From: Vibrio sp. B1FLJ16
GTDB lineage: Bacteria; Pseudomonadota; Gammaproteobacteria; Enterobacterales; Vibrionaceae
Direction of reading: 5' to 3'
DNA length: 64,000 bases
NCBI RefSeq assembly: GCF_905175385.1
Contig: NZ_HG992749.1
Location: 1,488,001-1,552,000 of the forward strand
Shown in pieces: positions 1-64,000 of this stretch (the stretch's first letter is position 1; every line of letters begins with the position of its first letter). The notes beneath the pieces were generated by a model. That model was not told the DNA's origin. It worked only from the letters and a program-made list of their open reading frames with translations, and searched no databases. Both the position numbers and the translations under genes were made by a program.

Positions 1-1
1 G

Positions 2-472
2 GTTGATGCGCGTAATGATGAAAGTTTTGTGATTATGGCTCGTACTGATGCACTAGCGGTTGAAGGTATGGACAGTGCGATTGAACGTGCGATTGCTTGT
101 GTTGAAGCCGGTGCGGACATGATCTTCCCTGAAGCGATGAACAAGCTGGATCAATACCTACAGTTCTCAAATGCGCTAGAGCAAGCGACTGGAAAGCACG
201 TTCCTATTCTGGCCAACATTACTGAATTTGGCGCAACACCACTGTATGGCTGTAACGAACTGGCTAAAGCGAAAGTGGACATGGTGTTGTACCCGCTAAG
301 TGCGTTCCGCGCTATGAATAAAGCGGCAGAAACAGTTTACAAGCACCTTCTGGAAGTGGGTAATCAGGAAGCGCTGGTTGACTCTATGCAGACGCGTAAA
401 GAATTGTATCAGCACCTGAACTACCACGACTACGAAGACAAACTTGACCAGCTTTTCTCTGAAGGGAAATAG
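2..472 (+). CDS. prpB: 2-methylisocitrate lyase, C-terminal part (cut by window edge)
   Basis: Splits 2-methylisocitrate into pyruvate and succinate, the last step of the 2-methylcitrate cycle for propionyl-CoA. The frame is open from base 2, so the start and the N-terminal half, including the lyase Cys-Gly-His loop, lie outside the window. About 157 C-terminal residues of a roughly 295-residue family remain. The stretch reading [14 protein letters not shown] is typical of PrpB in the isocitrate lyase/PEP mutase superfamily. It is followed 123 bases on by prpC in the same direction, as in prp operons. Isocitrate lyase proper is excluded by context and length. The call is secure although partial. 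Confidence 0.93.
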
Positions 473-595
473 CAAGAAAGAAGATAGTCGGAAGCCCAAG
501 AAATTTATTTTTCGTCGAATCCAATAACGTGAAATTCGTCTGGTGAATAAAACGCTCCAAAGAGAGCAAAGCCAGACAGAAAAGGAGTTCAAACA

Positions 596-1738
596 ATGCC
601 TCAAACTGAAGCAAAGAAAGCCGAGTTAGGTGGCGCTGGCCTACGTGGTCAAAGCGCGGGAAGCACAGCTTTATGTACTGTTGGTAAAACGGGAACCGGT
701 CTGACGTATCGCGGTTACGATATTACTGACCTTGCCAATAATGCTCAATTTGAAGAAGTAGCACATTTGTTGTTACGCGGTCACTTGCCAAATCAACAAG
801 AACTTGATGCGTACAAGACGCACCTGTTGAGCCTTCGCGGTTTACCAACTGAGCTAAAACAAGCTCTGGAACTTATTCCTGCATCTGCGCACCCGATGGA
901 CGTGATGCGTACGGGTTGCTCTATGTTGGGCAACTTAGAGCAGGAAATGAGCTTTGATGAGCAACTGCAATCAACTGAGCGCATGTTAGCGTTGTTCCCT
1001 GCAATCATCTGTTACTGGTATCGCTACAGCCATGATGGTGTGCGTATTAACACAGAAGACGAGACTGAAGACAGCATCGGTGGCTACTTCCTGAAGCTGC
1101 TTACTGATAAAGCGCCGTCTGAACTGCACAAGCAGGTTATGCACTGTTCATTAATCCTTTATGCAGAGCATGAGTTTAATGCGTCAACATTTGCTGCACG
1201 AGTTTGTGCATCAACATTGTCCGACATTCACTCTTGCATTACAGCTGCAATCGGTACGCTTCGTGGCCCTCTTCACGGCGGTGCAAACGAAGCGGCGATG
1301 GAGATGATTGAAGACTGGCAGACGCCGGATGAAGCAGAAGCTAACATCATGCAAATGCTGGCTAATAAAGACAAGATCATGGGCTTTGGTCATGCGATTT
1401 ACCGTGAAAGTGACCCACGTAATGCTTTGATCAAGCGTTGGTCTGAAGAGCTATCTAAGCAAGTCGGTGACACGCACTTATACGCAGTATCAGAGCGTGT
1501 GGAATCGGTCATGAAGCGTGAGAAAGGCTTGTTCTGTAATGCTGACTTCTTCCATGCATCGGCGTACCACTTCATGGACATTCCGACCAAACTGTTCACA
1601 CCGATTTTCGTGATGAGCCGTTTAACAGGTTGGGCTGCACACGTGTATGAACAACGCGCAAATAACCGCATTATTCGTCCAAGCGCGGACTACACAGGTC
1701 CAGACCATCAAGAATGGGTACCTATCGAAAAACGCTAG
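596..1738 (+). CDS. prpC: 2-methylcitrate synthase
   Basis: Condenses propionyl-CoA with oxaloacetate to 2-methylcitrate. The 380-residue length fits the short citrate-synthase-fold PrpC family rather than the longer GltA. The expected catalytic set is visible: His227 in the PLHGGANE segment, His266 in GFGHAIYRESDPRN, and Asp317 in CNADFFHASAY. An AAGGAG ribosome site lies 7 bases before the ATG. It sits second in the prp operon, between prpB and acnD. The neighbours and the short length make a housekeeping citrate synthase unlikely. Confidence 0.96.
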   Translation: MPQTEAKKAELGGAGLRGQSAGSTALCTVGKTGTGLTYRGYDITDLANNAQFEEVAHLLLRGHLPNQQELDAYKTHLLSLRGLPTELKQALELIPASAHPMDVMRTGCSMLGNLEQEMSFDEQLQSTERMLALFPAIICYWYRYSHDGVRINTEDETEDSIGGYFLKLLTDKAPSELHKQVMHCSLILYAEHEFNASTFAARVCASTLSDIHSCITAAIGTLRGPLHGGANEAAMEMIEDWQTPDEAEANIMQMLANKDKIMGFGHAIYRESDPRNALIKRWSEELSKQVGDTHLYAVSERVESVMKREKGLFCNADFFHASAYHFMDIPTKLFTPIFVMSRLTGWAAHVYEQRANNRIIRPSADYTGPDHQEWVPIEKR

Positions 1739-1744
1739 CGCGTA

Positions 1745-1786
1745 ACTCCTTCCTCTATGTGATTCTCTCCTCATAGGGGAAGGAGT
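1745..1786 (+). promoter_or_regulatory. Long intercistronic hairpin between prpC and acnD
   Basis: Arms 1745-1759 and 1772-1786 pair over 15 positions with one G-U pair, around a 12-base loop. No T-run follows, so it is not a normal intrinsic terminator. It could stabilise or be a processing site for the prpBC part of the message, or cause partial attenuation before acnD. Confidence 0.6.
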
Positions 1787-1925
1787 ACTTCTCGTCACAA
1801 ACATTACTAGAGCGACTACATCTCAATAAGTTCTCCAATCAAGTTCTCCAAACTGCTTTGCTAGAGTAGCGTTTCTAGAGTGATGGGGAGAAGGCCAAGA
1901 TGTACAGATTGAATGGAAGCAAACC

Positions 1926-4517
1926 ATGAGCACAAATATTAATACCCAATTCCGTAAGTCGCTTCCGGGGACTCAACTTGATTACTTTGATGCCCGCGAA
2001 GCCGTAAACTCTATCTCTCCTGGAGCCTATGAAACGCTCCCGTATACCTCTCGCGTTCTTGCCGAACAGCTCGTACGCCGCTGCGACCCTAGCGTATTAA
2101 CAGACAGCTTGAAGCAGCTCATCGAACGCAAACGTGATCTTGATTTTCCATGGTATCCAGCACGTGTTGTTTGTCATGACATTCTAGGTCAGACAGCTCT
2201 TGTTGACTTAGCCGGTTTACGTGATGCGATTGCCGATCAGGGCGGTGACCCGTCTAAAGTGAATCCAGTGGTTGAAACCCAGCTTATCGTTGACCACTCG
2301 CTTGCGGTAGAACACGCAGGTTTTGATCCAGACGCATTCGAGAAAAACCGTGCGATTGAAGAGCGCCGCAACGAAGACCGATTCCACTTTATAGAGTGGT
2401 GTAAAACGGCTTTTGAAAACGTCAGCGTGATTCCTGCGGGTAACGGCATCATGCACCAAATCAACCTAGAGAAAATGTCTCCGGTTGTACAGGCGAAGCA
2501 GGGCATTGCTTACCCAGATACTTGCGTTGGTACCGATAGTCATACGCCTCATGTTGATGCACTTGGTGTTATTGCGATTGGGGTTGGAGGTCTGGAAGCT
2601 GAAACAGTAATGCTTGGCCGCCCGTCAATGATGCGCCTACCAGACATCGTGGGTGTTAAGTTAACGGGTAAACGTCAGCCGGGTATTACTGCAACGGATA
2701 TTGTTCTGGCGATTACCGAGTTCTTACGTAATGAACGTGTTGTTTCTTCATATCTTGAATTCTTTGGTGAAGGTGCTCGCGACCTAACAATTGGTGACCG
2801 TGCAACCATCTCCAATATGACGCCAGAATACGGTGCAACCGCGGGTATGTTCTACATCGATGAGCAGACCATCAACTACCTGAAACTTACTGGTCGTGAC
2901 GAACAGCAAGTTGACTTAGTTGAGAAATACGCAAAACAAACCGGCCTTTGGGCAGACGATCTTGATACAGCGGTTTACGAGCGTGTACTTGAGTTCGATT
3001 TGTCATCAGTCAGCCGTAACATGGCAGGTCCTTCAAACCCGCACCGCCGTTTGCCAACTTCTGAATTGGCACAACGTGGTATTTCTGGTGCTTGGGAGGA
3101 GAAAGACGGCGAGTTGCCAGATGGCGCGGTGATCATTGCTGCTATCACATCATGTACAAACACCAGTAACCCAAGGAACGTGGTTGCTGCAGGCCTTGTC
3201 GCGAAGAAAGCCAATGAGCTCGGCCTTGTACGTAAACCTTGGGTGAAATCGTCTTTTGCTCCGGGTTCTAAGGTTGCGCGTCTTTACCTGGAAGAAGCGG
3301 GCTTATTACCAGAGTTAGAAAAGCTTGGCTTTGGTATCGTCGGTTACGCATGTACCACTTGTAACGGTATGAGTGGTGCGTTGGATCCAAAAATCCAGCA
3401 AGAAATCATTGACCGCGATTTGTACGCGACAGCCGTTCTGTCTGGTAACCGTAACTTTGATGGCCGAATCCATCCTTATGCGAAACAAGCCTTTTTAGCG
3501 TCTCCACCGTTAGTTGTGGCTTATGCGCTAGCGGGTACGATTCGTTTTGATATCGAGCGCGATGCATTGGGTACTGACCAAAACGGTAAACCAATTTACC
3601 TAAATGATTTGTGGCCAAGCGATGAAGAGATTGATGCCGTTGTAGGCAAACACGTTAAACCAGAGCAGTTCAACCAAGTTTATATCCAGATGTTTAAGCT
3701 CGATGACGCAGAAAAAAGCGCCAACCCTCTTTACGATTGGCGTCCGATGAGTACCTACATTCGTCGTCCTCCATACTGGGAAGGTGCGCTTGCAGGTGAC
3801 AGAACCCTGTCTGGTATGCGCCCATTAGCGGTTCTTGGTGACAACATCACCACCGACCACTTATCACCATCGAATGCGATTATGGCGAGCAGCGCGGCGG
3901 GTGAATACCTTGCCAAAATGGGTGTACCGGAAGAGGACTTCAACTCTTACGCAACGCATCGTGGTGACCACTTAACGGCACAACGAGCGACCTTTGCTAA
4001 CCCGAAACTATTTAACGAAATGGTGAAAGAGAACGGTGAAGTCGTTCAGGGTTCTCTGGCGCGAATCGAACCAGAAGGTCAGGTTGTACGCATGTGGGAA
4101 GCGATTGAGACCTACATGAACCGCAAACAGCCACTGATTGTAGTAGCTGGTGCTGATTATGGTCAGGGTTCATCTCGTGACTGGGCGGCAAAAGGCGTTC
4201 GATTGGCTGGTGTAGAAGCTATCGTTGCAGAAGGCTTTGAGCGTATTCACCGTACCAACTTGGTTGGCATGGGCGTGCTGCCACTGCAATTTAAGCCGGG
4301 TGTTAACCGCAATACATTAGAACTGGATGGTACTGAACTGTATGACGTGGTTGGTGAAATCAAGCCGGGTGCAGATTTAGCCTTGGTTATTACACGTAGC
4401 AACGGTGAGAAAGTCGACGTTCCGGTTACTTGTCGCTTAGATACCGCTGACGAAGTGCACGTGTATAACGCAGGTGGTGTACTGCAGCGTTTCGCGCAAG
4501 ATTTCCTAGCGCAATAA
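1926..4517 (+). CDS. acnD: Fe/S-dependent 2-methylcitrate dehydratase (AcnD)
   Basis: Aconitase-family [4Fe-4S] enzyme that dehydrates 2-methylcitrate to 2-methylaconitate, replacing PrpD in many gammaproteobacteria. The protein is 863 residues, the usual AcnD size. Cluster ligands are visible as a Cys near residue 409 (SCTNTSNP) and the CTTC pair near residues 476 and 479. A C-terminal swivel domain carries GADYGQGSSRDWAAKG. A GGAAG ribosome site lies 7 bases before the ATG. It is followed 9 bases later by prpF, its obligate partner, and there is no prpD in the window. Aconitase A is the only real alternative and is disfavoured by the operon. Confidence 0.95.
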   Translation: MSTNINTQFRKSLPGTQLDYFDAREAVNSISPGAYETLPYTSRVLAEQLVRRCDPSVLTDSLKQLIERKRDLDFPWYPARVVCHDILGQTALVDLAGLRDAIADQGGDPSKVNPVVETQLIVDHSLAVEHAGFDPDAFEKNRAIEERRNEDRFHFIEWCKTAFENVSVIPAGNGIMHQINLEKMSPVVQAKQGIAYPDTCVGTDSHTPHVDALGVIAIGVGGLEAETVMLGRPSMMRLPDIVGVKLTGKRQPGITATDIVLAITEFLRNERVVSSYLEFFGEGARDLTIGDRATISNMTPEYGATAGMFYIDEQTINYLKLTGRDEQQVDLVEKYAKQTGLWADDLDTAVYERVLEFDLSSVSRNMAGPSNPHRRLPTSELAQRGISGAWEEKDGELPDGAVIIAAITSCTNTSNPRNVVAAGLVAKKANELGLVRKPWVKSSFAPGSKVARLYLEEAGLLPELEKLGFGIVGYACTTCNGMSGALDPKIQQEIIDRDLYATAVLSGNRNFDGRIHPYAKQAFLASPPLVVAYALAGTIRFDIERDALGTDQNGKPIYLNDLWPSDEEIDAVVGKHVKPEQFNQVYIQMFKLDDAEKSANPLYDWRPMSTYIRRPPYWEGALAGDRTLSGMRPLAVLGDNITTDHLSPSNAIMASSAAGEYLAKMGVPEEDFNSYATHRGDHLTAQRATFANPKLFNEMVKENGEVVQGSLARIEPEGQVVRMWEAIETYMNRKQPLIVVAGADYGQGSSRDWAAKGVRLAGVEAIVAEGFERIHRTNLVGMGVLPLQFKPGVNRNTLELDGTELYDVVGEIKPGADLALVITRSNGEKVDVPVTCRLDTADEVHVYNAGGVLQRFAQDFLAQ

Positions 4518-4526
4518 GGAGTAATT

Positions 4527-5714
4527 ATGGAAAACAGTACTCCTAGCCAAATCAAAGTGCCTGCGACGTACATGCGTGGCGGCACGAGTAAAGGTGTCTT
4601 TTTCAACCTTGAAGATTTGCCATCAGAGGCTCAAGTGGCAGGTGAAGCGCGTGACAAGCTGTTGTTGCGTGTTATCGGCAGCCCAGATCCTTACGCTAAA
4701 CAAATAGACGGTATGGGCGGCGCCACTTCTAGTACCAGTAAAACGGTGATCGTTTCTCGCAGCAGCCAAGACGATCACGATGTTGACTACTTGTTCGGAC
4801 AAGTATCCATTGATAAGCCATTTGTGGATTGGAGTGGGAACTGCGGTAACTTGTCTGCCGCAATTGGGCCTTTTGCTATCCATGCTGGCCTGATCCCGCA
4901 AGATCGTATTCCAGAAAATGGAATTGTGACTGTACGTGTCTGGCAGGTGAACATCAGCAAAACTATTTTGGTTCATGTGCCGATTGTTAACGGATTCGTG
5001 CAAGAGACGGGAGAATTTGAACTTGATGGTGTGACTTTCCCGGCCGCTGAGATTCAAGTGGACTTTGTTGACCCGGCAGATGGGGAAGGCAGCATGTTCC
5101 CAACTGGCAACTTGGTCGATGATTTGGTGGTGCCAGATGTGGGTACGTTTAACGCTACCTTTATCAACGCAGGTATTCCAACCATTTTCATTGATGCTGA
5201 GTCTATTGGCTATCAGGGCACGGAACTGCAAGATGACATCAACAATGATGATGTAGCATTAGCGATGTTTGAATCGATTCGTGCGCATGGCGCGTTAAAA
5301 ATGGGTCTGATTTCTGAACTTGAAGAAGCTCAGACTCGCCAGCACACACCAAAAATCGCGTTTGTATCCAAGTCAAAAAGTTACCAGTCCTCAAGCGGCA
5401 AAGCGGTAAATGAGTCGGAAATTGATGTGCTGGTACGTGCGTTATCGATGGGCAAACTTCATCATGCGATGATGGGAACGGCAGCCGTTGCGATTGCTTC
5501 GGCGGCCTGTGTTCCGGGAACATTAGTCAATCTGGCTGCTGGTGGCGGCGAAAAAGAGTCAGTGACTTTTGGTCATCCGTCAGGGACGCTAAAAGTCGGT
5601 GCAAAAGCGAAGCAAACCGAACAAGGCTGGGTGGTACAAAAAGCCATCATGAGCCGAAGTGCGAGAATACTAATGGAGGGATTTGTGCGTGTACCCTCTG
5701 ATGTCTTTGAATAA
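4527..5714 (+). CDS. prpF: 2-methylaconitate cis-trans isomerase (PrpF)
   Basis: Isomerises the 2-methylaconitate made by AcnD so that it can be rehydrated to 2-methylisocitrate. The protein is 395 residues with a diaminopimelate-epimerase/proline-racemase type fold expected from the family. The N-terminal signature YMRGGTSKGVFF is visible, as is a DWSGNCGNLSAAIGPFA segment around residue 110. The start is decided by a GGAG site just before the ATG, only 9 bases after acnD, which suggests translational coupling. A long antisense reading frame over this gene looks like a shadow. Confidence 0.96.
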   Translation: MENSTPSQIKVPATYMRGGTSKGVFFNLEDLPSEAQVAGEARDKLLLRVIGSPDPYAKQIDGMGGATSSTSKTVIVSRSSQDDHDVDYLFGQVSIDKPFVDWSGNCGNLSAAIGPFAIHAGLIPQDRIPENGIVTVRVWQVNISKTILVHVPIVNGFVQETGEFELDGVTFPAAEIQVDFVDPADGEGSMFPTGNLVDDLVVPDVGTFNATFINAGIPTIFIDAESIGYQGTELQDDINNDDVALAMFESIRAHGALKMGLISELEEAQTRQHTPKIAFVSKSKSYQSSSGKAVNESEIDVLVRALSMGKLHHAMMGTAAVAIASAACVPGTLVNLAAGGGEKESVTFGHPSGTLKVGAKAKQTEQGWVVQKAIMSRSARILMEGFVRVPSDVFE

Positions 5715-5765
5715 AAGGAACGGTCTTTAAATAGAACGAGATCAGGACATACTGGAGGAAGCAAT

Positions 5766-7643
5766 ATGTCTTCATACGAGAAAGAGTACCAATGGGCGAA
5801 AAATGAACCGGAGAGTTTTTGGCGCGCTCAAGCGGAGAATATCGACTGGTTCGAATCTCCTAAGACCATCTTGAAAGCTGATGAGAATGGAATCGAGCGT
5901 TGGTTTCCAGATGGGGTGATGAACACGGCTTGGTTAGCACTGGACTATCATTGCGAGCAAGGTCGTGGTGATAACGCTGCCCTTATTTATGATTCACCAG
6001 TAACCGGGAACAAGCAGACTTACACCTACAGTGAGCTGCGTGACAACGTAGCGAAAATTGCAGGTATGCTGTCTAGCCAAGGCGTAGAAAAGGGCGACCG
6101 AGTCGTCATTTACATGCCGATGATCCCAGAAGCGGCAATGGCAATGCTTGCTTGTGCACGTTTGGGTGCGATTCACTCAGTTGTGTTTGGTGGTTTCGCG
6201 CCTAATGAGCTGGCGGTACGTATTGAGGATGCTGAGCCAAAAGTCATTATGACGGCATCGTGTGGCATCGAAATCAGTAAAATCATTCCGTATAAACCAT
6301 TAGTGGACAAAGCCATCATGGACAGCCGTTGGAAACCTGAGAAAGTGTTTGTTTTCCAGCGCCCAGAATGTGAAGCCGAGTTAAATCAGGAAAGAGATTT
6401 GGACTGGCAACAGGAATACAACAAAGCGCTACCTCATGCTTGTGTTCCTGTATTAGCAACAGACCCACTGTATATCCTTTATACCTCAGGCACGACGGGT
6501 AAACCGAAAGGGGTGGTACGTGATAACGGTGGCCATGCGGTCGCGATGAAGTACTCTATGAGTGCGATCTACAACATGCCACAAGACGGCGTGTTCTGGG
6601 CCGCGTCTGATGTTGGTTGGGTTGTCGGCCACTCTTACATTGTTTACGCGCCATTGATTCATGGTTGCACCACAATACTGTTTGAAGGTAAGCCAGTCAG
6701 AACACCAAATCCGGGCGCATTCTGGCGTGTGTGTGATGAGTACAAAGTTGATGCTTTATTCTCAGCACCGACCGCTTTCCGTGCTATTAAGAAAGAAGAC
6801 CCGGAAGGCGAGTTCTTAAAGCAGTATGATCTGTCAAACCTGAAAACCATCTTTATGGCTGGTGAGCGTTTAGATCCTCCTACGCTGGAATGGGTACAGA
6901 GCAAAACAGATAAACCTGTTATCGATCACTGGTGGCAAACAGAGACAGGTTGGGCGATTGCCGGTAACCCGACAGGCATTGAAATGATGCCGGTGAAAGC
7001 AGGCTCATCTACCAAGCCGATTCCTGGTTATCAGGTAGAAATTCTCGATGAACTCGGTGAACCTGTTAAAGCCAATCAGCAAGGTTTTGTGGCGCTAAAA
7101 CGTCCACTTCCACCAAGCTGTTTACCAACCGTATGGCGTAATCATGACCGCTTTGATACGGGCTACCTGAGCCAGTTCCCTGGCTACTATGTATCTGGTG
7201 ACGGCGGTTATCTGGATGAAGATGGCTATCTGTTCATCATGGGGCGTATTGATGATGTTATTAACGTCGCAGGCCACCGTTTATCTACTGGTGAGATGGA
7301 AGAAATTGTCGGTGGTCACCCTGCCATTGCAGAATGCGCGGTTGTTGGTATCCATGACGACCTGAAAGGGCAGCTTCCACTTGGTTTTGTTGTACTGAAA
7401 GACGGTGTCAAAGTAAACGAGTTGGATCTGGAAGGTGAACTGGTTGGCAAAGTTCGCAATGAGATAGGCGCAGTCGCTTGCTTTAAGCACGCACTGGTTG
7501 TTGACCGATTACCGAAAACACGGTCCGGTAAAATCCTGCGCAGAACGATTCGTCAGATTGCGGATGGTGAGAAATACACCGTTCCATCGACGATTGACGA
7601 CCCAACCAGCCTGAACGAAATTGAGCGCGTATTACGCCGCTAA
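5766..7643 (+). CDS. prpE: Propionate--CoA ligase
   Basis: Activates propionate with ATP and CoA to propionyl-CoA, feeding the methylcitrate cycle. The 625-residue length matches the acetyl-CoA synthetase-like PrpE family. The AMP-binding loop reads YTSGTTGKPKGVV around residue 240. The C-terminal RSGKILRR segment near residue 593 contains the conserved lysine that is acetylated in relatives. A GGAGGA ribosome site precedes the ATG. It is the last gene of the operon, 51 bases after prpF, and is followed by a strong terminator. Acetyl-CoA synthetase is the alternative, but the context argues for PrpE. Confidence 0.95.
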   Translation: MSSYEKEYQWAKNEPESFWRAQAENIDWFESPKTILKADENGIERWFPDGVMNTAWLALDYHCEQGRGDNAALIYDSPVTGNKQTYTYSELRDNVAKIAGMLSSQGVEKGDRVVIYMPMIPEAAMAMLACARLGAIHSVVFGGFAPNELAVRIEDAEPKVIMTASCGIEISKIIPYKPLVDKAIMDSRWKPEKVFVFQRPECEAELNQERDLDWQQEYNKALPHACVPVLATDPLYILYTSGTTGKPKGVVRDNGGHAVAMKYSMSAIYNMPQDGVFWAASDVGWVVGHSYIVYAPLIHGCTTILFEGKPVRTPNPGAFWRVCDEYKVDALFSAPTAFRAIKKEDPEGEFLKQYDLSNLKTIFMAGERLDPPTLEWVQSKTDKPVIDHWWQTETGWAIAGNPTGIEMMPVKAGSSTKPIPGYQVEILDELGEPVKANQQGFVALKRPLPPSCLPTVWRNHDRFDTGYLSQFPGYYVSGDGGYLDEDGYLFIMGRIDDVINVAGHRLSTGEMEEIVGGHPAIAECAVVGIHDDLKGQLPLGFVVLKDGVKVNELDLEGELVGKVRNEIGAVACFKHALVVDRLPKTRSGKILRRTIRQIADGEKYTVPSTIDDPTSLNEIERVLRR

Positions 7644-7674
7644 TTCAATAATCTGCTCTACATTTTTATGTTCC

Positions 7675-7710
7675 ACCCCTGTATCTCAATTAGATACAGG
7701 GGTGTTTTTT
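7675..7710 (+). terminator. Intrinsic terminator of the prp operon
   Basis: A perfect 12-bp stem (7675-7686 with 7692-7703) with a 5-base loop is followed by G and six T. It lies 31 bases after the prpE stop. Confidence 0.92.
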
Positions 7711-7835
7711 ATAAACAGACCCTAGAGCGAAAAGAAGTCAGAATAACCAATCAAATATTAAATCTTCCTATGCGCTTGCCATACTTACGCTTTCGCCACA
7801 AACTACAAAGGTTCAATTATTGGTAAACCTTTTTT

Positions 7836-8336
7836 ATGTCTGCATTTTTAATTAAACCAGCATGTTTTGATGATCTTGAAACTCTCAACGATCTGATGTT
7901 CGATTTACACGACGAGCATCATGTTCAATCTCCAGAACTGTTTAAAACAGCAGAAGAAATTGAGCAGGAGAAAAGCATTGCTCGTTATCTTGATGATCCC
8001 GAATGCCTCGTCTATGTTGCAAAACTTGAAGAAGAAATTGTGGGATTTGTATCTGGCCATTTCTGTGAACTGACGTCTACAGTTAGTCAGCCTGTGATGA
8101 TGGGAAGCGTCGATGAGCTTTATGTGCTGCCAGAATTCAGAAAGCAAGGCGTGGCAAAAAAGCTACTAGATAAAATTGAATCTGTTTTCGTTCAGTACGG
8201 TGTCAAACAGATGTTTGTAGAAGTATGGGATTTTAATCAACAAGCACTATCACTTTATGGAAAACAAGGTTTTGGCCACCACATTCATTGTTTGAGGAAG
8301 CCTTTGGTAAGTAAACCTGACGAGGTTGCGGAGTAA
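7836..8336 (+). CDS. GNAT-family N-acetyltransferase
   Basis: Predicted acetyl-CoA-dependent acetyltransferase of unknown substrate, 166 residues. GNAT motif A is visible as VDELYVLPEFRKQGVAKKLL (about residues 90-109), with the R-K-Q-G-V-A acetyl-CoA pyrophosphate loop. A motif-B-like region, EVWDFNQQALSLYGKQGF, follows. The fold is complete and there is no fusion. It stands alone after the prp terminator. No good ribosome site is seen before the ATG; the upstream bases are TTTTTT. Protein or small-molecule targets cannot be told apart from the sequence. Confidence 0.85.
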   Translation: MSAFLIKPACFDDLETLNDLMFDLHDEHHVQSPELFKTAEEIEQEKSIARYLDDPECLVYVAKLEEEIVGFVSGHFCELTSTVSQPVMMGSVDELYVLPEFRKQGVAKKLLDKIESVFVQYGVKQMFVEVWDFNQQALSLYGKQGFGHHIHCLRKPLVSKPDEVAE

Positions 8337-8589
8337 AATGTTCCCCTCGTTTTTGTAACTCATACTTATACGTTGTTTCAAAAGTGAGATTTCATAGAAT
8401 GCGGTTGAGTTTTTCTGACTATAATTTTATACAGCTGTCACATTATGAACGATGTTGCACTCCGTGCCTGGGACTCATCAGGCTTACATTAATTTTTATC
8501 TCCAAGTACCGGTCAAGCGTCGCTAATTTAAAAAATAATAGCAGCGACCTCATCTTGGTCATTATTCCTATTATTAAAGGTTACTATTC

Positions 8590-10047
8590 GTGTTGAGACA
8601 GTTATTTTTCCTCATTCTCTGTTCGGTTATGTTGGCGGTTTCTACAGTTTCTTTCGCCGAACCAACTTCTGAGGAAGATGAGTTATATGGCGCACTTTGT
8701 GTTGTGCGAGCAGACGATAAAATCGTTTTAGTTCATGAAATACTAACAGACAAAATCTCGCTTCCTGGTGGTTCAATAGGCGAAGGTGAGTCTCCTCAGG
8801 CTGCCGCCCAACGAGAAACTTGGGAAGAGACAGGACTGGTTGTTACCGTAGGTAAAGAGTTAGGTCGTATGTTTAAGGCTGTGTTCTACGATTGCGTATC
8901 GGACTCTGAAATTATTGCCTTTTCAACGATTAACGCGATGGGGGGCAACGAACTACCTGTATGGTTTGCGCCTCATTATGGTGTAGAGACGGCGTCAGCA
9001 ATGTTGCTGCAACCCAAAATGCTGCCTTCATCCTTATATCGCTACCCAGAAGAGTGGCCAGTAATCGTTGGTTATTTTGATCAGCTCTCGTTGCAACCTG
9101 TGCACTATGTGAATCAATTGATTGATTCTGCGCCATCATTCCGACAGCTTGAACTAGAGTGGATGACCGGCTTACAAAGTTGGGTAGGCTCAATCTCAGA
9201 GCACAGTTTTCAGACAGTTCACCAGTTTGCAGCTTTGACCCTTGAGTTGATAGCACCGACCATTTTACTGTTTTTGTTCCCGTTCGTTCTGATGCGCTTT
9301 GATAGTCGCTTTATTTTCAGGCTCTTCTTCGCTATTTCTGCGACATCAATTATGGCGTTGGTCGCACAACAGGGATTCTCGCTGCCTCGACCGCATGTCT
9401 ATGTACCAATGGTAGAGCTGACACATAGTTTCGGTTACAGCTTCCCTAGCTTACCAATCGCGGTATGGAGTTGTGTGTTCATGTTCCTGTTTCACAGAAC
9501 TGGTAGTTTTGGTTTCAATAGTACAACAGGTGCAGCCGCTCTCCTCACCGTGATGGTGATTCTGTCCAAGTTCTTCCTTGGTTCAGCGTTTATTTTGGAC
9601 ATGTTGTTAGGTGCGCTATTGGGTATTTTGGTCGCGTGGCATGTTTTACGGCTAGAAGAGAATCCGGAGATAAATGTTGATCAGCTGCTCACTTCCAAAG
9701 GTGTTTGGTTTGCTATGACAGCGATTACCGTTGCTATTTCAGTTATTTGGCCATTGCCGGTTTTTGCTTGCTGGCTTGCGGTTTTGATCACTGCGTCGGT
9801 GTTAGTTCTGGCATTTGATAACTCGCAAGTACAAATAAACACAAGGCAAATGATTTTCGTTACTCTGGTGCTGGTATTAGCTCATCAACTGTATTTGTAT
9901 TTCGCATCGCTCGTATCTTCCGACAGCTTGTGGTCTTTAATCTTTACTGCACTTCATTACCCATTACTGATGTTGCTGTGCTTTATGACCGTGCGCAGGC
10001 TCACACAAGATCAGTGGCAGCAGAGGGAAGTTCAGGAAGTAGAGTAG
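8590..10047 (+). CDS. Exported Nudix hydrolase fused to a degenerate PAP2-like membrane domain
   Basis: The protein has 485 residues and a GTG start decided by an AAAGG site 9 bases upstream. Residues 1-23 look like a signal peptide with SFA before the cut. Residues 33-160 form a Nudix domain with a full box from Gly61 to Leu83 (Gly61, Glu67, Arg75-Glu76, Glu79-Glu80, Gly82). Residues 210-470 contain many hydrophobic segments arranged like a PAP2 phosphatase. There, however, the signature is decayed: Arg-Pro at 267-268 and Asp337 remain, PSGH reads PSLP at 286-289, and the third-motif His is Ala333. I infer an active Nudix domain facing the periplasm, anchored by an inactive PAP2-like unit. 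The substrate is unknown. Confidence 0.8.
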   Translation: MLRQLFFLILCSVMLAVSTVSFAEPTSEEDELYGALCVVRADDKIVLVHEILTDKISLPGGSIGEGESPQAAAQRETWEETGLVVTVGKELGRMFKAVFYDCVSDSEIIAFSTINAMGGNELPVWFAPHYGVETASAMLLQPKMLPSSLYRYPEEWPVIVGYFDQLSLQPVHYVNQLIDSAPSFRQLELEWMTGLQSWVGSISEHSFQTVHQFAALTLELIAPTILLFLFPFVLMRFDSRFIFRLFFAISATSIMALVAQQGFSLPRPHVYVPMVELTHSFGYSFPSLPIAVWSCVFMFLFHRTGSFGFNSTTGAAALLTVMVILSKFFLGSAFILDMLLGALLGILVAWHVLRLEENPEINVDQLLTSKGVWFAMTAITVAISVIWPLPVFACWLAVLITASVLVLAFDNSQVQINTRQMIFVTLVLVLAHQLYLYFASLVSSDSLWSLIFTALHYPLLMLLCFMTVRRLTQDQWQQREVQEVE

Positions 10048-10084
10048 GGCGTTTTGATACGTGCACCTTTCAAACAAAAACCTC

Positions 10085-10093
10085 GCTAGTGCG
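10085..10093 (+). repeat. Left copy of 9-bp target-site duplication
   Basis: GCTAGTGCG, identical and in the same orientation as 12672-12680, lies directly outside the left inverted repeat. The bases beyond it on either side differ, so the duplication is exactly 9 bp. Confidence 0.93.
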
Positions 10094-10117
10094 CAAGCTA
10101 TTACGCTTTTGTGTTGA
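10094..10117 (+). repeat. Left terminal inverted repeat
   Basis: The outer end begins CAAGCTATTACGC. It is a perfect 24-base match to the reverse complement of 12648-12671, and similarity stops immediately inside. Confidence 0.93.
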
Positions 10118-10119
10118 AG

Positions 10120-10151
10120 CCAAACGAGATGGTTAACCCATCTCGTTTTTT
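10120..10151 (+). terminator. Intrinsic terminator just inside the element's left end
   Basis: A perfect 10-bp stem (AACGAGATGG with CCATCTCGTT) with a 5-base loop is followed by a T-run on the plus strand. It faces transcription entering from the Nudix gene and replaces the host terminator that the insertion broke. On the minus strand it lies just after the HEPN-like gene, but with only a short T-run. Confidence 0.85.
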
Positions 10152-10156
10152 TGGTC

Positions 10157-10756
10157 TTAATCAATGCCAAATTGAGCTTTTAAGGAGGGGTCAAGCTCAA
10201 ACATATGTCTTTGAAGCTCTTCAACATCTTTGTTGAACTCTTCCTGCGTCTCAATGCCTTTAGTCACATTGTTCTCTCTGGAAGGTTGTTCGCTGATTGC
10301 TAGTTGATGGTCGTCTTTGTGTCGGCATATAAATGCAGAAATTACATAAACACAGTATTCAGATAGAAGCATCACTTCTGCGTAAGTATTTGGGACATCC
10401 GCATCAAAATATCGTTTATCTAGACAAGTTGGTTTTCCTTGCTCGTTATCGTCACGAAACCCGTGAGCTAACACCGTGTTCCTGAAGCCTTGAATCCCAG
10501 TCCAGCTTTTAAGTCTTTTTATTGCAGGAGCTGTTATTTTCATCGTGTCTCGAATGGTTAGATCGTCCTTTGCGTAATTATTAAATCGTTTCCATTCATC
10601 CATGAATGAGCAGATATCGATGAGCATCTTGTTATTCAAAGACCACTTAACATCTTCGTCACGCATATACCGTTTTATGACTTTTAAATCGTTTTCCATT
10701 ACTGTTTTCAAACCGCTTAAGACTCGAAGCGATTCCTGAAACTTGGTCAATGGCAT
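10157..10756 (-). CDS. HEPN-like protein carried by the insertion element
   Basis: A 199-residue protein of no recognised family. The ATG at 10756 is chosen because AAAGGAG lies 5 bases upstream; a TTG start 15 bases earlier would overlap that site. It is largely helical by composition. Arg92-Asn93 with His98 (RNTVLAH) fits the R-polar-x(n)-H motif of HEPN domains, many of which are RNases in toxin-antitoxin or phage-defence systems. It follows the transposase gene by 27 bases, so the two are probably co-transcribed. A role as a passenger toxin, an RNase or a transposition regulator is inference only. No partner antitoxin is seen. Confidence 0.7.
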   Translation of the reverse strand: MPLTKFQESLRVLSGLKTVMENDLKVIKRYMRDEDVKWSLNNKMLIDICSFMDEWKRFNNYAKDDLTIRDTMKITAPAIKRLKSWTGIQGFRNTVLAHGFRDDNEQGKPTCLDKRYFDADVPNTYAEVMLLSEYCVYVISAFICRHKDDHQLAISEQPSRENNVTKGIETQEEFNKDVEELQRHMFELDPSLKAQFGID

Positions 10757-10783
10757 AAGTTCTCCTTTCAATGATAACGATGT

Positions 10784-12577
10784 TTATGGATATAGAATCT
10801 TCCTAATCTCAACACAACCTTTAGCTAATCCAAGTCGCTGGGCTGCTGTCTTTTTATCATGCTTACTCACATAACAGTAGTTGTAGAAAGTACGAAGAAT
10901 TTGGAGTTGTTTGCCAATCATCTCTGGGTTGTATGGGCTTTTCCCTGTCCAGACTCGACCAGCATTGGAGCTAGTGCTAATGGGTCTCTCAAGTGCAGAT
11001 AAACGCCTCCTGACAATCTGAAAAAAGTTATCGATAGGATGGAGTGATGCGTCTAACAATATCATCGCTTTATCTGTTTCAGTTAGCCTGTCGGTAGGAG
11101 TGAGAAAGCACACATGTTTCTCACATTCATAAATCTTGTGTATAGGCAGTTCAAACCATGTTTGACGCTCTCCGCTTTTTGCGACAGGCTCCTTCAAGCT
11201 ATGGAGGGCAACGATCTTACTTGCTTCCCTCTCATCGACACCGTGTTCCTCTTGGATTTTCAGCAATAGTTTTTGAGTTGTGTTAACTAAAACCCTTCTC
11301 TGATCAACGTTCAGTAGCTTATTAATTTTCACGTACAGAGACTGGAGGTTTCTGCGTTTAATTTGAGACGAGAAAGCAATGTTGCAAGCTCGCTCTATAG
11401 CTGGCTCTTGGTCTAGATAGAACCTAAGTCCAGAGGCATGCCCTATCAAACGTTCTAAATGAATGAAATGAGCATACATCGTATACTCAGAATGAACTTG
11501 AGCACCTTTGTTCGGAAGGTTTGTTGCTGTCAGTTGGTCTAGAGCTTCAACACCATAATCTTCGGCTAACTCTTCTATGAAGTAACCCAAGCTGATTTCA
11601 CTTATTGGGAGCGGTACGCTGGAATAATACTTAATCAGTTCATTTCGCTTATTCTCAACTTCCTTTGATAGTTGCTTACCAAGAGCGTGCTCATATGGAA
11701 GCCACAACCTTGCATTTTGGCGATTATAGTCCTTCAAGTTCTGATCCACTACATACTGCTCATCGGTCAAAATATCATCAAGCACTACTGAAGGATCGTA
11801 GTTTACATCCATCCCAAATACATATCGGCTTGATTTGTCTGCTGTCCCTATAGCATTAATGACAACGTTCTTTTTGTCTTTCCTGTCAGTCCAATTAACT
11901 CGGTATTCTTGTCTATCAGTAGATAGTCTCATGAAACCTAAAGGCATCTGCCTTAATTGTGCTTCTCTACTTTGAGTAAAGCTAATACAGCGTTCATAAA
12001 ACATATCGATCTTGCGATATATCGTAGGAGCACTGAGTTCTGTAATTTCCATCATTCGATTAATACTCATGTCGTTGACTATCAGCCGAAATAATGTGGT
12101 ATTGAGGTGTGATTTACTGTCTGGGTGTGATCTTCTTTTATCCGAATCAGCAGTAAATGTCGTTAGACACTCACGACATCGGTATCTTTGATGACCTTTT
12201 GAGGTCTTCCCAAAGCGCTGGTATGACTCTGGCGAGCTTGAAACCTTGTTGTCGAAATTCACGCACGAAAGGTTGTGACACGCAGCCCCATCTTGTCTGA
12301 TGACTTGTTTTCTCTCAGTTAGATATCTAGCTCGTTCTACTTCCTCATGAATAGCTTGGTTGCTTTTAATGGTCATGTAGCTATTGCACGCCTTGCAAAG
12401 CAGAGAAGAACCGTTTCGTTTAGTCCCACTGATTCGGTAGTTGGGGTCAGAGCGTATGTTGCTGGCAGGAATGCTGAAGTTTGGACAGGTAGGGTTACTA
12501 CATGAGTTCACGTTGATACCATGCGACTCATGGGGAACTCTTGGTTGCGATTTGCTCTGGACAGATTTTTGTCTCAC
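10784..12577 (-). CDS. DDE-type transposase with two N-terminal zinc ribbons
   Basis: Probably 597 residues from GTG 12577, which has GGAGG 5 bases upstream; an ATG at 12592 is possible but lacks a ribosome site. Two C-x4-C/C-x2-C zinc ribbons are visible (Cys26, 31, 61, 64 and Cys100, 105, 134, 137). Near residues 170-190 is a helix-turn-helix-like segment (SINRMMEITELSAPTIYRKI). Candidate catalytic acids are Asp221 (LSTDRQEY), Asp389 (YLDQEP) and Asp516 (DNFF). The C-terminal block RRRLSALERP and AQRLGLAKG recalls uncharacterised proteobacterial transposases. The placement between perfect inverted repeats supports the call. The exact family is not assigned. Confidence 0.85.
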   Translation of the reverse strand: MRQKSVQSKSQPRVPHESHGINVNSCSNPTCPNFSIPASNIRSDPNYRISGTKRNGSSLLCKACNSYMTIKSNQAIHEEVERARYLTERKQVIRQDGAACHNLSCVNFDNKVSSSPESYQRFGKTSKGHQRYRCRECLTTFTADSDKRRSHPDSKSHLNTTLFRLIVNDMSINRMMEITELSAPTIYRKIDMFYERCISFTQSREAQLRQMPLGFMRLSTDRQEYRVNWTDRKDKKNVVINAIGTADKSSRYVFGMDVNYDPSVVLDDILTDEQYVVDQNLKDYNRQNARLWLPYEHALGKQLSKEVENKRNELIKYYSSVPLPISEISLGYFIEELAEDYGVEALDQLTATNLPNKGAQVHSEYTMYAHFIHLERLIGHASGLRFYLDQEPAIERACNIAFSSQIKRRNLQSLYVKINKLLNVDQRRVLVNTTQKLLLKIQEEHGVDEREASKIVALHSLKEPVAKSGERQTWFELPIHKIYECEKHVCFLTPTDRLTETDKAMILLDASLHPIDNFFQIVRRRLSALERPISTSSNAGRVWTGKSPYNPEMIGKQLQILRTFYNYCYVSKHDKKTAAQRLGLAKGCVEIRKILYP

Positions 12578-12647
12578 GAAAGCCTCCAACATACTGAGTG
12601 TACATCCAGTATATTAGAGGCTTTGATCATTTCTGGCTAGCTATTAA

Positions 12648-12671
12648 TCAACACAAAAGCGTAATAGCTTG
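12648..12671 (-). repeat. Right terminal inverted repeat
   Basis: Perfect 24-base inverted copy of 10094-10117, ending GCGTAATAGCTTG at the outer edge. Confidence 0.93.
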
Positions 12672-12680
12672 GCTAGTGCG
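12672..12680 (+). repeat. Right copy of 9-bp target-site duplication
   Basis: GCTAGTGCG, the same as 10085-10093. It is followed by AGGTTTTTT, the other half of the interrupted terminator stem whose first half is AAAAACCTC at 10076-10084. Confidence 0.93.
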
Positions 12681-12708
12681 AGGTTTTTTATTATCTGGAT
12701 CGAATCAC

Positions 12709-12961
12709 TTAGATCATCTGGCACTTGTGTAGTTTAGAAATCAGGGCCTCACGGCGCAGATCCAGAATTTCATTCAGTAGTTGCTTCTGAGAATTTAAGC
12801 CAAAATGCTCTGTGTAAGTTTTCACTTTCTGGATTTCATCTGAGCTCAGTCGATACACTTCTTTTTTTAGCTGAGCTTCTGCTTCTTTTTTTTATTAAGC
12901 CTTTGTTTTCTTGCATCAGTTTAATGATTGTTTTATCCAAAGGGTGTGGTTTTCTTGCCAT
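12709..12961 (-). pseudogene. Small frameshifted gene (about 83 residues if repaired)
   Basis: An ATG at 12961 has a GGAAGG site 6 bases upstream. The frame MARKPHPLDKTIIKLMQENKGLIKK runs to a tract of eight A (minus strand, at 12886-12893). It then continues in another frame as EAEAQLKKEVYRLSSDEIQK and on to TAA at 12709-12711. With one A fewer the reading frame is open from end to end. It is either a frameshift pseudogene, a homopolymer sequencing error, or programmed slippage. The product is a small, charged, helical protein of no family I recognise. Its 3' end faces the terminator that the insertion element broke. Confidence 0.6.
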
Positions 12962-13210
12962 ACGGACCTTCCAGGTTTTATATCCGATTCACAATGCGAA
13001 ATAAAACACATATTCTTGCCGCAGAATCTATATGTAACGTATGACATTAGTATTTCAGAGTTCTGTTGATCTGATGTTATTTAGAAAATAACACTATCTA
13101 CTGTGTTGTCTAATGGCGCTTTTATTGTTAATGATACTTCCGTTATCGTTGCGGTATTGAATAGTGCTGGCAGGGGGTATTTGCAAACTTATAGGACTTT
13201 TAGGGCATAA

Positions 13211-13236
13211 GATAGCCCCGCAATCGCGAGGCTATA
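13211..13236 (-). terminator. Probable terminator of the iutA-like gene
   Basis: A 10-bp stem with one mismatch (ATAGCCCCGC with GCGAGGCTAT) and loop AATC lies 18 bases after the receptor stop on the minus strand. The following T content is weak, so confidence is moderate. From 12962 to here I see no gene, only AT-rich sequence. Confidence 0.55.
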
Positions 13237-13253
13237 TCTATAGTTGTAAAGAA

Positions 13254-15410
13254 TTAGTAGCTTACTTGGTAGTTCAAAGTAAAAGTCCGACCACGGCCTT
13301 TATAGTCATAGGCTGCGGCATCGTAGTGAGAGGAATACACAATTTCAGCGCGCTGGCCCCATATGGTTGTGTAATCTTTATCAAACAGGTTTTGAATACC
13401 AAATCCCAGACTTCCAACCGGAAGCTGATAACTTCCCACTAAGTCAAATACTGTATAGCCATCAAGTTTGTTATCAGAATCATCTTCGTAATCAAACATG
13501 GTTTGGCCTTGAAGTTTTAAAGCCAGGTTTGTGTCGTACCAACCCGCCCAGGCGTTTGCTTTTGAGGTACTGGCTTCACCAGCAGTGAAATCTTCCCAGC
13601 CATCATCACCTTTCACTTCAGAAACAACGTAGTGGCCAGATGCACCGATCTGGATGTTGTCGTCCACCCAGTAAGAGGCCTGTGCCTCTAGCCCATAGGT
13701 ACGCTTTTTATCGTCTATTTCGTTGATCAGCAATGTTGTTTTATTGTAGGTGACCGACTTATCAGATTGTGAATAATAAGCAGCGGTTTGTATATTCAGT
13801 TCACCAGTGTCAAGACGGTAGCCAAGTTCAAAACTGTCGGTTTTGATCCCCGACATTTTAGACTTGTTTACGTTGATACTGTCGTTCAACTGCCAGTGGT
13901 CGCCAACTAAAGTGTAGTTACCTTGTCCGTAGTATTTCGCTGGGTCGGCAAGGTCAAAACCTTGAGAGAAGTTGGCCCAGATTTGAGAGTCTGTATTTAA
14001 GTGATAGATCGTGCCTAAGTTAAACAGTCCGACACTGTAGTCTGTTTTACCTCCCGGAACAGCATCTGCAGAGGTACCACTTCCTGCCGCTATCTTTTTC
14101 TGTTGGCTGTAACCTACGAAATCGTCAATCTCGTTCTCAATGTATTGGTAACGAAATCCGCCTTCAACATTCCAATCGTCGCTGATTGCATAGTCCGCTT
14201 GAACAAAACCAGCAACTGAGCTGACCTCAATGCCCGGATACCGACCGACTTTGGCGTAAGTTTTATTGATTAGATTTCCGGAATTGTTGGCGATGGTAGA
14301 ATCGTACAGCGCTTGGTTGCTATCGAGTTTGTCTTGATATGCGTCTATGCCATAAACGATGTTGAAGCGTTGTATACTTTTGGCAAGAGCCGCTTTTAAT
14401 GAAATGACATCGGTAATTTGCTGACCAGAAGATTGATAGTAGGGCGTGTACGTCTGATCTTCTTTACGATATGAAGCTTCGGCAATCAACTGGTGCCCCA
14501 GGAACTTCTCATCAATATAAGATGCGCTTAGCATGATGCGTTCTGTTCCGTGCTCGCGGTCTGAATCAAAACCTTCACGAACATCGATGAAGTCACTGCC
14601 TTCAATATAGAGGCCGTAAGGGGAGTCTTGTTGGCTGTCGTAGTATTGCCCCAGAAGGTTCCACTGCTTTGTCTCAGAAAGCGTAATACCAACCGTGGTG
14701 AGAAAATCGACAGTTTGGTTGAACTGCAATGAACCTTGTGAAATATCTGGGGTAGCGATATCACCATTCGCATCGAAGTAACCTTGAGTTTCGCTGTAAA
14801 CGACAGACGCACGAGCCTGAAGTTTATCATTACCGCCAGCAAGCGCCTGGGCAAGTTTGTAATCAAAATCTTCACCTGAGTTGAAGCCAGATGAGCCACT
14901 AACAAATGATTCAAACTCTAAGTCTTCGCTCAAAGCTTTTTTGCTGATGATGTTAATCACACCACCAGATGCGCCGGCACCGTATATAGAGGTAGCTCCT
15001 GACAGGACTTCAATACGATCAATGTTAAACGGGTCAATCGAATCCAGGTAACGACTGATTTGGCGAGATGACTGTAGAGAGACACCGTCAATCATCACGA
15101 GCATCTTACGTCCACGCAGGTTTTGTCCGTAATTGGTTCGGGCGCCGCTACTTACATCTAAAGAAGGGACGGTTGATGCGAGTATCTCACCAAGCGATTT
15201 TCCGCCTCTATATTCCCGCTCGATTTGCTCGGAACTGATATACCAAACTGTTCCCGGTATATCGCTAATTGCTTTGGGAGTACGACTGGAGACGACAACG
15301 ATTTTTTCGTCGGTGATGGTTTCTTGTGCTTGAGCAACGCACACAGTGCAGACTGCACTAACAGCCATAGCCACTGTGGAAATTTGTAAACGTCCTTTTT
15401 TAATGTTCAT
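13254..15410 (-). CDS. iutA: TonB-dependent ferric siderophore receptor, IutA (aerobactin) type
   Basis: Outer-membrane receptor for ferric hydroxamate siderophores, 718 residues. A signal peptide ends near residue 28 (CVAQAQ). The plug domain covers about residues 40-160, with PSLDVSSGARTNYGQNLRGR and a DSIDPFNIDRIEVLSGATS segment close to E. coli IutA. A 22-strand barrel ends YKGRGRTFTLNYQVSY, again IutA-like. A Fur box lies about 130 bases upstream. No aerobactin synthesis genes (iucABCD) or TonB system are in the window, so it probably scavenges foreign siderophore. The exact ligand is inferred from resemblance. Confidence 0.85.
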   Translation of the reverse strand: MNIKKGRLQISTVAMAVSAVCTVCVAQAQETITDEKIVVVSSRTPKAISDIPGTVWYISSEQIEREYRGGKSLGEILASTVPSLDVSSGARTNYGQNLRGRKMLVMIDGVSLQSSRQISRYLDSIDPFNIDRIEVLSGATSIYGAGASGGVINIISKKALSEDLEFESFVSGSSGFNSGEDFDYKLAQALAGGNDKLQARASVVYSETQGYFDANGDIATPDISQGSLQFNQTVDFLTTVGITLSETKQWNLLGQYYDSQQDSPYGLYIEGSDFIDVREGFDSDREHGTERIMLSASYIDEKFLGHQLIAEASYRKEDQTYTPYYQSSGQQITDVISLKAALAKSIQRFNIVYGIDAYQDKLDSNQALYDSTIANNSGNLINKTYAKVGRYPGIEVSSVAGFVQADYAISDDWNVEGGFRYQYIENEIDDFVGYSQQKKIAAGSGTSADAVPGGKTDYSVGLFNLGTIYHLNTDSQIWANFSQGFDLADPAKYYGQGNYTLVGDHWQLNDSINVNKSKMSGIKTDSFELGYRLDTGELNIQTAAYYSQSDKSVTYNKTTLLINEIDDKKRTYGLEAQASYWVDDNIQIGASGHYVVSEVKGDDGWEDFTAGEASTSKANAWAGWYDTNLALKLQGQTMFDYEDDSDNKLDGYTVFDLVGSYQLPVGSLGFGIQNLFDKDYTTIWGQRAEIVYSSHYDAAAYDYKGRGRTFTLNYQVSY

Positions 15411-15541
15411 TTTCTTCTCTATGTTAATTGAAAAGAGGGCCTACTGACCCCCTGAGCGATTTGCTGATTTTTGTTCTGTTTTTTTAATCAGTTCTGGACA
15501 GATGCTTCTCTACGTAGATTCTAACCACGTCTCACTTGTAT

Positions 15542-15560
15542 TTAAATGAGAATCATTATT
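15542..15560 (-). promoter_or_regulatory. Fur box upstream of the siderophore receptor
   Basis: TTAAATGAGAATCATTATT matches the 19-base Fur consensus (GATAATGATAATCATTATC) at 14 positions, including the run AATCATTAT. It lies in the 15411-15688 gap upstream of the receptor, so iron repression is expected. Nothing else clear is seen in that gap. Confidence 0.8.
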
Positions 15561-15732
15561 ATTGTATTTTTGATGTGAAAATACAATATGGGAATGTATT
15601 TTTTTGTTTTCGTTTTTTAGAAATGAAGGTTGAGAAGATTTAAAAATAAGGATTAGTCAGGTGAAGGGATGAGAGAGCCACTAATAATAAGGCTCTCTTT
15701 GAAAAGAGAAAAATAGGGTAGAAGTGTCTGGG

Positions 15733-16689
15733 TTAACGATTTATCCCGCTAATACTGTTTACCAGTTTCTGCCTTTCTGAAAGAGGTATGTTCATCACGT
15801 CGTTGTACGTCCGTTTCATCACACGAACGTCATTTTCCAGTAACTGTACGAGCTTATCAGCTGCCTCTTTGTTGTTTCCGGTAAGCAGCAGCTCGATGAT
15901 GTCTAACCGGCGCTGGCAGGAAGAACCTACAGAAGACTGAAGCTGCATTGAGACCAGGTCGGTCGCTTTACGCAGTCGATTATGTTGCTGCATGATGGAT
16001 AAGAAAAAACGGTTGCCTGAACAAGCCGCAAGCAGTTCGTGAAACTCTGCACTTAAATTAAATAGTTGATTGGCCGTTACGGTATGTGGTTCTTCGATGG
16101 CCTGATTGTGACGTTCTCGGCAACGTTCAAGTGCTGTACGGTCAAGAGACCAGCTTGGTTCGAGCAGTCCCGCAGGCTCGAAAACTAACCGGCATCGGTA
16201 ACTTTCTGTATGTCTATCGAGCGTGTTCAATACACCGTCAAGCTGCCACTTATATCCCGGGCTATGGCGCAAAATACCATCGTTCTCCAATACCCTAAGA
16301 ACTGCCTGTATTTCTCCGCGACTGGCGTCGTAGTGTTGTTGCAGATCTTTCTCAGAAAAGGAGCATTCCAGCTCGTCAAAAAACAAATCCATTAACACTT
16401 GCAGGTATAATTGCTCTTCGCGCGACTTCTGATTCGCGTTTTGGTCGGTGCCTTTGATCTTTGCTGCGTCGACTTGCAATACAAATCCTTTGTAAGGAAC
16501 GGCCTTCGTGATGCCTTGCGCGCACAGGTGTTTGAGCACCGCACGAACCGGGGTTCTCGACACTTCAAATTGCTGCGCCAGAGAGGATTCATTGAGGCTG
16601 CTACCAGCTTTAGCATCATTGACTTTAAGGCTTGCAACGACTTTGAATAACAGAGTTTGTTGAAGTTTGGTAATTCCTGTCGTGTCCAT
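15733..16689 (-). CDS. GntR-family regulator with FCD-like ligand domain and an extra winged helix
   Basis: About 318 residues from ATG 16689, which has a GGAT just upstream; a TTG nine bases earlier is an alternative. Residues 10-75 form a GntR winged helix (SLAQQFEVSRTPVRAVLKHL). Residues about 90-150 look like a second winged helix (SEKDLQQHYDASRGEIQAVLRVL). Residues 165-305 resemble an FCD domain, with AEFHELLAACSGNRFF typical of that fold. It is divergent from the ThrE-like exporter gene about 260 bases away and tail-on to the receptor region. The effector and targets are unknown; control of the exporter is plausible but not shown. Confidence 0.82.
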   Translation of the reverse strand: MDTTGITKLQQTLLFKVVASLKVNDAKAGSSLNESSLAQQFEVSRTPVRAVLKHLCAQGITKAVPYKGFVLQVDAAKIKGTDQNANQKSREEQLYLQVLMDLFFDELECSFSEKDLQQHYDASRGEIQAVLRVLENDGILRHSPGYKWQLDGVLNTLDRHTESYRCRLVFEPAGLLEPSWSLDRTALERCRERHNQAIEEPHTVTANQLFNLSAEFHELLAACSGNRFFLSIMQQHNRLRKATDLVSMQLQSSVGSSCQRRLDIIELLLTGNNKEAADKLVQLLENDVRVMKRTYNDVMNIPLSERQKLVNSISGINR

Positions 16690-16952
16690 GAGATCCAAAA
16701 AGAGGTGTTTGTTATCGCTTCATGGTAAACACAATCGAGCTGACTTGCCATTAATTGTGTTTTCGCAGCATAAATACATACATATCGAGTATCAAAACAA
16801 TGGTCACTCTGACAGAACCAAGCACAGGGAAAGTGTTTGGCTATACATCACACTTTTAGATCATGATGCGATTTTGTAATACGATGTTTCTCGTTTTTAT
16901 CAGAACTCTCTGATACCTTTGCGCCACTTTGATCCAACCACATTTTTACCCC

Positions 16953-18116
16953 ATGCCGTCACAGTATCGAATCAACAAAATCGTTGAGATTGGCGACACT
17001 CTTCACCGTAGCGGATGTGCTCCTTATAAAGTTGAAAAGTACACTCAATTTTATGCTAACAAGCACGGCGTAGATGTCATGATTCAGGCAACACCCACTA
17101 GCATCAACTATCAGTTTCCTGATGACAATAATGCGGTGGTGATGAAGCGTTTAAAGCCCGCATCAATAAACCTTAGCTTATTGGCGAATACCATCATACG
17201 GATTAATCAGCCAAGCCATGAGCCCGTTCCCGAATCAGTTGGTTATCCTAGCTGGGTGATTGCTTTGGCCAATATGGGCATTCCACCAGCATACTTGATG
17301 CTGGTAGGCAGTACGTTAGAAGCTGTAATGATCTCCGCCATGCTCGGCCTGTTAATTTGGGGATGTCAGAGAGTTTGCCACTCCCGTCGCTCTATTGCGG
17401 TCGAATTTATCGCAGCACTACTTACAGGTATCATCGTAGCGTTTTTGGCAAGTACCGGGCTACCAATCCCTGTCTGGGCGTTATGCATTGCCGCTATCGT
17501 GCTATTCGTTCCTGGTTTATCGATTGCGAACTCTCTGGAGTGTCTCGCATTTAACGATTTAGTTTCCGGAACCAGCCTGTTAGGACAAAGTGCTTTAACG
17601 TTGATGAAGCTCTTTGTCGGTATTGTTATTGGCCTCAACATCGGTGAAGCGATTTGGGGACAGGCGCTTGCGACAACATACAAGAATGAAGTCCCACTGG
17701 CCTTACATATATTTGGTCTTTTCTTGATATCAATATCACTGAGCATTCTTTTTAATGCCCGACCAAAAGATATACTGCTTGGTTTACCCGTTGCTGCATT
17801 GGGAATGTGGGGGCCGTTTTACCTGGGCTTCGATGCTGGTTGGGTTGCCGGCACCTGGGTTACCACTGTTCTGATTACGCTATATGGTACCTGGGTTGCA
17901 AAAAAAATGGAGCTTACAGGGTCCATTTACATCGTTCAGGGCATTATTATTTTGGTACCGGGCAGTCGCGTACTTATCAGCGCCAGCCAGTCGGTGTTTG
18001 AGCAGTCTATCTTGCCAATCCCAAGCATCGGGCTTTCTGCGTTATTTATGTTCTCTGCCATTGTGGCTGGGCAGATAACCGCATATTCGATTTATTCCCC
18101 TCAGATTGAACGTTAA
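16953..18116 (+). CDS. ThrE-family threonine/serine exporter-like membrane protein
   Basis: Fused two-part ThrE-type protein. A cytoplasmic N-terminal region (EIGDTLHRSGCAPYKVEKY, residues about 10-28) is the YjjP-like part. About ten hydrophobic segments follow from residue 100 to the end, the second half being YjjB/ThrE-2-like. The ATG at 16953 is preferred because it begins at the family's usual start. A TTG at 16929 would add eight residues, and neither has a clear ribosome site. Relatives export threonine, serine or succinate-like acids, and the substrate here is not known. It is transcribed away from the GntR regulator. Confidence 0.82.
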   Translation: MPSQYRINKIVEIGDTLHRSGCAPYKVEKYTQFYANKHGVDVMIQATPTSINYQFPDDNNAVVMKRLKPASINLSLLANTIIRINQPSHEPVPESVGYPSWVIALANMGIPPAYLMLVGSTLEAVMISAMLGLLIWGCQRVCHSRRSIAVEFIAALLTGIIVAFLASTGLPIPVWALCIAAIVLFVPGLSIANSLECLAFNDLVSGTSLLGQSALTLMKLFVGIVIGLNIGEAIWGQALATTYKNEVPLALHIFGLFLISISLSILFNARPKDILLGLPVAALGMWGPFYLGFDAGWVAGTWVTTVLITLYGTWVAKKMELTGSIYIVQGIIILVPGSRVLISASQSVFEQSILPIPSIGLSALFMFSAIVAGQITAYSIYSPQIER

Positions 18117-18137
18117 AATCCTAATCCAAATCATTTA

Positions 18138-18164
18138 GCTCTGTTCTTGTTATGAGAACAGAGC
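18138..18164 (+). terminator. Hairpin after the ThrE-like gene
   Basis: A perfect 10-bp stem (GCTCTGTTCT with AGAACAGAGC) with a 7-base loop lies 21 bases after the stop codon. The T-run is weak (GCTTTCC), so termination may be partial. The rest of the gap to 18490 is AT-rich with no gene seen. Confidence 0.6.
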
Positions 18165-18490
18165 GCTTTCCAATATTTCCAATCATGCTGTTGAACTGAT
18201 TCTTTGTTACTTCTAAGACTTTGTTACGTCATCAAACTGTTATTTACAAAACGTAACGCTAGAACTGAGAAGTGAAGCAGGATTACCAGCGCTCAATCTA
18301 TGTACTAATAGCAATTAAATTTGTAATTTCTATTAAGCATCTGTAGGCTTTTAGCTTCCGAGTGGAATAGAGTAGAAATACTACCTCTGTGATGTAGCAG
18401 AGTTCAGTGTTAAATACCTGTTTTTAGGAATTTTCCTTACTCGAACCGATTTCATTGTGAACGAATAGCGCTCAGTAGTTACAGTATTAT

Positions 18491-19210
18491 ATGAAAAAAA
18501 TTATCTCCTTGATTGTGTTGTTCGCTCTTGCTGGGTGTATGGCTACACCTAACACTAATCCCGCTTTATCGGACGCACATCTGGAACTATGTAAAGCCCT
18601 TGGGCAACGAGTTACTGCCCAGGATAATGAGTTTCGTCCCGCGCTTTCATTATCTTCACTAGTATGGAATGAACTGCCAGTAGTCGCAGAAGATTTTCAA
18701 AATGGCATTCTGACTTGTAGCCTTGATGGTCATTCAGAAGACAGCTACGCGATTGCTTATTCAGTGAAGTCAGATGTGCTTTTGCATCAAAAGTTTAGTG
18801 GTAATAACAAGACCGAAATTCTGACAGATCTTACTAAAGAAGTAGCTGTGGTAGAGCAAGAAATGCAAAACAGCGATCATGCAGCAAAATTGCGTGAACA
18901 AAGCGCAGAAAAATTGCGTGAAGAGAACGCAAAAAAGCAACGCGAAGAGAAAGCCAGGCGTGATGCAGAGAAAAGTGAACAGATAAAGTTCTGTATGGCT
19001 TTCGGCGAAAAATACGCAGACATCCTAAAAGTACATGATATGACTGTGGGTAAAGTATCCGTTTCCGATACTTGGGACAGTGGCGATTCTGTAACTTGTG
19101 TGAACAATTACGATGGCTACTGGAACGATGACGAAGAAGAAAGCGAACAGCTACAAGAGCAGCACGTTATAAACAAAACCACAGGCGAATATCAGACCAT
19201 ATTCCGTTGA
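18491..19210 (+). CDS. Lipoprotein with two similar halves joined by a charged coiled coil
   Basis: A 239-residue protein not assigned to a family. A lipoprotein signal ends LAGC (Cys16). Residues about 29-110 and 165-235 look related: each begins with a Cys-Ala-x-Gly or Cys-Met-Ala-Phe-Gly helix and later has a Thr-Cys in a beta-like stretch. Residues about 120-162 are a highly charged coiled coil rich in LREQ/REEKARR repeats. It is probably anchored to a membrane facing the periplasm. No good ribosome site is visible before the ATG. It is a monocistron with its own terminator. Confidence 0.72.
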   Translation: MKKIISLIVLFALAGCMATPNTNPALSDAHLELCKALGQRVTAQDNEFRPALSLSSLVWNELPVVAEDFQNGILTCSLDGHSEDSYAIAYSVKSDVLLHQKFSGNNKTEILTDLTKEVAVVEQEMQNSDHAAKLREQSAEKLREENAKKQREEKARRDAEKSEQIKFCMAFGEKYADILKVHDMTVGKVSVSDTWDSGDSVTCVNNYDGYWNDDEEESEQLQEQHVINKTTGEYQTIFR

Positions 19211-19245
19211 TACTCAAAGAAACAGTTTTACTTTTGTAAATAATA

Positions 19246-19271
19246 AAAGAGCGCTCAACGCGCTCTTTTTT
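19246..19271 (+). terminator. Intrinsic terminator of the lipoprotein gene
   Basis: A 9-bp stem (AAAGAGCGC with GCGCTCTTT), a 5-base loop and a T-run lie 35 bases after the stop. Confidence 0.85.
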
Positions 19272-19333
19272 CGTGTCACGAAAGCTTATAGCTCAAGCCT
19301 TTGCGTTTGTATTTGGTGCTTTGGATAAAGCGA

Positions 19334-19870
19334 TCAGAAGTAGAAACGGGTACCGAAGATGAAGCGGGTAAAGCTATCTTCAACCCCGTCTTTAGTAACA
19401 TTAATATCGTCTGTGGCGATGTTATAGTTCACCTCGGCACTTATGGCCACATGTGGGTTGATGAAGTATTTCACACCACCTGCAAGCTTGACGTTCATAG
19501 CTGTCACATCTTCAAAGTCAAAATCATAGTCACCGTCATCACCAGTGAGGTTTGCGAGTTGAATCGCTGCCCCTACGTAGGGAACCCAGTTACTACTGTT
19601 AGTAAAGTTGTATTCAGTAAATCCACCAAGTTGGAATTGCTTAGTACTGTCACTCATGCTTATATCCAGCACGCCGCCCATCTCCCATTTGTCGTAGATG
19701 AAATACCCGTAGGAAGTATTGAGCACGAATAGATAATCATCGACATAATCAAGATCTAAGCTACCTTGAAGGCCGAACTCCTGAGTACCTTGATCTAAAT
19801 TCACTGCCGCGAGCGCTGAGGGTGCGCTTAATACCGCGATTATTGCCATGGCCACTGCATGTTTTTTCAT
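19334..19870 (-). CDS. Small outer-membrane beta-barrel protein
   Basis: The start at 19870 is chosen because AAAGGAG lies 8 bases upstream; an earlier in-frame start would include that site. The protein is 178 residues. A signal peptide ends near residue 23 (SAPSALAA). Alternating polar/hydrophobic strands follow, and the C-terminus ends FIFGTRFYF, with the terminal Phe typical of BAM-recognised barrels. Size and strand number suggest an eight-stranded OmpA/OmpW-like barrel, but no specific family signature is seen. It stands alone and the function is unknown. Confidence 0.78.
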   Translation of the reverse strand: MKKHAVAMAIIAVLSAPSALAAVNLDQGTQEFGLQGSLDLDYVDDYLFVLNTSYGYFIYDKWEMGGVLDISMSDSTKQFQLGGFTEYNFTNSSNWVPYVGAAIQLANLTGDDGDYDFDFEDVTAMNVKLAGGVKYFINPHVAISAEVNYNIATDDINVTKDGVEDSFTRFIFGTRFYF

Positions 19871-20028
19871 GACTATTACTCCTTTTGACGTAGTCAAAAT
19901 AAGCATAGGTGTTAAATCAAAAAAATGCGTAATCGCCTTGACGATAATGGAACTATTTTTTCTTTAGATTGTCTTAATGTTTTTTATGAGGCCATACGGT
20001 ATCTAGGTTGGTCGAAGTAAAGATGACT

Positions 20029-20103
20029 GGTCTGAGCACCTTAAATGTTAGGGGCCATTGATCTTTCAAGCTAATATTCACCGCGAAAGGTCTGAGCCCC
20101 TTA
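20029..20103 (+). repeat. Pair of 15-bp direct repeats 60 bp apart
   Basis: GGTCTGAGCACCTTA at 20029-20043 and GGTCTGAGCCCCTTA at 20089-20103 differ at one base. They lie just downstream of the YidA-type gene and upstream of the barrel gene. No function is recognised. Confidence 0.55.
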
Positions 20104-20106
20104 CGA

Positions 20107-20916
20107 TTAAACGTTCAGAACAAATTTCTCGATCGCTCGGGCGACACCGTGATTGTCGTTGCTCTCGGTAATGTAGTCGGCAATTTTCTTGGTTTCATCC
20201 ATTGCGTTTTCCATCGCAACACTTAACCCCGCGTACTCAAGCATATGGTGATCGTTTTCAGCATCTCCCATACAAATCACTTCTTGAGGTTGAATGCCCA
20301 AGTACTCGGCAATCGCAGCAACACCAACCCCTTTGTTACTGGAAGGGTGGAGGAACTCCAGGAAGAATGCAGCGCTTTGAACCACGGTGAAGGTTTCATG
20401 AAGTTCAGAAGGCAGAGCGGCAATGACTTCGGTGAGTTTACTTGGCTCCGCAACCATCATGGCTTTTATAATTGGATGGTCGTCTTCTAACGAGTCAAAG
20501 TTCATCTCTGTGATTTCGAGGCCGTTAATGTTTGCTTCGATGTCCGTATACGGATTGTGTTCTGTAGTGATCAAGCCGTGAATCTGACTAAACGCGTGTA
20601 CGTAAGCACCTAATTCCTTCGCCTTACGAGCGACTAATTTTGCTGATTTACCATCAATGATTTGCTGGTGGATGATTTCATTGGTACCCACGTTTTTAAC
20701 CATAGAGCCGTTGTAGTAAAGGACAAAGTCTTTATCTGACTTGATGTTGAGTTCGTCCAGTTTGTCTTGCATACCTTCTAGTGGACGTCCTGATGCCAAA
20801 ACGACGGTGACACCTGATTCGCGAGCTTTAGCTATCGCTTGTTTGTTTTCTTCTGAGATTACTTTGTCGCTGTTTAACAACGTGCCGTCCATGTCTAGGG
20901 CGATCAATTTGTACAT
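20107..20916 (-). CDS. yidA: HAD-superfamily sugar phosphatase, YidA type (Cof family)
   Basis: Cytoplasmic phosphatase for small sugar phosphates, 269 residues, as in E. coli YidA. HAD motif I is DMDGTLLNSD (residues 8-17, Asp8 nucleophile and Asp10). Motif II is in VVLASGRP. Motif IV is GDAENDHHML near residue 219. The C2-type cap lies between. An AAGG site precedes the ATG. It is a single gene with no partner. Another Cof-type enzyme is possible, but the overall similarity favours YidA. Confidence 0.88.
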   Translation of the reverse strand: MYKLIALDMDGTLLNSDKVISEENKQAIAKARESGVTVVLASGRPLEGMQDKLDELNIKSDKDFVLYYNGSMVKNVGTNEIIHQQIIDGKSAKLVARKAKELGAYVHAFSQIHGLITTEHNPYTDIEANINGLEITEMNFDSLEDDHPIIKAMMVAEPSKLTEVIAALPSELHETFTVVQSAAFFLEFLHPSSNKGVGVAAIAEYLGIQPQEVICMGDAENDHHMLEYAGLSVAMENAMDETKKIADYITESNDNHGVARAIEKFVLNV

Positions 20917-21078
20917 CTTTGCTTACCTTCAAAAGTGGAAAACGGAAAAATGGTCTATTTTAACAAATAATTTGGGGTTTGGATTGACCTAAACACGCCT
21001 CTCCATTAAGGTCTTCGCCTCTATGTTTCGTAGTAAAAATAGTTTCGTAAGTAAACAGTTTTTGTAAGTAAGAGTTTT

Positions 21079-21768
21079 GTGAGTAAAGTGAGTTCTGCGT
21101 TGTATAAGCTAAATGAGATGTTTGAAACCATCCAGGGAGAAGGAATCTTCACTGGCGTTCCTGCGGTCTTTGTTCGTCTTCAAGTGTGTCCGGTTGGATG
21201 TTCCTGGTGTGATACCAAGCAAACATGGGAAGCGATGGAGCAAGACCAACGTTCGATTGGTGATATTCTGGTTAAGACGGAAGATTCTCCGACGTGGTGT
21301 GTTGCATCAGCCGAAGACATTGCAGAGCAATATAAGAAGCAAGGTTTCAATGCGAAGCATATCGTTATAACTGGTGGTGAGCCGTGTATTTATGATTTAC
21401 GCCCGCTAGCGCAAGTATTTGAAGAGATGGGCTGTCAGTGCCAGATAGAAACCAGTGGTACGTCAGAAGTTGTGACCTCAGAACAAACGTGGGTTACAGT
21501 GTCACCTAAAGTGGCAATGAAAGGTAAATTACCGGTTCTGAAAAGTGCCTTAGAAAGAGCTAATGAGATTAAGCATCCGGTTGGCACGCAGAAAGATATT
21601 GACCATCTTGATGAGCTGTTAGCTTCTGCTGAAATTTCGCCTGAAACGATCATCGCCTTACAGCCTATTAGCCAGAAACCACGCGCGACTCAATTGTGTA
21701 TTGATACCTGTGTTGCTCGTAACTGGCGCTTGTCTATTCAAACTCATAAATACCTAAGTATTGCTTAA
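21079..21768 (+). CDS. queE: 7-carboxy-7-deazaguanine synthase
   Basis: Radical SAM enzyme that makes 7-carboxy-7-deazaguanine in the queuosine tRNA pathway, 229 residues. The N-terminal [20 protein letters not shown] segment and the cluster-binding C-x3-C-x2-C (CPVGCSWC, about residues 38-45) are visible. A GGEP motif (TGGEPCIY) follows near residue 98. The start is GTG 21079, with only a weak purine-rich site. It is followed 14 bases later by queC, the next enzyme, so the two form an operon. Confidence 0.93.
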
Positions 21769-21782
21769 GCCCGGAGAGAAAA

Positions 21783-22478
21783 ATGAAAAAAGCCGTCGTT
21801 GTTTTTAGTGGTGGACAAGATTCAACAACCTGTCTTGTACAAGCCCTAAAAGAGTTTGATGAAGTCCATGCTATTACTTTTGATTATGGTCAGCGCCATA
21901 AGCTGGAAATTGAAGTGGCACAAAAGCTGGCGAAAGATCTTGGCGTTGCTGCGCATAAAGTAATGGATGTGGGTCTGTTAAACGAACTGGCTATCAGCTC
22001 TTTGACCCGTGACGATATTCCTGTCTCTCATGAACTTCAGGACAATGGATTACCGAATTCTTTTGTTCCGGGGCGCAATATCCTGTTTTTAACTCTCGCG
22101 GGTATCTACGCTTACCAAATCGGAGCAGAGTCGGTGATCACTGGTGTATGTGAAACTGACTTTAGTGGTTACCCTGATTGCCGCGATGATTTTGTGAAAG
22201 CAATGAATACCGCATTGGTGAAAGGGATGGATCGTCAGTTAATGATTCAAACCCCGTTGATGTGGTTAAATAAAGCGGAAACCTGGGCACTTGCAGACCA
22301 GTATGATGCGTTGCAACTGGTTCGCGAAAACACGCTGACTTGCTACAACGGCATTATTGGTGATGGTTGCGGTGATTGTCCTTCGTGCGATCTGCGTAAA
22401 GCGGGTTTAGATGACTACCTCAACAATAAAGAGGCAGTCATGCAGTCGTTGATTCAAAAACAAAACTCAGAAGCATAG
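21783..22478 (+). CDS. queC: 7-cyano-7-deazaguanine (preQ0) synthase
   Basis: ATP-dependent conversion of 7-carboxy-7-deazaguanine to preQ0, 231 residues. The PP-loop reads [11 protein letters not shown] (residues 7-17). Four zinc-binding cysteines sit in [16 protein letters not shown] near residues 187-202. A GGAGAG ribosome site precedes the ATG. It is coupled to queE. The stop is only 4 bases from the convergent GGDEF gene, with no terminator between them. Confidence 0.96.
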
Positions 22479-22482
22479 ATTC

Positions 22483-24465
22483 CTAACCCACGTAAATGCT
22501 TTGCTCAGTGTTGAGGTCTACGGGTTCATCGTAGGCATCAATAATGATGTTTTGCCCATGCTTCTTTGCCTTACTCAACGCTTGGTCTAATATCGAATAC
22601 AGCTCATCAAAGTTGGTTAATGGCTGTGAAGTAGATAGATAGGCCAAGCTTGCTGTCACGCTCGCTTCTTCATTGTTGTCTGTCGTAAACCGCTTCTCTG
22701 AGATGGTTTTATGTAGACTTTGAATCCTGAATGGTACATCAATGACGTCGACATTTTTCAGCAATAGGATGAACTCCTCACCACTCAAACGTCCGATAAA
22801 CTCGCCCTTATGTAACTTCTCGTTTATCTTCTGACAAACATGTTCCAAAACGGAGTCTCCCGCGGGATGACCGTATGTATCGTTAATGGATTTAAAATTG
22901 TCTAGATCAATCAATGCAAGCACATAGCGCATATCATCTGACGCTTTAGTGGTTTGATTTTTTATCGTATCGATACTGGTGGAGCGGTTCAGAGCACAAG
23001 TCAAACTATCTAAACGCGCTTTTTTCCGTGTCTGACGCTGTAAAATAATGGCCAGTGTTAGTAAGACAAGCAAACATAAAACAACGAAATTGTAGATGAT
23101 CTGTTGGTCTGTGAGTTTTTCAAACTCGCGTTGTTTTAGATTTCGTTCGTTGTTCAGGCGTGTCTGTTCAAGGTCGTACTCATATTCATTTTTTGTTAAA
23201 TCCAATGCTTCCATCGCCTTGATGTTATTAGCGTCACGATTAGCGAGTTCGAGCGATGAATAAGCTTCATAATGCTGTAAAGCTGCCTGGTAATTTTCCT
23301 GTGCCTGATGGGCATTAGAAAGGAGTAATTGAGCCTTTGCTTGCAGTAACGGCCTTACATTTTCGGTGGCTAATGCCAGCGCAGAAGTGCCATGCTCGAT
23401 GGCGGTTTCTGACTCGGAGTTTTTAAGGTAAGCAAAGCCGGCCGCTAAATGCGCTTCGGCCTGAAGATGATTATTCTCATAGCGCTCACCAAGAGAGAGG
23501 GCTTTATTAATATACGTTATTGCTTGTTCTGGTTGGCCGGATTCTACCATCGCTGACGAAAGGCCTAAGTATACCAGCCCCTGACCATACGGATATTCGA
23601 ATTGCTCCAGAATCGTTAACGAATTTTGATAATGAGTAATGGCTTTATCAAAATCTTTATTTTTTGAATACATTGCTGAAAGGCTGTGCTCGACTTGCGC
23701 AACCTGAACTGGCGTGCCTTCTTGCTGGCGAGCAAGTAGGGCCTGAATGAGGTATTGCTCTGATTGCTCGAACTGGCCAAGCTCTGACAGGAGGTTGCCT
23801 ACGTCATTATAGACACCAGAAGGATCACTTTGATGAGGCATGTTTGCCAGCAGTCGGCGATAAACGCTTAGAGATTTTTTATAGTCTCCGCGAAAATTGT
23901 AGTTATTAGCAATGATACGTAAAGCGAGATCTTTCGGGAAGTTATCTTGATGATTGTCTTCCAGGTGTCGCTCTAAGGATGAACAGTAAAAGTGCGCTTT
24001 GTGGTAACGCCCTTGCTGATTCAGGGTGTAACAAAGCTGATAATTCATCAGGCTTTCACCCTCGATGTTAGAGTTTTGCTTCATCTGCTCTCTTAAAGCA
24101 GTAAAGCTCTTAACGGAAGCGTCATAACTGCCTTGCTTTCGTTCACTTAACGCGAGGATATATTCTGATTCGAGCTTTGCGAATGGGGTGTTGCGACCTT
24201 GACTGTTCCCGTAGTAAGGCTGCTTTATGTTAGACATGTATTCATATATCAAACCACTCACGTACAGTTTTTCATCGTCGTATGTTGCACTGTGGTAGCG
24301 GTTTTGAAGCATGTTAAGTGCAGACTTGGGATTGCTTTTTAGAGTGGATTGATAAACGCCATGCCATTGAGTGATGTTTTGGCTTTGTTCAACATTTTGG
24401 GTGCCACCAGCAAAAACGTGACTGCATAAAAGCAAAGAGGAGAGCAGGGGATACAGCGTTCGCAT
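22483..24465 (-). CDS. Periplasmic TPR sensor with membrane segment and GGDEF domain
   Basis: Candidate diguanylate cyclase, 660 residues from ATG 24465, where a signal peptide (MRTLYPLLSSLLLCSHVFAGG) begins; the frame is open a further 60 codons upstream but without signal features. Residues about 70-400 are tetratricopeptide-like repeats, then a coiled coil, a membrane helix near 455-475, and a C-terminal GGDEF domain. The active-site motif is SGEEF (561-565) rather than GGDEF, and no RxxD inhibitory site precedes it. SGEEF-type proteins can be active, but activity must be treated as uncertain. Confidence 0.87.
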   Translation of the reverse strand: MRTLYPLLSSLLLCSHVFAGGTQNVEQSQNITQWHGVYQSTLKSNPKSALNMLQNRYHSATYDDEKLYVSGLIYEYMSNIKQPYYGNSQGRNTPFAKLESEYILALSERKQGSYDASVKSFTALREQMKQNSNIEGESLMNYQLCYTLNQQGRYHKAHFYCSSLERHLEDNHQDNFPKDLALRIIANNYNFRGDYKKSLSVYRRLLANMPHQSDPSGVYNDVGNLLSELGQFEQSEQYLIQALLARQQEGTPVQVAQVEHSLSAMYSKNKDFDKAITHYQNSLTILEQFEYPYGQGLVYLGLSSAMVESGQPEQAITYINKALSLGERYENNHLQAEAHLAAGFAYLKNSESETAIEHGTSALALATENVRPLLQAKAQLLLSNAHQAQENYQAALQHYEAYSSLELANRDANNIKAMEALDLTKNEYEYDLEQTRLNNERNLKQREFEKLTDQQIIYNFVVLCLLVLLTLAIILQRQTRKKARLDSLTCALNRSTSIDTIKNQTTKASDDMRYVLALIDLDNFKSINDTYGHPAGDSVLEHVCQKINEKLHKGEFIGRLSGEEFILLLKNVDVIDVPFRIQSLHKTISEKRFTTDNNEEASVTASLAYLSTSQPLTNFDELYSILDQALSKAKKHGQNIIIDAYDEPVDLNTEQSIYVG

Positions 24466-24615
24466 ATTGTCGTTTAATAGTGTTACTTTATTATAAACAG
24501 ATTTCTCATTATCTAATGAGGCTCTGCATTGAGTGAAGCTAAGGAGCGAAAAAAGGAGAGGGAAAACTTTGCACCTTGTCGATCTTTGAAGTGAAACCTC
24601 AAAACGCAAGATTAA

Positions 24616-24643
24616 AAAACCCCAGCGTGTAAGCTGAGGTTTC
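24616..24643 (-). terminator. Intrinsic terminator after the DUF2750 gene
   Basis: On the minus strand a 10-bp stem with one mismatch (AAACCTCAGC with GCTGGGGTTT) is followed by TTTTAAT. It lies 5 bases after the DUF2750 stop. Confidence 0.8.
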
Positions 24644-24648
24644 ATTGA

Positions 24649-25002
24649 TTAGTCTACGTAAAGCTTCGCTAGATCTTGTGGCTCCATTTCTTTGCCTTCT
24701 AGCTGATCGTTCCAGTTTGTTCCAACAAGAACACCGTCTTCAGCAAGAGTAAGAAGCCAATCTTCTACAAAGATATCCAACGGAATTTCCAGGACGTTGA
24801 AATCAGCCCACTCTTCAACGTTATGCGCTTCTGCATCTTCTTTAGAAGACCAGAATGGCATCACTTCACTATTTTCGAATTCAGTTGAATCACAAGACAG
24901 CCAACCTTCTTCATTACGTAAACCCCAAACCAACTGGTTTTCTTTGGTTTCCGCGACGAAAAGTTCAAGGTTTGCCTGGATATCTGATGTAAGTTTGCTC
25001 AT
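24649..25002 (-). CDS. DUF2750-family protein
   Basis: A 117-residue acidic cytoplasmic protein. Its layout, with an early VWGLRNEEGW segment, a central PFWSSKEDAEAH and a C-terminal FVEDWLLTLAEDGVLVGTNW, matches what I recall of the DUF2750 family, whose function is unknown. It is a single gene with its own terminator, downstream of rlmI in the same direction but separated by a hairpin. Confidence 0.78.
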   Translation of the reverse strand: MSKLTSDIQANLELFVAETKENQLVWGLRNEEGWLSCDSTEFENSEVMPFWSSKEDAEAHNVEEWADFNVLEIPLDIFVEDWLLTLAEDGVLVGTNWNDQLEGKEMEPQDLAKLYVD

Positions 25003-25085
25003 TTCAAAACTCTCATTGTTATGACGTGGCTAGATTAACACTAAAGTGCCGATTCCTAAAGCATAATACGGTTTCGCTTCAGTGG

Positions 25086-25112
25086 TAAAAAGAAAAGGAG
25101 CCGAAGCTCCTT
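25086..25112 (-). terminator. Terminator after rlmI
   Basis: On the minus strand AAGGAGC and GCTCCTT pair around a 4-base loop and are followed by TTCTTTTT. It is located 88 bases after the rlmI stop. Confidence 0.75.
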
Positions 25113-25199
25113 ATGGTTACGTTTAATAGCATTCACGTAAGCAATCTTATCGCGATAATAATGACTCAGTCGTCCAGCATTAGCACCGCATGGAAAAGA

Positions 25200-26393
25200 T
25201 TAAAGTACTTTACAGGCAAAACCTTTCAGGTAAAAACCTTCAGGATAAGCGGTATCTGTTGGGTGGTCTGCTGCTTGTTCGAAGCGTTCAACAAACTTCA
25301 CTTTGCGATTTGCATCTATAGCAGCATCCGCGATGATCTTTTGGAACAGCACTTGATCCATTAAACCTGAGCAAGAGTAGGTCAGCAAAGTGCCGCCTGG
25401 CTTTAGAATTTGCATTGCCAGCATATTGATGTCTTTGTATCCGCGACATGCACCGTTAAGCTGCGCCTTACTTTCTGCAAACTTAGGTGGGTCCATAATA
25501 ACAACATCGAACTTAGTACCTTGATCACGGTACTCACGGAGCAGCTTAAACACATCTGCATTTAAGAATACAGCGCGTTTCTTCGAGATATCAAACTCAT
25601 TCAGTTCCGCATTGTATTTTGCTGTATCCAAGGCTGGCTGAGAAACGTCGGCATTGATAACACGTTTCGCGCCACCTTTTAGTGCGTAAAGACCAAAGCC
25701 TCCTGTGTAAGAAAAGCAGTTTAGGACTTCTTTATCTTTCACATATTTCATCGCTTGCTGACGGCTGTCACGTTGATCCAGATAAAAGCCGGTCTTGTGA
25801 CCACCTACGATATCAACGCTGATCTTCACACCGTTCTCTTCAATCACGACTGATTTTGGTGGCTCTTCGCCGTGTAAAACACCAGTCGTTTCTTTCAGGC
25901 CTTCTTTCTTACGTACTGCTACATCAGAGCGTTCATAAACATTACAATCCGGGAAGCATTCAACAAGGGCATCGACAATTGCTTGTTTGTTGTATTCAGC
26001 TCCGGCACTCAGTAACTGACATACAAAGTAGTTTTGGTAGCGGTCGATAGTGACACCAGGTAAGCCGTCTGACTCTGCTGCGATTAGGCGGTAGCCTGTT
26101 AATCCATCGCGTTCAATCACATCTTCGCGCAGAAGTTGTGCATCTTTTAAACGCTTAACGAAAAACGCTTTGTTGATTTCTTCTTTTTCAAAACTCCAGA
26201 TACGAGCTCGGATCTGAGATTCTGGTGAATAAGCCGCTTTTGCTAGCCATTTACCGTCGTGAGTGAATACATCAACCGTTTCGCCAAGTGCAGGTTCGCC
26301 CTCAACTTTACTGATGCCTCGGGAGAAAATCCAAGGATGCTTACGCTTAACCGATTTCTCACGACCTTTAACCAAATAGATAGCAGCTGTCAT
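25200..26393 (-). CDS. rlmI: 23S rRNA m5C1962 methyltransferase
   Basis: Methylates cytosine 1962 of 23S rRNA, 397 residues. The start at 26393 ([21 protein letters not shown]) is where the PUA domain begins; upstream codons are not conserved-looking. The PUA domain is residues 1-80, followed by an EEHD-like middle domain. The SAM-dependent methylase domain has [12 protein letters not shown] near 223 and [10 protein letters not shown] near 295. A Cys in TYSCSG near 345 follows. It is divergent from acyP. Confidence 0.92.
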
Positions 26394-26568
26394 TTCTTTA
26401 GCTCTTGTTGAATTTTGAAAGGGGCGTATTGTCCGGGATGTTGCTAGTAAAAGCAATATTCATTGGAAATACAGGTGGATCACCATTTGTTATTATTATA
26501 ACCAAACCAAAATCCACTATTCTTAGTGGAATGAATTTATCGTCCACTAACGAGAAGCGGCATAAACG

Positions 26569-26841
26569 ATGAGCGTAAAGTGTGAAAAATTTATAGTTAC
26601 AGGAGTGGTTCAAGGCGTAGGCTTTCGGTACCAAACCTCACATCAGGGGCTGAAACTGGGTTTAACTGGTTATGCTAAGAATTTAAGTAACGGTGATGTT
26701 GAAGTAATTGCCTGTGGTACAGATTCGCAAATTGATGAGTTTTCTGAGTGGCTTAAAGAGGGACCACGGACGGCAACAGTGGATAGCGTATCTCATGAAG
26801 GAGCTTCCTATAAACCATACCGTGGCTTTAAGATTCTATAA
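26569..26841 (+). CDS. acyP: Acylphosphatase
   Basis: Hydrolyses acyl phosphates, 90 residues, the usual size. The phosphate-binding loop [13 protein letters not shown] (residues 11-23) with its Arg, and the catalytic Asn in [13 protein letters not shown] (near residue 38), are both present. It is divergent from rlmI and convergent with tusE, with stops 2 bases apart. Confidence 0.95.
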
Positions 26842-26843
26842 AC

Positions 26844-27173
26844 TCACAAACACTTAGCTGGTTTTGGTAGTCCTGCCAGTTTAGTTGCTTGTTTAGCCGG
26901 CCCTTTTTTGAACAGCTTGAACAGGTACTTGCTATTGCCTTTTTCCGGGCCGTGCGCTTTTTCCATTGCTTTAACGAGCATTCTCACCGCCGGAGAAGTG
27001 TTGAACTCTTCATAAAAATCTCGCACGAAATGAACCACTTCTAAATGCGCATCGGTTAGCTCGATACCTTCTTCCTCGGCCAGAAGTTCAATCATTCCTT
27101 CTTCCCATTGAGTGTGGTCTAACAAGTAACCTTGAGCGTCGGTTTCAATTTCTTTGCCGTTGTAAACGAACAT
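26844..27173 (-). CDS. tusE: Sulfur relay protein TusE (DsrC family)
   Basis: Accepts sulfur from TusD and passes it to MnmA for tRNA 2-thiouridine synthesis. The protein is 109 residues, with the conserved penultimate cysteine (PKPAKCL). The DsrC-type fold is indicated by [21 protein letters not shown] and [20 protein letters not shown]. TusBCD are not in the window, as is common. It stands alone. Confidence 0.94.
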
Positions 27174-27534
27174 AACCTTCTATCCGTTAAGTAATCTTTG
27201 ATGTTTATAGATTAGCGTACAGGCGAGGATGTTCTCAACAAAAGAATCGATAAGCCGTTCTAAGTGAAGTAAAAGCATACAAATTTCGTCGATATTCATA
27301 TTAATCAGATGTATTCAAATTTTTGTAGTTTCATTCAGTTTGTTAGAAAATTTTCGGGGTGAATACAAGCAAAAGTGAATGATTATGTTGGGAAGTGAAT
27401 TTTGAGTTCTATTCGTATCTCTATAAAGTCCAAGAATTAGATCTTTTTATTATAAAAGAGAGAGTTACTACGTTGTGTTTAACTTCTTTGCCAATTACCT
27501 TAATTAAATAACTAATAATGACAGGGAGTCAGTT
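27174..27534. other. Gene-free AT-rich interval
   Basis: It probably holds the tusE promoter at its left end and the promoter of the ParB-like gene at its right. I see no hairpin, repeat or small gene that I can support. Confidence 0.5.
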
Positions 27535-27909
27535 GTGTCTAGACAAAAATACGTTGAAATAAACGACAATGTAAAATCAACGTGGTTTATCGAAAGAATC
27601 TGGCAGTTATCTGAATCTTTAGCTGTGGAAGAGATTCCTATCGCTCAAATCAAAGGTCCTGATGAAGTAACGTGGTTTAACTTAGATGGGCCGCTGCCTA
27701 CGTGCCGTGAAGTTGCGATGCACTGTCAGCGAATTAACAATGCTGATTTATCGTATCCGGTTATCTTGACGAGCGATTATAGAGTCTTTGATGGTATGCA
27801 TCGAATCGCCAAGAAAATTATGATGGGAGAGCAAACTATTTTAGTGAGGCGCTTCAGACAAAATCCGCAAGCGGATGAAGTTGTCGAGTTAGAAATAGAG
27901 CAGGTGTGA
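27535..27909 (+). CDS. Small ParB/Srx-like fold protein
   Basis: A 124-residue cytoplasmic protein, GTG start with a good site (AGGGAG) 7 bases upstream. The C-terminal half has YPVILTSDYRVFDGMHRIAK (about residues 79-98), the D-G-x-H-R motif seen in ParB/sulfiredoxin-like domains that bind or hydrolyse nucleotides. No helix-turn-helix DNA-binding domain follows, so it is not a partition protein. It stands alone and the function is unknown. Confidence 0.72.
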   Translation: MSRQKYVEINDNVKSTWFIERIWQLSESLAVEEIPIAQIKGPDEVTWFNLDGPLPTCREVAMHCQRINNADLSYPVILTSDYRVFDGMHRIAKKIMMGEQTILVRRFRQNPQADEVVELEIEQV

Positions 27910-27927
27910 AAATAAACCGAGAATAAA

Positions 27928-27957
27928 AAAGCCCGAAGGAATAAACCTTCGGGCTTT
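27928..27957 (-). terminator. Shared terminator of the ParB-like gene and the BI-1 gene
   Basis: A perfect 12-bp stem (AAAGCCCGAAGG with CCTTCGGGCTTT) with a 6-base loop. The T-run is long on the minus strand and short on the plus strand, so it mainly serves the convergent BI-1 gene. Confidence 0.88.
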
Positions 27958-27981
27958 CTAATTTCAGTTCAATCAGACTGA

Positions 27982-28644
27982 TTAGTCGTCGTTCATGATG
28001 CCTAGAATGCTTAGCAGGCTGATGAAGATGTTGTAGATTGATACGTATAGCGTAACCGTTGCAGAGATGTAGTTAGTTTCACCGCCACGGATGATGCCTT
28101 GAGTCGTCATCAGGATTGCCATCGTTGAGAATACGATGAACAAGCTGCTCATAGCCAGGTGCAGGATTGTAGACTGAATGAAGATGCTCGCAATCATACC
28201 GACTACAAGTACAACAAACAGTGACAGCATCAAACCACCCATCATCGATAGATCACGCTTAGTTGTTAGTGCGTATGCTGAAGCAGCCATAAACGATAGT
28301 GCCGTACCACCCAAAGCGGTCAGTACAACATCACCCATACCTGCACCGATGTACATGTTTAGGATTGGACCGATTGTGTAGCCCAGGAAACCTGTGAACA
28401 GGAAGGTGAATACCAAACCAAGGCTGTTGTTACGGTTCTTTTCTGTTAGGAAAAGCAGGCCGTAGAAACCAACCAACATAAGGATGATACCCGGACGTGG
28501 TAGATTAAATGCCATCGATACGCCAGCAACAACTGCTGACCATAGAAGTGTCATAGACAGTAGTGCATATGTATTACGCAATACTTTGTTGGTTTGCAGA
28601 GCACTTTCTTGTGTTGAAGTGCGGGTAAACATTGGACTGTTCAT
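27982..28644 (-). CDS. Bax inhibitor-1 (YccA/YbhL-type) membrane protein
   Basis: A seven-segment inner-membrane protein of 220 residues. The ATG at 28644 has AGGAAA just upstream, while a TTG 12 bases earlier overlaps it. Hydrophobic segments fill residues 28-215, and the C-terminal SIYNIFISLLSILGIMNDD has the acidic tail typical of the family. Relatives are thought to be pH-sensitive calcium leak channels or FtsH modulators; the role here is not shown. It is a single gene. Confidence 0.9.
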   Translation of the reverse strand: MNSPMFTRTSTQESALQTNKVLRNTYALLSMTLLWSAVVAGVSMAFNLPRPGIILMLVGFYGLLFLTEKNRNNSLGLVFTFLFTGFLGYTIGPILNMYIGAGMGDVVLTALGGTALSFMAASAYALTTKRDLSMMGGLMLSLFVVLVVGMIASIFIQSTILHLAMSSLFIVFSTMAILMTTQGIIRGGETNYISATVTLYVSIYNIFISLLSILGIMNDD

Positions 28645-28839
28645 AATTTTCCTCAATAAGAGACTTTCTTATACGTACATTTATGGGGTTGAAAGTTCAA
28701 AAAATCAAGCCCTAGCCATGTGCGTCTATGACAAAATAATAATAGAAATAGGGCGTTATGTATGTGTGAACTTGTAACACAATATGTCTGCGATACAAAG
28801 GTGATGCTGGTTCCTCCTAGTTGTTGAACTGATATAACG

Positions 28840-28874
28840 AAAAAAGCACTGATTCGCTTTAAATCAGTGCTTTA
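28840..28874 (-). terminator. Intrinsic terminator of the aap operon
   Basis: On the minus strand a long stem (AAAGCACTGATT with AATCAGTGCTTT) is followed by TTTTCG. It is located 24 bases after the aapP stop. Confidence 0.88.
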
Positions 28875-28897
28875 AGTTCTATCCAAAGCGGCGAAAA

Positions 28898-29644
28898 TTA
28901 ATGATGTAGAATTTGCGCCAGGAAGTTTTGGGTACGATCAGATTGTGGGTTCTCGAAGAAGTCTTTCGGATTATTTTCTTCGATGATTTCACCGGCATCC
29001 ATAAAGATCACTCGGTCGGCCACTTCTTTCGCGAAGCCCATTTCGTGTGTTACACACAGCATGGTCATGCCTTCTTCTGCCAACTCAACCATAACATCCA
29101 GTACTTCACGTACCATTTCTGGGTCAAGCGCCGATGTTGGCTCGTCAAACAGCATCACTTTCGGGTTCATACATAAAGAGCGGGCAATCGCAACGCGCTG
29201 CTGCTGACCACCAGACAACTGACCCGGGTACTTATCCGCTTGATCAGGGATCTTAACGCGCTCTAAGTATTTCATCGCAATCGCTTCTGCTTCTTCTTTT
29301 GGCATCTTCTTCACCCAGATAGGAGCTAGGGTGCAGTTTTCCAATACCGTAAGGTGAGGGAAGAGATTAAAGTGCTGGAAACACATGCCTACTTCACGGC
29401 GAACTGCCTCGATGTTCTTCAGGTCTTCGGTAAGCTCTGTACCCGACACAAAAATATTGCCAGCCTGATGCTCTTCTAGACGGTTAATACAGCGAATCAT
29501 AGTTGATTTACCAGAGCCGGACGGGCCACAGATAACGATTTTTTCGCCTTTCTTAACGTTTAGGTTGATGTTTTTCAGTACGTGAAACTCACCGTACCAT
29601 TTGTTCATGTCCTTTAGTTGGATCATATAGTGTTGTTGCGTCAT
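28898..29644 (-). CDS. aapP: General amino-acid ABC transporter, ATPase
   Basis: Powers uptake of polar and other L-amino acids, 248 residues, cytoplasmic. The Walker A motif is GPSGSGKST (about residues 40-48), the signature LSGGQQQR lies near 143, and Walker B is [11 protein letters not shown] near 165. It is the last gene of aapJQMP, 23 bases after aapM. A GlnQ-type ATPase is nearly identical in sequence; the three upstream genes settle the choice. Confidence 0.92.
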
Positions 29645-29667
29645 AATACGTCCTTGATCTTAATGAG

Positions 29668-30765
29668 TTATCGTTTGTGACCGGTATGAAGTCTGTGCTC
29701 AAGCCATATCGAATAACGCGACATGCCGAAACAGAATACCCAAAACACTAACGCGACAAATACATAACTTTCCGTAGCAAAACCAAGCCACTCAGGGTCG
29801 GTGTTTGCTGCTTGCCCAATGCCCAGTACGTCAAACATACCAATGATCAGTACCAGACTTGTGTCTTTAAACAGGCCGATAAACGTGTTCACAATAGAAG
29901 GAATTGTGATCTTAAGAGCCTGAGGAAGAATAATTAACCCAGTCTTTTTCCAGTAGCTTAAACCAAGTGCATCTGCGGCTTCGTACTGGCCTTTTGGAAT
30001 CGCTTGTAAACCACCACGAATCACCTCTGCCATATAAGCTGCGGCAAACATCACCACGCCCACTAGTGCACGGACTAACTTGTCTGTCTCTGAACCTTCT
30101 GACATAAACAGTGGAAGCATAACAGATGCCATAAACAGAACAGTGATAAGAGGTACGCCACGCCATACTTCGATGTAAACTGTACACATGCTGCGGATAA
30201 TTGGCATATCTGAACGTCGGCCTAGTGCCAGGAGCACACCGATAGGTAATGACACGACAATACCAACAAGCGCAATAATCAAGGTAACAAGTAAGCCACC
30301 CCATTTATGTGTGTCTACGACTTCCAGACCAAATACACCGCCGTACAGAAGCGCAGCAATAATGAATGGATATACATTGACGAAAAATAGCCAAATCCAA
30401 ACACGCTTAGGTGTTTTCTCGTAAGCTAGTAATACAGTAAAAATAGCGAGTGAGATATAAAACAGGCGAGGGCGCCACAGTTCAGACTCTGGGTAGAAGC
30501 CATACATGAACTGCTCCCAACGTACACTGATAAACACCCAGCACGCGCCATCTCGGCTACAGTCATCTCGTGTTGCTCCGACCCAATCCGCATTAATGAA
30601 TGCCCAATCGATAATGTTCCAGAGTGCGGTAAACGCTAAGTAAGCAAGAATAATGGTCACAACCGAGTTAACTGGCCCATTAAACAGGTTTTTACGCATC
30701 CAACCTACCGCACCTACAGTATTAGCTGGTGGTGGGAGATCAGGCTGAAATTGATGTGTACTCAT
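29668..30765 (-). CDS. aapM: General amino-acid ABC transporter, permease M
   Basis: Inner-membrane permease, 365 residues, one of a heteromeric pair with AapQ. The long N-terminal region contains extra hydrophobic segments before the permease core, typical of AapM/BztC. The EAA loop reads YEAADALGLSYWKKTGLIILPQ near residue 270. It starts 1 base after the aapQ stop, so the two are coupled. The C-terminus is LEHRLHTGHKR. Confidence 0.92.
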   Translation of the reverse strand: MSTHQFQPDLPPPANTVGAVGWMRKNLFNGPVNSVVTIILAYLAFTALWNIIDWAFINADWVGATRDDCSRDGACWVFISVRWEQFMYGFYPESELWRPRLFYISLAIFTVLLAYEKTPKRVWIWLFFVNVYPFIIAALLYGGVFGLEVVDTHKWGGLLVTLIIALVGIVVSLPIGVLLALGRRSDMPIIRSMCTVYIEVWRGVPLITVLFMASVMLPLFMSEGSETDKLVRALVGVVMFAAAYMAEVIRGGLQAIPKGQYEAADALGLSYWKKTGLIILPQALKITIPSIVNTFIGLFKDTSLVLIIGMFDVLGIGQAANTDPEWLGFATESYVFVALVFWVFCFGMSRYSIWLEHRLHTGHKR

Positions 30766-30766
30766 A

Positions 30767-31972
30767 TTATCTCTCCACCAGTGCGACTTTACGGTTGTAC
30801 AGGTTCATTAATGCTGAAGTAATCAAACTTAACGCTAAGTAAACACCCATTGTCATTGCGATGATCTCAATTGCTTGTCCGGTTTGGTTAAGCGTTGTGC
30901 CCGCAAATACAGACACGAGATCTGGATAGCCGATAGCCATTGCTAATGACGAGTTTTTGGTTAAGTTCAAATATTGACTGGTTAATGGAGGAATAATGAT
31001 TCGAAGCGCTTGCGGAATAACAACAAGTTTGAGCGTTTTTGACCGTGGTAAACCTAATGACATTGCTGCTTCGGTTTGTCCGTGGTTAACCGCGTTAATA
31101 CCAGAACGCACGATTTCGGCGATAAAAGATGCAGTATAAACACTTAACGCAATAAGCAAGGCTGCAAGTTCAGGGATAATGCTGATACCACCTTTGAAGT
31201 TAAATCCTTTCAAAGCAGGATATTCCAGAGAAATTGGCATACCAGCAAGGAAATAAGTAACTAAAGGTAAACCTACAATTAATCCGAGAGCAATTCGTAC
31301 CATCGGAGTTTGCTGACCGGTCAGACGTTGTTTGTTTTTAGCCCATATCGCGATAGATATAGTGGCAACAAGTCCGATGATAAACGCCGCGATAACAATA
31401 CCGCTTCCGTTTTCCAGTACAGGTGCAGGGAAATAGAGACCGCGAACGTTTAAGAAAATGGCTTCGCCAAGGCTTAAGCTTTGTCTTGCTGAAGGTAGCG
31501 CTTGAAGAACAGCGAAATACCAAAAGAAGATTTGTAGAAGAAGGGGGATGTTTCGAAATGTCTCAATGTACACAGCAGCTAAGCGACTTACCAGCCAGTT
31601 TGTAGAAAGACGAGCAACACCCATTGTAAACCCGATTACAGTGGCCAGGATAATACCTAACACTGAAACAAGTGCTGTGTTAAGCAGACCAACAAGGAAG
31701 GTTCTGCCATAGGTATAGGTTTCATCATAATCTATCAGGGTAAGCCCTATACCAAAGCCTGCCTCCTGATTAAGAAAACCAAAACCCGTTGCGATACCAC
31801 GAGCTTCTAGGTTACTTAGAGCGTTGTTGACGATGGTATAAAAGAAAAATACCAATGCCGCCACAGCAATAATCTGAAAAATTGCAGAACGAAAAGCAGG
31901 ATTATATATCAGGCTTATACTTCCGCTTGGTTTGGACATCGTACTTAGCGATGCGTCTTTAGTCGGTTCCAT
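30767..31972 (-). CDS. aapQ: General amino-acid ABC transporter, permease Q
   Basis: Inner-membrane permease, 401 residues. The N-terminus has one hydrophobic segment (ALVFFFYTIVNNAL) and the motif LEARGIATGFGFL seen in AapQ. The core has ETFRNIPLLLQIFFWYF near 145 and the EAA loop EAAMSLGLPRSKTLKLVVIPQ near 305. It is separated from aapJ by 229 bases with a terminator-like hairpin, which would let the binding protein be made in excess. Confidence 0.92.
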   Translation of the reverse strand: MEPTKDASLSTMSKPSGSISLIYNPAFRSAIFQIIAVAALVFFFYTIVNNALSNLEARGIATGFGFLNQEAGFGIGLTLIDYDETYTYGRTFLVGLLNTALVSVLGIILATVIGFTMGVARLSTNWLVSRLAAVYIETFRNIPLLLQIFFWYFAVLQALPSARQSLSLGEAIFLNVRGLYFPAPVLENGSGIVIAAFIIGLVATISIAIWAKNKQRLTGQQTPMVRIALGLIVGLPLVTYFLAGMPISLEYPALKGFNFKGGISIIPELAALLIALSVYTASFIAEIVRSGINAVNHGQTEAAMSLGLPRSKTLKLVVIPQALRIIIPPLTSQYLNLTKNSSLAMAIGYPDLVSVFAGTTLNQTGQAIEIIAMTMGVYLALSLITSALMNLYNRKVALVER

Positions 31973-32165
31973 ACAGCGATAACCTCAAACCTTAGTTATA
32001 GATATCATTCTGTATAAGCAAGTACACGTACTGGATAAGAAACTATGCTCACTAGAAATTTTAGTTCGTAGCAAACGTCAGTTGCCTGCCAAATCCATTA
32101 GCAGATCAAATAATAGCTTTCACCAGTTAATGAGTGTTCCTTACTCATCCAGATTAATAGTCACG

Positions 32166-32189
32166 AAAAAGGGCGGCAAAACCGCCCTT
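32166..32189 (-). terminator. Intercistronic terminator between aapJ and aapQ
   Basis: On the minus strand AAGGGCGG and CCGCCCTT pair around a 5-base loop, followed by T3-CG. It lies 13 bases after the aapJ stop. Read-through would supply the permease genes at a lower level. Confidence 0.82.
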
Positions 32190-32201
32190 ATTATTTCGTT
32201 T

Positions 32202-33230
32202 CTATCGGATTGGTGAAGCGTACATAAAGCCGCCAGCATTCCATAGCGCGTTCACGCCACGTGAAATGTCCAGAGGCGAGCCTTTACCGACAGTTCGGTC
32301 AAAGCTTTCACCGTAGTTACCTACTTGTTTCACGATTTGGTAGCCCCAATCGTCACGGATACCTAGGCCTTTACCCTGAGGGCCATCAACACCAAGGATA
32401 CGTTTAACGTTTGGATCTTCTGACTTCAGCATCGCATCCGCATTTTTAGAAGTGATGCCGTACTCTTCTGCGTTAATCATCGCTGAAAGCGTCCATTTAG
32501 CAATGTTGAACCACTGATCATCACCTTGGCGAACAACAGGGCCCAGAGGCTCTTTTGAGACGATTTCAGGAAGAACGACCGCAGATGAAGGGTCTTGAAG
32601 GTTTAAGCGCAGTGCGTAAAGGCCAGATTGGTCCGTTGTTAGAACGTCACAGCGACCAGAATCGAAACCTTTAGAAGTTTGAGCTGCTGTATCAAAAACA
32701 ACAGGCTTGTAGCTCATGCCATTATTACGGAAGTAATCCGCTAGGTTAAGCTCAGTAGTTGTGCCTGACTGAACACAAACTGATGCGCCATCAAGCTCTT
32801 TAGCACTTGAAATGCCCAGGTCTTTTTTAACCATGAAGCCTTGACCGTCGTAGTAGTTTACGCCTACAAAGTTAAGACCAAGTGCTGTATCACGGTGTAG
32901 TGTCCATGTAGTGTTACGTGAAAGAACATCAATTTCACCAGACTGAAGTGCAGTGAAACGTTCTTTTGCGGTTAGAGGTACATACTTAACTTTCGTTTTA
33001 TCCCCAAGGACGGCTGCAGCCACTGCTTGGCAATATTCTACGTCGATGCCTTCCCATTCACCTTTTGAGTTAGGGTTAGAGAAGCCAGGTAGACCGGTAC
33101 TTACACCACAAGTAAGAAAACCTTGTTTTGTTACTTTGTCCAAAGTAGAGTCTGCAGCTTGAGCGGATGTTGCCATCATGGCAGTAGAAGCCGCTACGAC
33201 GGAAGCAAGAATTGTTAGTTTATTTGCCAT
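32202..33230 (-). CDS. aapJ: General amino-acid ABC transporter, periplasmic binding protein
   Basis: Captures L-amino acids in the periplasm, 342 residues. The ATG at 33230 is chosen for its GAAGGA site 6 bases upstream and the signal peptide that begins there (MANKLTILASVVAAS, cut near SAQAA at residue 25). The type-3 solute-binding fold is indicated by FLTCGVSTGLPGFSNPN and the TVCVQSGTTTELN-like hinge segment. It is the first gene of aapJQMP. Confidence 0.93.
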   Translation of the reverse strand: MANKLTILASVVAASTAMMATSAQAADSTLDKVTKQGFLTCGVSTGLPGFSNPNSKGEWEGIDVEYCQAVAAAVLGDKTKVKYVPLTAKERFTALQSGEIDVLSRNTTWTLHRDTALGLNFVGVNYYDGQGFMVKKDLGISSAKELDGASVCVQSGTTTELNLADYFRNNGMSYKPVVFDTAAQTSKGFDSGRCDVLTTDQSGLYALRLNLQDPSSAVVLPEIVSKEPLGPVVRQGDDQWFNIAKWTLSAMINAEEYGITSKNADAMLKSEDPNVKRILGVDGPQGKGLGIRDDWGYQIVKQVGNYGESFDRTVGKGSPLDISRGVNALWNAGGFMYASPIR

Positions 33231-33690
33231 TTGTATCCTTCCTGTATGATCCATGTTAAGTCAGGACGGACCTGAATCAACGTGTCCAATTTTTTATGGT
33301 GTTTAATCCTACATGTTTGATTTTCGAATAAACGGTAATCGAGTAATCAAACACTTATAAGCGTAGGAAAGGATCTGTGAATTCTCAAATATATAATTTA
33401 AATGGAATTTTGAGAGAACTTACGTAATTCCTTAGGATTTAGAATGACGAAATGTTAATTGTTTGTAAATAGTGCAACGTGTGGTCAAATTGGTGCATCA
33501 GAATAATTGACGAAAAAGATAGTTGAAATAGAGAATAAAACGTCGTTATTAAAACTATCATTAGCTGACCTAGGTTATGTTGGTCCAAAATTCGAACAAA
33601 AATTATTTGTGACACTGAAACGGGGTGAAGACCTTGCCCCATTTTTGGTAGCATGGTTTCAATAGTTAATTAGATTAATCACGGGTTCAA
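33231..33690. other. Divergent promoter interval, aapJ and siroheme-type gene
   Basis: 460 AT-rich bases between two divergent genes. They must contain both promoters. I see no hairpin, repeat or small gene with a convincing ribosome site. Confidence 0.5.
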
Positions 33691-34611
33691 ATGCGATATT
33701 TTCCTCTGTTCTTAGATTTAATAAATAAACCGGTACTTGTTGTTGGTGGTGGTGAAGTCGCAAGCCGTAAGGTAGAGGCTTTGTTGAAGGCAGGAGCTGA
33801 CGTTACGATTGTCTCGCCGACTTTAGTCGAGTATCTCTCCAAGTTGGCGAAAGAGCATCAGCTGACTTGGATCCAACGTTTTTATTCAAGTGACATTGTC
33901 ACAAAAAACTTCATTCAAGTGTGGGCGACAACAGACAATCCAAACCTGAATCACCAGGTTCATAAGGATGCCAAAGAGCTTGGCATTTTGGTTAATGTGG
34001 TTGATGATAAGCCGTATTGTGATTTCATTACGCCCTCAATGATTAACCGCGGCCGTATCCAGATTGCTATTTCGAGTGGTGGTGCTTCTCCTGTTTTAAT
34101 TCGTAACATTCGTGAGAAGCTTGAGACGATTCTTCCGCAGAACATGGAATTAGTGGCAGAGTTTGCAAACTCCAAACGAAATTCAATTAAAGAGGCCCTG
34201 CCAAGTGTCGATCTACGTCGTAAATTTTGGGAACTGTTTTTCTCTAACCCAGATGTGGAAAACGCGCGCGACAACCGAGAACTGGAAACCATCTATAAAG
34301 CCACAATGGCGAATCCATTAGATGAAAAGGGCAGCTGTACCTGGATTTATGTCGGGAAAGATATCGAGATGCTGCCTATTAAAGCCGTACGCTATATGCA
34401 GCAGGCTGAGTTGGTATTGCACTCCACTCGATGTCAATCTGATGCTATGGAACTGGTAAGAAGAGACGCAGAGCGAGAATCGTTTTCCAACGCGGCGGAG
34501 TTATCAGACATGCTATCTCAAGCGAAACAGGATAATTTACGTGTTTGTGTGCTTGTTCCTCAGGGAACCAGTGAATTCGCTCTTCTGCAAGGACAAGACC
34601 TTGTAATCTAA
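33691..34611 (+). CDS. Precorrin-2 dehydrogenase/ferrochelatase with a decayed SUMT remnant
   Basis: A CysG N-terminal (Met8-like) enzyme that turns precorrin-2 into siroheme, 306 residues. The NAD-binding GGGEVASRKVEALLKAGADVT (around residues 19-39), the catalytic Asp105 (VNVVDDKPYC) and Ser129 (AISSGGASPVL) are present. From about residue 216 the sequence IYVGKDIEMLPIKAVRYMQQ followed by MELVRRDAERESF mirrors the start of the CysG methyltransferase domain. However, the SAM-binding GAGPGD is lost and the rest is missing. It probably has no methyltransferase activity, so a separate SUMT would be needed for siroheme. Confidence 0.85.
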   Translation: MRYFPLFLDLINKPVLVVGGGEVASRKVEALLKAGADVTIVSPTLVEYLSKLAKEHQLTWIQRFYSSDIVTKNFIQVWATTDNPNLNHQVHKDAKELGILVNVVDDKPYCDFITPSMINRGRIQIAISSGGASPVLIRNIREKLETILPQNMELVAEFANSKRNSIKEALPSVDLRRKFWELFFSNPDVENARDNRELETIYKATMANPLDEKGSCTWIYVGKDIEMLPIKAVRYMQQAELVLHSTRCQSDAMELVRRDAERESFSNAAELSDMLSQAKQDNLRVCVLVPQGTSEFALLQGQDLVI

Positions 34612-34632
34612 TTGGGTTTAAAGCATATGAAC

Positions 34633-34668
34633 AAAAACGCCGATGAGCTCTCACTCATCGGCGTTTTG
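34633..34668 (+). terminator. Shared terminator of the siroheme-type gene and yajQ
   Basis: A perfect 12-bp stem (AACGCCGATGAG with CTCATCGGCGTT) with a 6-base loop and T-rich flanks on the plus strand. It is bounded by A4 on the left, so it can act in both directions between the convergent genes. Confidence 0.9.
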
Positions 34669-34716
34669 CTTTATCCGTTTACCCATCAATACTTGCGTAT
34701 CAATGATAAAGGCAGA

Positions 34717-35199
34717 TTAATCGCGGAAGTTATTGTATTGGAAAGGTATGCCCATTTCCGCTTCGCGAATTGCAGCCATTGTCGCTTGCAGATCATCGCG
34801 CTTTTTGCCTGTTACACGCACTTTCTCACCTTGGATAGAGGCTTGTACTTTCAGTTTTGCGTCTTTGATCAGCTTAACCAGTTTTTTTGCAGTTGGCGTA
34901 TCAATGCCTTGGCGGAACTGAATGTTTTGATGCCAGTTCTTACCGGTTGCTTCTGGCTTTTGTGCGTCCATAGCGTTTGCGTCGATGTTACGTTTTGCCA
35001 GGTGGCCACGTAAGATGTCACGCATTTGCTTTAACTGGAACTCGCCTTCAGCAGCTACTTTTACGTTTTCTTCCACTAGCTCAAAGCTCGCATTAACGTT
35101 GCGGAAATCGAAACGAGTAGACAGTTCACGGTTAGCGTTATCAACGGCGTTGCGTAGTTCAACCGTGTCGATTTCTGAAACAATATCAAACGATGGCAT
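34717..35199 (-). CDS. yajQ: YajQ-family nucleotide-binding protein
   Basis: A 160-residue cytoplasmic protein with a full-length match to the family: an [11 protein letters not shown] start, [17 protein letters not shown] middle and [11 protein letters not shown] end. Relatives bind c-di-GMP or RNA and affect phage and virulence gene expression; the role here is not shown. The start is decided by a purine-rich AAGGAAT upstream. It is a single gene. Confidence 0.93.
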
Positions 35200-35247
35200 G
35201 AGGATTCCTTGATTATCTTGTTATAAATTACTTAACCCGAGTTTAGG

Positions 35248-36300
35248 TTACTTACTGGTTTTTACAGCGTCTGCCAGCATATCTAGCATCGTGACAGTAT
35301 CTTCCCAACTTAGACATGGGTCGGTGATAGATTGACCGTAAGTCAGGTTATTGATATCAGTCATTGGCTGATTACCTTCTACGATGAAGCTTTCTGCCAT
35401 AATTCCCGCTATGCGAGTGCTGCCAGATTTAATCTGGTCGCAGATATCACGAGCCACATCGATCTGTTTTCTGTGCTGCTTTTGGCAGTTAGCATGGCTG
35501 AAATCTACAACTAAACGTTGCGGCAGATCGAACTCAGCTAGTGCATCACAAGCTTGCTTGATGGATGCTTCATCAAAGTTTGGACCTTTTTCACCGCCAC
35601 GTAAAATAATATGGCCGAATGGGTTACCGCTCGTGCGATATACAGTCATGCGACCATGTTTATCCGGAGAGTAGAAGTAATGTGATGCGTGAGAAGCACG
35701 GATTGCGTCAATCGCGATTTTCACATTACCATTCGTACCGTTTTTAAAGCCAACTGGGCAAGACAGTGCAGATGCCATTTCACGGTGAATTTGAGATTCC
35801 GTCGTGCGAGCACCGATCGCCCCCCACGTGATCAAATCCGCAATGTATTGGCCAGTGATCATATCAAGAAACTCAGTAGCTGTAGCAAGGCCAAGCTTGT
35901 TGATATCAAGTAGCAGTTTACGCGCTTTATGAAGACCTGCTTCTAATGCGTAAGAGCCGTCTAGGTTAGGGTCTGTTATTAAGCCTTTCCAACCGACTAC
36001 CGTACGAGGCTTTTCAAAGTAGGTACGCATTACGATAAACAATTCGTCTTTGTACTTATCTTGTATTTCGCTTAGGCGTTTTGCGTAATCAATTGCTGCT
36101 TCTGTGTCGTGAACAGAGCATGGACCTACAATGGCAAGAAGACGATTGTCTTTACCCACCAAAATGTTTTCAATCTGACGACGAGATTGAGCGATACGGT
36201 CTGCAACGTCATCCGTAATAGGATATATGCCACTCAGCTCAGCTGGAGTCGGCATAGGACCCAAAGGCTGGGTTCTCAATTCATCTGTTTTTATAGGCAT
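35248..36300 (-). CDS. aroH: DAHP synthase, AroH type
   Basis: Condenses phosphoenolpyruvate and erythrose-4-phosphate in the first step of aromatic amino-acid synthesis, 350 residues. Family signatures GPCSVHD (about residue 58), KPRTVVGWKGLI and GARTTESQIHREMASALS are present. Segments such as SPDKHGRMTVYRTSGNP, NCQKQHRKQ and LTYGQSITDPCLSWED are closer to the tryptophan-sensitive AroH than to AroG or AroF. Feedback specificity is inferred only. I see no clear Trp-repressor operator upstream, and the ribosome site is weak. Confidence 0.85.
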   Translation of the reverse strand: MPIKTDELRTQPLGPMPTPAELSGIYPITDDVADRIAQSRRQIENILVGKDNRLLAIVGPCSVHDTEAAIDYAKRLSEIQDKYKDELFIVMRTYFEKPRTVVGWKGLITDPNLDGSYALEAGLHKARKLLLDINKLGLATATEFLDMITGQYIADLITWGAIGARTTESQIHREMASALSCPVGFKNGTNGNVKIAIDAIRASHASHYFYSPDKHGRMTVYRTSGNPFGHIILRGGEKGPNFDEASIKQACDALAEFDLPQRLVVDFSHANCQKQHRKQIDVARDICDQIKSGSTRIAGIMAESFIVEGNQPMTDINNLTYGQSITDPCLSWEDTVTMLDMLADAVKTSK

Positions 36301-36715
36301 CTTAAAGCTTTATTCTCTATTGCGAAGGGGTAAAGATAACGGAATTAGTGGCAGGAATAAACCGTTTCGCGGGAATCTTCGCTGAGAAATCCTAAAATGT
36401 TTGTAACAGCATAGAAGATGTTACTTTTTCACAACAATTGACCATTCAACTGTCGAACTAAACTTAAGAGAATCCTGACGGGGCGTGGTAACGGCTCTCT
36501 TTGAATGTGAGGTACTTAAGTCGAACCAATACGTAAAGAAAATCAACAAAGTTATATGCTGGAATAAAGAAACTTAGTGTTTCGTTACATTGTCACATGT
36601 GGTGTTGTGTATTTGAGATAAACTAACACTCAGATCTCTATTTTGTTAACAACTCTTTGACATTAAAACGCGCGTTTGATTCACTGGCTGGGTTAGGTTG
36701 GTAAGGAGACCAAAA
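36301..36715. other. Gene-free interval with divergent promoters
   Basis: 415 bases between aroH and the DUF4442 gene. They must hold both promoters. I see no terminator, repeat or supported small gene. Confidence 0.5.
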
Positions 36716-37213
36716 ATGTTATCTGCAGTACGTCGTGCAAACCTGTACTTGAAAGTATTCGGCTTCACTAAAGTTCCGTTAATCTGGCTGTGTCGCCCGA
36801 AGATCATCGCCATTGATGAACAACATGTTGAAGTAAAAATCCCACTACGTAAGAGAACCAAGAATCATCTTAACAGTATGTACTTTGGTGCTTTGGCTGT
36901 AGGTGCTGATGTGGCTGGTGCTTTTTTAGCGATGAGCAAAGCTCAAGAGCAGGGAGAGCCTATCTCACTCGCCTTTAAAGGTGTAAAAGCTGAGTTCCTT
37001 AAACGACCAGAAGCGGATGTTCACTTTGTGTGCCATGACGGTAAACTGATCGATGAGATGCTTGCACACACAATGGAGACAGGCGAGCGTATTAACCGTG
37101 ATGTAAAAATCACAGCACTTTGTCCGACCCTTCATGGTGACGAGCCAATGGCCGAGTTTTATCTGACGCTTTCCATTAAAAAAGCAGCACAACGTACGAA
37201 GAAGGCTGCTTAA
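36716..37213 (+). CDS. DUF4442/hotdog-fold thioesterase-like protein
   Basis: A 165-residue cytoplasmic protein. The ATG at 36716 is chosen because AAGGAG lies 7 bases upstream; a TTG 18 bases earlier spans that site. The segment KNHLNSMYFGALAVGADVAGAF (around residues 46-67) is the helix of a hotdog fold as in DUF4442/PaaI-like proteins, usually acting on acyl-CoA. No catalytic residue can be assigned with confidence. It is a single gene. Confidence 0.78.
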   Translation: MLSAVRRANLYLKVFGFTKVPLIWLCRPKIIAIDEQHVEVKIPLRKRTKNHLNSMYFGALAVGADVAGAFLAMSKAQEQGEPISLAFKGVKAEFLKRPEADVHFVCHDGKLIDEMLAHTMETGERINRDVKITALCPTLHGDEPMAEFYLTLSIKKAAQRTKKAA

Positions 37214-37252
37214 TCTTTGAATTTTTTAATCTAACGAGCCGATGTTATTGAG

Positions 37253-38605
37253 TTAACGTAGCTCGATTTGCTCAATAGAGACTATCTTCGAACGGTTTAA
37301 TACCACTTTCCAACGATAGTATGTTGGTTCATCAGTGTGGTTGTCTTCTTTGACGATCACATTGATGAGATGGCGTTTTTCAACCGACTCTCTGGTAACT
37401 TGGCCTTCATTTAATCTATATATGCGGTTTGAACTCTTATCCATTAGTCTGATGAGAGGTCTTAAACTGATGTATAAACTTTCTCGGGTTTGTTCGTAAC
37501 CACTTAAAAACATGCTCGTGGCCATCTCGGTTTTCTCGTGATAATGAAGAATCTGCTCTTCTCGCTGTACAACTCTCTTTTTTCGGATTTGCTGAATTTT
37601 ATCTGGCAGGCTAGACAGGGTTCTGTAATCGAGCCACTCTAATTTTCCACCGACTACTTTCTTGGTCGTCGGGTCGATGTACTTCTTACGCCACTTGGGT
37701 TTTCCTTTACGTATCCAGCGCCACATTGCATCCCGTAGGTCATCTTTAAATATCTCGCGCAATGCGTAGATGAAAGACATAGCGATAATAAAGGAAGCAG
37801 AAATTTCACCCAGGTAGTCACGGGCGAGGATTACTGTGGATGTTACAAAAACCATCACTAAGCCAGTCGCAATGCCTTTAATAGCACGTTTGATATTTTT
37901 ACCCATGGAGACCGTTTGCTCACGTAATACCACAGGGTGTTCGATAAGGCGTCTCAATAGTCGCATTTTGTTAGACAGGCGTGTCACGTCCTCAACGACT
38001 TTTGGAGAGTTATATTTATTTAACTTACGGTGAGCTTGTTCTTTCTCACAAAGGGTAACCAGCCGTTTTTTAATCGTACTGTAGTCACCCTCACGCGGGA
38101 GATGGGCAACGAGTGACAAGAATTTCTGCTCCGTATACCACGATAAATAGTTGTCTATGTTCACGTAGTAGCGTTTTAAGTTCTCTTCGTAAGGGATGGA
38201 ACGTCGTAGGCGTTTTAAAATATCGAGCGCCAGTTCAATCACCTCATCGACTTCATCTTCGGTGACGGAGTCCTTCTCTAATTTATTGAGACTCGCAACT
38301 GCTTTGTCCAGAGCTATGACGTATTGGTAAGCAAATAAACTCAAGCTAACCCGGTACTGTTGGTTAGAGAGAAGTCCGCGTTTTGCCAGCCGACTATGTA
38401 CTAACGGAAGAAGTATCTCGGTACTAAAATACGAGCGTTGTTGAGTAATAGAAGTGTAATAAAATTCGGATTCACTGATGATGTCGGCATTTAAACCAAG
38501 CTCACCGGGTACAAAGAAGTAAACATCAAGGTCGACACTTTTACTTTTTGCCAGCGCATGGTTAATTTTTAATGTGATTGAGTCCTGTTTATCGACGGTG
38601 ACCAA
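37253..38605 (-). CDS. Unknown protein with a central membrane hairpin
   Basis: A 450-residue protein of no family I recognise. The start is TTG 38605, with CAGGAG about 8 bases upstream. Residues 1-215 are helical and charged. A pair of hydrophobic segments lies near residues 242-285 (GIATGLVMVFVTSTVILA, then ASFIIAMSFIYAL). A basic region follows (RWIRKGKPKWRKKY) and a mixed C-terminal domain of about 120 residues. It looks like an inner-membrane protein with two large cytoplasmic parts. Its neighbours give no hint of a role. Confidence 0.72.
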   Translation of the reverse strand: MVTVDKQDSITLKINHALAKSKSVDLDVYFFVPGELGLNADIISESEFYYTSITQQRSYFSTEILLPLVHSRLAKRGLLSNQQYRVSLSLFAYQYVIALDKAVASLNKLEKDSVTEDEVDEVIELALDILKRLRRSIPYEENLKRYYVNIDNYLSWYTEQKFLSLVAHLPREGDYSTIKKRLVTLCEKEQAHRKLNKYNSPKVVEDVTRLSNKMRLLRRLIEHPVVLREQTVSMGKNIKRAIKGIATGLVMVFVTSTVILARDYLGEISASFIIAMSFIYALREIFKDDLRDAMWRWIRKGKPKWRKKYIDPTTKKVVGGKLEWLDYRTLSSLPDKIQQIRKKRVVQREEQILHYHEKTEMATSMFLSGYEQTRESLYISLRPLIRLMDKSSNRIYRLNEGQVTRESVEKRHLINVIVKEDNHTDEPTYYRWKVVLNRSKIVSIEQIELR

Positions 38606-38788
38606 AAAAAAACTCCTGACTTTGCTAAAGCATCCTTACCCCTGAAAGTCTAATTATCCATATAAGTGCAAGATTGCTAAGAGAATGAATGGGGCAAATG
38701 ACAGCATAACAGACCGACATGCTTTTCTCTCTGATTTTCATGTCAAGTTAGGTATAATTCCACGTAAATTTAAAAAGAGACAAAATCA

Positions 38789-39622
38789 ATGATTAAAATT
38801 GGTCAAATTAACAGCTTAGAAGTCATTAAGAAGGCTGATTTTGGCGTATTTCTGGATGGCGATGATTACGGTTCTGTTTTGCTGCCAAACAAGTATGTTC
38901 CTGAGGGCACAGACATTGGTGATAAAATAGACGTGTTTCTCTACTTCGATTCAGAAAGCCAACTAGCTGCGACCATTGAAAAACCAATTGCCCAGGTGGG
39001 TGAATGGGGCCTGATGAAAATTGAAGGCGTAAACCAAACTGGTGCATTTGTTAACTGGGGCATTAAAGAAAAAGATTTGCTTGTTCCGTTCAGTGAACAG
39101 CGCACGCGTTTCTCTGCCGGTCAAACCATCTTAGTTTATGTGTATTCAGATAAAGCATCAGGCCGTATTGTTGGTACGACCAAGTTCAACAAGTGGCTGG
39201 ACAAAACACCTGCAGATTATGAAGTAAACCAGCAAGTTGATTTGATCATCGCTGAACGTAGTCAGTTGGGATACAAAGCCATCGTTAACGGTAAGCACTG
39301 GGGAATGATTTTCCCATCTGACGTATTTGGTAAGTTGTTTATCGGCAAGACGCTGAAAGGCTTCATTAAGCAGATTCGTGAAGATGGCAAAATTGATCTC
39401 GCTTTGCAGAAAGTAGGCGTGGCGAAGATGGACGATCTGTCCAGCAAAATTCTGGACCAATTAGAGAAGAAGGGCGGTTTCCTCCCGCTAAATGACAAGT
39501 CTTCTCCTGAAGCAATTTTTGCTGCATTTCGTACCAGTAAAGGCACCTATAAAAAAACCATCGGTGGCTTATACAAACAAGGTAAGATTGTTATTGAGAA
39601 AGACGGTATTCGCTTAGCGTAA
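38789..39622 (+). CDS. CvfB-like S1-domain RNA-binding protein
   Basis: 277 residues with repeated S1-like beta barrels: residues about 1-60, 65-125 (GEWGLMKIEGVNQTGAFVNWG) and 145-205 (GYKAIVNGKHWGMIF). A C-terminal winged helix of about 60 residues follows (SSPEAIFAAFRTSKGTYKKTIGGLYKQGKI). This domain order is that of the CvfB/YitL family, which binds RNA and affects virulence genes in Gram-positives. A TATAAT-like -10 (GGTATAATT, near 38751-38759) lies about 30 bases upstream. Confidence 0.85.
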   Translation: MIKIGQINSLEVIKKADFGVFLDGDDYGSVLLPNKYVPEGTDIGDKIDVFLYFDSESQLAATIEKPIAQVGEWGLMKIEGVNQTGAFVNWGIKEKDLLVPFSEQRTRFSAGQTILVYVYSDKASGRIVGTTKFNKWLDKTPADYEVNQQVDLIIAERSQLGYKAIVNGKHWGMIFPSDVFGKLFIGKTLKGFIKQIREDGKIDLALQKVGVAKMDDLSSKILDQLEKKGGFLPLNDKSSPEAIFAAFRTSKGTYKKTIGGLYKQGKIVIEKDGIRLA

Positions 39623-39661
39623 TCGGGTTTTCACTGTTGTCATCAGCTAAATAGTAACAGA

Positions 39662-39697
39662 CAAAAAAATGGCCCAAACGCTTCCTTTTTTTGGGCC
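39662..39697 (-). terminator. Terminator hairpin, minus-strand orientation
   Basis: GGCCCAAA and TTTGGGCC pair around an 11-base loop, and the minus strand continues ATTTTTTT. It lies in the convergent gap between the CvfB-like gene and rsmF. The 304-base gap otherwise holds only the second hairpin at 39861. Confidence 0.7.
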
Positions 39698-39860
39698 TAG
39701 GGGAAATGGCTCCTTAGAGCCTACGCTAAAATCTTTTTGAACTCTTTTTGTACGGTTGTATACAAACGAAAGCATTATGAGTGTACACCCTTATTACACT
39801 TAGTTTAGTACACGCCTCTCGGATAGCTAGAGGCCTGGGCTGCTTTACAGATGACAATAA

Positions 39861-39893
39861 AAAAAGCCACCGTATTTACGATGGCTTTTCTTT
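39861..39893 (-). terminator. Terminator of rsmF
   Basis: A 10-bp stem with one mismatch (AAGCCACCGT with ACGATGGCTT) and loop ATTT lies 34 bases after the rsmF stop. T-rich sequence on both strands suggests it works both ways. Confidence 0.85.
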
Positions 39894-39926
39894 TATTTAT
39901 CGTTTAGTTACCGTATTTCAAAAATA

Positions 39927-41363
39927 TTAAAATAAGTTTTTATCTCGGACTAATTCTCTTGGTAATCCGTTTTTAATACGGTTACTGACCCATTTACCTA
40001 AACCTATGATTGTGTTTTCGTACTTCACAAATACTTCGCCTTTGCCGGTTTTCATCCCTTCAGGAATGTTCTGAGGTCGAACATCGCGCCCCATGTACCA
40101 CTCTCGGGCTTCCTCAGTTGTCAGCTCAACAGCATGACCTTCTTCGCCTGTCGCTAAGGCAGTTGCTACCTGATGCTGCCAGCGGTAACCATTTTTGTGT
40201 GCTTCTGCGATTTTAATTCCCATTCTGGAGAAGCGCAGCTCGCCAATCATTGGTTCCAACGCGTCAGGGAATAGCCACACATCATTATCACGTAGCCAAA
40301 TGGTGCTATTGTCAGGAAGAGCAATGTCGAGTGCGTTAGTAAGCTGTTTCGCAATTTCTGTAGATTCTTTCTTGGTGGCTTTAGCAAACGGGAACTTGCC
40401 CATGCGCTTTTTCACTTTCGGAGCCTCTACAGTCGAGAGTTTACGAATACGTGCGACAAAGAAGCCTTCGCAGTCATATACTTGCGGGAAGATATGTAAA
40501 AAGCCTTCTTTTGTGAGCGCCGCTTTGGCGTTGTCAAACAAGTGTTCCAGACTTTCGAACTCAACAGCATCACCAAACGTTTCTTTTAAGTGATGGCACA
40601 CTTGTTGGTTTTCTTCTGTGCTCAGTGTACAGGTGGAATAAACCAAAACGCCTTCTGGTTTCAATGCGTGAAAGGCACTTTCAATCAGATCCTTTTGTGT
40701 GTCTGCAATCTCTAACACTGACGCTTGTGTCCAGTTCTTCATTGCATCTTCATCTTTACGTACTGTCCCTTCACCTGAGCAAGGGGCATCTAACAATACG
40801 GCGTCGAACTGTTCAGGCAACCAGCCACCAAACACACGGCCGTCAAAATTACTGAGGGCTGCATTGCGTACACCGCAGCGTTCGATGTTCGCATGAAGCA
40901 CTTTTACGCGGCTAGCTGCATATTCGTTAGCAACAAGTACACCCTGGTTATTCATGAGTGCTGCTATTTGTGTCGTCTTCGAACCGGGAGCCGCAGCGGT
41001 ATCAAGCACGGCGTGGTAAGACTCATCATTCATAAACAGGGCAGAGACAGGCATCATTGAGCTTGCTTCCTGAATGTAGAATAAGCCGGACATGTGTTCT
41101 GCGGTGTTGCCAAGAGGAACAACGGACTCATCAGCATCAATCCAAAAGCCTGTTTCACACCAAGGCACTGGCGACAGTTTCCAACCTTTTTCATTTGCTC
41201 GCTGGACGAAGTCAGGAACGCTGATCTTCAATGTGTTAACACGAATACTTTTACGCAACGGCTTTTGACACGAAGAGATAAAGTCGTCCATGTTCAGATG
41301 AGCAGGGAGGATGGTTTGGATTTTTTCCAGAAAAGCGTCTGGGATGTAAACATTTGGATGCAA
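39927..41363 (-). CDS. rsmF: 16S rRNA m5C1407 methyltransferase
   Basis: Methylates cytosine 1407 of 16S rRNA, 478 residues. The SAM site is DTAAAPGSKTTQIAA (near residue 120). The two cysteines of m5C methylases are in LLDAPCSGEGT (near 193) and VYSTCTLSTEEN (near 242). A C-terminal PUA-like part (about 390-478) completes the RsmF layout. It follows letB across a terminator, as in the E. coli yebS-yebT-rsmF order. Confidence 0.95.
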   Translation of the reverse strand: MHPNVYIPDAFLEKIQTILPAHLNMDDFISSCQKPLRKSIRVNTLKISVPDFVQRANEKGWKLSPVPWCETGFWIDADESVVPLGNTAEHMSGLFYIQEASSMMPVSALFMNDESYHAVLDTAAAPGSKTTQIAALMNNQGVLVANEYAASRVKVLHANIERCGVRNAALSNFDGRVFGGWLPEQFDAVLLDAPCSGEGTVRKDEDAMKNWTQASVLEIADTQKDLIESAFHALKPEGVLVYSTCTLSTEENQQVCHHLKETFGDAVEFESLEHLFDNAKAALTKEGFLHIFPQVYDCEGFFVARIRKLSTVEAPKVKKRMGKFPFAKATKKESTEIAKQLTNALDIALPDNSTIWLRDNDVWLFPDALEPMIGELRFSRMGIKIAEAHKNGYRWQHQVATALATGEEGHAVELTTEEAREWYMGRDVRPQNIPEGMKTGKGEVFVKYENTIIGLGKWVSNRIKNGLPRELVRDKNLF

Positions 41364-41443
41364 TGTGACGTCTCGTTTGCAAAATTTGCTGCAAATAATA
41401 TACGAAAGCAGCGCAGAAACGAATAGTCACCGGGAGCGAGAAA

Positions 41444-41473
41444 TAAAAAAGAGCAGCGCTTGCTGCTCTTTTG
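41444..41473 (-). terminator. Terminator of the letA-letB operon
   Basis: AAGAGCAGC and GCTGCTCTT pair around loop GCTT; the minus strand continues TTTTATTT. It lies 31 bases after the letB stop. Confidence 0.88.
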
Positions 41474-41503
41474 ATGACTTTGATTATTCTGTACTCAGAA
41501 TCT

Positions 41504-44152
41504 TTAAGGCTTAGGAATAGGTGTGCGCCACTGTACCCAACTTTCCTCTGCTTGCGGGTAGAGGAAGAACGTTTGCCCGTTATTCGCCGCTGGTGGTAGC
41601 TGTGATTGCTCTGGTGTTGAGAAAGCGATCCCACCCCGGACAATACTATCAATAGTACCGGCTTTAATATTTGCCCCCGTCAGGCCAAAGTTGATATCGA
41701 CACCAGACACGTTCCAGAAAACGCTGTTTTGACGGACAAGATAGGCGTATTCAGGCTTTAATTTTATTGTCGTTACGATGCGGTCGGCGAACTCACCTAA
41801 ACGTACATCAGTAACCTGACCGACTTCCATCTGCCGGTAAAGTACCGGAGTTCCGGTCTGCACAGAACCACGCTGTTCACTTTGCAGCGTAAAGGTTACG
41901 CCGTGTACGCGGTCAAAGCCTTTCTCCAGTTTAAAATCGAATGCTGCTTTTCCTTTACCAGGTTCAACACTGATGGACTTGGAGACTATAGCGCTCAGGT
42001 TTTTTACACCACTAAGTCCAATTTCTGGCTCTGTAAGCCAAAAGCGAGATCCTTCAACTGCAATGTCAGTGACGTATTCTGGTAAAACACGTGCAGTTAT
42101 TTCGACTAAGTTACGTCTGAAGTTCGGTACGACAAGTGTTACTTCACCTACTGGTACCCCTTGGTAAGAGATAGGCATACCTTTAACAACTTCTTGGGTA
42201 CCATCTGTCGTCAGAGAAATAACACGTCCAAATTTTCGTGCTGTTTTTTGATCTTCATAAAGCTTCCAGCGCTGACCAATTTTATTCTCTACGCCGGGCA
42301 CCGAGTCAAAAGCAATGCCGCCTTGAATGATGGTTTTAAGAGGGTGTGTTTTAACACTTACGCCTGCAAGTGACGCATCTATCTCTATACCAGAACGGTT
42401 CCAGAAAACTGTCTGAGACGTTAAAAGGTGCGCATAGCGATTTTCAATAGTTACCTTAATCACCACACCACCATCAACCAGTTGGAAATCCGCCACGCTT
42501 CCGACCGGAAGATTGCGGTAAAGGAGAGGACTACCTTTTGAAACCGGAGGTAGTTCAGCTGCAAATAAGGTAAGTGTTTTTGAACCTCTGCGATTGTGCT
42601 GTGCAAGCTCTGCCAATGATTCACTCTGGTATAGCTGGTACTCGTTCTGGATACTAGCAATACCTGCACTGACGAAACTTATCGATCCCGTGAGCAGCTG
42701 CTTTGCAGGTGGTACAGTTATACTCAATCCAGTCTCGGTTAACTCAGCAGAAGCACTGCCGGTAACGTAGAATCGGTTATTCGATTTAATAAGATGCTTG
42801 AATTGATGATCAATCAGAACGTCCATATACACTTCATGCTGCGTCTTTTGACCTTCCTCTACTAATCCCACTTTAATGATAGAGCCGACAACAATGCCTT
42901 TATATAGAACACTGGTGCCTGTATCTAATCCGAATGAACTGTCTGAAGTAAGGCGAATTGCAATCGATTTTTGTTGTTGTTGATCGAATACATTTTTACG
43001 AATGGCGGTGAACTGCCGAGAGCGTTTACCTTCTGCTGGTGCGATCGTGAGATAATTACCCCGAACCAGGTTGGCGATGTTTTTGACCCCAGAAAGAGAC
43101 ACCTTTGCCTCCTCCAGAATAAAGTGTGTCCCCGTTGTAAGCATGTCACTGAAAGCAGGCTGAATAGCGGCAGAAGCGAGAATGACTTCACGACCTTCAG
43201 AAAGGTTTAAATCAGTTATCTGGCCAATTTCAATACCTCGATACATGATCGGAGCACCTTCGCTACTGACGTTGTTGTCGTCTGGCAGGGCGATTTTAAC
43301 AGCGATACCACGACCAGCCGTTTTCAAGTCTTTGTATAAACGGAACTTGGTATTTTCTTCAACTGGCTCGCCATCGTCCGGTGAGTCAACTGCGATGGCG
43401 CCGCCCAGTAGGGCACTCATACTTTCTAGATGAACATCAACACCGTTAAAACCAATACTTGCTCCAAATCCACTCACGTTCCAGAAACGGCTACGGTCGT
43501 TAATAATGTGACGATACTGTTCTTGAATATTTGCATTGATCGTTATCGACTTGGCATCTTCATCCAGTTGATAGCTGTATACTGCGCCAATCGGAATCTT
43601 TTTATAAACAATTTGTGACCCAATGGATACGCCGCCTAAATCACGGCTTTTAAGCTTGATGTTCAAACCCTGGGTTACACGTAAATCGGTAGGTACTGTG
43701 TCGAGAGCATGAAAAACGGTTTCTAGTTCGGTGCTGTCGCCCGGCTGAATCGAAATATAGTTACCAGAAACCAGCGCATCTAAGCCTGAAATGCCACTGA
43801 GGCTCGCCGTTGGTTTCACCAACCAGAAACGCGTTTTTTCGTTAAGTAGTTTGGTCGCTTCAGGGTAGATATCTGCATCTACATAAATACTGCCGAGATC
43901 CTCAGTCAGATTGATGTCGCGAACCATACCGACTTCCATTCCCTGATAGCGGATGGTAGTTCGTCCTGCTACCAGGCCTGCAGCATCTGAAAAGTAGATT
44001 TGTACTCGCTGACCCGCGTCATGAATAGATTTGGCCACCAGCCAACCGGCTAAAATCAGCGTTAAAACCGGAAGCAGCCATAGGGGAGATATGCCTTTGC
44101 TCTTCTTTATATCAGGCACGTATGACGTCTGAGAACTATTCTGATCACTCAT
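41504..44152 (-). CDS. letB: MCE-domain lipid transport tunnel protein LetB
   Basis: Forms a periplasm-spanning tunnel of stacked MCE rings that moves lipids between membranes; 882 residues, the length of E. coli LetB. One N-terminal membrane helix (LWLLPVLTLILAGWLVAKS, residues about 24-42) is followed by repeated MCE domains. Each begins like ISFSDAAGLVAGRTTIRYQG or PVLYRQMEVGQVTDVRL, and about seven such units can be counted. The start overlaps the letA stop by 8 bases, so translation is coupled. Confidence 0.93.
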   Translation of the reverse strand: MSDQNSSQTSYVPDIKKSKGISPLWLLPVLTLILAGWLVAKSIHDAGQRVQIYFSDAAGLVAGRTTIRYQGMEVGMVRDINLTEDLGSIYVDADIYPEATKLLNEKTRFWLVKPTASLSGISGLDALVSGNYISIQPGDSTELETVFHALDTVPTDLRVTQGLNIKLKSRDLGGVSIGSQIVYKKIPIGAVYSYQLDEDAKSITINANIQEQYRHIINDRSRFWNVSGFGASIGFNGVDVHLESMSALLGGAIAVDSPDDGEPVEENTKFRLYKDLKTAGRGIAVKIALPDDNNVSSEGAPIMYRGIEIGQITDLNLSEGREVILASAAIQPAFSDMLTTGTHFILEEAKVSLSGVKNIANLVRGNYLTIAPAEGKRSRQFTAIRKNVFDQQQQKSIAIRLTSDSSFGLDTGTSVLYKGIVVGSIIKVGLVEEGQKTQHEVYMDVLIDHQFKHLIKSNNRFYVTGSASAELTETGLSITVPPAKQLLTGSISFVSAGIASIQNEYQLYQSESLAELAQHNRRGSKTLTLFAAELPPVSKGSPLLYRNLPVGSVADFQLVDGGVVIKVTIENRYAHLLTSQTVFWNRSGIEIDASLAGVSVKTHPLKTIIQGGIAFDSVPGVENKIGQRWKLYEDQKTARKFGRVISLTTDGTQEVVKGMPISYQGVPVGEVTLVVPNFRRNLVEITARVLPEYVTDIAVEGSRFWLTEPEIGLSGVKNLSAIVSKSISVEPGKGKAAFDFKLEKGFDRVHGVTFTLQSEQRGSVQTGTPVLYRQMEVGQVTDVRLGEFADRIVTTIKLKPEYAYLVRQNSVFWNVSGVDINFGLTGANIKAGTIDSIVRGGIAFSTPEQSQLPPAANNGQTFFLYPQAEESWVQWRTPIPKP

Positions 44153-45392
44153 TCATGGACTCTTTTTCTGATTGTTTTGGGACTTCATCCCAGATAAGCC
44201 TAGGGTCGATACTGTCTGCTGCAAGCATTGTAAACACAACGACAATTCCGAAAGCTACTGCGCCAAGCCCTGGTGTAAAATCAAGTATCTGACCACGATC
44301 TATTAAGGTCATCATGATAGAAATAACAAACAGGTCCATTACAGACCATTTACCGATCCACTTTACCGCGAAGTAAACCATCATTCGCTGTCTCCTAAAT
44401 ACGGTACGTTTGAATTTGATACACAACATGATGTAGGCGAGGCCTAAAATTTTGATTACAGGTACGACAATACTGGCGATAAAAATAATCGCGGCGATAC
44501 CGTACATACCGCTGTTAACCAAAGAAGCAACGCCGGAAAATATAGTGTCTTCCAGACGCTGACCGTTAGTAATTAAAATCGAGATAGGGATAAGATTCGC
44601 AGGGAAAATCGCTATCGTTGCTGCAATCAGATAAGCCCAGGTTTTCTGAATAGAGTGGGGCTTACGATGATAGAGTTCGTGCGCGCATCGTTGGCAGCTT
44701 TCATTTTCCGGTTGGGACAGGTGGCATTCATGGCAATGGACATCTTTGTGTACAAAATCATAGGTTGTCTCAGGTTGCCAAATTTCCCAATATCGACGAA
44801 CGCTGATTCGGGATACGAGCAATACTGTGAAGATTTGCAGTAAAGCGAGACCGATTAAGCCTGGGCCAACGAAAATATCCGAGTAGTCCTGAAGTTTGAA
44901 ACAGGAGACCGCAATGCTTACCAGAAACACATCCAGCATGACCCAATGTTTAAGGTGTTGTATAAGCCAGAGGGACACACGCAGCCCATTAAACCAGCGT
45001 CTATAAAGTGACAGATGCGCTGTCACAACAGACAGACAAACGGTGAGGGGCGCTAAAGAGCTGCAAAACAGAATCAGCAATGAAAGTAGAACGAAGCCTT
45101 CTTCCATTAGAGTAATCATGCCCGATGGTAAGGTCGCCGGAATCATGACGCCAAAAAGCCGGATACTGATGAAGTTAAAAAAGTGAGAGGGAATAAAAAG
45201 GAGAAGACATGTGATCGCGATAGCTAAATTGCCAGACAGAGAGTGCTGACCACTACGATATAATTGCGTTCCACAACGAGGGCAGTAAGCATGTCTGCCT
45301 TTGGGTAATTCTATGATGTCGACAGGCAACTCACAACCCTGGCACAAACGTATCCGGTTAGGCTTCATGGCGTGTTTAGACAGAGAGGTCAT
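44145..45392 (-). CDS. letA: LetA inner-membrane partner of LetB (PqiA-like)
   Basis: Inner-membrane protein of the LetAB lipid transport system, 415 residues. Two zinc-ribbon-like Cys groups are visible: CQGCELPV with CPRCGTQL near residues 18-42, and CHECHLSQ with CQRC near 220-237. Each is followed by a four-helix membrane block, the PqiA layout. The ATG at 45392 lies inside a perfect hairpin; a second ATG 24 bases on (MKPNRIRL) is an alternative start. It is followed by letB with an 8-base overlap. Confidence 0.9.
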   Translation of the reverse strand: MTSLSKHAMKPNRIRLCQGCELPVDIIELPKGRHAYCPRCGTQLYRSGQHSLSGNLAIAITCLLLFIPSHFFNFISIRLFGVMIPATLPSGMITLMEEGFVLLSLLILFCSSLAPLTVCLSVVTAHLSLYRRWFNGLRVSLWLIQHLKHWVMLDVFLVSIAVSCFKLQDYSDIFVGPGLIGLALLQIFTVLLVSRISVRRYWEIWQPETTYDFVHKDVHCHECHLSQPENESCQRCAHELYHRKPHSIQKTWAYLIAATIAIFPANLIPISILITNGQRLEDTIFSGVASLVNSGMYGIAAIIFIASIVVPVIKILGLAYIMLCIKFKRTVFRRQRMMVYFAVKWIGKWSVMDLFVISIMMTLIDRGQILDFTPGLGAVAFGIVVVFTMLAADSIDPRLIWDEVPKQSEKESMNE

Positions 45393-45405
45393 AAAGACCT
45401 CTCTG
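45381..45405 (-). promoter_or_regulatory. Hairpin enclosing the letA ribosome site and start codon
   Basis: A perfect 10-bp stem (45381-45390 with 45396-45405) has a 5-base loop. In the message it reads CAGAGAGGUC, loop UUUAU, GACCUCUCUG. The GAGAGG ribosome site is in one arm and the AUG is at the loop edge, so folding would hide the start. Confidence 0.7.
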
Positions 45406-45416
45406 CATGGAACGAT

Positions 45417-47213
45417 TTAAGCGTGGGACTGAACGCCCCCATACAAGGTTTGATATAAGCCTTCCTGCTCAACTAACTCACCATGAGTTCCGGTTTGTGT
45501 GACTTTTCCATCTTCGAGTACGTAGATTAAATCCGCTTGTTTAACCGCAGACAGTCTATGTGCGACGATTAAAGTTGTACGCCCGCGTAAGAATTCTGTT
45601 AAGGCCTTATGCAAAGCCGCTTCTGTAGCGGTATCTAACGCTGACGTCGCTTCATCCAAAATAACAAACTGAGGATTACTCAATACCATCCTCGCAATTG
45701 CGAGGCGTTGGCGTTGGCCGCCAGACAATCGGATACCATTGCGGCCAATCTGTGTTTCTAACCCGTGGTTAAGCTGAGAGATAACATCTTGTAGCTGAGC
45801 GATTTCAAGCGCTCGCCATAAAGAAATCTCATCAAAATCGCCGCCGAGAGTCAGATTATGCCTTAAGGTATCGTTGAATAGTATAGGCTGTTGTAAAACA
45901 ACGGCAATTTTATCTCGGATTACATCGAAGCTGATATCTTCCGTTAACTCATCATTGAAACGTATGCTACCTGAGTTTTGACGGTAAACACCTATCAAGA
46001 GTTGAATCAACGTAGATTTACCACCGCCACTGGCACCGACCAGAGCGACTTTTTTACCCGCTGGAATATGCAATGAGAGGTTATCCAGAACCTTATTTTC
46101 ATTGTTGTAAGAGAAATTAACGTTTTCTATTTTAACGTCCACCTCTCTGTCATCAGTAAAAGGATTCACTTTCGATGGTGGCCTGTGTTCTTCTTCTACC
46201 TGTAGGAGATCATTAATTCGTTTTAAGGCTGCTTTTGCACTGTACCAAGAGAACTGGATACCAAGTAATTCCTGAACAGGAGACAACATAAACCAAAGGT
46301 AGCCGAATACGGCAAAGATCTGTCCAATAGTCAGGTCACTGAATAGCACCATCAGCATTGCGACGGCACGGAAAAGTTCAAAGCCAGTCAAAAAGAGTAA
46401 GAAGGAAATACGTCCCACCGCTTCAGATTGCCAAGCGTATTTGTCGGCATCGATACGAACCTGATTCGCGCTGCTTTTCAGCTGGCTTAAGAACTCGCGC
46501 TCTTTATTTGCAGCACGTAGCTGATAGATACCGTCCAGCGTCTCAACCAACCGGTTTTGAAAAACCTCAAAAGAGTGGTTCTCTCTACGTTTAAGGTTTT
46601 TGACTTTGCTGCCAAGTTTACGTGAAAAATAGAGGACGATAGGATTTACCAGCAAAATAAACAGACCCAAACGCCAGTCAAGCCAAAGTAGAACAATTGC
46701 AGTTCCTATCACAGTCAGTAAACTAATGACAAATTTAGCAAGTGTTGAGCCGATAAATTGGTCAATGGTTTCGATGTCAGTAATAAGGTGTGCGTTGATC
46801 CCACCACTACCTTTAGTTTCGTATTGACGGATGCTGATTCGACCCAACTTATCGATCATTCTACTACGCATATCGAAGGTAATCGTCTTCGATACCAGAG
46901 TGAATTGTCGGCTCTGAACAATGTTAAGTGCTTGGCTGACTGCTCGCATGAGTACAACCAAGAAAAGTGTGAAGAAAATATAGCCGATCGGAGTCTGCCA
47001 TGTCTCTGGAAGCACGGCATTCATTGCGGCTAGGCCTGAGGCCGGTTGATCCAATAAGACTTCATCCACCATTAATGGCATAAGAAGAGGAATTGGAACA
47101 CTAATCAAGGTTGCTAAAACAGCTATCAAGTTGGCTAAAATCAGCTTGGACTTGTGCTTTTTTACTTGTTTTATCAACCAAGAACGGCTAATAGTGTCAT
47201 CTTTCTGAATCAT
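45417..47213 (-). CDS. ABC exporter, fused membrane and ATPase domains
   Basis: A 598-residue half-transporter of the lipid/drug exporter type. Six membrane segments fill residues about 20-320. The ATPase part has GASGGGKST (near 380), the signature RLSGGQRQRLAIAR (near 485) and FVILDEATSALD. It lies 24 bases upstream of letA in the same direction, so the three may be co-transcribed, which hints at an envelope lipid role. Specific substrates cannot be read from the sequence. Confidence 0.88.
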   Translation of the reverse strand: MIQKDDTISRSWLIKQVKKHKSKLILANLIAVLATLISVPIPLLMPLMVDEVLLDQPASGLAAMNAVLPETWQTPIGYIFFTLFLVVLMRAVSQALNIVQSRQFTLVSKTITFDMRSRMIDKLGRISIRQYETKGSGGINAHLITDIETIDQFIGSTLAKFVISLLTVIGTAIVLLWLDWRLGLFILLVNPIVLYFSRKLGSKVKNLKRRENHSFEVFQNRLVETLDGIYQLRAANKEREFLSQLKSSANQVRIDADKYAWQSEAVGRISFLLFLTGFELFRAVAMLMVLFSDLTIGQIFAVFGYLWFMLSPVQELLGIQFSWYSAKAALKRINDLLQVEEEHRPPSKVNPFTDDREVDVKIENVNFSYNNENKVLDNLSLHIPAGKKVALVGASGGGKSTLIQLLIGVYRQNSGSIRFNDELTEDISFDVIRDKIAVVLQQPILFNDTLRHNLTLGGDFDEISLWRALEIAQLQDVISQLNHGLETQIGRNGIRLSGGQRQRLAIARMVLSNPQFVILDEATSALDTATEAALHKALTEFLRGRTTLIVAHRLSAVKQADLIYVLEDGKVTQTGTHGELVEQEGLYQTLYGGVQSHA

Positions 47214-47305
47214 TGTTATTGAGAATAAGTCCTATTATAAAGTAGGTCAGCATTTTAGCGCTATCCCATAAGAATGGAAGTGTTATTAATAATTAGGAAG
47301 TTAAT

Positions 47306-47779
47306 ATGAACATAGAACAATATCAAAGACTAACCAAACAAGCCGCTGCACTTATTGAATCAGAACCAGACTTTATTGCTAACTTGGCAAACCTGAGCTC
47401 GCTACTGTTTATGGAGCTAGAAGATCTTAACTGGGCTGGTTTTTACCTAACTAAAGGTGACGAACTGGTTCTTGGTCCATTCCAAGGGAAGCCTGCTTGT
47501 GTACGTATCCCAATGGGACGTGGTGTTTGTGGTACCGCAGCAAAAACTAATACCACACTAAGAGTATATGACGTTCATGAGTTTGAAGGTCATATTGCTT
47601 GTGATGCAGCAAGTAATTCAGAGATTGTGATTCCATTTTCAATTAATGGTGAAGTAGCAGGTGTACTCGATATTGATAGCCCAAGTATTGGCCGATTTAA
47701 TGAAATAGATGAAGAAGGGCTGACTCATTTTATGTCTGAAGTAGAAAAGCTGCTTAATTCACACGCGAACAACGCATAA
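47306..47779 (+). CDS. msrC: Free methionine-(R)-sulfoxide reductase
   Basis: Reduces free Met-R-sulfoxide with thioredoxin, 157 residues, a single GAF domain. The three redox cysteines are Cys65, Cys75 and Cys99 (PACVRI, GVCGTA, HIACDA), spaced as in E. coli fRMsr. A GAF core reading EIVIPFSINGEVAGVLDID follows. It is divergent from the ABC exporter. Confidence 0.94.
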   Translation: MNIEQYQRLTKQAAALIESEPDFIANLANLSSLLFMELEDLNWAGFYLTKGDELVLGPFQGKPACVRIPMGRGVCGTAAKTNTTLRVYDVHEFEGHIACDAASNSEIVIPFSINGEVAGVLDIDSPSIGRFNEIDEEGLTHFMSEVEKLLNSHANNA

Positions 47780-47877
47780 ATTCATCCATGAGTGTGGTTT
47801 TTCCTTAGCATGTCACTATAATACGAGAATATTTTTTCTTAATGCTCTGCGGAAAACCGCTCAAACCAGGACACCTC

Positions 47878-48504
47878 ATGACTGAAAAGTTAAAAAACAG
47901 CAAAGAAGTTATTGCATATATTGCTGAATGTTTCCCTAAGTGCTTTACTTTAGAAGGTGAAGCAAAACCTCTGAAAATTGGTATTTTTCAAGATCTTGCG
48001 GAACGTCTAAATGAAGACGAAAAAGTAAGCAAAACTCAGCTTCGTGCAGCGTTAAGACAGTACACTTCATCATGGCGTTACCTACACGGTGTAAAACCAG
48101 GTGCGGTACGTGTTGATCTCGATGGCAACCCATGTGGTGAGCTGGAAGAAGAACACGTAGAACACGCTAAAGCGACGCTAGCAGAAAGCAAAGCGAAAGT
48201 TCAGGCTCGTCGTAAAGAACAAGCTCACAAAGCTCGAGAAGAGGGCAAGGCAAAAGCAAAACCTGCGGCTAAGAAGCCTCAACAGCCTCGTCGTACTAAT
48301 AAACCAAAAGCACAAAAACAAGCTCAGCCTGTAGAAACACGCGCGTTAAATGCTGATGAAATTACAGTAGGTAACGCAGTTAACGTGAACATGGGCAAAG
48401 GAAACATGGCAGCGACCATTGTTGAAATCAATAAGGATGATGTACGTGTTCAACTTGCTAACGGCCTACAAATGGTTGTAAAAGCGGAGCACTTGCGCGC
48501 ATAA
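47878..48504 (+). CDS. proQ: RNA chaperone ProQ
   Basis: FinO-domain RNA chaperone that binds structured small RNAs and 3' ends, 208 residues. The ATG at 47878 is chosen for its AGGA site and because the family begins there; the upstream codons read as leader. The N-terminal FinO domain (residues 1-115) includes [13 protein letters not shown] and [23 protein letters not shown] Lys/Ala-rich linker and a C-terminal KOW/Tudor-like domain ([18 protein letters not shown]) follow. It is 17 bases upstream of prc, as in E. coli. Confidence 0.96.
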
Positions 48505-48521
48505 GGGAGATACTCCTACGC

Positions 48522-50528
48522 ATGAATTGCCGTTCAAAAGTGACCCTGATTGCTGCTAGCTTATGGCTAGCAGCATCAGCTCAGGCTCTTGAAGCCAAAC
48601 TACATAAAGATGACTTGCCGGTGCTTACTCCTGAAGTTCAGCACGAAACGGCCAGCAAACGAGTTACCTCCCGATTTACTCGCTCTCATTATAAGCACTT
48701 CAGTCTGGATGATAATTTCTCCAAAGCGATCTTTGAGCGCTATGTAGAAATGCTTGATTACAATCGAAATATTTTCACTCAAGCGGATATCGACTCCTTC
48801 AAATCATGGTCAGTCGAACTTGATGATCAGCTTAAAGCTGGTAACAACCAGATTGCTTTTGATGTTTATAACCTATCTATGCAAAAACGTTTTGCACGTT
48901 TTTCTTACGCCTTAACCCTGCTCGATAAAGAAATCACGTTTGATAATGACGATGAGATTGAACTTGATCGTTCAGAGGAGGCATGGCCGAAAAATGAGGC
49001 TGAGCTTAATGAGTTATGGCGTAAACGTGTTAAATATGACGCGTTAAACTTAAAACTGACTGGCAAAGAGTGGCCAGAAATAAAAGAAGTTTTAGAGAAG
49101 CGTTATAACAATGCAATGAAGCGGATCACTCAAACCAATAACGAAGACGCATTCCAGCTTTATATGAATGCCTTCGCCAGAGAAGTTGATCCTCATACCA
49201 GTTATCTTTCTCCTCGTAACGCAGAACAGTTCCAGTCAGAAATGAATCTTTCATTGGAAGGTATCGGCGCCGTACTGCAGTTAACCGATGATTACACGGT
49301 GATTCGCTCATTAGTTGCTGGTGGCCCAGCATCTAAGAGTAAGCAGCTTGGTGAAGGTGATCGCATTGTTGGTGTTGGCCAAGATGGAGAAGAAATTGTC
49401 GACATCATTGGCTGGCGTCTCGACGATGTTGTGCAGCTAATCAAAGGTCCGAAAGGGACTAAGGTTAACCTGCAAATATTGCCAGAGGGTGCTGGAGCTA
49501 AGAGTTACATTGTCACAATTGTCCGAGACAAGGTTCGTTTAGAAGACCGAGCTGTAAAATCGGAAGTGATTGAAAAAGACGGCAAGAAAATTGGTGTATT
49601 GGAAGTGCCGAGTTTCTATGTTGGTCTGTCGAAAGATACCGATAAATTACTCGCTGAGTTTAAAACGAAGAAAGTCGATGGTGTCATCGTAGACTTACGT
49701 AATAACGGTGGTGGTGCATTAACAGAAGCCACTGCACTTACTGGTCTTTTCATTACTGAAGGACCAGTAGTTCAGGTCCGCGATAGTTATGGACGCATCA
49801 AAGTCAATGCCGATACCGATGGAAAGAGCAGTTATGAAGGCCCATTAACGGTGTTGATTAACCGCTATAGTGCATCGGCATCGGAAATCTTCGCTGCCGC
49901 AATGCAGGACTACAACCGCGCGATTATTCTTGGTGAGAACTCCTTTGGTAAAGGCACCGTTCAGCAGCATCGATCACTGAACCATATCTACGATCTTTTT
50001 GATAACGAGCTTGGCTATGTTCAATATACGATTCAGAAGTTTTACCGTATTGATGGTGGAAGTACGCAGAATCGTGGGGTAGCGCCTGATATCGCTTATC
50101 CAACGCCAATTGAAGCTTCGGAAACTGGTGAAAGTGTCGAGGATAACGCGCTGCCTTGGGATAGTATCGATAAAGCGAATTATGAGCTATACCCGAGTAA
50201 CGACTCGTTAGTTAAGACCCTTACTGATCTTCATAACAAGCGTATCGCAGGTGAAATGGAGTTCCGATTCATCAACGAAGATATTGAGAAATATCGTAAA
50301 GAGAAAGATAACAACTTATTGTCTCTTAACGAAAAAGTACGTAAAGATGAACAAAATTCTGAAGATGTACTTCGTCTCAAGCGCATTAATGAGCGTCAGG
50401 TTGCTCTGGGCAAAAAGTCATTTAAGACATTAGATGATGTGCCTAAAGACTACGAAGCTCCAGATGTATATCTTGATGAATCTGTCTCAATTATGATTGA
50501 TATGCTCAAAGCAACGAATCAGTCGTAA
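48522..50528 (+). CDS. prc: Tail-specific periplasmic protease Prc
   Basis: Degrades proteins with hydrophobic C-termini and trims PBP3 and MepS in relatives; 668 residues. A signal peptide ends near residue 23 (AQALEA). The PDZ domain is about residues 235-320 (GIGAVLQLTDDYTVIRSLVAGG). The Ser-Lys active site is Ser452 in SASASEIF and Lys477 in FGKGTVQ, with Asp463 between, the spacing known in E. coli. It is co-transcribed with proQ. Confidence 0.95.
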   Translation: MNCRSKVTLIAASLWLAASAQALEAKLHKDDLPVLTPEVQHETASKRVTSRFTRSHYKHFSLDDNFSKAIFERYVEMLDYNRNIFTQADIDSFKSWSVELDDQLKAGNNQIAFDVYNLSMQKRFARFSYALTLLDKEITFDNDDEIELDRSEEAWPKNEAELNELWRKRVKYDALNLKLTGKEWPEIKEVLEKRYNNAMKRITQTNNEDAFQLYMNAFAREVDPHTSYLSPRNAEQFQSEMNLSLEGIGAVLQLTDDYTVIRSLVAGGPASKSKQLGEGDRIVGVGQDGEEIVDIIGWRLDDVVQLIKGPKGTKVNLQILPEGAGAKSYIVTIVRDKVRLEDRAVKSEVIEKDGKKIGVLEVPSFYVGLSKDTDKLLAEFKTKKVDGVIVDLRNNGGGALTEATALTGLFITEGPVVQVRDSYGRIKVNADTDGKSSYEGPLTVLINRYSASASEIFAAAMQDYNRAIILGENSFGKGTVQQHRSLNHIYDLFDNELGYVQYTIQKFYRIDGGSTQNRGVAPDIAYPTPIEASETGESVEDNALPWDSIDKANYELYPSNDSLVKTLTDLHNKRIAGEMEFRFINEDIEKYRKEKDNNLLSLNEKVRKDEQNSEDVLRLKRINERQVALGKKSFKTLDDVPKDYEAPDVYLDESVSIMIDMLKATNQS

Positions 50529-50548
50529 CGACTAGAAACTTAATACGA

Positions 50549-50581
50549 GAAGAGCGAGTCCTGAAGACTCGCTCTTTTTTT
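50549..50581 (+). terminator. Intrinsic terminator of proQ-prc
   Basis: AAGAGCGAGTC pairs with GACTCGCTCTT around a 5-base loop and is followed by a T-run, 21 bases after the prc stop. Confidence 0.92.
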
Positions 50582-50723
50582 ATGTCTTTTTTGCCTCTGT
50601 TTTAACTAAATTTCGAGATAAATGTGTGCTTTTTTTGCTCAACAATTTACGTGATTCAAGTCAAATATTTCGCGTAAACGGTGACTAAAGCCTAAGCTAA
50701 AAGAAAACGATAAGGATGCTGGT

Positions 50724-51392
50724 ATGAAATGGTTCTTTATTTTGCTTAGTTTTTTTTGCTTTAGTGCGTTTAGCGCAGACAACAACAGAGAAGAAGAGTT
50801 AAGTCACTTTGACACCCCGTTCCTCATCGGGGATTGGTACCTGTTGAATCCAAACCCGGGAGAGTCCACGGAAAATTTCCGCGCCATTAAACTCTCACTA
50901 GGATCTGACTATACGTTTTCCATTGATATTCAAAAGAAAGACTACTCGGTTGATCACTGGGAAGGGTTGTATAACGTCAATGAAGATACCATCGTTCTCG
51001 GCCTTAATAGTGACGAGCCACAAATCTATGCGTATCAGAACAACCACAACACACTCGATCTCAATGGTGTAACTTTTACGAAAGGTTTGTCTAATTCGTT
51101 GGCAGGCATTTGGTCAAGCTCTTACGTTTCAGGAGATGGATTAGAAGCAAGTAAAGTCAATCATATGGACTTGATCCTTCAGCCTGACTTTGTGTTTATG
51201 TTCAGAGTGTCCAATGACTCCGGACAAGAATCGATTAAACAAGGTGTTTTCTACACAGAGGATGAGTACCTCGTACTTCTGTATGAAAATGGTGAACACG
51301 GTACTACCTATAAACTCAATAAAAACGAGTTGACGATAGAAGACTCAAATGGTGATATGTATGCGGTTTTAAATCGAGTCACACAACAATGA
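50724..51392 (+). CDS. Exported protein with two similar beta domains
   Basis: A 222-residue protein of no family I recognise. A signal peptide ends near residue 18 (SAFSA). Residues about 35-120 and 127-216 look duplicated. Each starts Gly-x-Trp (LIGDWYLL, LAGIWSSS), then has a Leu-x-Leu-x(2)-Asp-x-x-Phe strand, a Gly-x-(Phe/Tyr) turn, and ends with an Asn-x-Leu strand. This suggests two small lipocalin- or META-like barrels. It is predicted periplasmic. A GGAT ribosome site precedes the ATG. It is a single gene with its own terminator. Confidence 0.72.
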   Translation: MKWFFILLSFFCFSAFSADNNREEELSHFDTPFLIGDWYLLNPNPGESTENFRAIKLSLGSDYTFSIDIQKKDYSVDHWEGLYNVNEDTIVLGLNSDEPQIYAYQNNHNTLDLNGVTFTKGLSNSLAGIWSSSYVSGDGLEASKVNHMDLILQPDFVFMFRVSNDSGQESIKQGVFYTEDEYLVLLYENGEHGTTYKLNKNELTIEDSNGDMYAVLNRVTQQ

Positions 51393-51463
51393 TGTTCATC
51401 AGTACTTAACTATGACGTAACGCCCGCTAGAGGCATAATGTTGTGCAATTGTTAATAATAAAG

Positions 51464-51494
51464 TAGAGCTGGTGCACTATTAGCTCTATTTTTT
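51464..51494 (+). terminator. Intrinsic terminator of the exported protein gene
   Basis: TAGAGCT and AGCTCTA pair around an 11-base loop and are followed by T6. It is located 71 bases after the stop. Confidence 0.7.
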
Positions 51495-51550
51495 GTTGGA
51501 AAGACTTGTATTCTGATACCATAGCCCCTACTAATAGCTTATATATTGAT

Positions 51551-51589
51551 ACCACTTCGGCGTGTTAGTCCTTAGAGAAGTGGTTTTTT
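51551..51589 (+). promoter_or_regulatory. Terminator-like hairpin in the pepN leader
   Basis: ACCACTTC (51551-51558) pairs with GAAGTGGT (51577-51584) and is followed by five T, 28 bases before the pepN start. It could attenuate transcription. The 18-base loop is large, so the hairpin is only moderately convincing. Confidence 0.5.
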
Positions 51590-51617
51590 GTTCTTCTACA
51601 TACAAGGATTTATGGAC

Positions 51618-54224
51618 ATGTCCCAAGCTCCCCAAGCTAAATATCGTAAAGATTATAAAGCGCCATCCCATACTATTACCGAAATCGATCTTACTTTTGA
51701 TCTATTTGACAACGATACAATCGTCACTGCAGTATCAAAAGTAGTTCAAAAAGATGAACTCACTACATTAGAGTTAGATGGTGAAGGGTTGGAGCTTCGT
51801 TCTGTCAAAGTGAACGGCGAAAACTGGGCACACCATGAAGTTAAAGATGCGTCTTTAGTGCTTTCTGATTTACCTACAGAATTTGAACTTGAGATTGTTA
51901 CTAAAATTGATCCTGAAGCGAACACAGCTCTTGAAGGTCTGTACAAATCGGGTGGTGCATTCTGTACTCAGTGTGAAGCGGAAGGCTTCCGCCGCATTAC
52001 TTACTACCTGGATCGCCCGGATGTATTAGCAAAATACACAACAAAAGTAATCGCTGATAAAGCAACTTACCCGTACTTGCTTAGCAATGGTAACCGTATT
52101 GCAGAAGGTGAAGCAGAAAATGGCCGTCACTGGGTACAATGGCAAGACCCACATCCAAAACCAGCTTATTTGTTTGCGTTAGTTGCTGGTGATTTTGACG
52201 TACAGCGTGACAAATTCACTACGATGTCAGGTCGTAATGTCGATCTAGAGATCTTTGTTGATAAAGGCAATCTGGATCGTGCACCGCATGCAATGACGTC
52301 ACTGATCAACTCAATGAAGTGGGATGAAGAGCGCTTTGGTCTGGAATACGATCTAGATATTTACATGATCGTTGCTGTTGATTTCTTCAACATGGGAGCG
52401 ATGGAAAACAAAGGCCTGAACATCTTTAACTCTAAGTTTGTTCTAGCGAATGACCAAACTGCAACGGACCGTGATTACCTTGGTATTGAAGCGGTAATTG
52501 GCCACGAATATTTCCATAACTGGACCGGTAACCGCGTAACTTGTCGTGATTGGTTCCAACTGAGCCTGAAAGAAGGTTTAACCGTATTCCGTGATCAGGA
52601 GTTTTCTTCTGATTTAGGTTCGCGTGCAGTTAACCGTATAGATAATGTTCGTATTATCCGTGGTCCTCAGTTCGCTGAAGATTCAAGTCCAATGTCGCAC
52701 CCGATTCGTCCAGATAAAGTTATCGAGATGAATAACTTCTACACGCTGACTGTTTATGAAAAAGGTAGTGAAGTTATCCGCATGTACCATACCTTACTAG
52801 GTGAGGAAGGTTTCCAAAAAGGCATGAAGCTTTACTTCGAACGCCATGATGGAACAGCGGCAACATGTGAAGACTTTGTCTCTGCTATGGAAGATGCGAC
52901 AGGCGTCGATCTGAAACAATTCCGCCTGTGGTACAGCCAGTCCGGTACGCCAACACTTCGAGTGAACAGTGAGTACAACGCAGAAGCGAAAACTTACGCG
53001 CTAACAGTAGAGCAGCTTACTGAAGCGACACATGATCAATCCGATAAACAAGCACTGCACATTCCGTTTGATATCGAGCTTTACGATGATCAAGGTCAGG
53101 TGATTCCATTGATTATTAATGGTGAATCTGTACACAACGTGTTGGATATTAAACAAGACAAACAAACATACGTGTTTGAGAATGTAGAAGTTAAACCGGT
53201 TCCATCATTACTACGTGAGTTCTCTGCTCCGGTGAAACTGGAATACGATTACAGTGACGAAGAGCTTGTCTTCCTGATGAAACACGCGACTAACGATTTT
53301 GCTCGTTGGGATGCCAGCCAAATGCTGTTGGCGAAATATATCCGTCAAAATGTTACCAACGTGCAAGCGGGTAAGGAAGTGACACTTTCAGAAGAACTGA
53401 TTGATGCATTCCGTGGTGTATTATTGGATGAGAGCCTAGAGCCTGCGTTTATCGCACAAGTGCTAACATTACCTTCGATGAATGAAATCACAGGTTGGTA
53501 CCAGCAGATTGACGTTGATGCGGTCGATACAGTACTAAATGAAATTACACTGTCACTTTCCAAAGAGCTCGAAGATGAGTTGAGTGCGACTTACCACACG
53601 TTAAAACAAACAGAGTACTCGGTAGATCACGACTCGATTGGCAAGCGTGCATTACGTAATCAATGCCTTCAATTCCTGGCGCACACCGAAAAGGGTAATG
53701 ATTTAGTTAAAGCGCAATACGCATCTGCAAATAATATGACAGATACGATTGCGGCAATGAGCGCGGCAAACAGTGCACAACTTGAATGTCGTGAATCACT
53801 AATGGCTGATTACAGTGACAAGTGGAAACACGACGGCTTGGTAATGGACAAGTGGTTTACATTACAAGGTAGCAACCCTTCAGCAGATGCACTTGAAAAA
53901 GTGAAAGCAACCATGTCTCACGAAGCGTTCAGTATTAAGAACCCGAACCGTACACGTAGCTTGATTGGTTCGTTCTTAGCGGCAAACCCAGTTCGTTTCC
54001 ACGATAAATCTGGTTCTGGTTATCAGTTTGCAGGCGAAATTCTTCGCCAACTGAATGATTCAAACCCCCAAGTGGCATCACGTCTGATCGATCCGTTACT
54101 TAAGTTCCGTAAGTACGATGAAGATCGTCAAACTCTAATTCGTGCAGAACTTGAAAAACTTAAAGCGATGGATAACTTGGCTAAAGACTTGTTTGAAAAA
54201 GTGACCAAGGCACTAGACGAATAA
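51618..54224 (+). CDS. pepN: Aminopeptidase N
   Basis: Broad-specificity M1 zinc aminopeptidase of the cytoplasm, 868 residues. The start at 51618 (MSQAPQAKYRKDY) matches where E. coli PepN begins; an ATG 6 bases earlier is possible, and AAGGA lies 9 bases upstream of the chosen ATG. The GAMEN motif (MGAMENKG) and zinc site HEYFH (His296, Glu297, His300) with Glu319 are visible. It stands alone, followed by its own terminator. Confidence 0.95.
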   Translation: MSQAPQAKYRKDYKAPSHTITEIDLTFDLFDNDTIVTAVSKVVQKDELTTLELDGEGLELRSVKVNGENWAHHEVKDASLVLSDLPTEFELEIVTKIDPEANTALEGLYKSGGAFCTQCEAEGFRRITYYLDRPDVLAKYTTKVIADKATYPYLLSNGNRIAEGEAENGRHWVQWQDPHPKPAYLFALVAGDFDVQRDKFTTMSGRNVDLEIFVDKGNLDRAPHAMTSLINSMKWDEERFGLEYDLDIYMIVAVDFFNMGAMENKGLNIFNSKFVLANDQTATDRDYLGIEAVIGHEYFHNWTGNRVTCRDWFQLSLKEGLTVFRDQEFSSDLGSRAVNRIDNVRIIRGPQFAEDSSPMSHPIRPDKVIEMNNFYTLTVYEKGSEVIRMYHTLLGEEGFQKGMKLYFERHDGTAATCEDFVSAMEDATGVDLKQFRLWYSQSGTPTLRVNSEYNAEAKTYALTVEQLTEATHDQSDKQALHIPFDIELYDDQGQVIPLIINGESVHNVLDIKQDKQTYVFENVEVKPVPSLLREFSAPVKLEYDYSDEELVFLMKHATNDFARWDASQMLLAKYIRQNVTNVQAGKEVTLSEELIDAFRGVLLDESLEPAFIAQVLTLPSMNEITGWYQQIDVDAVDTVLNEITLSLSKELEDELSATYHTLKQTEYSVDHDSIGKRALRNQCLQFLAHTEKGNDLVKAQYASANNMTDTIAAMSAANSAQLECRESLMADYSDKWKHDGLVMDKWFTLQGSNPSADALEKVKATMSHEAFSIKNPNRTRSLIGSFLAANPVRFHDKSGSGYQFAGEILRQLNDSNPQVASRLIDPLLKFRKYDEDRQTLIRAELEKLKAMDNLAKDLFEKVTKALDE

Positions 54225-54237
54225 TCTGTAAAACAAT

Positions 54238-54266
54238 AGGGTGGCGATAAAGGCCACCCTTTATTT
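54238..54266 (+). terminator. Intrinsic terminator of pepN
   Basis: AGGGTGGC pairs with GCCACCCT around a 7-base loop and is followed by T2-A-T5. It is located 13 bases after the stop. Confidence 0.88.
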
Positions 54267-54283
54267 TTAACGTTGTTTATCTC

Positions 54284-54502
54284 ATGAAACATTACTATTT
54301 TAGCCTCAATATCTCATATCAAACATTTTTGTCACATTACTCTGGTGTTTCAAACGCCGTTCAAGTCGTTACTCATAACGGGTTGAGGTTACAGTTACCT
54401 GCAGCTAAATTCAGACCATTCCTTAGCCAATTGGGGCTGAGAGGGCAGTTTCGGCTAACAACTGACCAAAATAATAAGTTTATCAAGTTGGAAACTCTGT
54501 GA
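54284..54502 (+). CDS. DUF2835-family small protein
   Basis: 72 residues. The conserved layout is an N-terminal YYFSLNISYQTFLSHYSG, a central GLRLQLPAAKFRPFL, and a C-terminal GQFRLTTDQNNKFIKLE. This is the DUF2835 pattern as I recall it. The function is unknown. It sits between pepN and the NAD-GDH gene, the usual place in vibrios as far as I recall. Confidence 0.8.
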   Translation: MKHYYFSLNISYQTFLSHYSGVSNAVQVVTHNGLRLQLPAAKFRPFLSQLGLRGQFRLTTDQNNKFIKLETL

Positions 54503-54702
54503 GCTAAGGTATTTCTAGATGTTTAAATAGGAATCTTAGTCACAGAATCGGACATTTCACCTAAAACCACCACCATTAGTTGTTAAACATTTGTAATTAT
54601 CCTTTTACAATAGGCGGTATGCATTACCTATGCTTAGTTTTCAGGATATCCACCTGTTACTGAGCCCCCTACAAAACAACAATTATCCTGTGGAGTGTGA
54701 AT

Positions 54703-57700
54703 ATGACCGCGCGTGAAAATGTAGTGCCGGTTCTGCTTGAAAAAGTGTACCAACTGATTCAAGACAAACTCGAGCTTTCTCACCAGACGCTTGTAACCAA
54801 ACTTGCTCAGCACTTATTTAGTAATATTTCTAATGACGACCTTATTCAGAGAAACGAATCTGATCTCTACGGTGCTGTTATCAGTTTATGGCATCATATT
54901 AACGAAAAGAAACCAGAAGAAGTTTCAGTTCAAGTCTTCAACCCGACTGTTAGCCGTCAAGGCTGGCAATCAACTCACACAATCGTAGAAATTGTTGTTC
55001 CAGATAGCCCATTCCTAGTTGATTCAATCAAGATGGCGTTAGCGCGCTTAGACTTGGTGTCTCACTTAATGCTGAATAATCCAACTCAGCTACAAAGAGA
55101 TGAAAAAGGCCATGTTATCGATGTAAACGGTGAAGGTGGTGTCCTTCAGTCTCTGTTTCATATCGAAGTTGATCGCCTGACGAGTAAAGAAGAGATGCAT
55201 GCGCTTAAAGCGGAATTATTAGACATCTTATCTGATACTCGTTTGGTTGTCGGCGATTGGAAACAAATGGTCGATAAGCTAAAAGTCGTGACTGACGAGC
55301 TTGAGCAAAATAAAGATCGAGTATCGATCCAAAAAGATCGTATGGATGAAACGATCGCGTTCCTTCGCTGGTTAGGTGAGCACAACTTTACCTTTATGGG
55401 TTACAAAGAGTATGACCTATACGAAGATAATGGTGATACAGAGCTAAGACCTGTTGAAGAGAAAGGGTTGGGCTTATTTGCTGATGATAAACGTGTCCGT
55501 AGCGTTAAATTGGCGGAACTGTCAGATTCAGCAAGACTAGAAGCGAAAAAACCATACGCTTTGATCATGACAAAAGGTAATCGACCATGTCGTATTCACC
55601 GTCCGGCTTATACTGACTATATTGGTATCAAGAAATTTGATGAAAACGGTAAAGTGATTGGCGAACACCGTTTCACTGGTCTTTACACATCGGCAGTATA
55701 CAACCAGGCAGTACAGAGCATTCCTCTGATCCGTGAAAAAGTAGATCGTATTCTTGTAGCTAGTGGTTACCGTCACGGTTCTTACTCATACAAAGCACTG
55801 CACAATATTCTAGAGAACTACCCACGTGATGAACTGCTGCAAGCAAATGAAGAAGAGTTGCTTGAAGTAGGTATGGGTGTAGTTCAAATGCAGGATCGTG
55901 ACTTGATTCGTCTTTTCGTGCGCAAAGACCCATTCGGCCGTTTCTTTAGCTGTATGGTCTACGTGACTAAAGAGCGCTACAACACTGAGTTGCGTCGTCA
56001 CACTCAACGTATTTTGAAGCAGTACTTTGGATGCGAGCAAGAAGTTGAATTTACTACTTACTTCTCAGAAAGTCCTTTGGCTAGAACTCACTACATTGTA
56101 CGTGTAGACAACAACAATATTGACGTAGACGTGAAAAAGATCGAGCAGAATTTAATGGAAGTTTCCACCTCTTGGGACGACAGACTTAAAGAGTCTATCA
56201 TTGCTAACTTCGGCGAAAGCAAGGGTCTTCCACTTTCAAAAGAGTACATGAGAGCATTCCCGCGTTCATACAAAGAAGACATGATGCCAGCTTCTGCCGT
56301 TGCAGATATCGAGCGTTTAGAAGCGCTGAGTGATGACAACAAACTGGGTATGTTGTTCTACCGTCCTCAAGAAGAGGCAGCGGATTCAAAAGCGGTTCGT
56401 CTAAAGCTGTACCACCGCGATGAGCCGATCCACCTTTCTGACGTAATGCCAATGCTAGAAAACCTTGGCTTGCGAGTGATCGGTGAATCACCATATGAGA
56501 TCGAGAAGACAAATGGCCAGACATTCTGGATCCTAGATTTCTCGATGCTTCATAAGAGCGAAAAGACGGTTGATCTTCGTGAAGCACGTGATCGATTCCA
56601 ACAAGCATTTGCGGCTATCTGGGCTGGTGATCTAGAGAGCGATGGTTTTAACCGACTTGTTCTTGGTGCATCTCTAACAGGCCGTGAAATTTCAGTTCTT
56701 CGTGCTTACGCACGTTACATGCGTCAAGTTGGTTTCCCATTCAGTCAACAGTACATCGAAGATACGCTAAGCCATTACCCAGATTTGGCTACTGGCCTGG
56801 TAACTCTGTTTACTAAACGATTCGATCCTAAACACAAGGGCAGTGAGAAAGGTCAAAACGATCTTATTAAGAAACTGACAGAGCAGTTGGATCATGTAGA
56901 AAGTCTAGATGATGATCGTATTATTCGTCGTTACATGGAAATGATCATGGCGACGCTACGTACCAACTACTACCAAACAGGCGAAAATAAACAGCCGAAG
57001 CCTTGGTTGTCGTTGAAAATGAAGCCTAGCGAAATCCCTGAGATTCCACAACCTGTTCCAGCATTTGAAATATTTGTTTACGCACCGGATATTGAAGGTG
57101 TTCACCTTCGCGGTGGTAAAGTTGCTCGTGGTGGTCTGCGTTGGTCTGACCGTCAAGAAGACTTCCGTACTGAAATTCTTGGCCTGGTTAAAGCACAGCA
57201 AGTTAAGAACACCGTTATTGTTCCTGTAGGTGCAAAAGGTGGTTTTGTTTGTAAACGTCAACCATCACTAACCAACCGTGATGAAATCTTTGCTGAAGGT
57301 CAACGTTGTTACAAACGCTTCATTCGAGCATTGCTTGATGTATCAGACAATATCATTGAAGGCGAAGTTGTTCCTCCACAAAGTGTCGTGCGCCACGATG
57401 AAGATGATCCATACTTGGTTGTTGCAGCAGATAAAGGTACCGCAACATTCTCAGATTTGGCTAACTCAGTCTCTGACGAATACAACTTCTGGCTAGGTGA
57501 CGCATTTGCTTCGGGTGGTTCTAATGGTTATGACCACAAAGCGATGGGTATCACTGCGAAAGGTGGCTGGGAGTCAGTAAAACGTCACTTCCGTGAAATG
57601 GGAGTTGATTGTCAAACTACCGACTTTACGGCTATCGGTGTTGGCGACATGGCAGGGGATGTATTTGGTAACGGCATGCTGCTTTCTAAGCATATTCGTC

Positions 57701-59544
57701 TGCAGGCAGCGTTTAACCACATGCACATCTTCATTGATCCAAATCCGGATTCAGCTTCTAGCTGGGAAGAGCGTAACCGCTTATTTAATCTACCAAGATC
57801 AAGCTGGGAAGATTACAACAAAGACTTGATCTCTGAGGGTGGTGGTATTTTCTCTCGTCGCGCGAAATCGATCCAGCTAACACCAGAAATTCAGAAAATG
57901 TTAGGTACTAAGAAGGCATCTTTAGCACCAAACGATCTGATTAAAATGATCCTAAAAATGAAAGTGGATCTTCTGTGGAATGGTGGTATCGGTACTTACG
58001 TTAAAGCTTCTCATGAGACCCATACTGAGGTTGGTGACCGCGCGAACGATGTTTTGCGTATCGATGGTCGTGATCTAAGAGCGAAGGTCGTTGGTGAAGG
58101 CGGTAACTTGGGTATGACTCAACAAGGTCGAATCGAATACGCACTAACTGGCGGTCGCGTAAATACAGACTTCGTTGATAACGTAGGCGGTGTTGACTGT
58201 TCGGATAACGAAGTAAACATTAAGATCTTCCTGAACGGATTAGTATCTAATGGTGATCTCACTGTTAAGCAACGTAACCAGATTCTAGAGTCTATGGAAG
58301 ACGAAGTTGGCGAAATCGTACTGGATGATGCGTACTGCCAATCAGAGTCTATCTCGGTAACTGAACAGCAAGGTGTTGGCGTAGTTAAAGAGCAGATTCG
58401 CTTTATCCATACTATGGAAAAAGCAGGTTACTTGGATCGTGCGTTGGAATACATTCCAGATGATGAAACGCTTCTTGAACGTGAGAAGCAGGGTTTAGGC
58501 CTTACGCGCCCAGAGATTTCAGTACTTGTTGCTTACGGTAAAATGGTGCTGAAGCAGTTGCTGGCTAATGACGAAATTGCGAATGATGAGTTCCACGCTA
58601 AACAGCTTGTTGCTTACTTCCCAAGCGAGTTACGCCGTAACTACAAAGATCAAATGGTGAATCACCCGCTGCGTGCTGAAATTATCGCAACAGGTTTGGC
58701 AAACCAGATGGTTAACGAAATGGGCTGTAACTTTGTTACTCGTCTGCAAGAAGAGACTGGAGCAAGTGTTGTTGATATCGCGAATGCGTACAGTGCTGCT
58801 CGTGAAATCTTTGAGCTGGAATCAGTTCTGAAGCAGACTCGTGAATTAGACAACGTTGCGACAGCAGAAGCTCAGTACGAGATCATGTTCTACGTTCGTC
58901 GCGCTCTTCGCCGCATTGCGCGCTGGCTACTACGTAATCGTAGTGGTAAGTACACAGTGGGTGAACTGATCGAACTTTACAAACAAGATGTGAATGTTGT
59001 AAGCGAAACATTGGATGAAATGCTTGTTGAGTCAGAAGTAGAAGAGCACAACGAAGTCGCGCTGGCTTGGATTGAGAAGGGCGTAGAAGAGACACTTGCT
59101 CATAAAGTTGCACGTCTATCTAGCCTTCAGTCTGCACTGGATATCTCTGCGGTGGCGAGCGAAACCGGTAAAACTGTTGAGCAAGCATCTAAGTTGTACT
59201 TTAACCTTGGTGACCGTTTATCACTGCATTGGTTCTTGAAGCAAATCAACAACCAAGCAGCAGATAACAACTGGCAAGCTTTGGCTCGTGCAGCATTCCG
59301 TGAAGACTTAGACTGGCAGCAACGTCAGCTAACGGCTCAGGTTCTAGGTTGTGCGTGCGCTGCTGAAGAGTTCGATGTCATGGAAGCACTCGATAAATGG
59401 ATCGAAACTAATGAGCCTTCATTACAACGTTGGGAAAGTATCCTGAACGAATTTAAAGTTGGTTCTGTCCATGAGTTCGCTAAGTTCTCAGTAGCACTTC
59501 GTGAACTGGTTCTTCTCAGCTTGAACTGCGCTCCAAGCGAGTAG
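54703..59544 (+). CDS. gdhB: NAD-dependent glutamate dehydrogenase, large (about 180-kDa) type
   Basis: Oxidises glutamate to 2-oxoglutarate with NAD, 1,613 residues, the size of the large catabolic GDH (GdhB/RocG-like long form). The ATG at 54703 has GGAG 7 bases upstream; a GTG 6 bases earlier is disfavoured. ACT-like N-terminal regions precede the catalytic core, which contains GGLRWSDRQEDFRTEILGL and PVGAKGGFVCKR near residues 810-850, and AIGVGDMAGDVFGNGML near 980. Amino acids imported by aapJQMP could feed it. The gene symbol is conventional. Confidence 0.93.
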   Translation: MTARENVVPVLLEKVYQLIQDKLELSHQTLVTKLAQHLFSNISNDDLIQRNESDLYGAVISLWHHINEKKPEEVSVQVFNPTVSRQGWQSTHTIVEIVVPDSPFLVDSIKMALARLDLVSHLMLNNPTQLQRDEKGHVIDVNGEGGVLQSLFHIEVDRLTSKEEMHALKAELLDILSDTRLVVGDWKQMVDKLKVVTDELEQNKDRVSIQKDRMDETIAFLRWLGEHNFTFMGYKEYDLYEDNGDTELRPVEEKGLGLFADDKRVRSVKLAELSDSARLEAKKPYALIMTKGNRPCRIHRPAYTDYIGIKKFDENGKVIGEHRFTGLYTSAVYNQAVQSIPLIREKVDRILVASGYRHGSYSYKALHNILENYPRDELLQANEEELLEVGMGVVQMQDRDLIRLFVRKDPFGRFFSCMVYVTKERYNTELRRHTQRILKQYFGCEQEVEFTTYFSESPLARTHYIVRVDNNNIDVDVKKIEQNLMEVSTSWDDRLKESIIANFGESKGLPLSKEYMRAFPRSYKEDMMPASAVADIERLEALSDDNKLGMLFYRPQEEAADSKAVRLKLYHRDEPIHLSDVMPMLENLGLRVIGESPYEIEKTNGQTFWILDFSMLHKSEKTVDLREARDRFQQAFAAIWAGDLESDGFNRLVLGASLTGREISVLRAYARYMRQVGFPFSQQYIEDTLSHYPDLATGLVTLFTKRFDPKHKGSEKGQNDLIKKLTEQLDHVESLDDDRIIRRYMEMIMATLRTNYYQTGENKQPKPWLSLKMKPSEIPEIPQPVPAFEIFVYAPDIEGVHLRGGKVARGGLRWSDRQEDFRTEILGLVKAQQVKNTVIVPVGAKGGFVCKRQPSLTNRDEIFAEGQRCYKRFIRALLDVSDNIIEGEVVPPQSVVRHDEDDPYLVVAADKGTATFSDLANSVSDEYNFWLGDAFASGGSNGYDHKAMGITAKGGWESVKRHFREMGVDCQTTDFTAIGVGDMAGDVFGNGMLLSKHIRLQAAFNHMHIFIDPNPDSASSWEERNRLFNLPRSSWEDYNKDLISEGGGIFSRRAKSIQLTPEIQKMLGTKKASLAPNDLIKMILKMKVDLLWNGGIGTYVKASHETHTEVGDRANDVLRIDGRDLRAKVVGEGGNLGMTQQGRIEYALTGGRVNTDFVDNVGGVDCSDNEVNIKIFLNGLVSNGDLTVKQRNQILESMEDEVGEIVLDDAYCQSESISVTEQQGVGVVKEQIRFIHTMEKAGYLDRALEYIPDDETLLEREKQGLGLTRPEISVLVAYGKMVLKQLLANDEIANDEFHAKQLVAYFPSELRRNYKDQMVNHPLRAEIIATGLANQMVNEMGCNFVTRLQEETGASVVDIANAYSAAREIFELESVLKQTRELDNVATAEAQYEIMFYVRRALRRIARWLLRNRSGKYTVGELIELYKQDVNVVSETLDEMLVESEVEEHNEVALAWIEKGVEETLAHKVARLSSLQSALDISAVASETGKTVEQASKLYFNLGDRLSLHWFLKQINNQAADNNWQALARAAFREDLDWQQRQLTAQVLGCACAAEEFDVMEALDKWIETNEPSLQRWESILNEFKVGSVHEFAKFSVALRELVLLSLNCAPSE

Positions 59545-59562
59545 GAGAGTTAGTCTTTTAAG

Positions 59563-59592
59563 CAAAGCCCCGTAGAAATACGGGGCTTTTTT
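59563..59592 (+). terminator. Intrinsic terminator of the NAD-GDH gene
   Basis: AAAGCCCCGTA pairs with TACGGGGCTTT around a short loop and is followed by T. It lies 18 bases after the stop. Confidence 0.92.
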
Positions 59593-59817
59593 GTAACTGA
59601 CAGCTGTATTTTTAGAAGTTTGACGTTACACTGTAATTATTCTAAAAATTTTAAATGCGCTGAAATCGATTGCTATATTGATATTTGTTATGATTTTTGA
59701 GTTTGATATTTTTGATTAACTTATTGATATGATGTGATTTTTATTTTCGAGAAATATGTTTTTACTTAATTCATGCATTTTGATTGAATTACGACTGAAA
59801 AAAGTAAATAATACTGA

Positions 59818-59839
59818 CCCGTTTACACGGGGCTTTTTT
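59818..59839 (+). promoter_or_regulatory. GC-rich hairpin with T-run in the pyrD leader
   Basis: CCCGT (59818-59822) pairs with ACGGG (59827-59831), and the message then has GC and T6, ending 5 bases before the GGAGG ribosome site. It could act as an attenuator or as the pyrimidine-sensed start-region hairpin known for enteric pyrC and pyrD. A TAAATAAT -10-like element lies at 59805-59812, so a start at the C-run is plausible. From 59593 to here the interval is AT-rich with no gene. Confidence 0.6.
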
Positions 59840-59853
59840 CTTTCGGAGGCACA

Positions 59854-60864
59854 ATGCTTTACCGTCTAGCCAGAACTGGCTTTTTCCAACTTGATGCCGA
59901 AAAGGCACATGATCTTGCAATTAAGAACTTCCAACGCTTTAACGGCACTCCTCTTGATCTTTTCTATCGTCAACAACTACCAAATCGCGCAGTAGAGTGC
60001 ATGGGAATAACATTCCGTAACCCTGTAGGTCTGGCGGCTGGTTTGGACAAAAATGGTGAATGTATCGAAGCGTTTGATGCTATGGGTTTTGGCTTCGTTG
60101 AAGTCGGTACTGTAACTCCGCGTCCTCAACCGGGAAATGATAAACCACGTTTGTTCCGTCTGGTAGAAGCTGAAGGTATCATCAATCGTATGGGTTTTAA
60201 CAACCTTGGTGTTGATAACTTGGTTGAAAACGTTAAGAAAGCAAAGTTCGACTGTGTGCTAGGTATCAATATCGGTAAAAACAAAGACACGCCGATTGAG
60301 AAAGGGGCAGAAGACTACCTGATTTGTATGGAAAAAGTGTATGAATACGCAGGTTATATCGCGGTGAATATCTCTTCTCCAAATACACCGGGATTACGCT
60401 CTCTCCAGTATGGCGAAGCATTAGATGAACTGCTTTCCGAGTTAAAAGCGAAACAGGCAGAGCTTGCTGAGAAACACGGTAAGTATGTACCTTTAGCTCT
60501 TAAGATTGCACCAGACCTGAGTGATGATGAGATCGTCCAGATTTGTGATTCTTTGGTTAAGAACAACATTGATGGTGTAATTGCAACTAATACGACTTTG
60601 GATCGTACGGTTGTTGAAGGAATGAAACACGCGAATGAAGCGGGTGGGTTAAGTGGCCGTCCTGTTCAGTCCCGTTCGACAGAAGTTGTACGTAAGCTGC
60701 ACAATGAGCTTGGAGATAAAATTCCTGTTATCGGCGTTGGTGGCATCGACTCTTACGTAGCTGCGAAAGAGAAAATGATGGCCGGTGCACAATTAGTTCA
60801 AGTCTACACCGGCTTTATTTATCACGGCCCAGGTTTAGTACGTGATATTGTTAAAAATCTATAA
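59854..60864 (+). CDS. pyrD: Dihydroorotate dehydrogenase (quinone)
   Basis: Class-2, membrane-associated enzyme of pyrimidine synthesis, 336 residues. The N-terminal amphipathic helix ([22 protein letters not shown]) anchors it. [14 protein letters not shown] (near residue 57), the SSPNTPGL loop with the class-2 catalytic Ser (near 175) and GVGGIDSY near 293 bind FMN and substrate. The GGAGG ribosome site is strong. It is followed by zapC in the E. coli order. Confidence 0.96.
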
Positions 60865-60903
60865 GCCGTCTTAACAAATCGCTGAGTTTTCAGTAGTTAT
60901 TAC

Positions 60904-60936
60904 AAAAAAAGAGGATATTGTTTCCTCTTTTTTTTT
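60904..60936 (+). terminator. Intrinsic terminator of pyrD
   Basis: GAGGA and TCCTC, extended by A7 against T9, form a stem with a 7-base loop followed by a long T-run. It is located 40 bases after the stop. Confidence 0.88.
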
Positions 60937-61031
60937 GTCTGTTGATTTGTAGAATTGGGGGAATTATGAGTAGGTAATTAAGCGTCTTACCTCTTTACCA
61001 CGGATTTAACTAGTCAAGAGAGAACGGAATA

Positions 61032-61574
61032 ATGCTTAAACCCAGCGACAAATGGAATTGGTATTATGATGAGCAGAAGGCTTGTTTAATGCTGGACTTG
61101 GGGGAGGATATGATTTTCCAAACCAATCTGTCCCGAAAGCTGTTAGTTAACTGTGCCTTCTCAAATAATGAATTCACTGTAGATGATGCCAGTGCGTTCC
61201 AGACTTTCAATGAACGTATTCGCTGTCTCGACATCAATCAATACCGCCAGGCAGAATTGACACTGTACTGTGTAGCGGCAAAACGCTTCCATAAACCAGT
61301 ACAACCAAAGAGCTGGTTTTTCGACGCTCAATCTACTGGGTATGAGCCAGAAGAAGGGGACATGGTGTTCCTGACTAATCAACATTCTGAAGGCGTATTC
61401 ATCGTCCTGGAGCTAGGAGAAACGTCCAGTCTGTGCCTTTATGTTGGGCAGGATGAGTTCATTCTCGATGGAAATAAATCCCTACCGTTCGGACAACCAA
61501 TTAAAGTTATGCATGACCGTATGGCCTGCGCTAGTCATTTGTTTGTTATGGCACCTATGGCTATGGTTGGTTAA
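61032..61574 (+). CDS. zapC: Cell division protein ZapC
   Basis: FtsZ-ring stabilising protein, 180 residues. The start KPSDKWNWYYDEQKACLMLDLGEDMIF resembles E. coli ZapC, and QPKSWFFDAQSTGYEPEEGDMVFLTNQ near residue 95 matches its later half. A GAGAACGGAA purine-rich site precedes the ATG. It sits between pyrD and rlmKL, its conserved neighbourhood. Confidence 0.94.
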   Translation: MLKPSDKWNWYYDEQKACLMLDLGEDMIFQTNLSRKLLVNCAFSNNEFTVDDASAFQTFNERIRCLDINQYRQAELTLYCVAAKRFHKPVQPKSWFFDAQSTGYEPEEGDMVFLTNQHSEGVFIVLELGETSSLCLYVGQDEFILDGNKSLPFGQPIKVMHDRMACASHLFVMAPMAMVG

Positions 61575-61641
61575 ATATAGCTGGCTAAACATGATCAGCT
61601 AATTCAATTTAATTTCTTTATTTCGTTCCTTTGTTTGCCTT

Positions 61642-61671
61642 AATCGACCTTTTCAGGTCGATTTTTTTTTT
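61642..61671 (+). terminator. Intrinsic terminator of zapC
   Basis: AATCGACC pairs with GGTCGATT around a 6-base loop and is followed by T9. It is located 68 bases after the stop. Confidence 0.9.
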
Positions 61672-62100
61672 GCCCCTAATATCGTTATCTTCTGTCATCC
61701 CACTTCTGCAAGTGTACATTTATCGCGCATGGAACCATGAAGCGGGTCACTTTTATCTCACTTTTTTTATCTTAGCTTTCTCTAAAGTTAAGCAACCGAA
61801 CACTTAACAATTACCTATTTATTCCTCTTTAAGCGTTAAATGTAATTAAATAACAACATCAAATTACAACTGGTATACACCAAAATAATGGTAAATAAGT
61901 ATTCACTATCGCTTTGATTACGTGGTTTGCGTTTACTGTTTAGATAGAGGAATTTCTTGGCGGATTTAAAATGTAGGAAGTTTCAGATCACTTAACTGGT
62001 GAGTCTTTGTTCTAATAGATAGGGAAATGCCTTTAAAAACGAGGCATTGATCGTAAAGTCAGGTATAATTGAAACCATTTTTTATCAGCGAAAGAACACT
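61672..62100. other. Gene-free AT-rich interval with rlmKL promoter
   Basis: 429 bases with no supported gene. A GGTATAATT -10-like element at 62062-62070 lies about 30 bases before the rlmKL start; no good -35 is seen at normal spacing. The same GGTATAATT occurs before the CvfB-like gene. Confidence 0.5.
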
Positions 62101-64000
62101 ATGAATCAATATCTCGCGGTAACTTCAAATGGCATGGAAAATTTGCTTGTTGAAGAACTGACTAAACTAGGCATCGAAAATGCGAAACCAGTACAGGCAG
62201 GCGTAAAATTTAAAGCGACAAACGAACAAGTTTATCGCTGTTGTTTGTGGAGCCGCTTGGCGTCTCGATTTGTACGTGTTTTATCCGAGTTCACCTGTAA
62301 TGATGATATGGACTTGTACCTATCAACATCTGCGATTAACTGGGTGAACCAATTCCACAGCTCAAAGCGTTTCGTTGTCGACTTTAACGGTACAAACCGC
62401 GAAATCCGTAATAGTCAATACGGCGCGATGAAAGTAAAAGATGGCATCGTGGACTGCTTTGAAAAGAAAGGCTTACCACGTCCTAACATCAGCAAAGAGC
62501 GCCCGGATATTCGCGTTCATGTTCGTTTGCACAAAGATAAAGCTCTGCTTGGTGTTGATATGGTCGGTAGTGGACTCCATCAACGTGGTTACCGTCCAGA
62601 GTCGGGTCGTGCACCTCTGCGCGAAACACTAGCAGCGGCTATCATCATGCGTTGTGGTTGGGATGGCCACCAGCCACTGCTCGACCCAATGTGTGGTTCA
62701 GGTACATTGCTTATCGAAGCCGCTATGATGGCGGCAAATATGGCACCAGGCGTTAAGCGAAAACAATGGGGTTTTGAGTCACTAGAAGATTTTGAAGCAG
62801 ATACATGGGCAGAGATAAAATCTGAAGCAAATGTACAGGCTCGCCGTGGCGTCAAAAAAGTTGACGCTAAGTTTTTCGGCTTCGATAACGACCCTAAAGT
62901 ATTGAAAGTGGCGCAAGACAACGCACGTAGAGCAGGTGTTGAAGAGCTGATTGAATTTGCTCAAGGTGATGCAGCGACGATTACCCGTCCGACTGGCTTT
63001 GAAAATGGCGTAATTGTTTCAAACCCGCCATACGGTGAACGTTTAGGTACTGAGCCAGGCTTGATTGCGCTATACACAGCATTCGGTGGGCAGCTGAAGT
63101 CTGAGTTTGGTGGTTGCAAAGCCTCTATTTTCTCCAGTTCTGATGAGTTGCTTAGTTGTCTGCGCATGCGTGCGGACAAACAGTTCAAGCTGAATAACGG
63201 TGCGTTACCGTGTCACCAGAAAAACTACAGCATTTCAGAGCGTAGTGCTGAAGAAGTGAAAGGCGCGGATACTAACGTACAAATCGCACCGGACTTTTCA
63301 AACCGTCTTAAAAAGAACATTGGCAAAATCGGTAAGTGGGCTCGTAAAGAAGAGCTAGATTGCTACCGTATCTACGATGCAGATCTTCCAGAATATAACG
63401 TTGCTATCGATATGTATGGAGACCAAATCGTTATTCAAGAATATGCTGCGCCGAAGAATATCCCTGAAGAAAAAGCCAAACGTCGTTTGACTGACATCAT
63501 CCGCGCTACGATTCAAGTGACTGGCGTTGAAGCAAATAAAGTCGTACTTAAAGTTCGTGAGAAACAGAAAGGCCGCAGCCAGTATCAAAAACTGGGTCAG
63601 GTTTCAGAAACGCTTGAGGTAAATGAGTACGGTGTGAAGTTGATCGTAAACCTTCACGACTACCTTGATACAGGTCTTTTCCTTGATCATAAAATCACGC
63701 GTCGTCGTCTTGGTGAAATGGCAAAAGGGAAAGATTTCCTTAACCTGTTTGCATACACAGGTAGTGCGACGGTTCACGCTGCTGTAGGTGGTGCTCGCTC
63801 TACAACGACAGTCGATATGTCTAATACTTATCTGAACTGGGCAAAAGACAACATGCAGCTTAACGGCTGTGTAGGGCGTCAACATCGCTACGAGCAGGCG
63901 GATTGCCTGCAATGGTTAGAGAATGCAAAAGGTGAATACGATCTTATATTTATCGACCCACCAACATTCTCGAACTCAAAGCGTATGGATACTTCATTCG
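62101..64000 (+). CDS. rlmL: Bifunctional 23S rRNA methyltransferase RlmKL (cut by window edge)
   Basis: Makes m2G2445 (RlmL part) and m7G2069 (RlmK part) in 23S rRNA. 633 codons are visible and the frame runs off the right edge; the family is about 700 residues. The start is ATG 62101. A THUMP domain is near residues 45-155. The first methylase has [15 protein letters not shown] near residue 196 and the catalytic NPPYGERL near 308. The second begins around 530 and reaches [13 protein letters not shown] at the edge. The match to E. coli RlmL is strong throughout. Confidence 0.95.

What the first reader, a model, noticed from the sequence alone, without database searches (positions are those of the whole stretch)
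10085..12680. Complete 2.58-kb element inserted precisely in a terminator hairpin, with clean target duplication
The ends are readable to the base: 24-bp perfect inverted repeats, a 9-bp direct repeat GCTAGTGCG on both sides, and flanks AAAAACCTC and AGGTTTTTT. Removing the element and one repeat gives a perfect 11-bp stem with a TAGT loop and T-run, the shared terminator of two convergent genes. The insertion lands in the loop and upper stem. This is a recent-looking insertion with a structured target, carrying a non-transposase gene. It may be an undescribed IS family or one that favours terminators.
Basis: seen in the sequence. Interest (0 to 1): 0.82.

Follow-up and report, generated by a model that had tools for sequence, protein, structure and literature searches.

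The report
Cargo transposon that targets transcription terminators
This is a complete mobile DNA element whose family inserts, in most cases seen, at the tip of the hairpin that ends transcription of bacterial genes, often brings its own replacement hairpin, and carries interchangeable cargo such as anti-virus defence genes.

Summary
It encodes a ~600-aa DDE-type transposase, remotely related to IS1/IS1595, and a 199-aa HEPN-like passenger.

I searched 53 loci for ends; 36 gave inverted repeats plus a duplication, and 34 were scored. In 27 of 34 the duplication is centred within 1 nt of a hairpin apex (0.66% of intergenic control positions). Four more hit a hairpin off-centre; three do not. 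Target sequences share no consensus.

25 of 34 elements carry an inward-facing terminator just inside an end (2.8% of interior windows), apparently replacing the one they split. Of 30 cargo-bearing elements, 8 carry recognisable defence modules, e.g. Gabija, Septu, CBASS. One clade fuses a DnaQ-type exonuclease to the transposase. A distant relative is the dfrG transposon Tn7491. How the hairpin is recognised is inferred, not shown. Ten paper searches found no description of this targeting.

The parts
10085..10093 (.). left copy of the 9-bp target duplication GCTAGTGCG
10094..10117 (+). left terminal inverted repeat, 24 bp, perfect
   Evidence: I1
10122..10155 (+). terminator hairpin inside the element, reading inward; would stop transcription arriving from the left gene whose own terminator was split
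   Evidence: 11 bp stem, then T-run
10157..10756 (-). passenger gene, 199 aa from ATG 10756 (ORF reaches TTG 10771), helical HEPN-like protein with invariant R92-N93...H98
10784..12592 (-). transposase, ORF of 602 aa; likely real start GTG at 12577 (597 aa); four Zn-ribbon Cys pairs, RNase H fold, D226/D394/D521
12580..12623 (-). 18-bp leader hairpin whose 3' arm holds the GGAGG ribosome-binding sequence of the transposase
12648..12671 (-). right terminal inverted repeat, 24 bp, perfect
   Evidence: I1
12672..12680 (.). right copy of the target duplication
10076..10084 (.). left arm of the split host terminator (AAAAACCTC); the stem continues into the duplication
12681..12689 (.). right arm of the split host terminator (AGGTTTTTT)

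Best explanation
A unit transposon of a little-described family with an IS1/IS1595-like zinc-ribbon, RNase H-fold (D226, D394, D521) transposase of about 600 aa. The transposase joins its ends to target DNA with a 9-bp stagger centred on the apex of a Rho-independent terminator hairpin. Target choice follows the hairpin's shape (dyad stem, 3-6 nt loop, usually A-tract/T-tract flanks), not its sequence. Shown: ends, duplication, apex-centred targets, lack of target consensus, inward terminators, variable cargo, the same element at different sites. Inferred: that the transposase itself recognises the hairpin, most likely as extruded hairpin/cruciform DNA; that the internal terminators replace the split one, so the insertion is nearly harmless; that the leader hairpin hides the ribosome-binding site from transcripts entering from outside; that the passenger is a defence or addiction RNase.
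Against: Three of 34 scored targets (L084 Rhizobium plasmid, L085 Marinobacter plasmid, L102) are not clear terminators (L085 folds into an imperfect hairpin centred on the duplication), and four more are 1.5-3 nt off-centre. By folding energy alone only 23 of 34 sites lie in the lowest 5% of their own control windows. The one Gram-positive copy with a usable duplication (L087, 8 bp) shows no clear hairpin. 17 of 53 loci examined gave no ends plus duplication, so the sample is of recent or well-kept insertions. 9 of 34 elements have no detected internal terminator, and the interior control windows are mostly coding; a fairer control, outward-facing terminators in the same end windows, gives 12 of 68 against 35 of 68 inward (both counted from the rows). 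No bench evidence of transposition for this Gram-negative family was found.
Confidence: 0.85

Rival explanations
1. No targeting: insertions occur anywhere and only those in harmless places, such as terminators between convergent genes, survive selection.
For: 20 of 34 insertions lie between convergent genes by a rough ORF caller; 25 of 34 elements bring an inward terminator.
Against: Selection cannot explain centring within 1 nt of the apex: only 0.66% of 57,973 intergenic positions score as high, and intergenic DNA just beside the stem should be at least as harmless.
Confidence: 0.05
2. The transposase reads the dyad symmetry of duplex B-DNA (two half-sites flanked by A- and T-tracts), not an extruded hairpin.
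For: 26 of 34 sites have A4+ left and T4+ right; a transposase dimer would suit a symmetric duplex.
Against: The duplications have no consensus and the stems differ, so half-sites have no evident common sequence; one clear hit (L012) lacks both tracts.
Confidence: 0.25
3. Targeting is coupled to transcription: the transposase is recruited by RNA polymerase or the nascent RNA hairpin at termination.
For: Targets look like working terminators with T-runs; by my count of the rows, 30 of 34 elements have a predicted gene ending within 60 bp of an element end.
Against: Polarity was not tested, because most sites are symmetric; no direct evidence.
Confidence: 0.2
4. An ordinary member of the IS1 or IS1595 family with an incidental passenger.
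For: NCBIfam IS1/IS1595 zinc-binding domain above cut-off; 9-bp duplication and ~24-bp ends resemble IS1 (recalled).
Against: IS1 model 36.7 bits against a cut-off of 100; no catalytic-domain Pfam match in 70 sequences; protein about twice the usual size (recalled); terminator targeting is not a listed trait of either (recalled).
Confidence: 0.1

Closest known systems
Tn7491, the dfrG transposon (first seen in Tn6198 of Listeria, as told in PMC10763498)
   Same: Its transposase-like protein is 24% identical to this one over 96% of the query. Its end repeat starts TAAGTAGTT, comparable to TAAGACGTT in L099 and CAAG.. here. 9-bp duplication and a second copy between convergent genes are reported in PMC10763498 (passages read).
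   Different: Gram-positive hosts; third catalytic position is N instead of D; no clear terminator at the one site examined; the paper's main text does not contain the word terminator.
IS1 family (InsA/InsB)
   Same: Match to the IS1 model over the N-terminal zinc-ribbon/HTH part only; 9-bp duplication, ~23-24 bp ends (recalled).
   Different: Single ORF of ~600 aa, four Cys pairs, cargo, terminator targets; fails the IS1 model cut-off.
IS1595 family
   Same: Shared zinc-binding domain model above its cut-off; members can carry passenger genes and use D-D-N/E (recalled).
   Different: No match to PF12762 among 70 sequences at E 1e-3; size; targets.
REP-targeting insertion sequences (IS1397, ISPsy8, ISRm22 and others)
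   Same: Insert at fixed points of palindromes, ISRm22 on the palindrome axis (PMC1525189, passages read).
   Different: They need a repeated REP sequence with a consensus (same passages); here many different terminator hairpins serve and there is no consensus.
Group IIC introns
   Same: Known to insert beside Rho-independent terminator hairpins and attC sites (recalled).
   Different: Retroelements that insert next to the stem by RNA pairing; no duplication or DDE enzyme (recalled).

Membership tests
IS1 family | NCBIfam NF033558 IS1 transposase at its cut-off (100 bits) | tested here: not met
   36.7 bits, only residues 123-208
IS1 family | InsA-type zinc ribbon | tested here: inconclusive
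   PF03811 24.9 bits, cut-off 26.1; 4 of 70 members match at E 1e-3
IS1 family | 8-10 bp target duplication, ~23 bp ends (recalled) | tested here: met
   9 bp, 24 bp
IS1595 family | IS1595 catalytic domain PF12762 | tested here: not met
   no match in 70 members at E 1e-3
IS1595 family | IS1/IS1595 zinc-binding domain NF050000 | tested here: met
   33.4 bits, cut-off 28
DDE/RNase H transposase | RNase H fold with three acidic residues on strand 1, strand 4 and the late helix | tested here: met
   AlphaFold model and ISCth4/Tn5/Hermes matches; conserved D226, D394 (E in 1 of 31 rows), D521. Which residues are catalytic is inferred
Tn7491 (dfrG) transposon | homologous transposase over its length | tested here: met
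   24% over 96% of the query, E 2e-32
Tn7491 (dfrG) transposon | dfrG cargo | tested here: not met
   the window's passenger is HEPN-like; no family match in Pfam or NCBIfam
REP-targeting IS | targets share a REP consensus | tested here: not met
   no consensus among 28 nine-base duplications
HEPN RNase (passenger) | RNxxxxH-type motif (motif recalled) | tested here: met
   R92, N93 and H98 invariant in 31 sequences
HEPN RNase (passenger) | HEPN fold | tested here: inconclusive

The most novel reading that the evidence does not exclude
A broadly scattered transposon family whose transposase recognises the folded shape of Rho-independent terminators as a sequence-independent safe harbour, swaps the host terminator for its own at insertion, and shuttles exchangeable single defence modules. 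In one clade a DnaQ-type exonuclease is built into the transposase, and in Vibrionaceae a catalytically dead relative has been kept as a chromosomal gene.
Probability: 0.55. Interest if true: 0.92.

Novelty: new variant of a known kind. Interest (0 to 1): 0.85.

Why it matters
Terminators are common in bacterial genomes, so a transposase that finds them by shape would be a natural safe-site integration tool. It would be one way for single defence systems such as Gabija, Septu, CBASS and retrons to move on their own, and it places a clinically spreading resistance transposon (Tn7491) in a larger family. It also makes a testable model of structure-guided target choice by a DDE enzyme.

Tried and rejected
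Random insertion with survivor bias: rejected by apex centring. attC or REP targeting: no shared consensus, T-runs present. Passenger as part of the transposition machinery: rejected, since cargo differs between near relatives, e.g. L124 and L125, 85% alike over 1,944 bp, whose cargo proteins had no match to each other at E 1e-4. Passenger in other contexts: 52 homologous proteins, contexts not seen; no plasmid match; 1 of 197 family genomes, the own one; two viral contigs not followed. Exact 24-bp end in viral contigs: none. Element DNA in plasmids: none. Transposase alignment in viral contigs: one locus. Solved structures by sequence: the best 60 of 104 matches shown for the transposase are nearly all zinc-finger proteins, one an aspartate carbamoyltransferase regulatory chain; for the passenger nothing below E 0.13. 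PF12762 in the own genome: none. Order of G795: 1 of 2 genomes, G795 itself. Papers: searches listed no description of terminator targeting by this family; three returned nothing at all, so the terms may be too strict, and most subscription papers are not held.

Weak points: the dyad score, its cut-off of 7, the +-1 nt window and the internal-terminator test were devised after seeing some of the sites; the folding-energy test is weaker. Where several duplication lengths fitted, 9 bp was preferred; without that preference four loci read 11 bp and the count stays 27 of 34. The ORF caller used for gene direction and cargo is greedy and rough. Cargo: 41 of 48 cargo ORFs were scanned with Pfam, 30 of 48 with PADLOC. 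The domesticated-gene alignment is gapped around two of the catalytic positions. One hit (G1179) was not fetched and not examined for ends.

Full report
OBSERVATION. The element is real and its limits are exact. Perfect 24-bp inverted repeats lie at 10094-10117 and 12648-12671, flanked by GCTAGTGCG on both sides. Taking out the element and one repeat leaves AAAAACCTCGC-TAGT-GCGAGGTTTTTT, folding at -15.5 kcal/mol with 0 of 200 shuffles as stable. There is one copy in the host genome. In same-genus relatives the orthologous left gene is followed by an intact terminator: L020 has both flanking genes with only a terminator between them; L024 and L025 have the left gene with a terminator of nearly the same stem. 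No same-species empty site could be tested.

TARGETS. I looked for ends in 53 loci including the window. 36 gave inverted repeats plus a target duplication, found without reference to hairpins; 17 did not (L004, L005, L010, L011, L015, L016, L077, L082, L083, L086, L095, L096, L097, L103, L123, L128, L137). L086 has both end repeats but no duplication. 34 of the 36 were scored; L081 and L087 were held back because resistance genes are near. The duplication is 9 bp in 28 of 34, 10 in 4 and 7 in 2, with 9 preferred where several fitted. In 27 of 34 a dyad score of at least 7 lies within 1 nt of the duplication centre, against 381 of 57,973 intergenic control positions (0.66%); at a score of 8 it is 26 of 34 against 0.38%. 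26 of 34 have an A-run of 4 or more on the left and a T-run of 4 or more on the right, control mean 0.9%. Four more (L014, L093, L138, L125) are in hairpins but 1.5-3 nt off-centre; L084, L085 and L102 are not clear terminators. By folding energy alone 23 of 34 are in the lowest 5% of their own control windows. L081's flanks show a hairpin with the duplication off-centre by eye (its arm score was 0); L087's do not. The 28 nine-base duplications have no sequence consensus. By a rough ORF caller 20 of 34 lie between convergent genes and 1 between divergent genes.

MOVEMENT. G015 and G128 carry deletion derivatives of an element close to the window's (87-89% alike), and alike to each other at 416 bp (100%) and 389 bp (99.2%), in two unrelated terminators; L013 and L093 share one element (96% over 2,384 bp and 93% over 435 bp) at different terminators; no 1-kb flank matches another.

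TERMINATOR REPLACEMENT. The window's element has an 11-bp hairpin with a T-run at 10122-10155 reading inward from the left gene. Across the 34 elements an inward terminator lies within 300 bp of the left end in 15, of the right end in 20, of either in 25, of both in 10, against 18 of 654 interior windows. In the same end windows outward-facing terminators number 4 and 8 (12 of 68 against 35 of 68 inward, same call). Most inward ones begin about 15 to 60 bp inside the end. I infer that they restore termination to the genes whose terminator was split. The transposase leader of the window forms an 18-bp hairpin whose 3' arm holds GGAGG, as known for IS10 and IS50 (recalled), so that transcripts entering from outside should not be translated; this was examined in the window's element only.

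CARGO. 30 of 34 elements hold at least one non-transposase ORF of 90 aa or more. Recognisable defence modules are in 8 of 30: Gabija GajA/GajB (L141), Septu PtuA/PtuB (L140), CBASS cyclase plus 4TM (L101), PADLOC RT_IV plus 2TM_IV, read here as a retron (L142), Tmn (L129), ApeA-type (L009, Pfam only; no PADLOC match), and DNA methylase/restriction-type genes (L007, L012; the L012 nuclease match is weak). Others carry a monooxygenase-like gene (L018, L019), TetR plus DAPG hydrolase (L100), a two-component pair plus esterase (L132), a PF00144 protein (L131), PEP-CTERM proteins (L094, L136) and unknowns. L140 and L141 are sister rows in the transposase tree but carry Septu and Gabija.

SUBFAMILIES AND SPREAD. 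All ten transposases of 785 aa or more that were scanned have an N-terminal DnaQ-type exonuclease above the Pfam cut-off and form one starred clade (quick tree). Strong matches are rare: 3 of 345 genomes of the order (E 1e-60), 4 of 369 of the class (E 1e-40), 19 of 246 in the family of G349 (E 1e-40); the own genome is counted in the first two. The Gram-positive relative is the dfrG transposon Tn7491: L087's end repeat equals the one printed in PMC10763498, which also gives a 9-bp duplication, evidence of movement and a second copy between convergent genes (passages read). PMC8638950 (passages read) says the insertion element protein appears always linked to dfrG.

VERDICT. New variant of a known kind: a DDE cargo transposon family with structure-guided, terminator-apex targeting. 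The recognition step is the open question.

Noticed in passing
G000:C2:319845-320915 and ~500-aa genes in other Vibrionaceae (L056-L076): A relative of the transposase, about 500 aa, seems to account for most of the 253 of 296 family genomes with some match (true elements included; listing capped). In 14 aligned copies all eight Zn-ribbon Cys are kept, D394 is P in 14 of 14, D226 is D in 3 of 14 and D521 in 3 of 13: a probable domesticated transposase. The host's own copy has an in-frame TAA.
   Followed up: partly
L101, L133-L136, L138-L142: DnaQ/DEDDh exonuclease at the N-terminus of the transposase in 10 of 10 long members scanned; L100 has a separate RNase_T ORF beside a shorter transposase.
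   Followed up: partly
L086, L087: The insertion element protein beside dfrG on Enterococcus/Staphylococcus plasmids and phages is a distant relative of this transposase; both loci hold the same 23-bp repeat at both ends.
   Followed up: partly
window 12709-12961: Two short minus-strand ORFs in different frames right of the element, possibly one small gene broken at an A/T run.
   Followed up: no
L144, L145: Relatives of the HEPN-like passenger on two viral contigs, 71% and 41% identical; context not examined.
   Followed up: no
L083: Polaromonas plasmid: a transposase relative followed by AAA-domain, HNH and further genes, maybe a defence cargo; no ends found.
   Followed up: no
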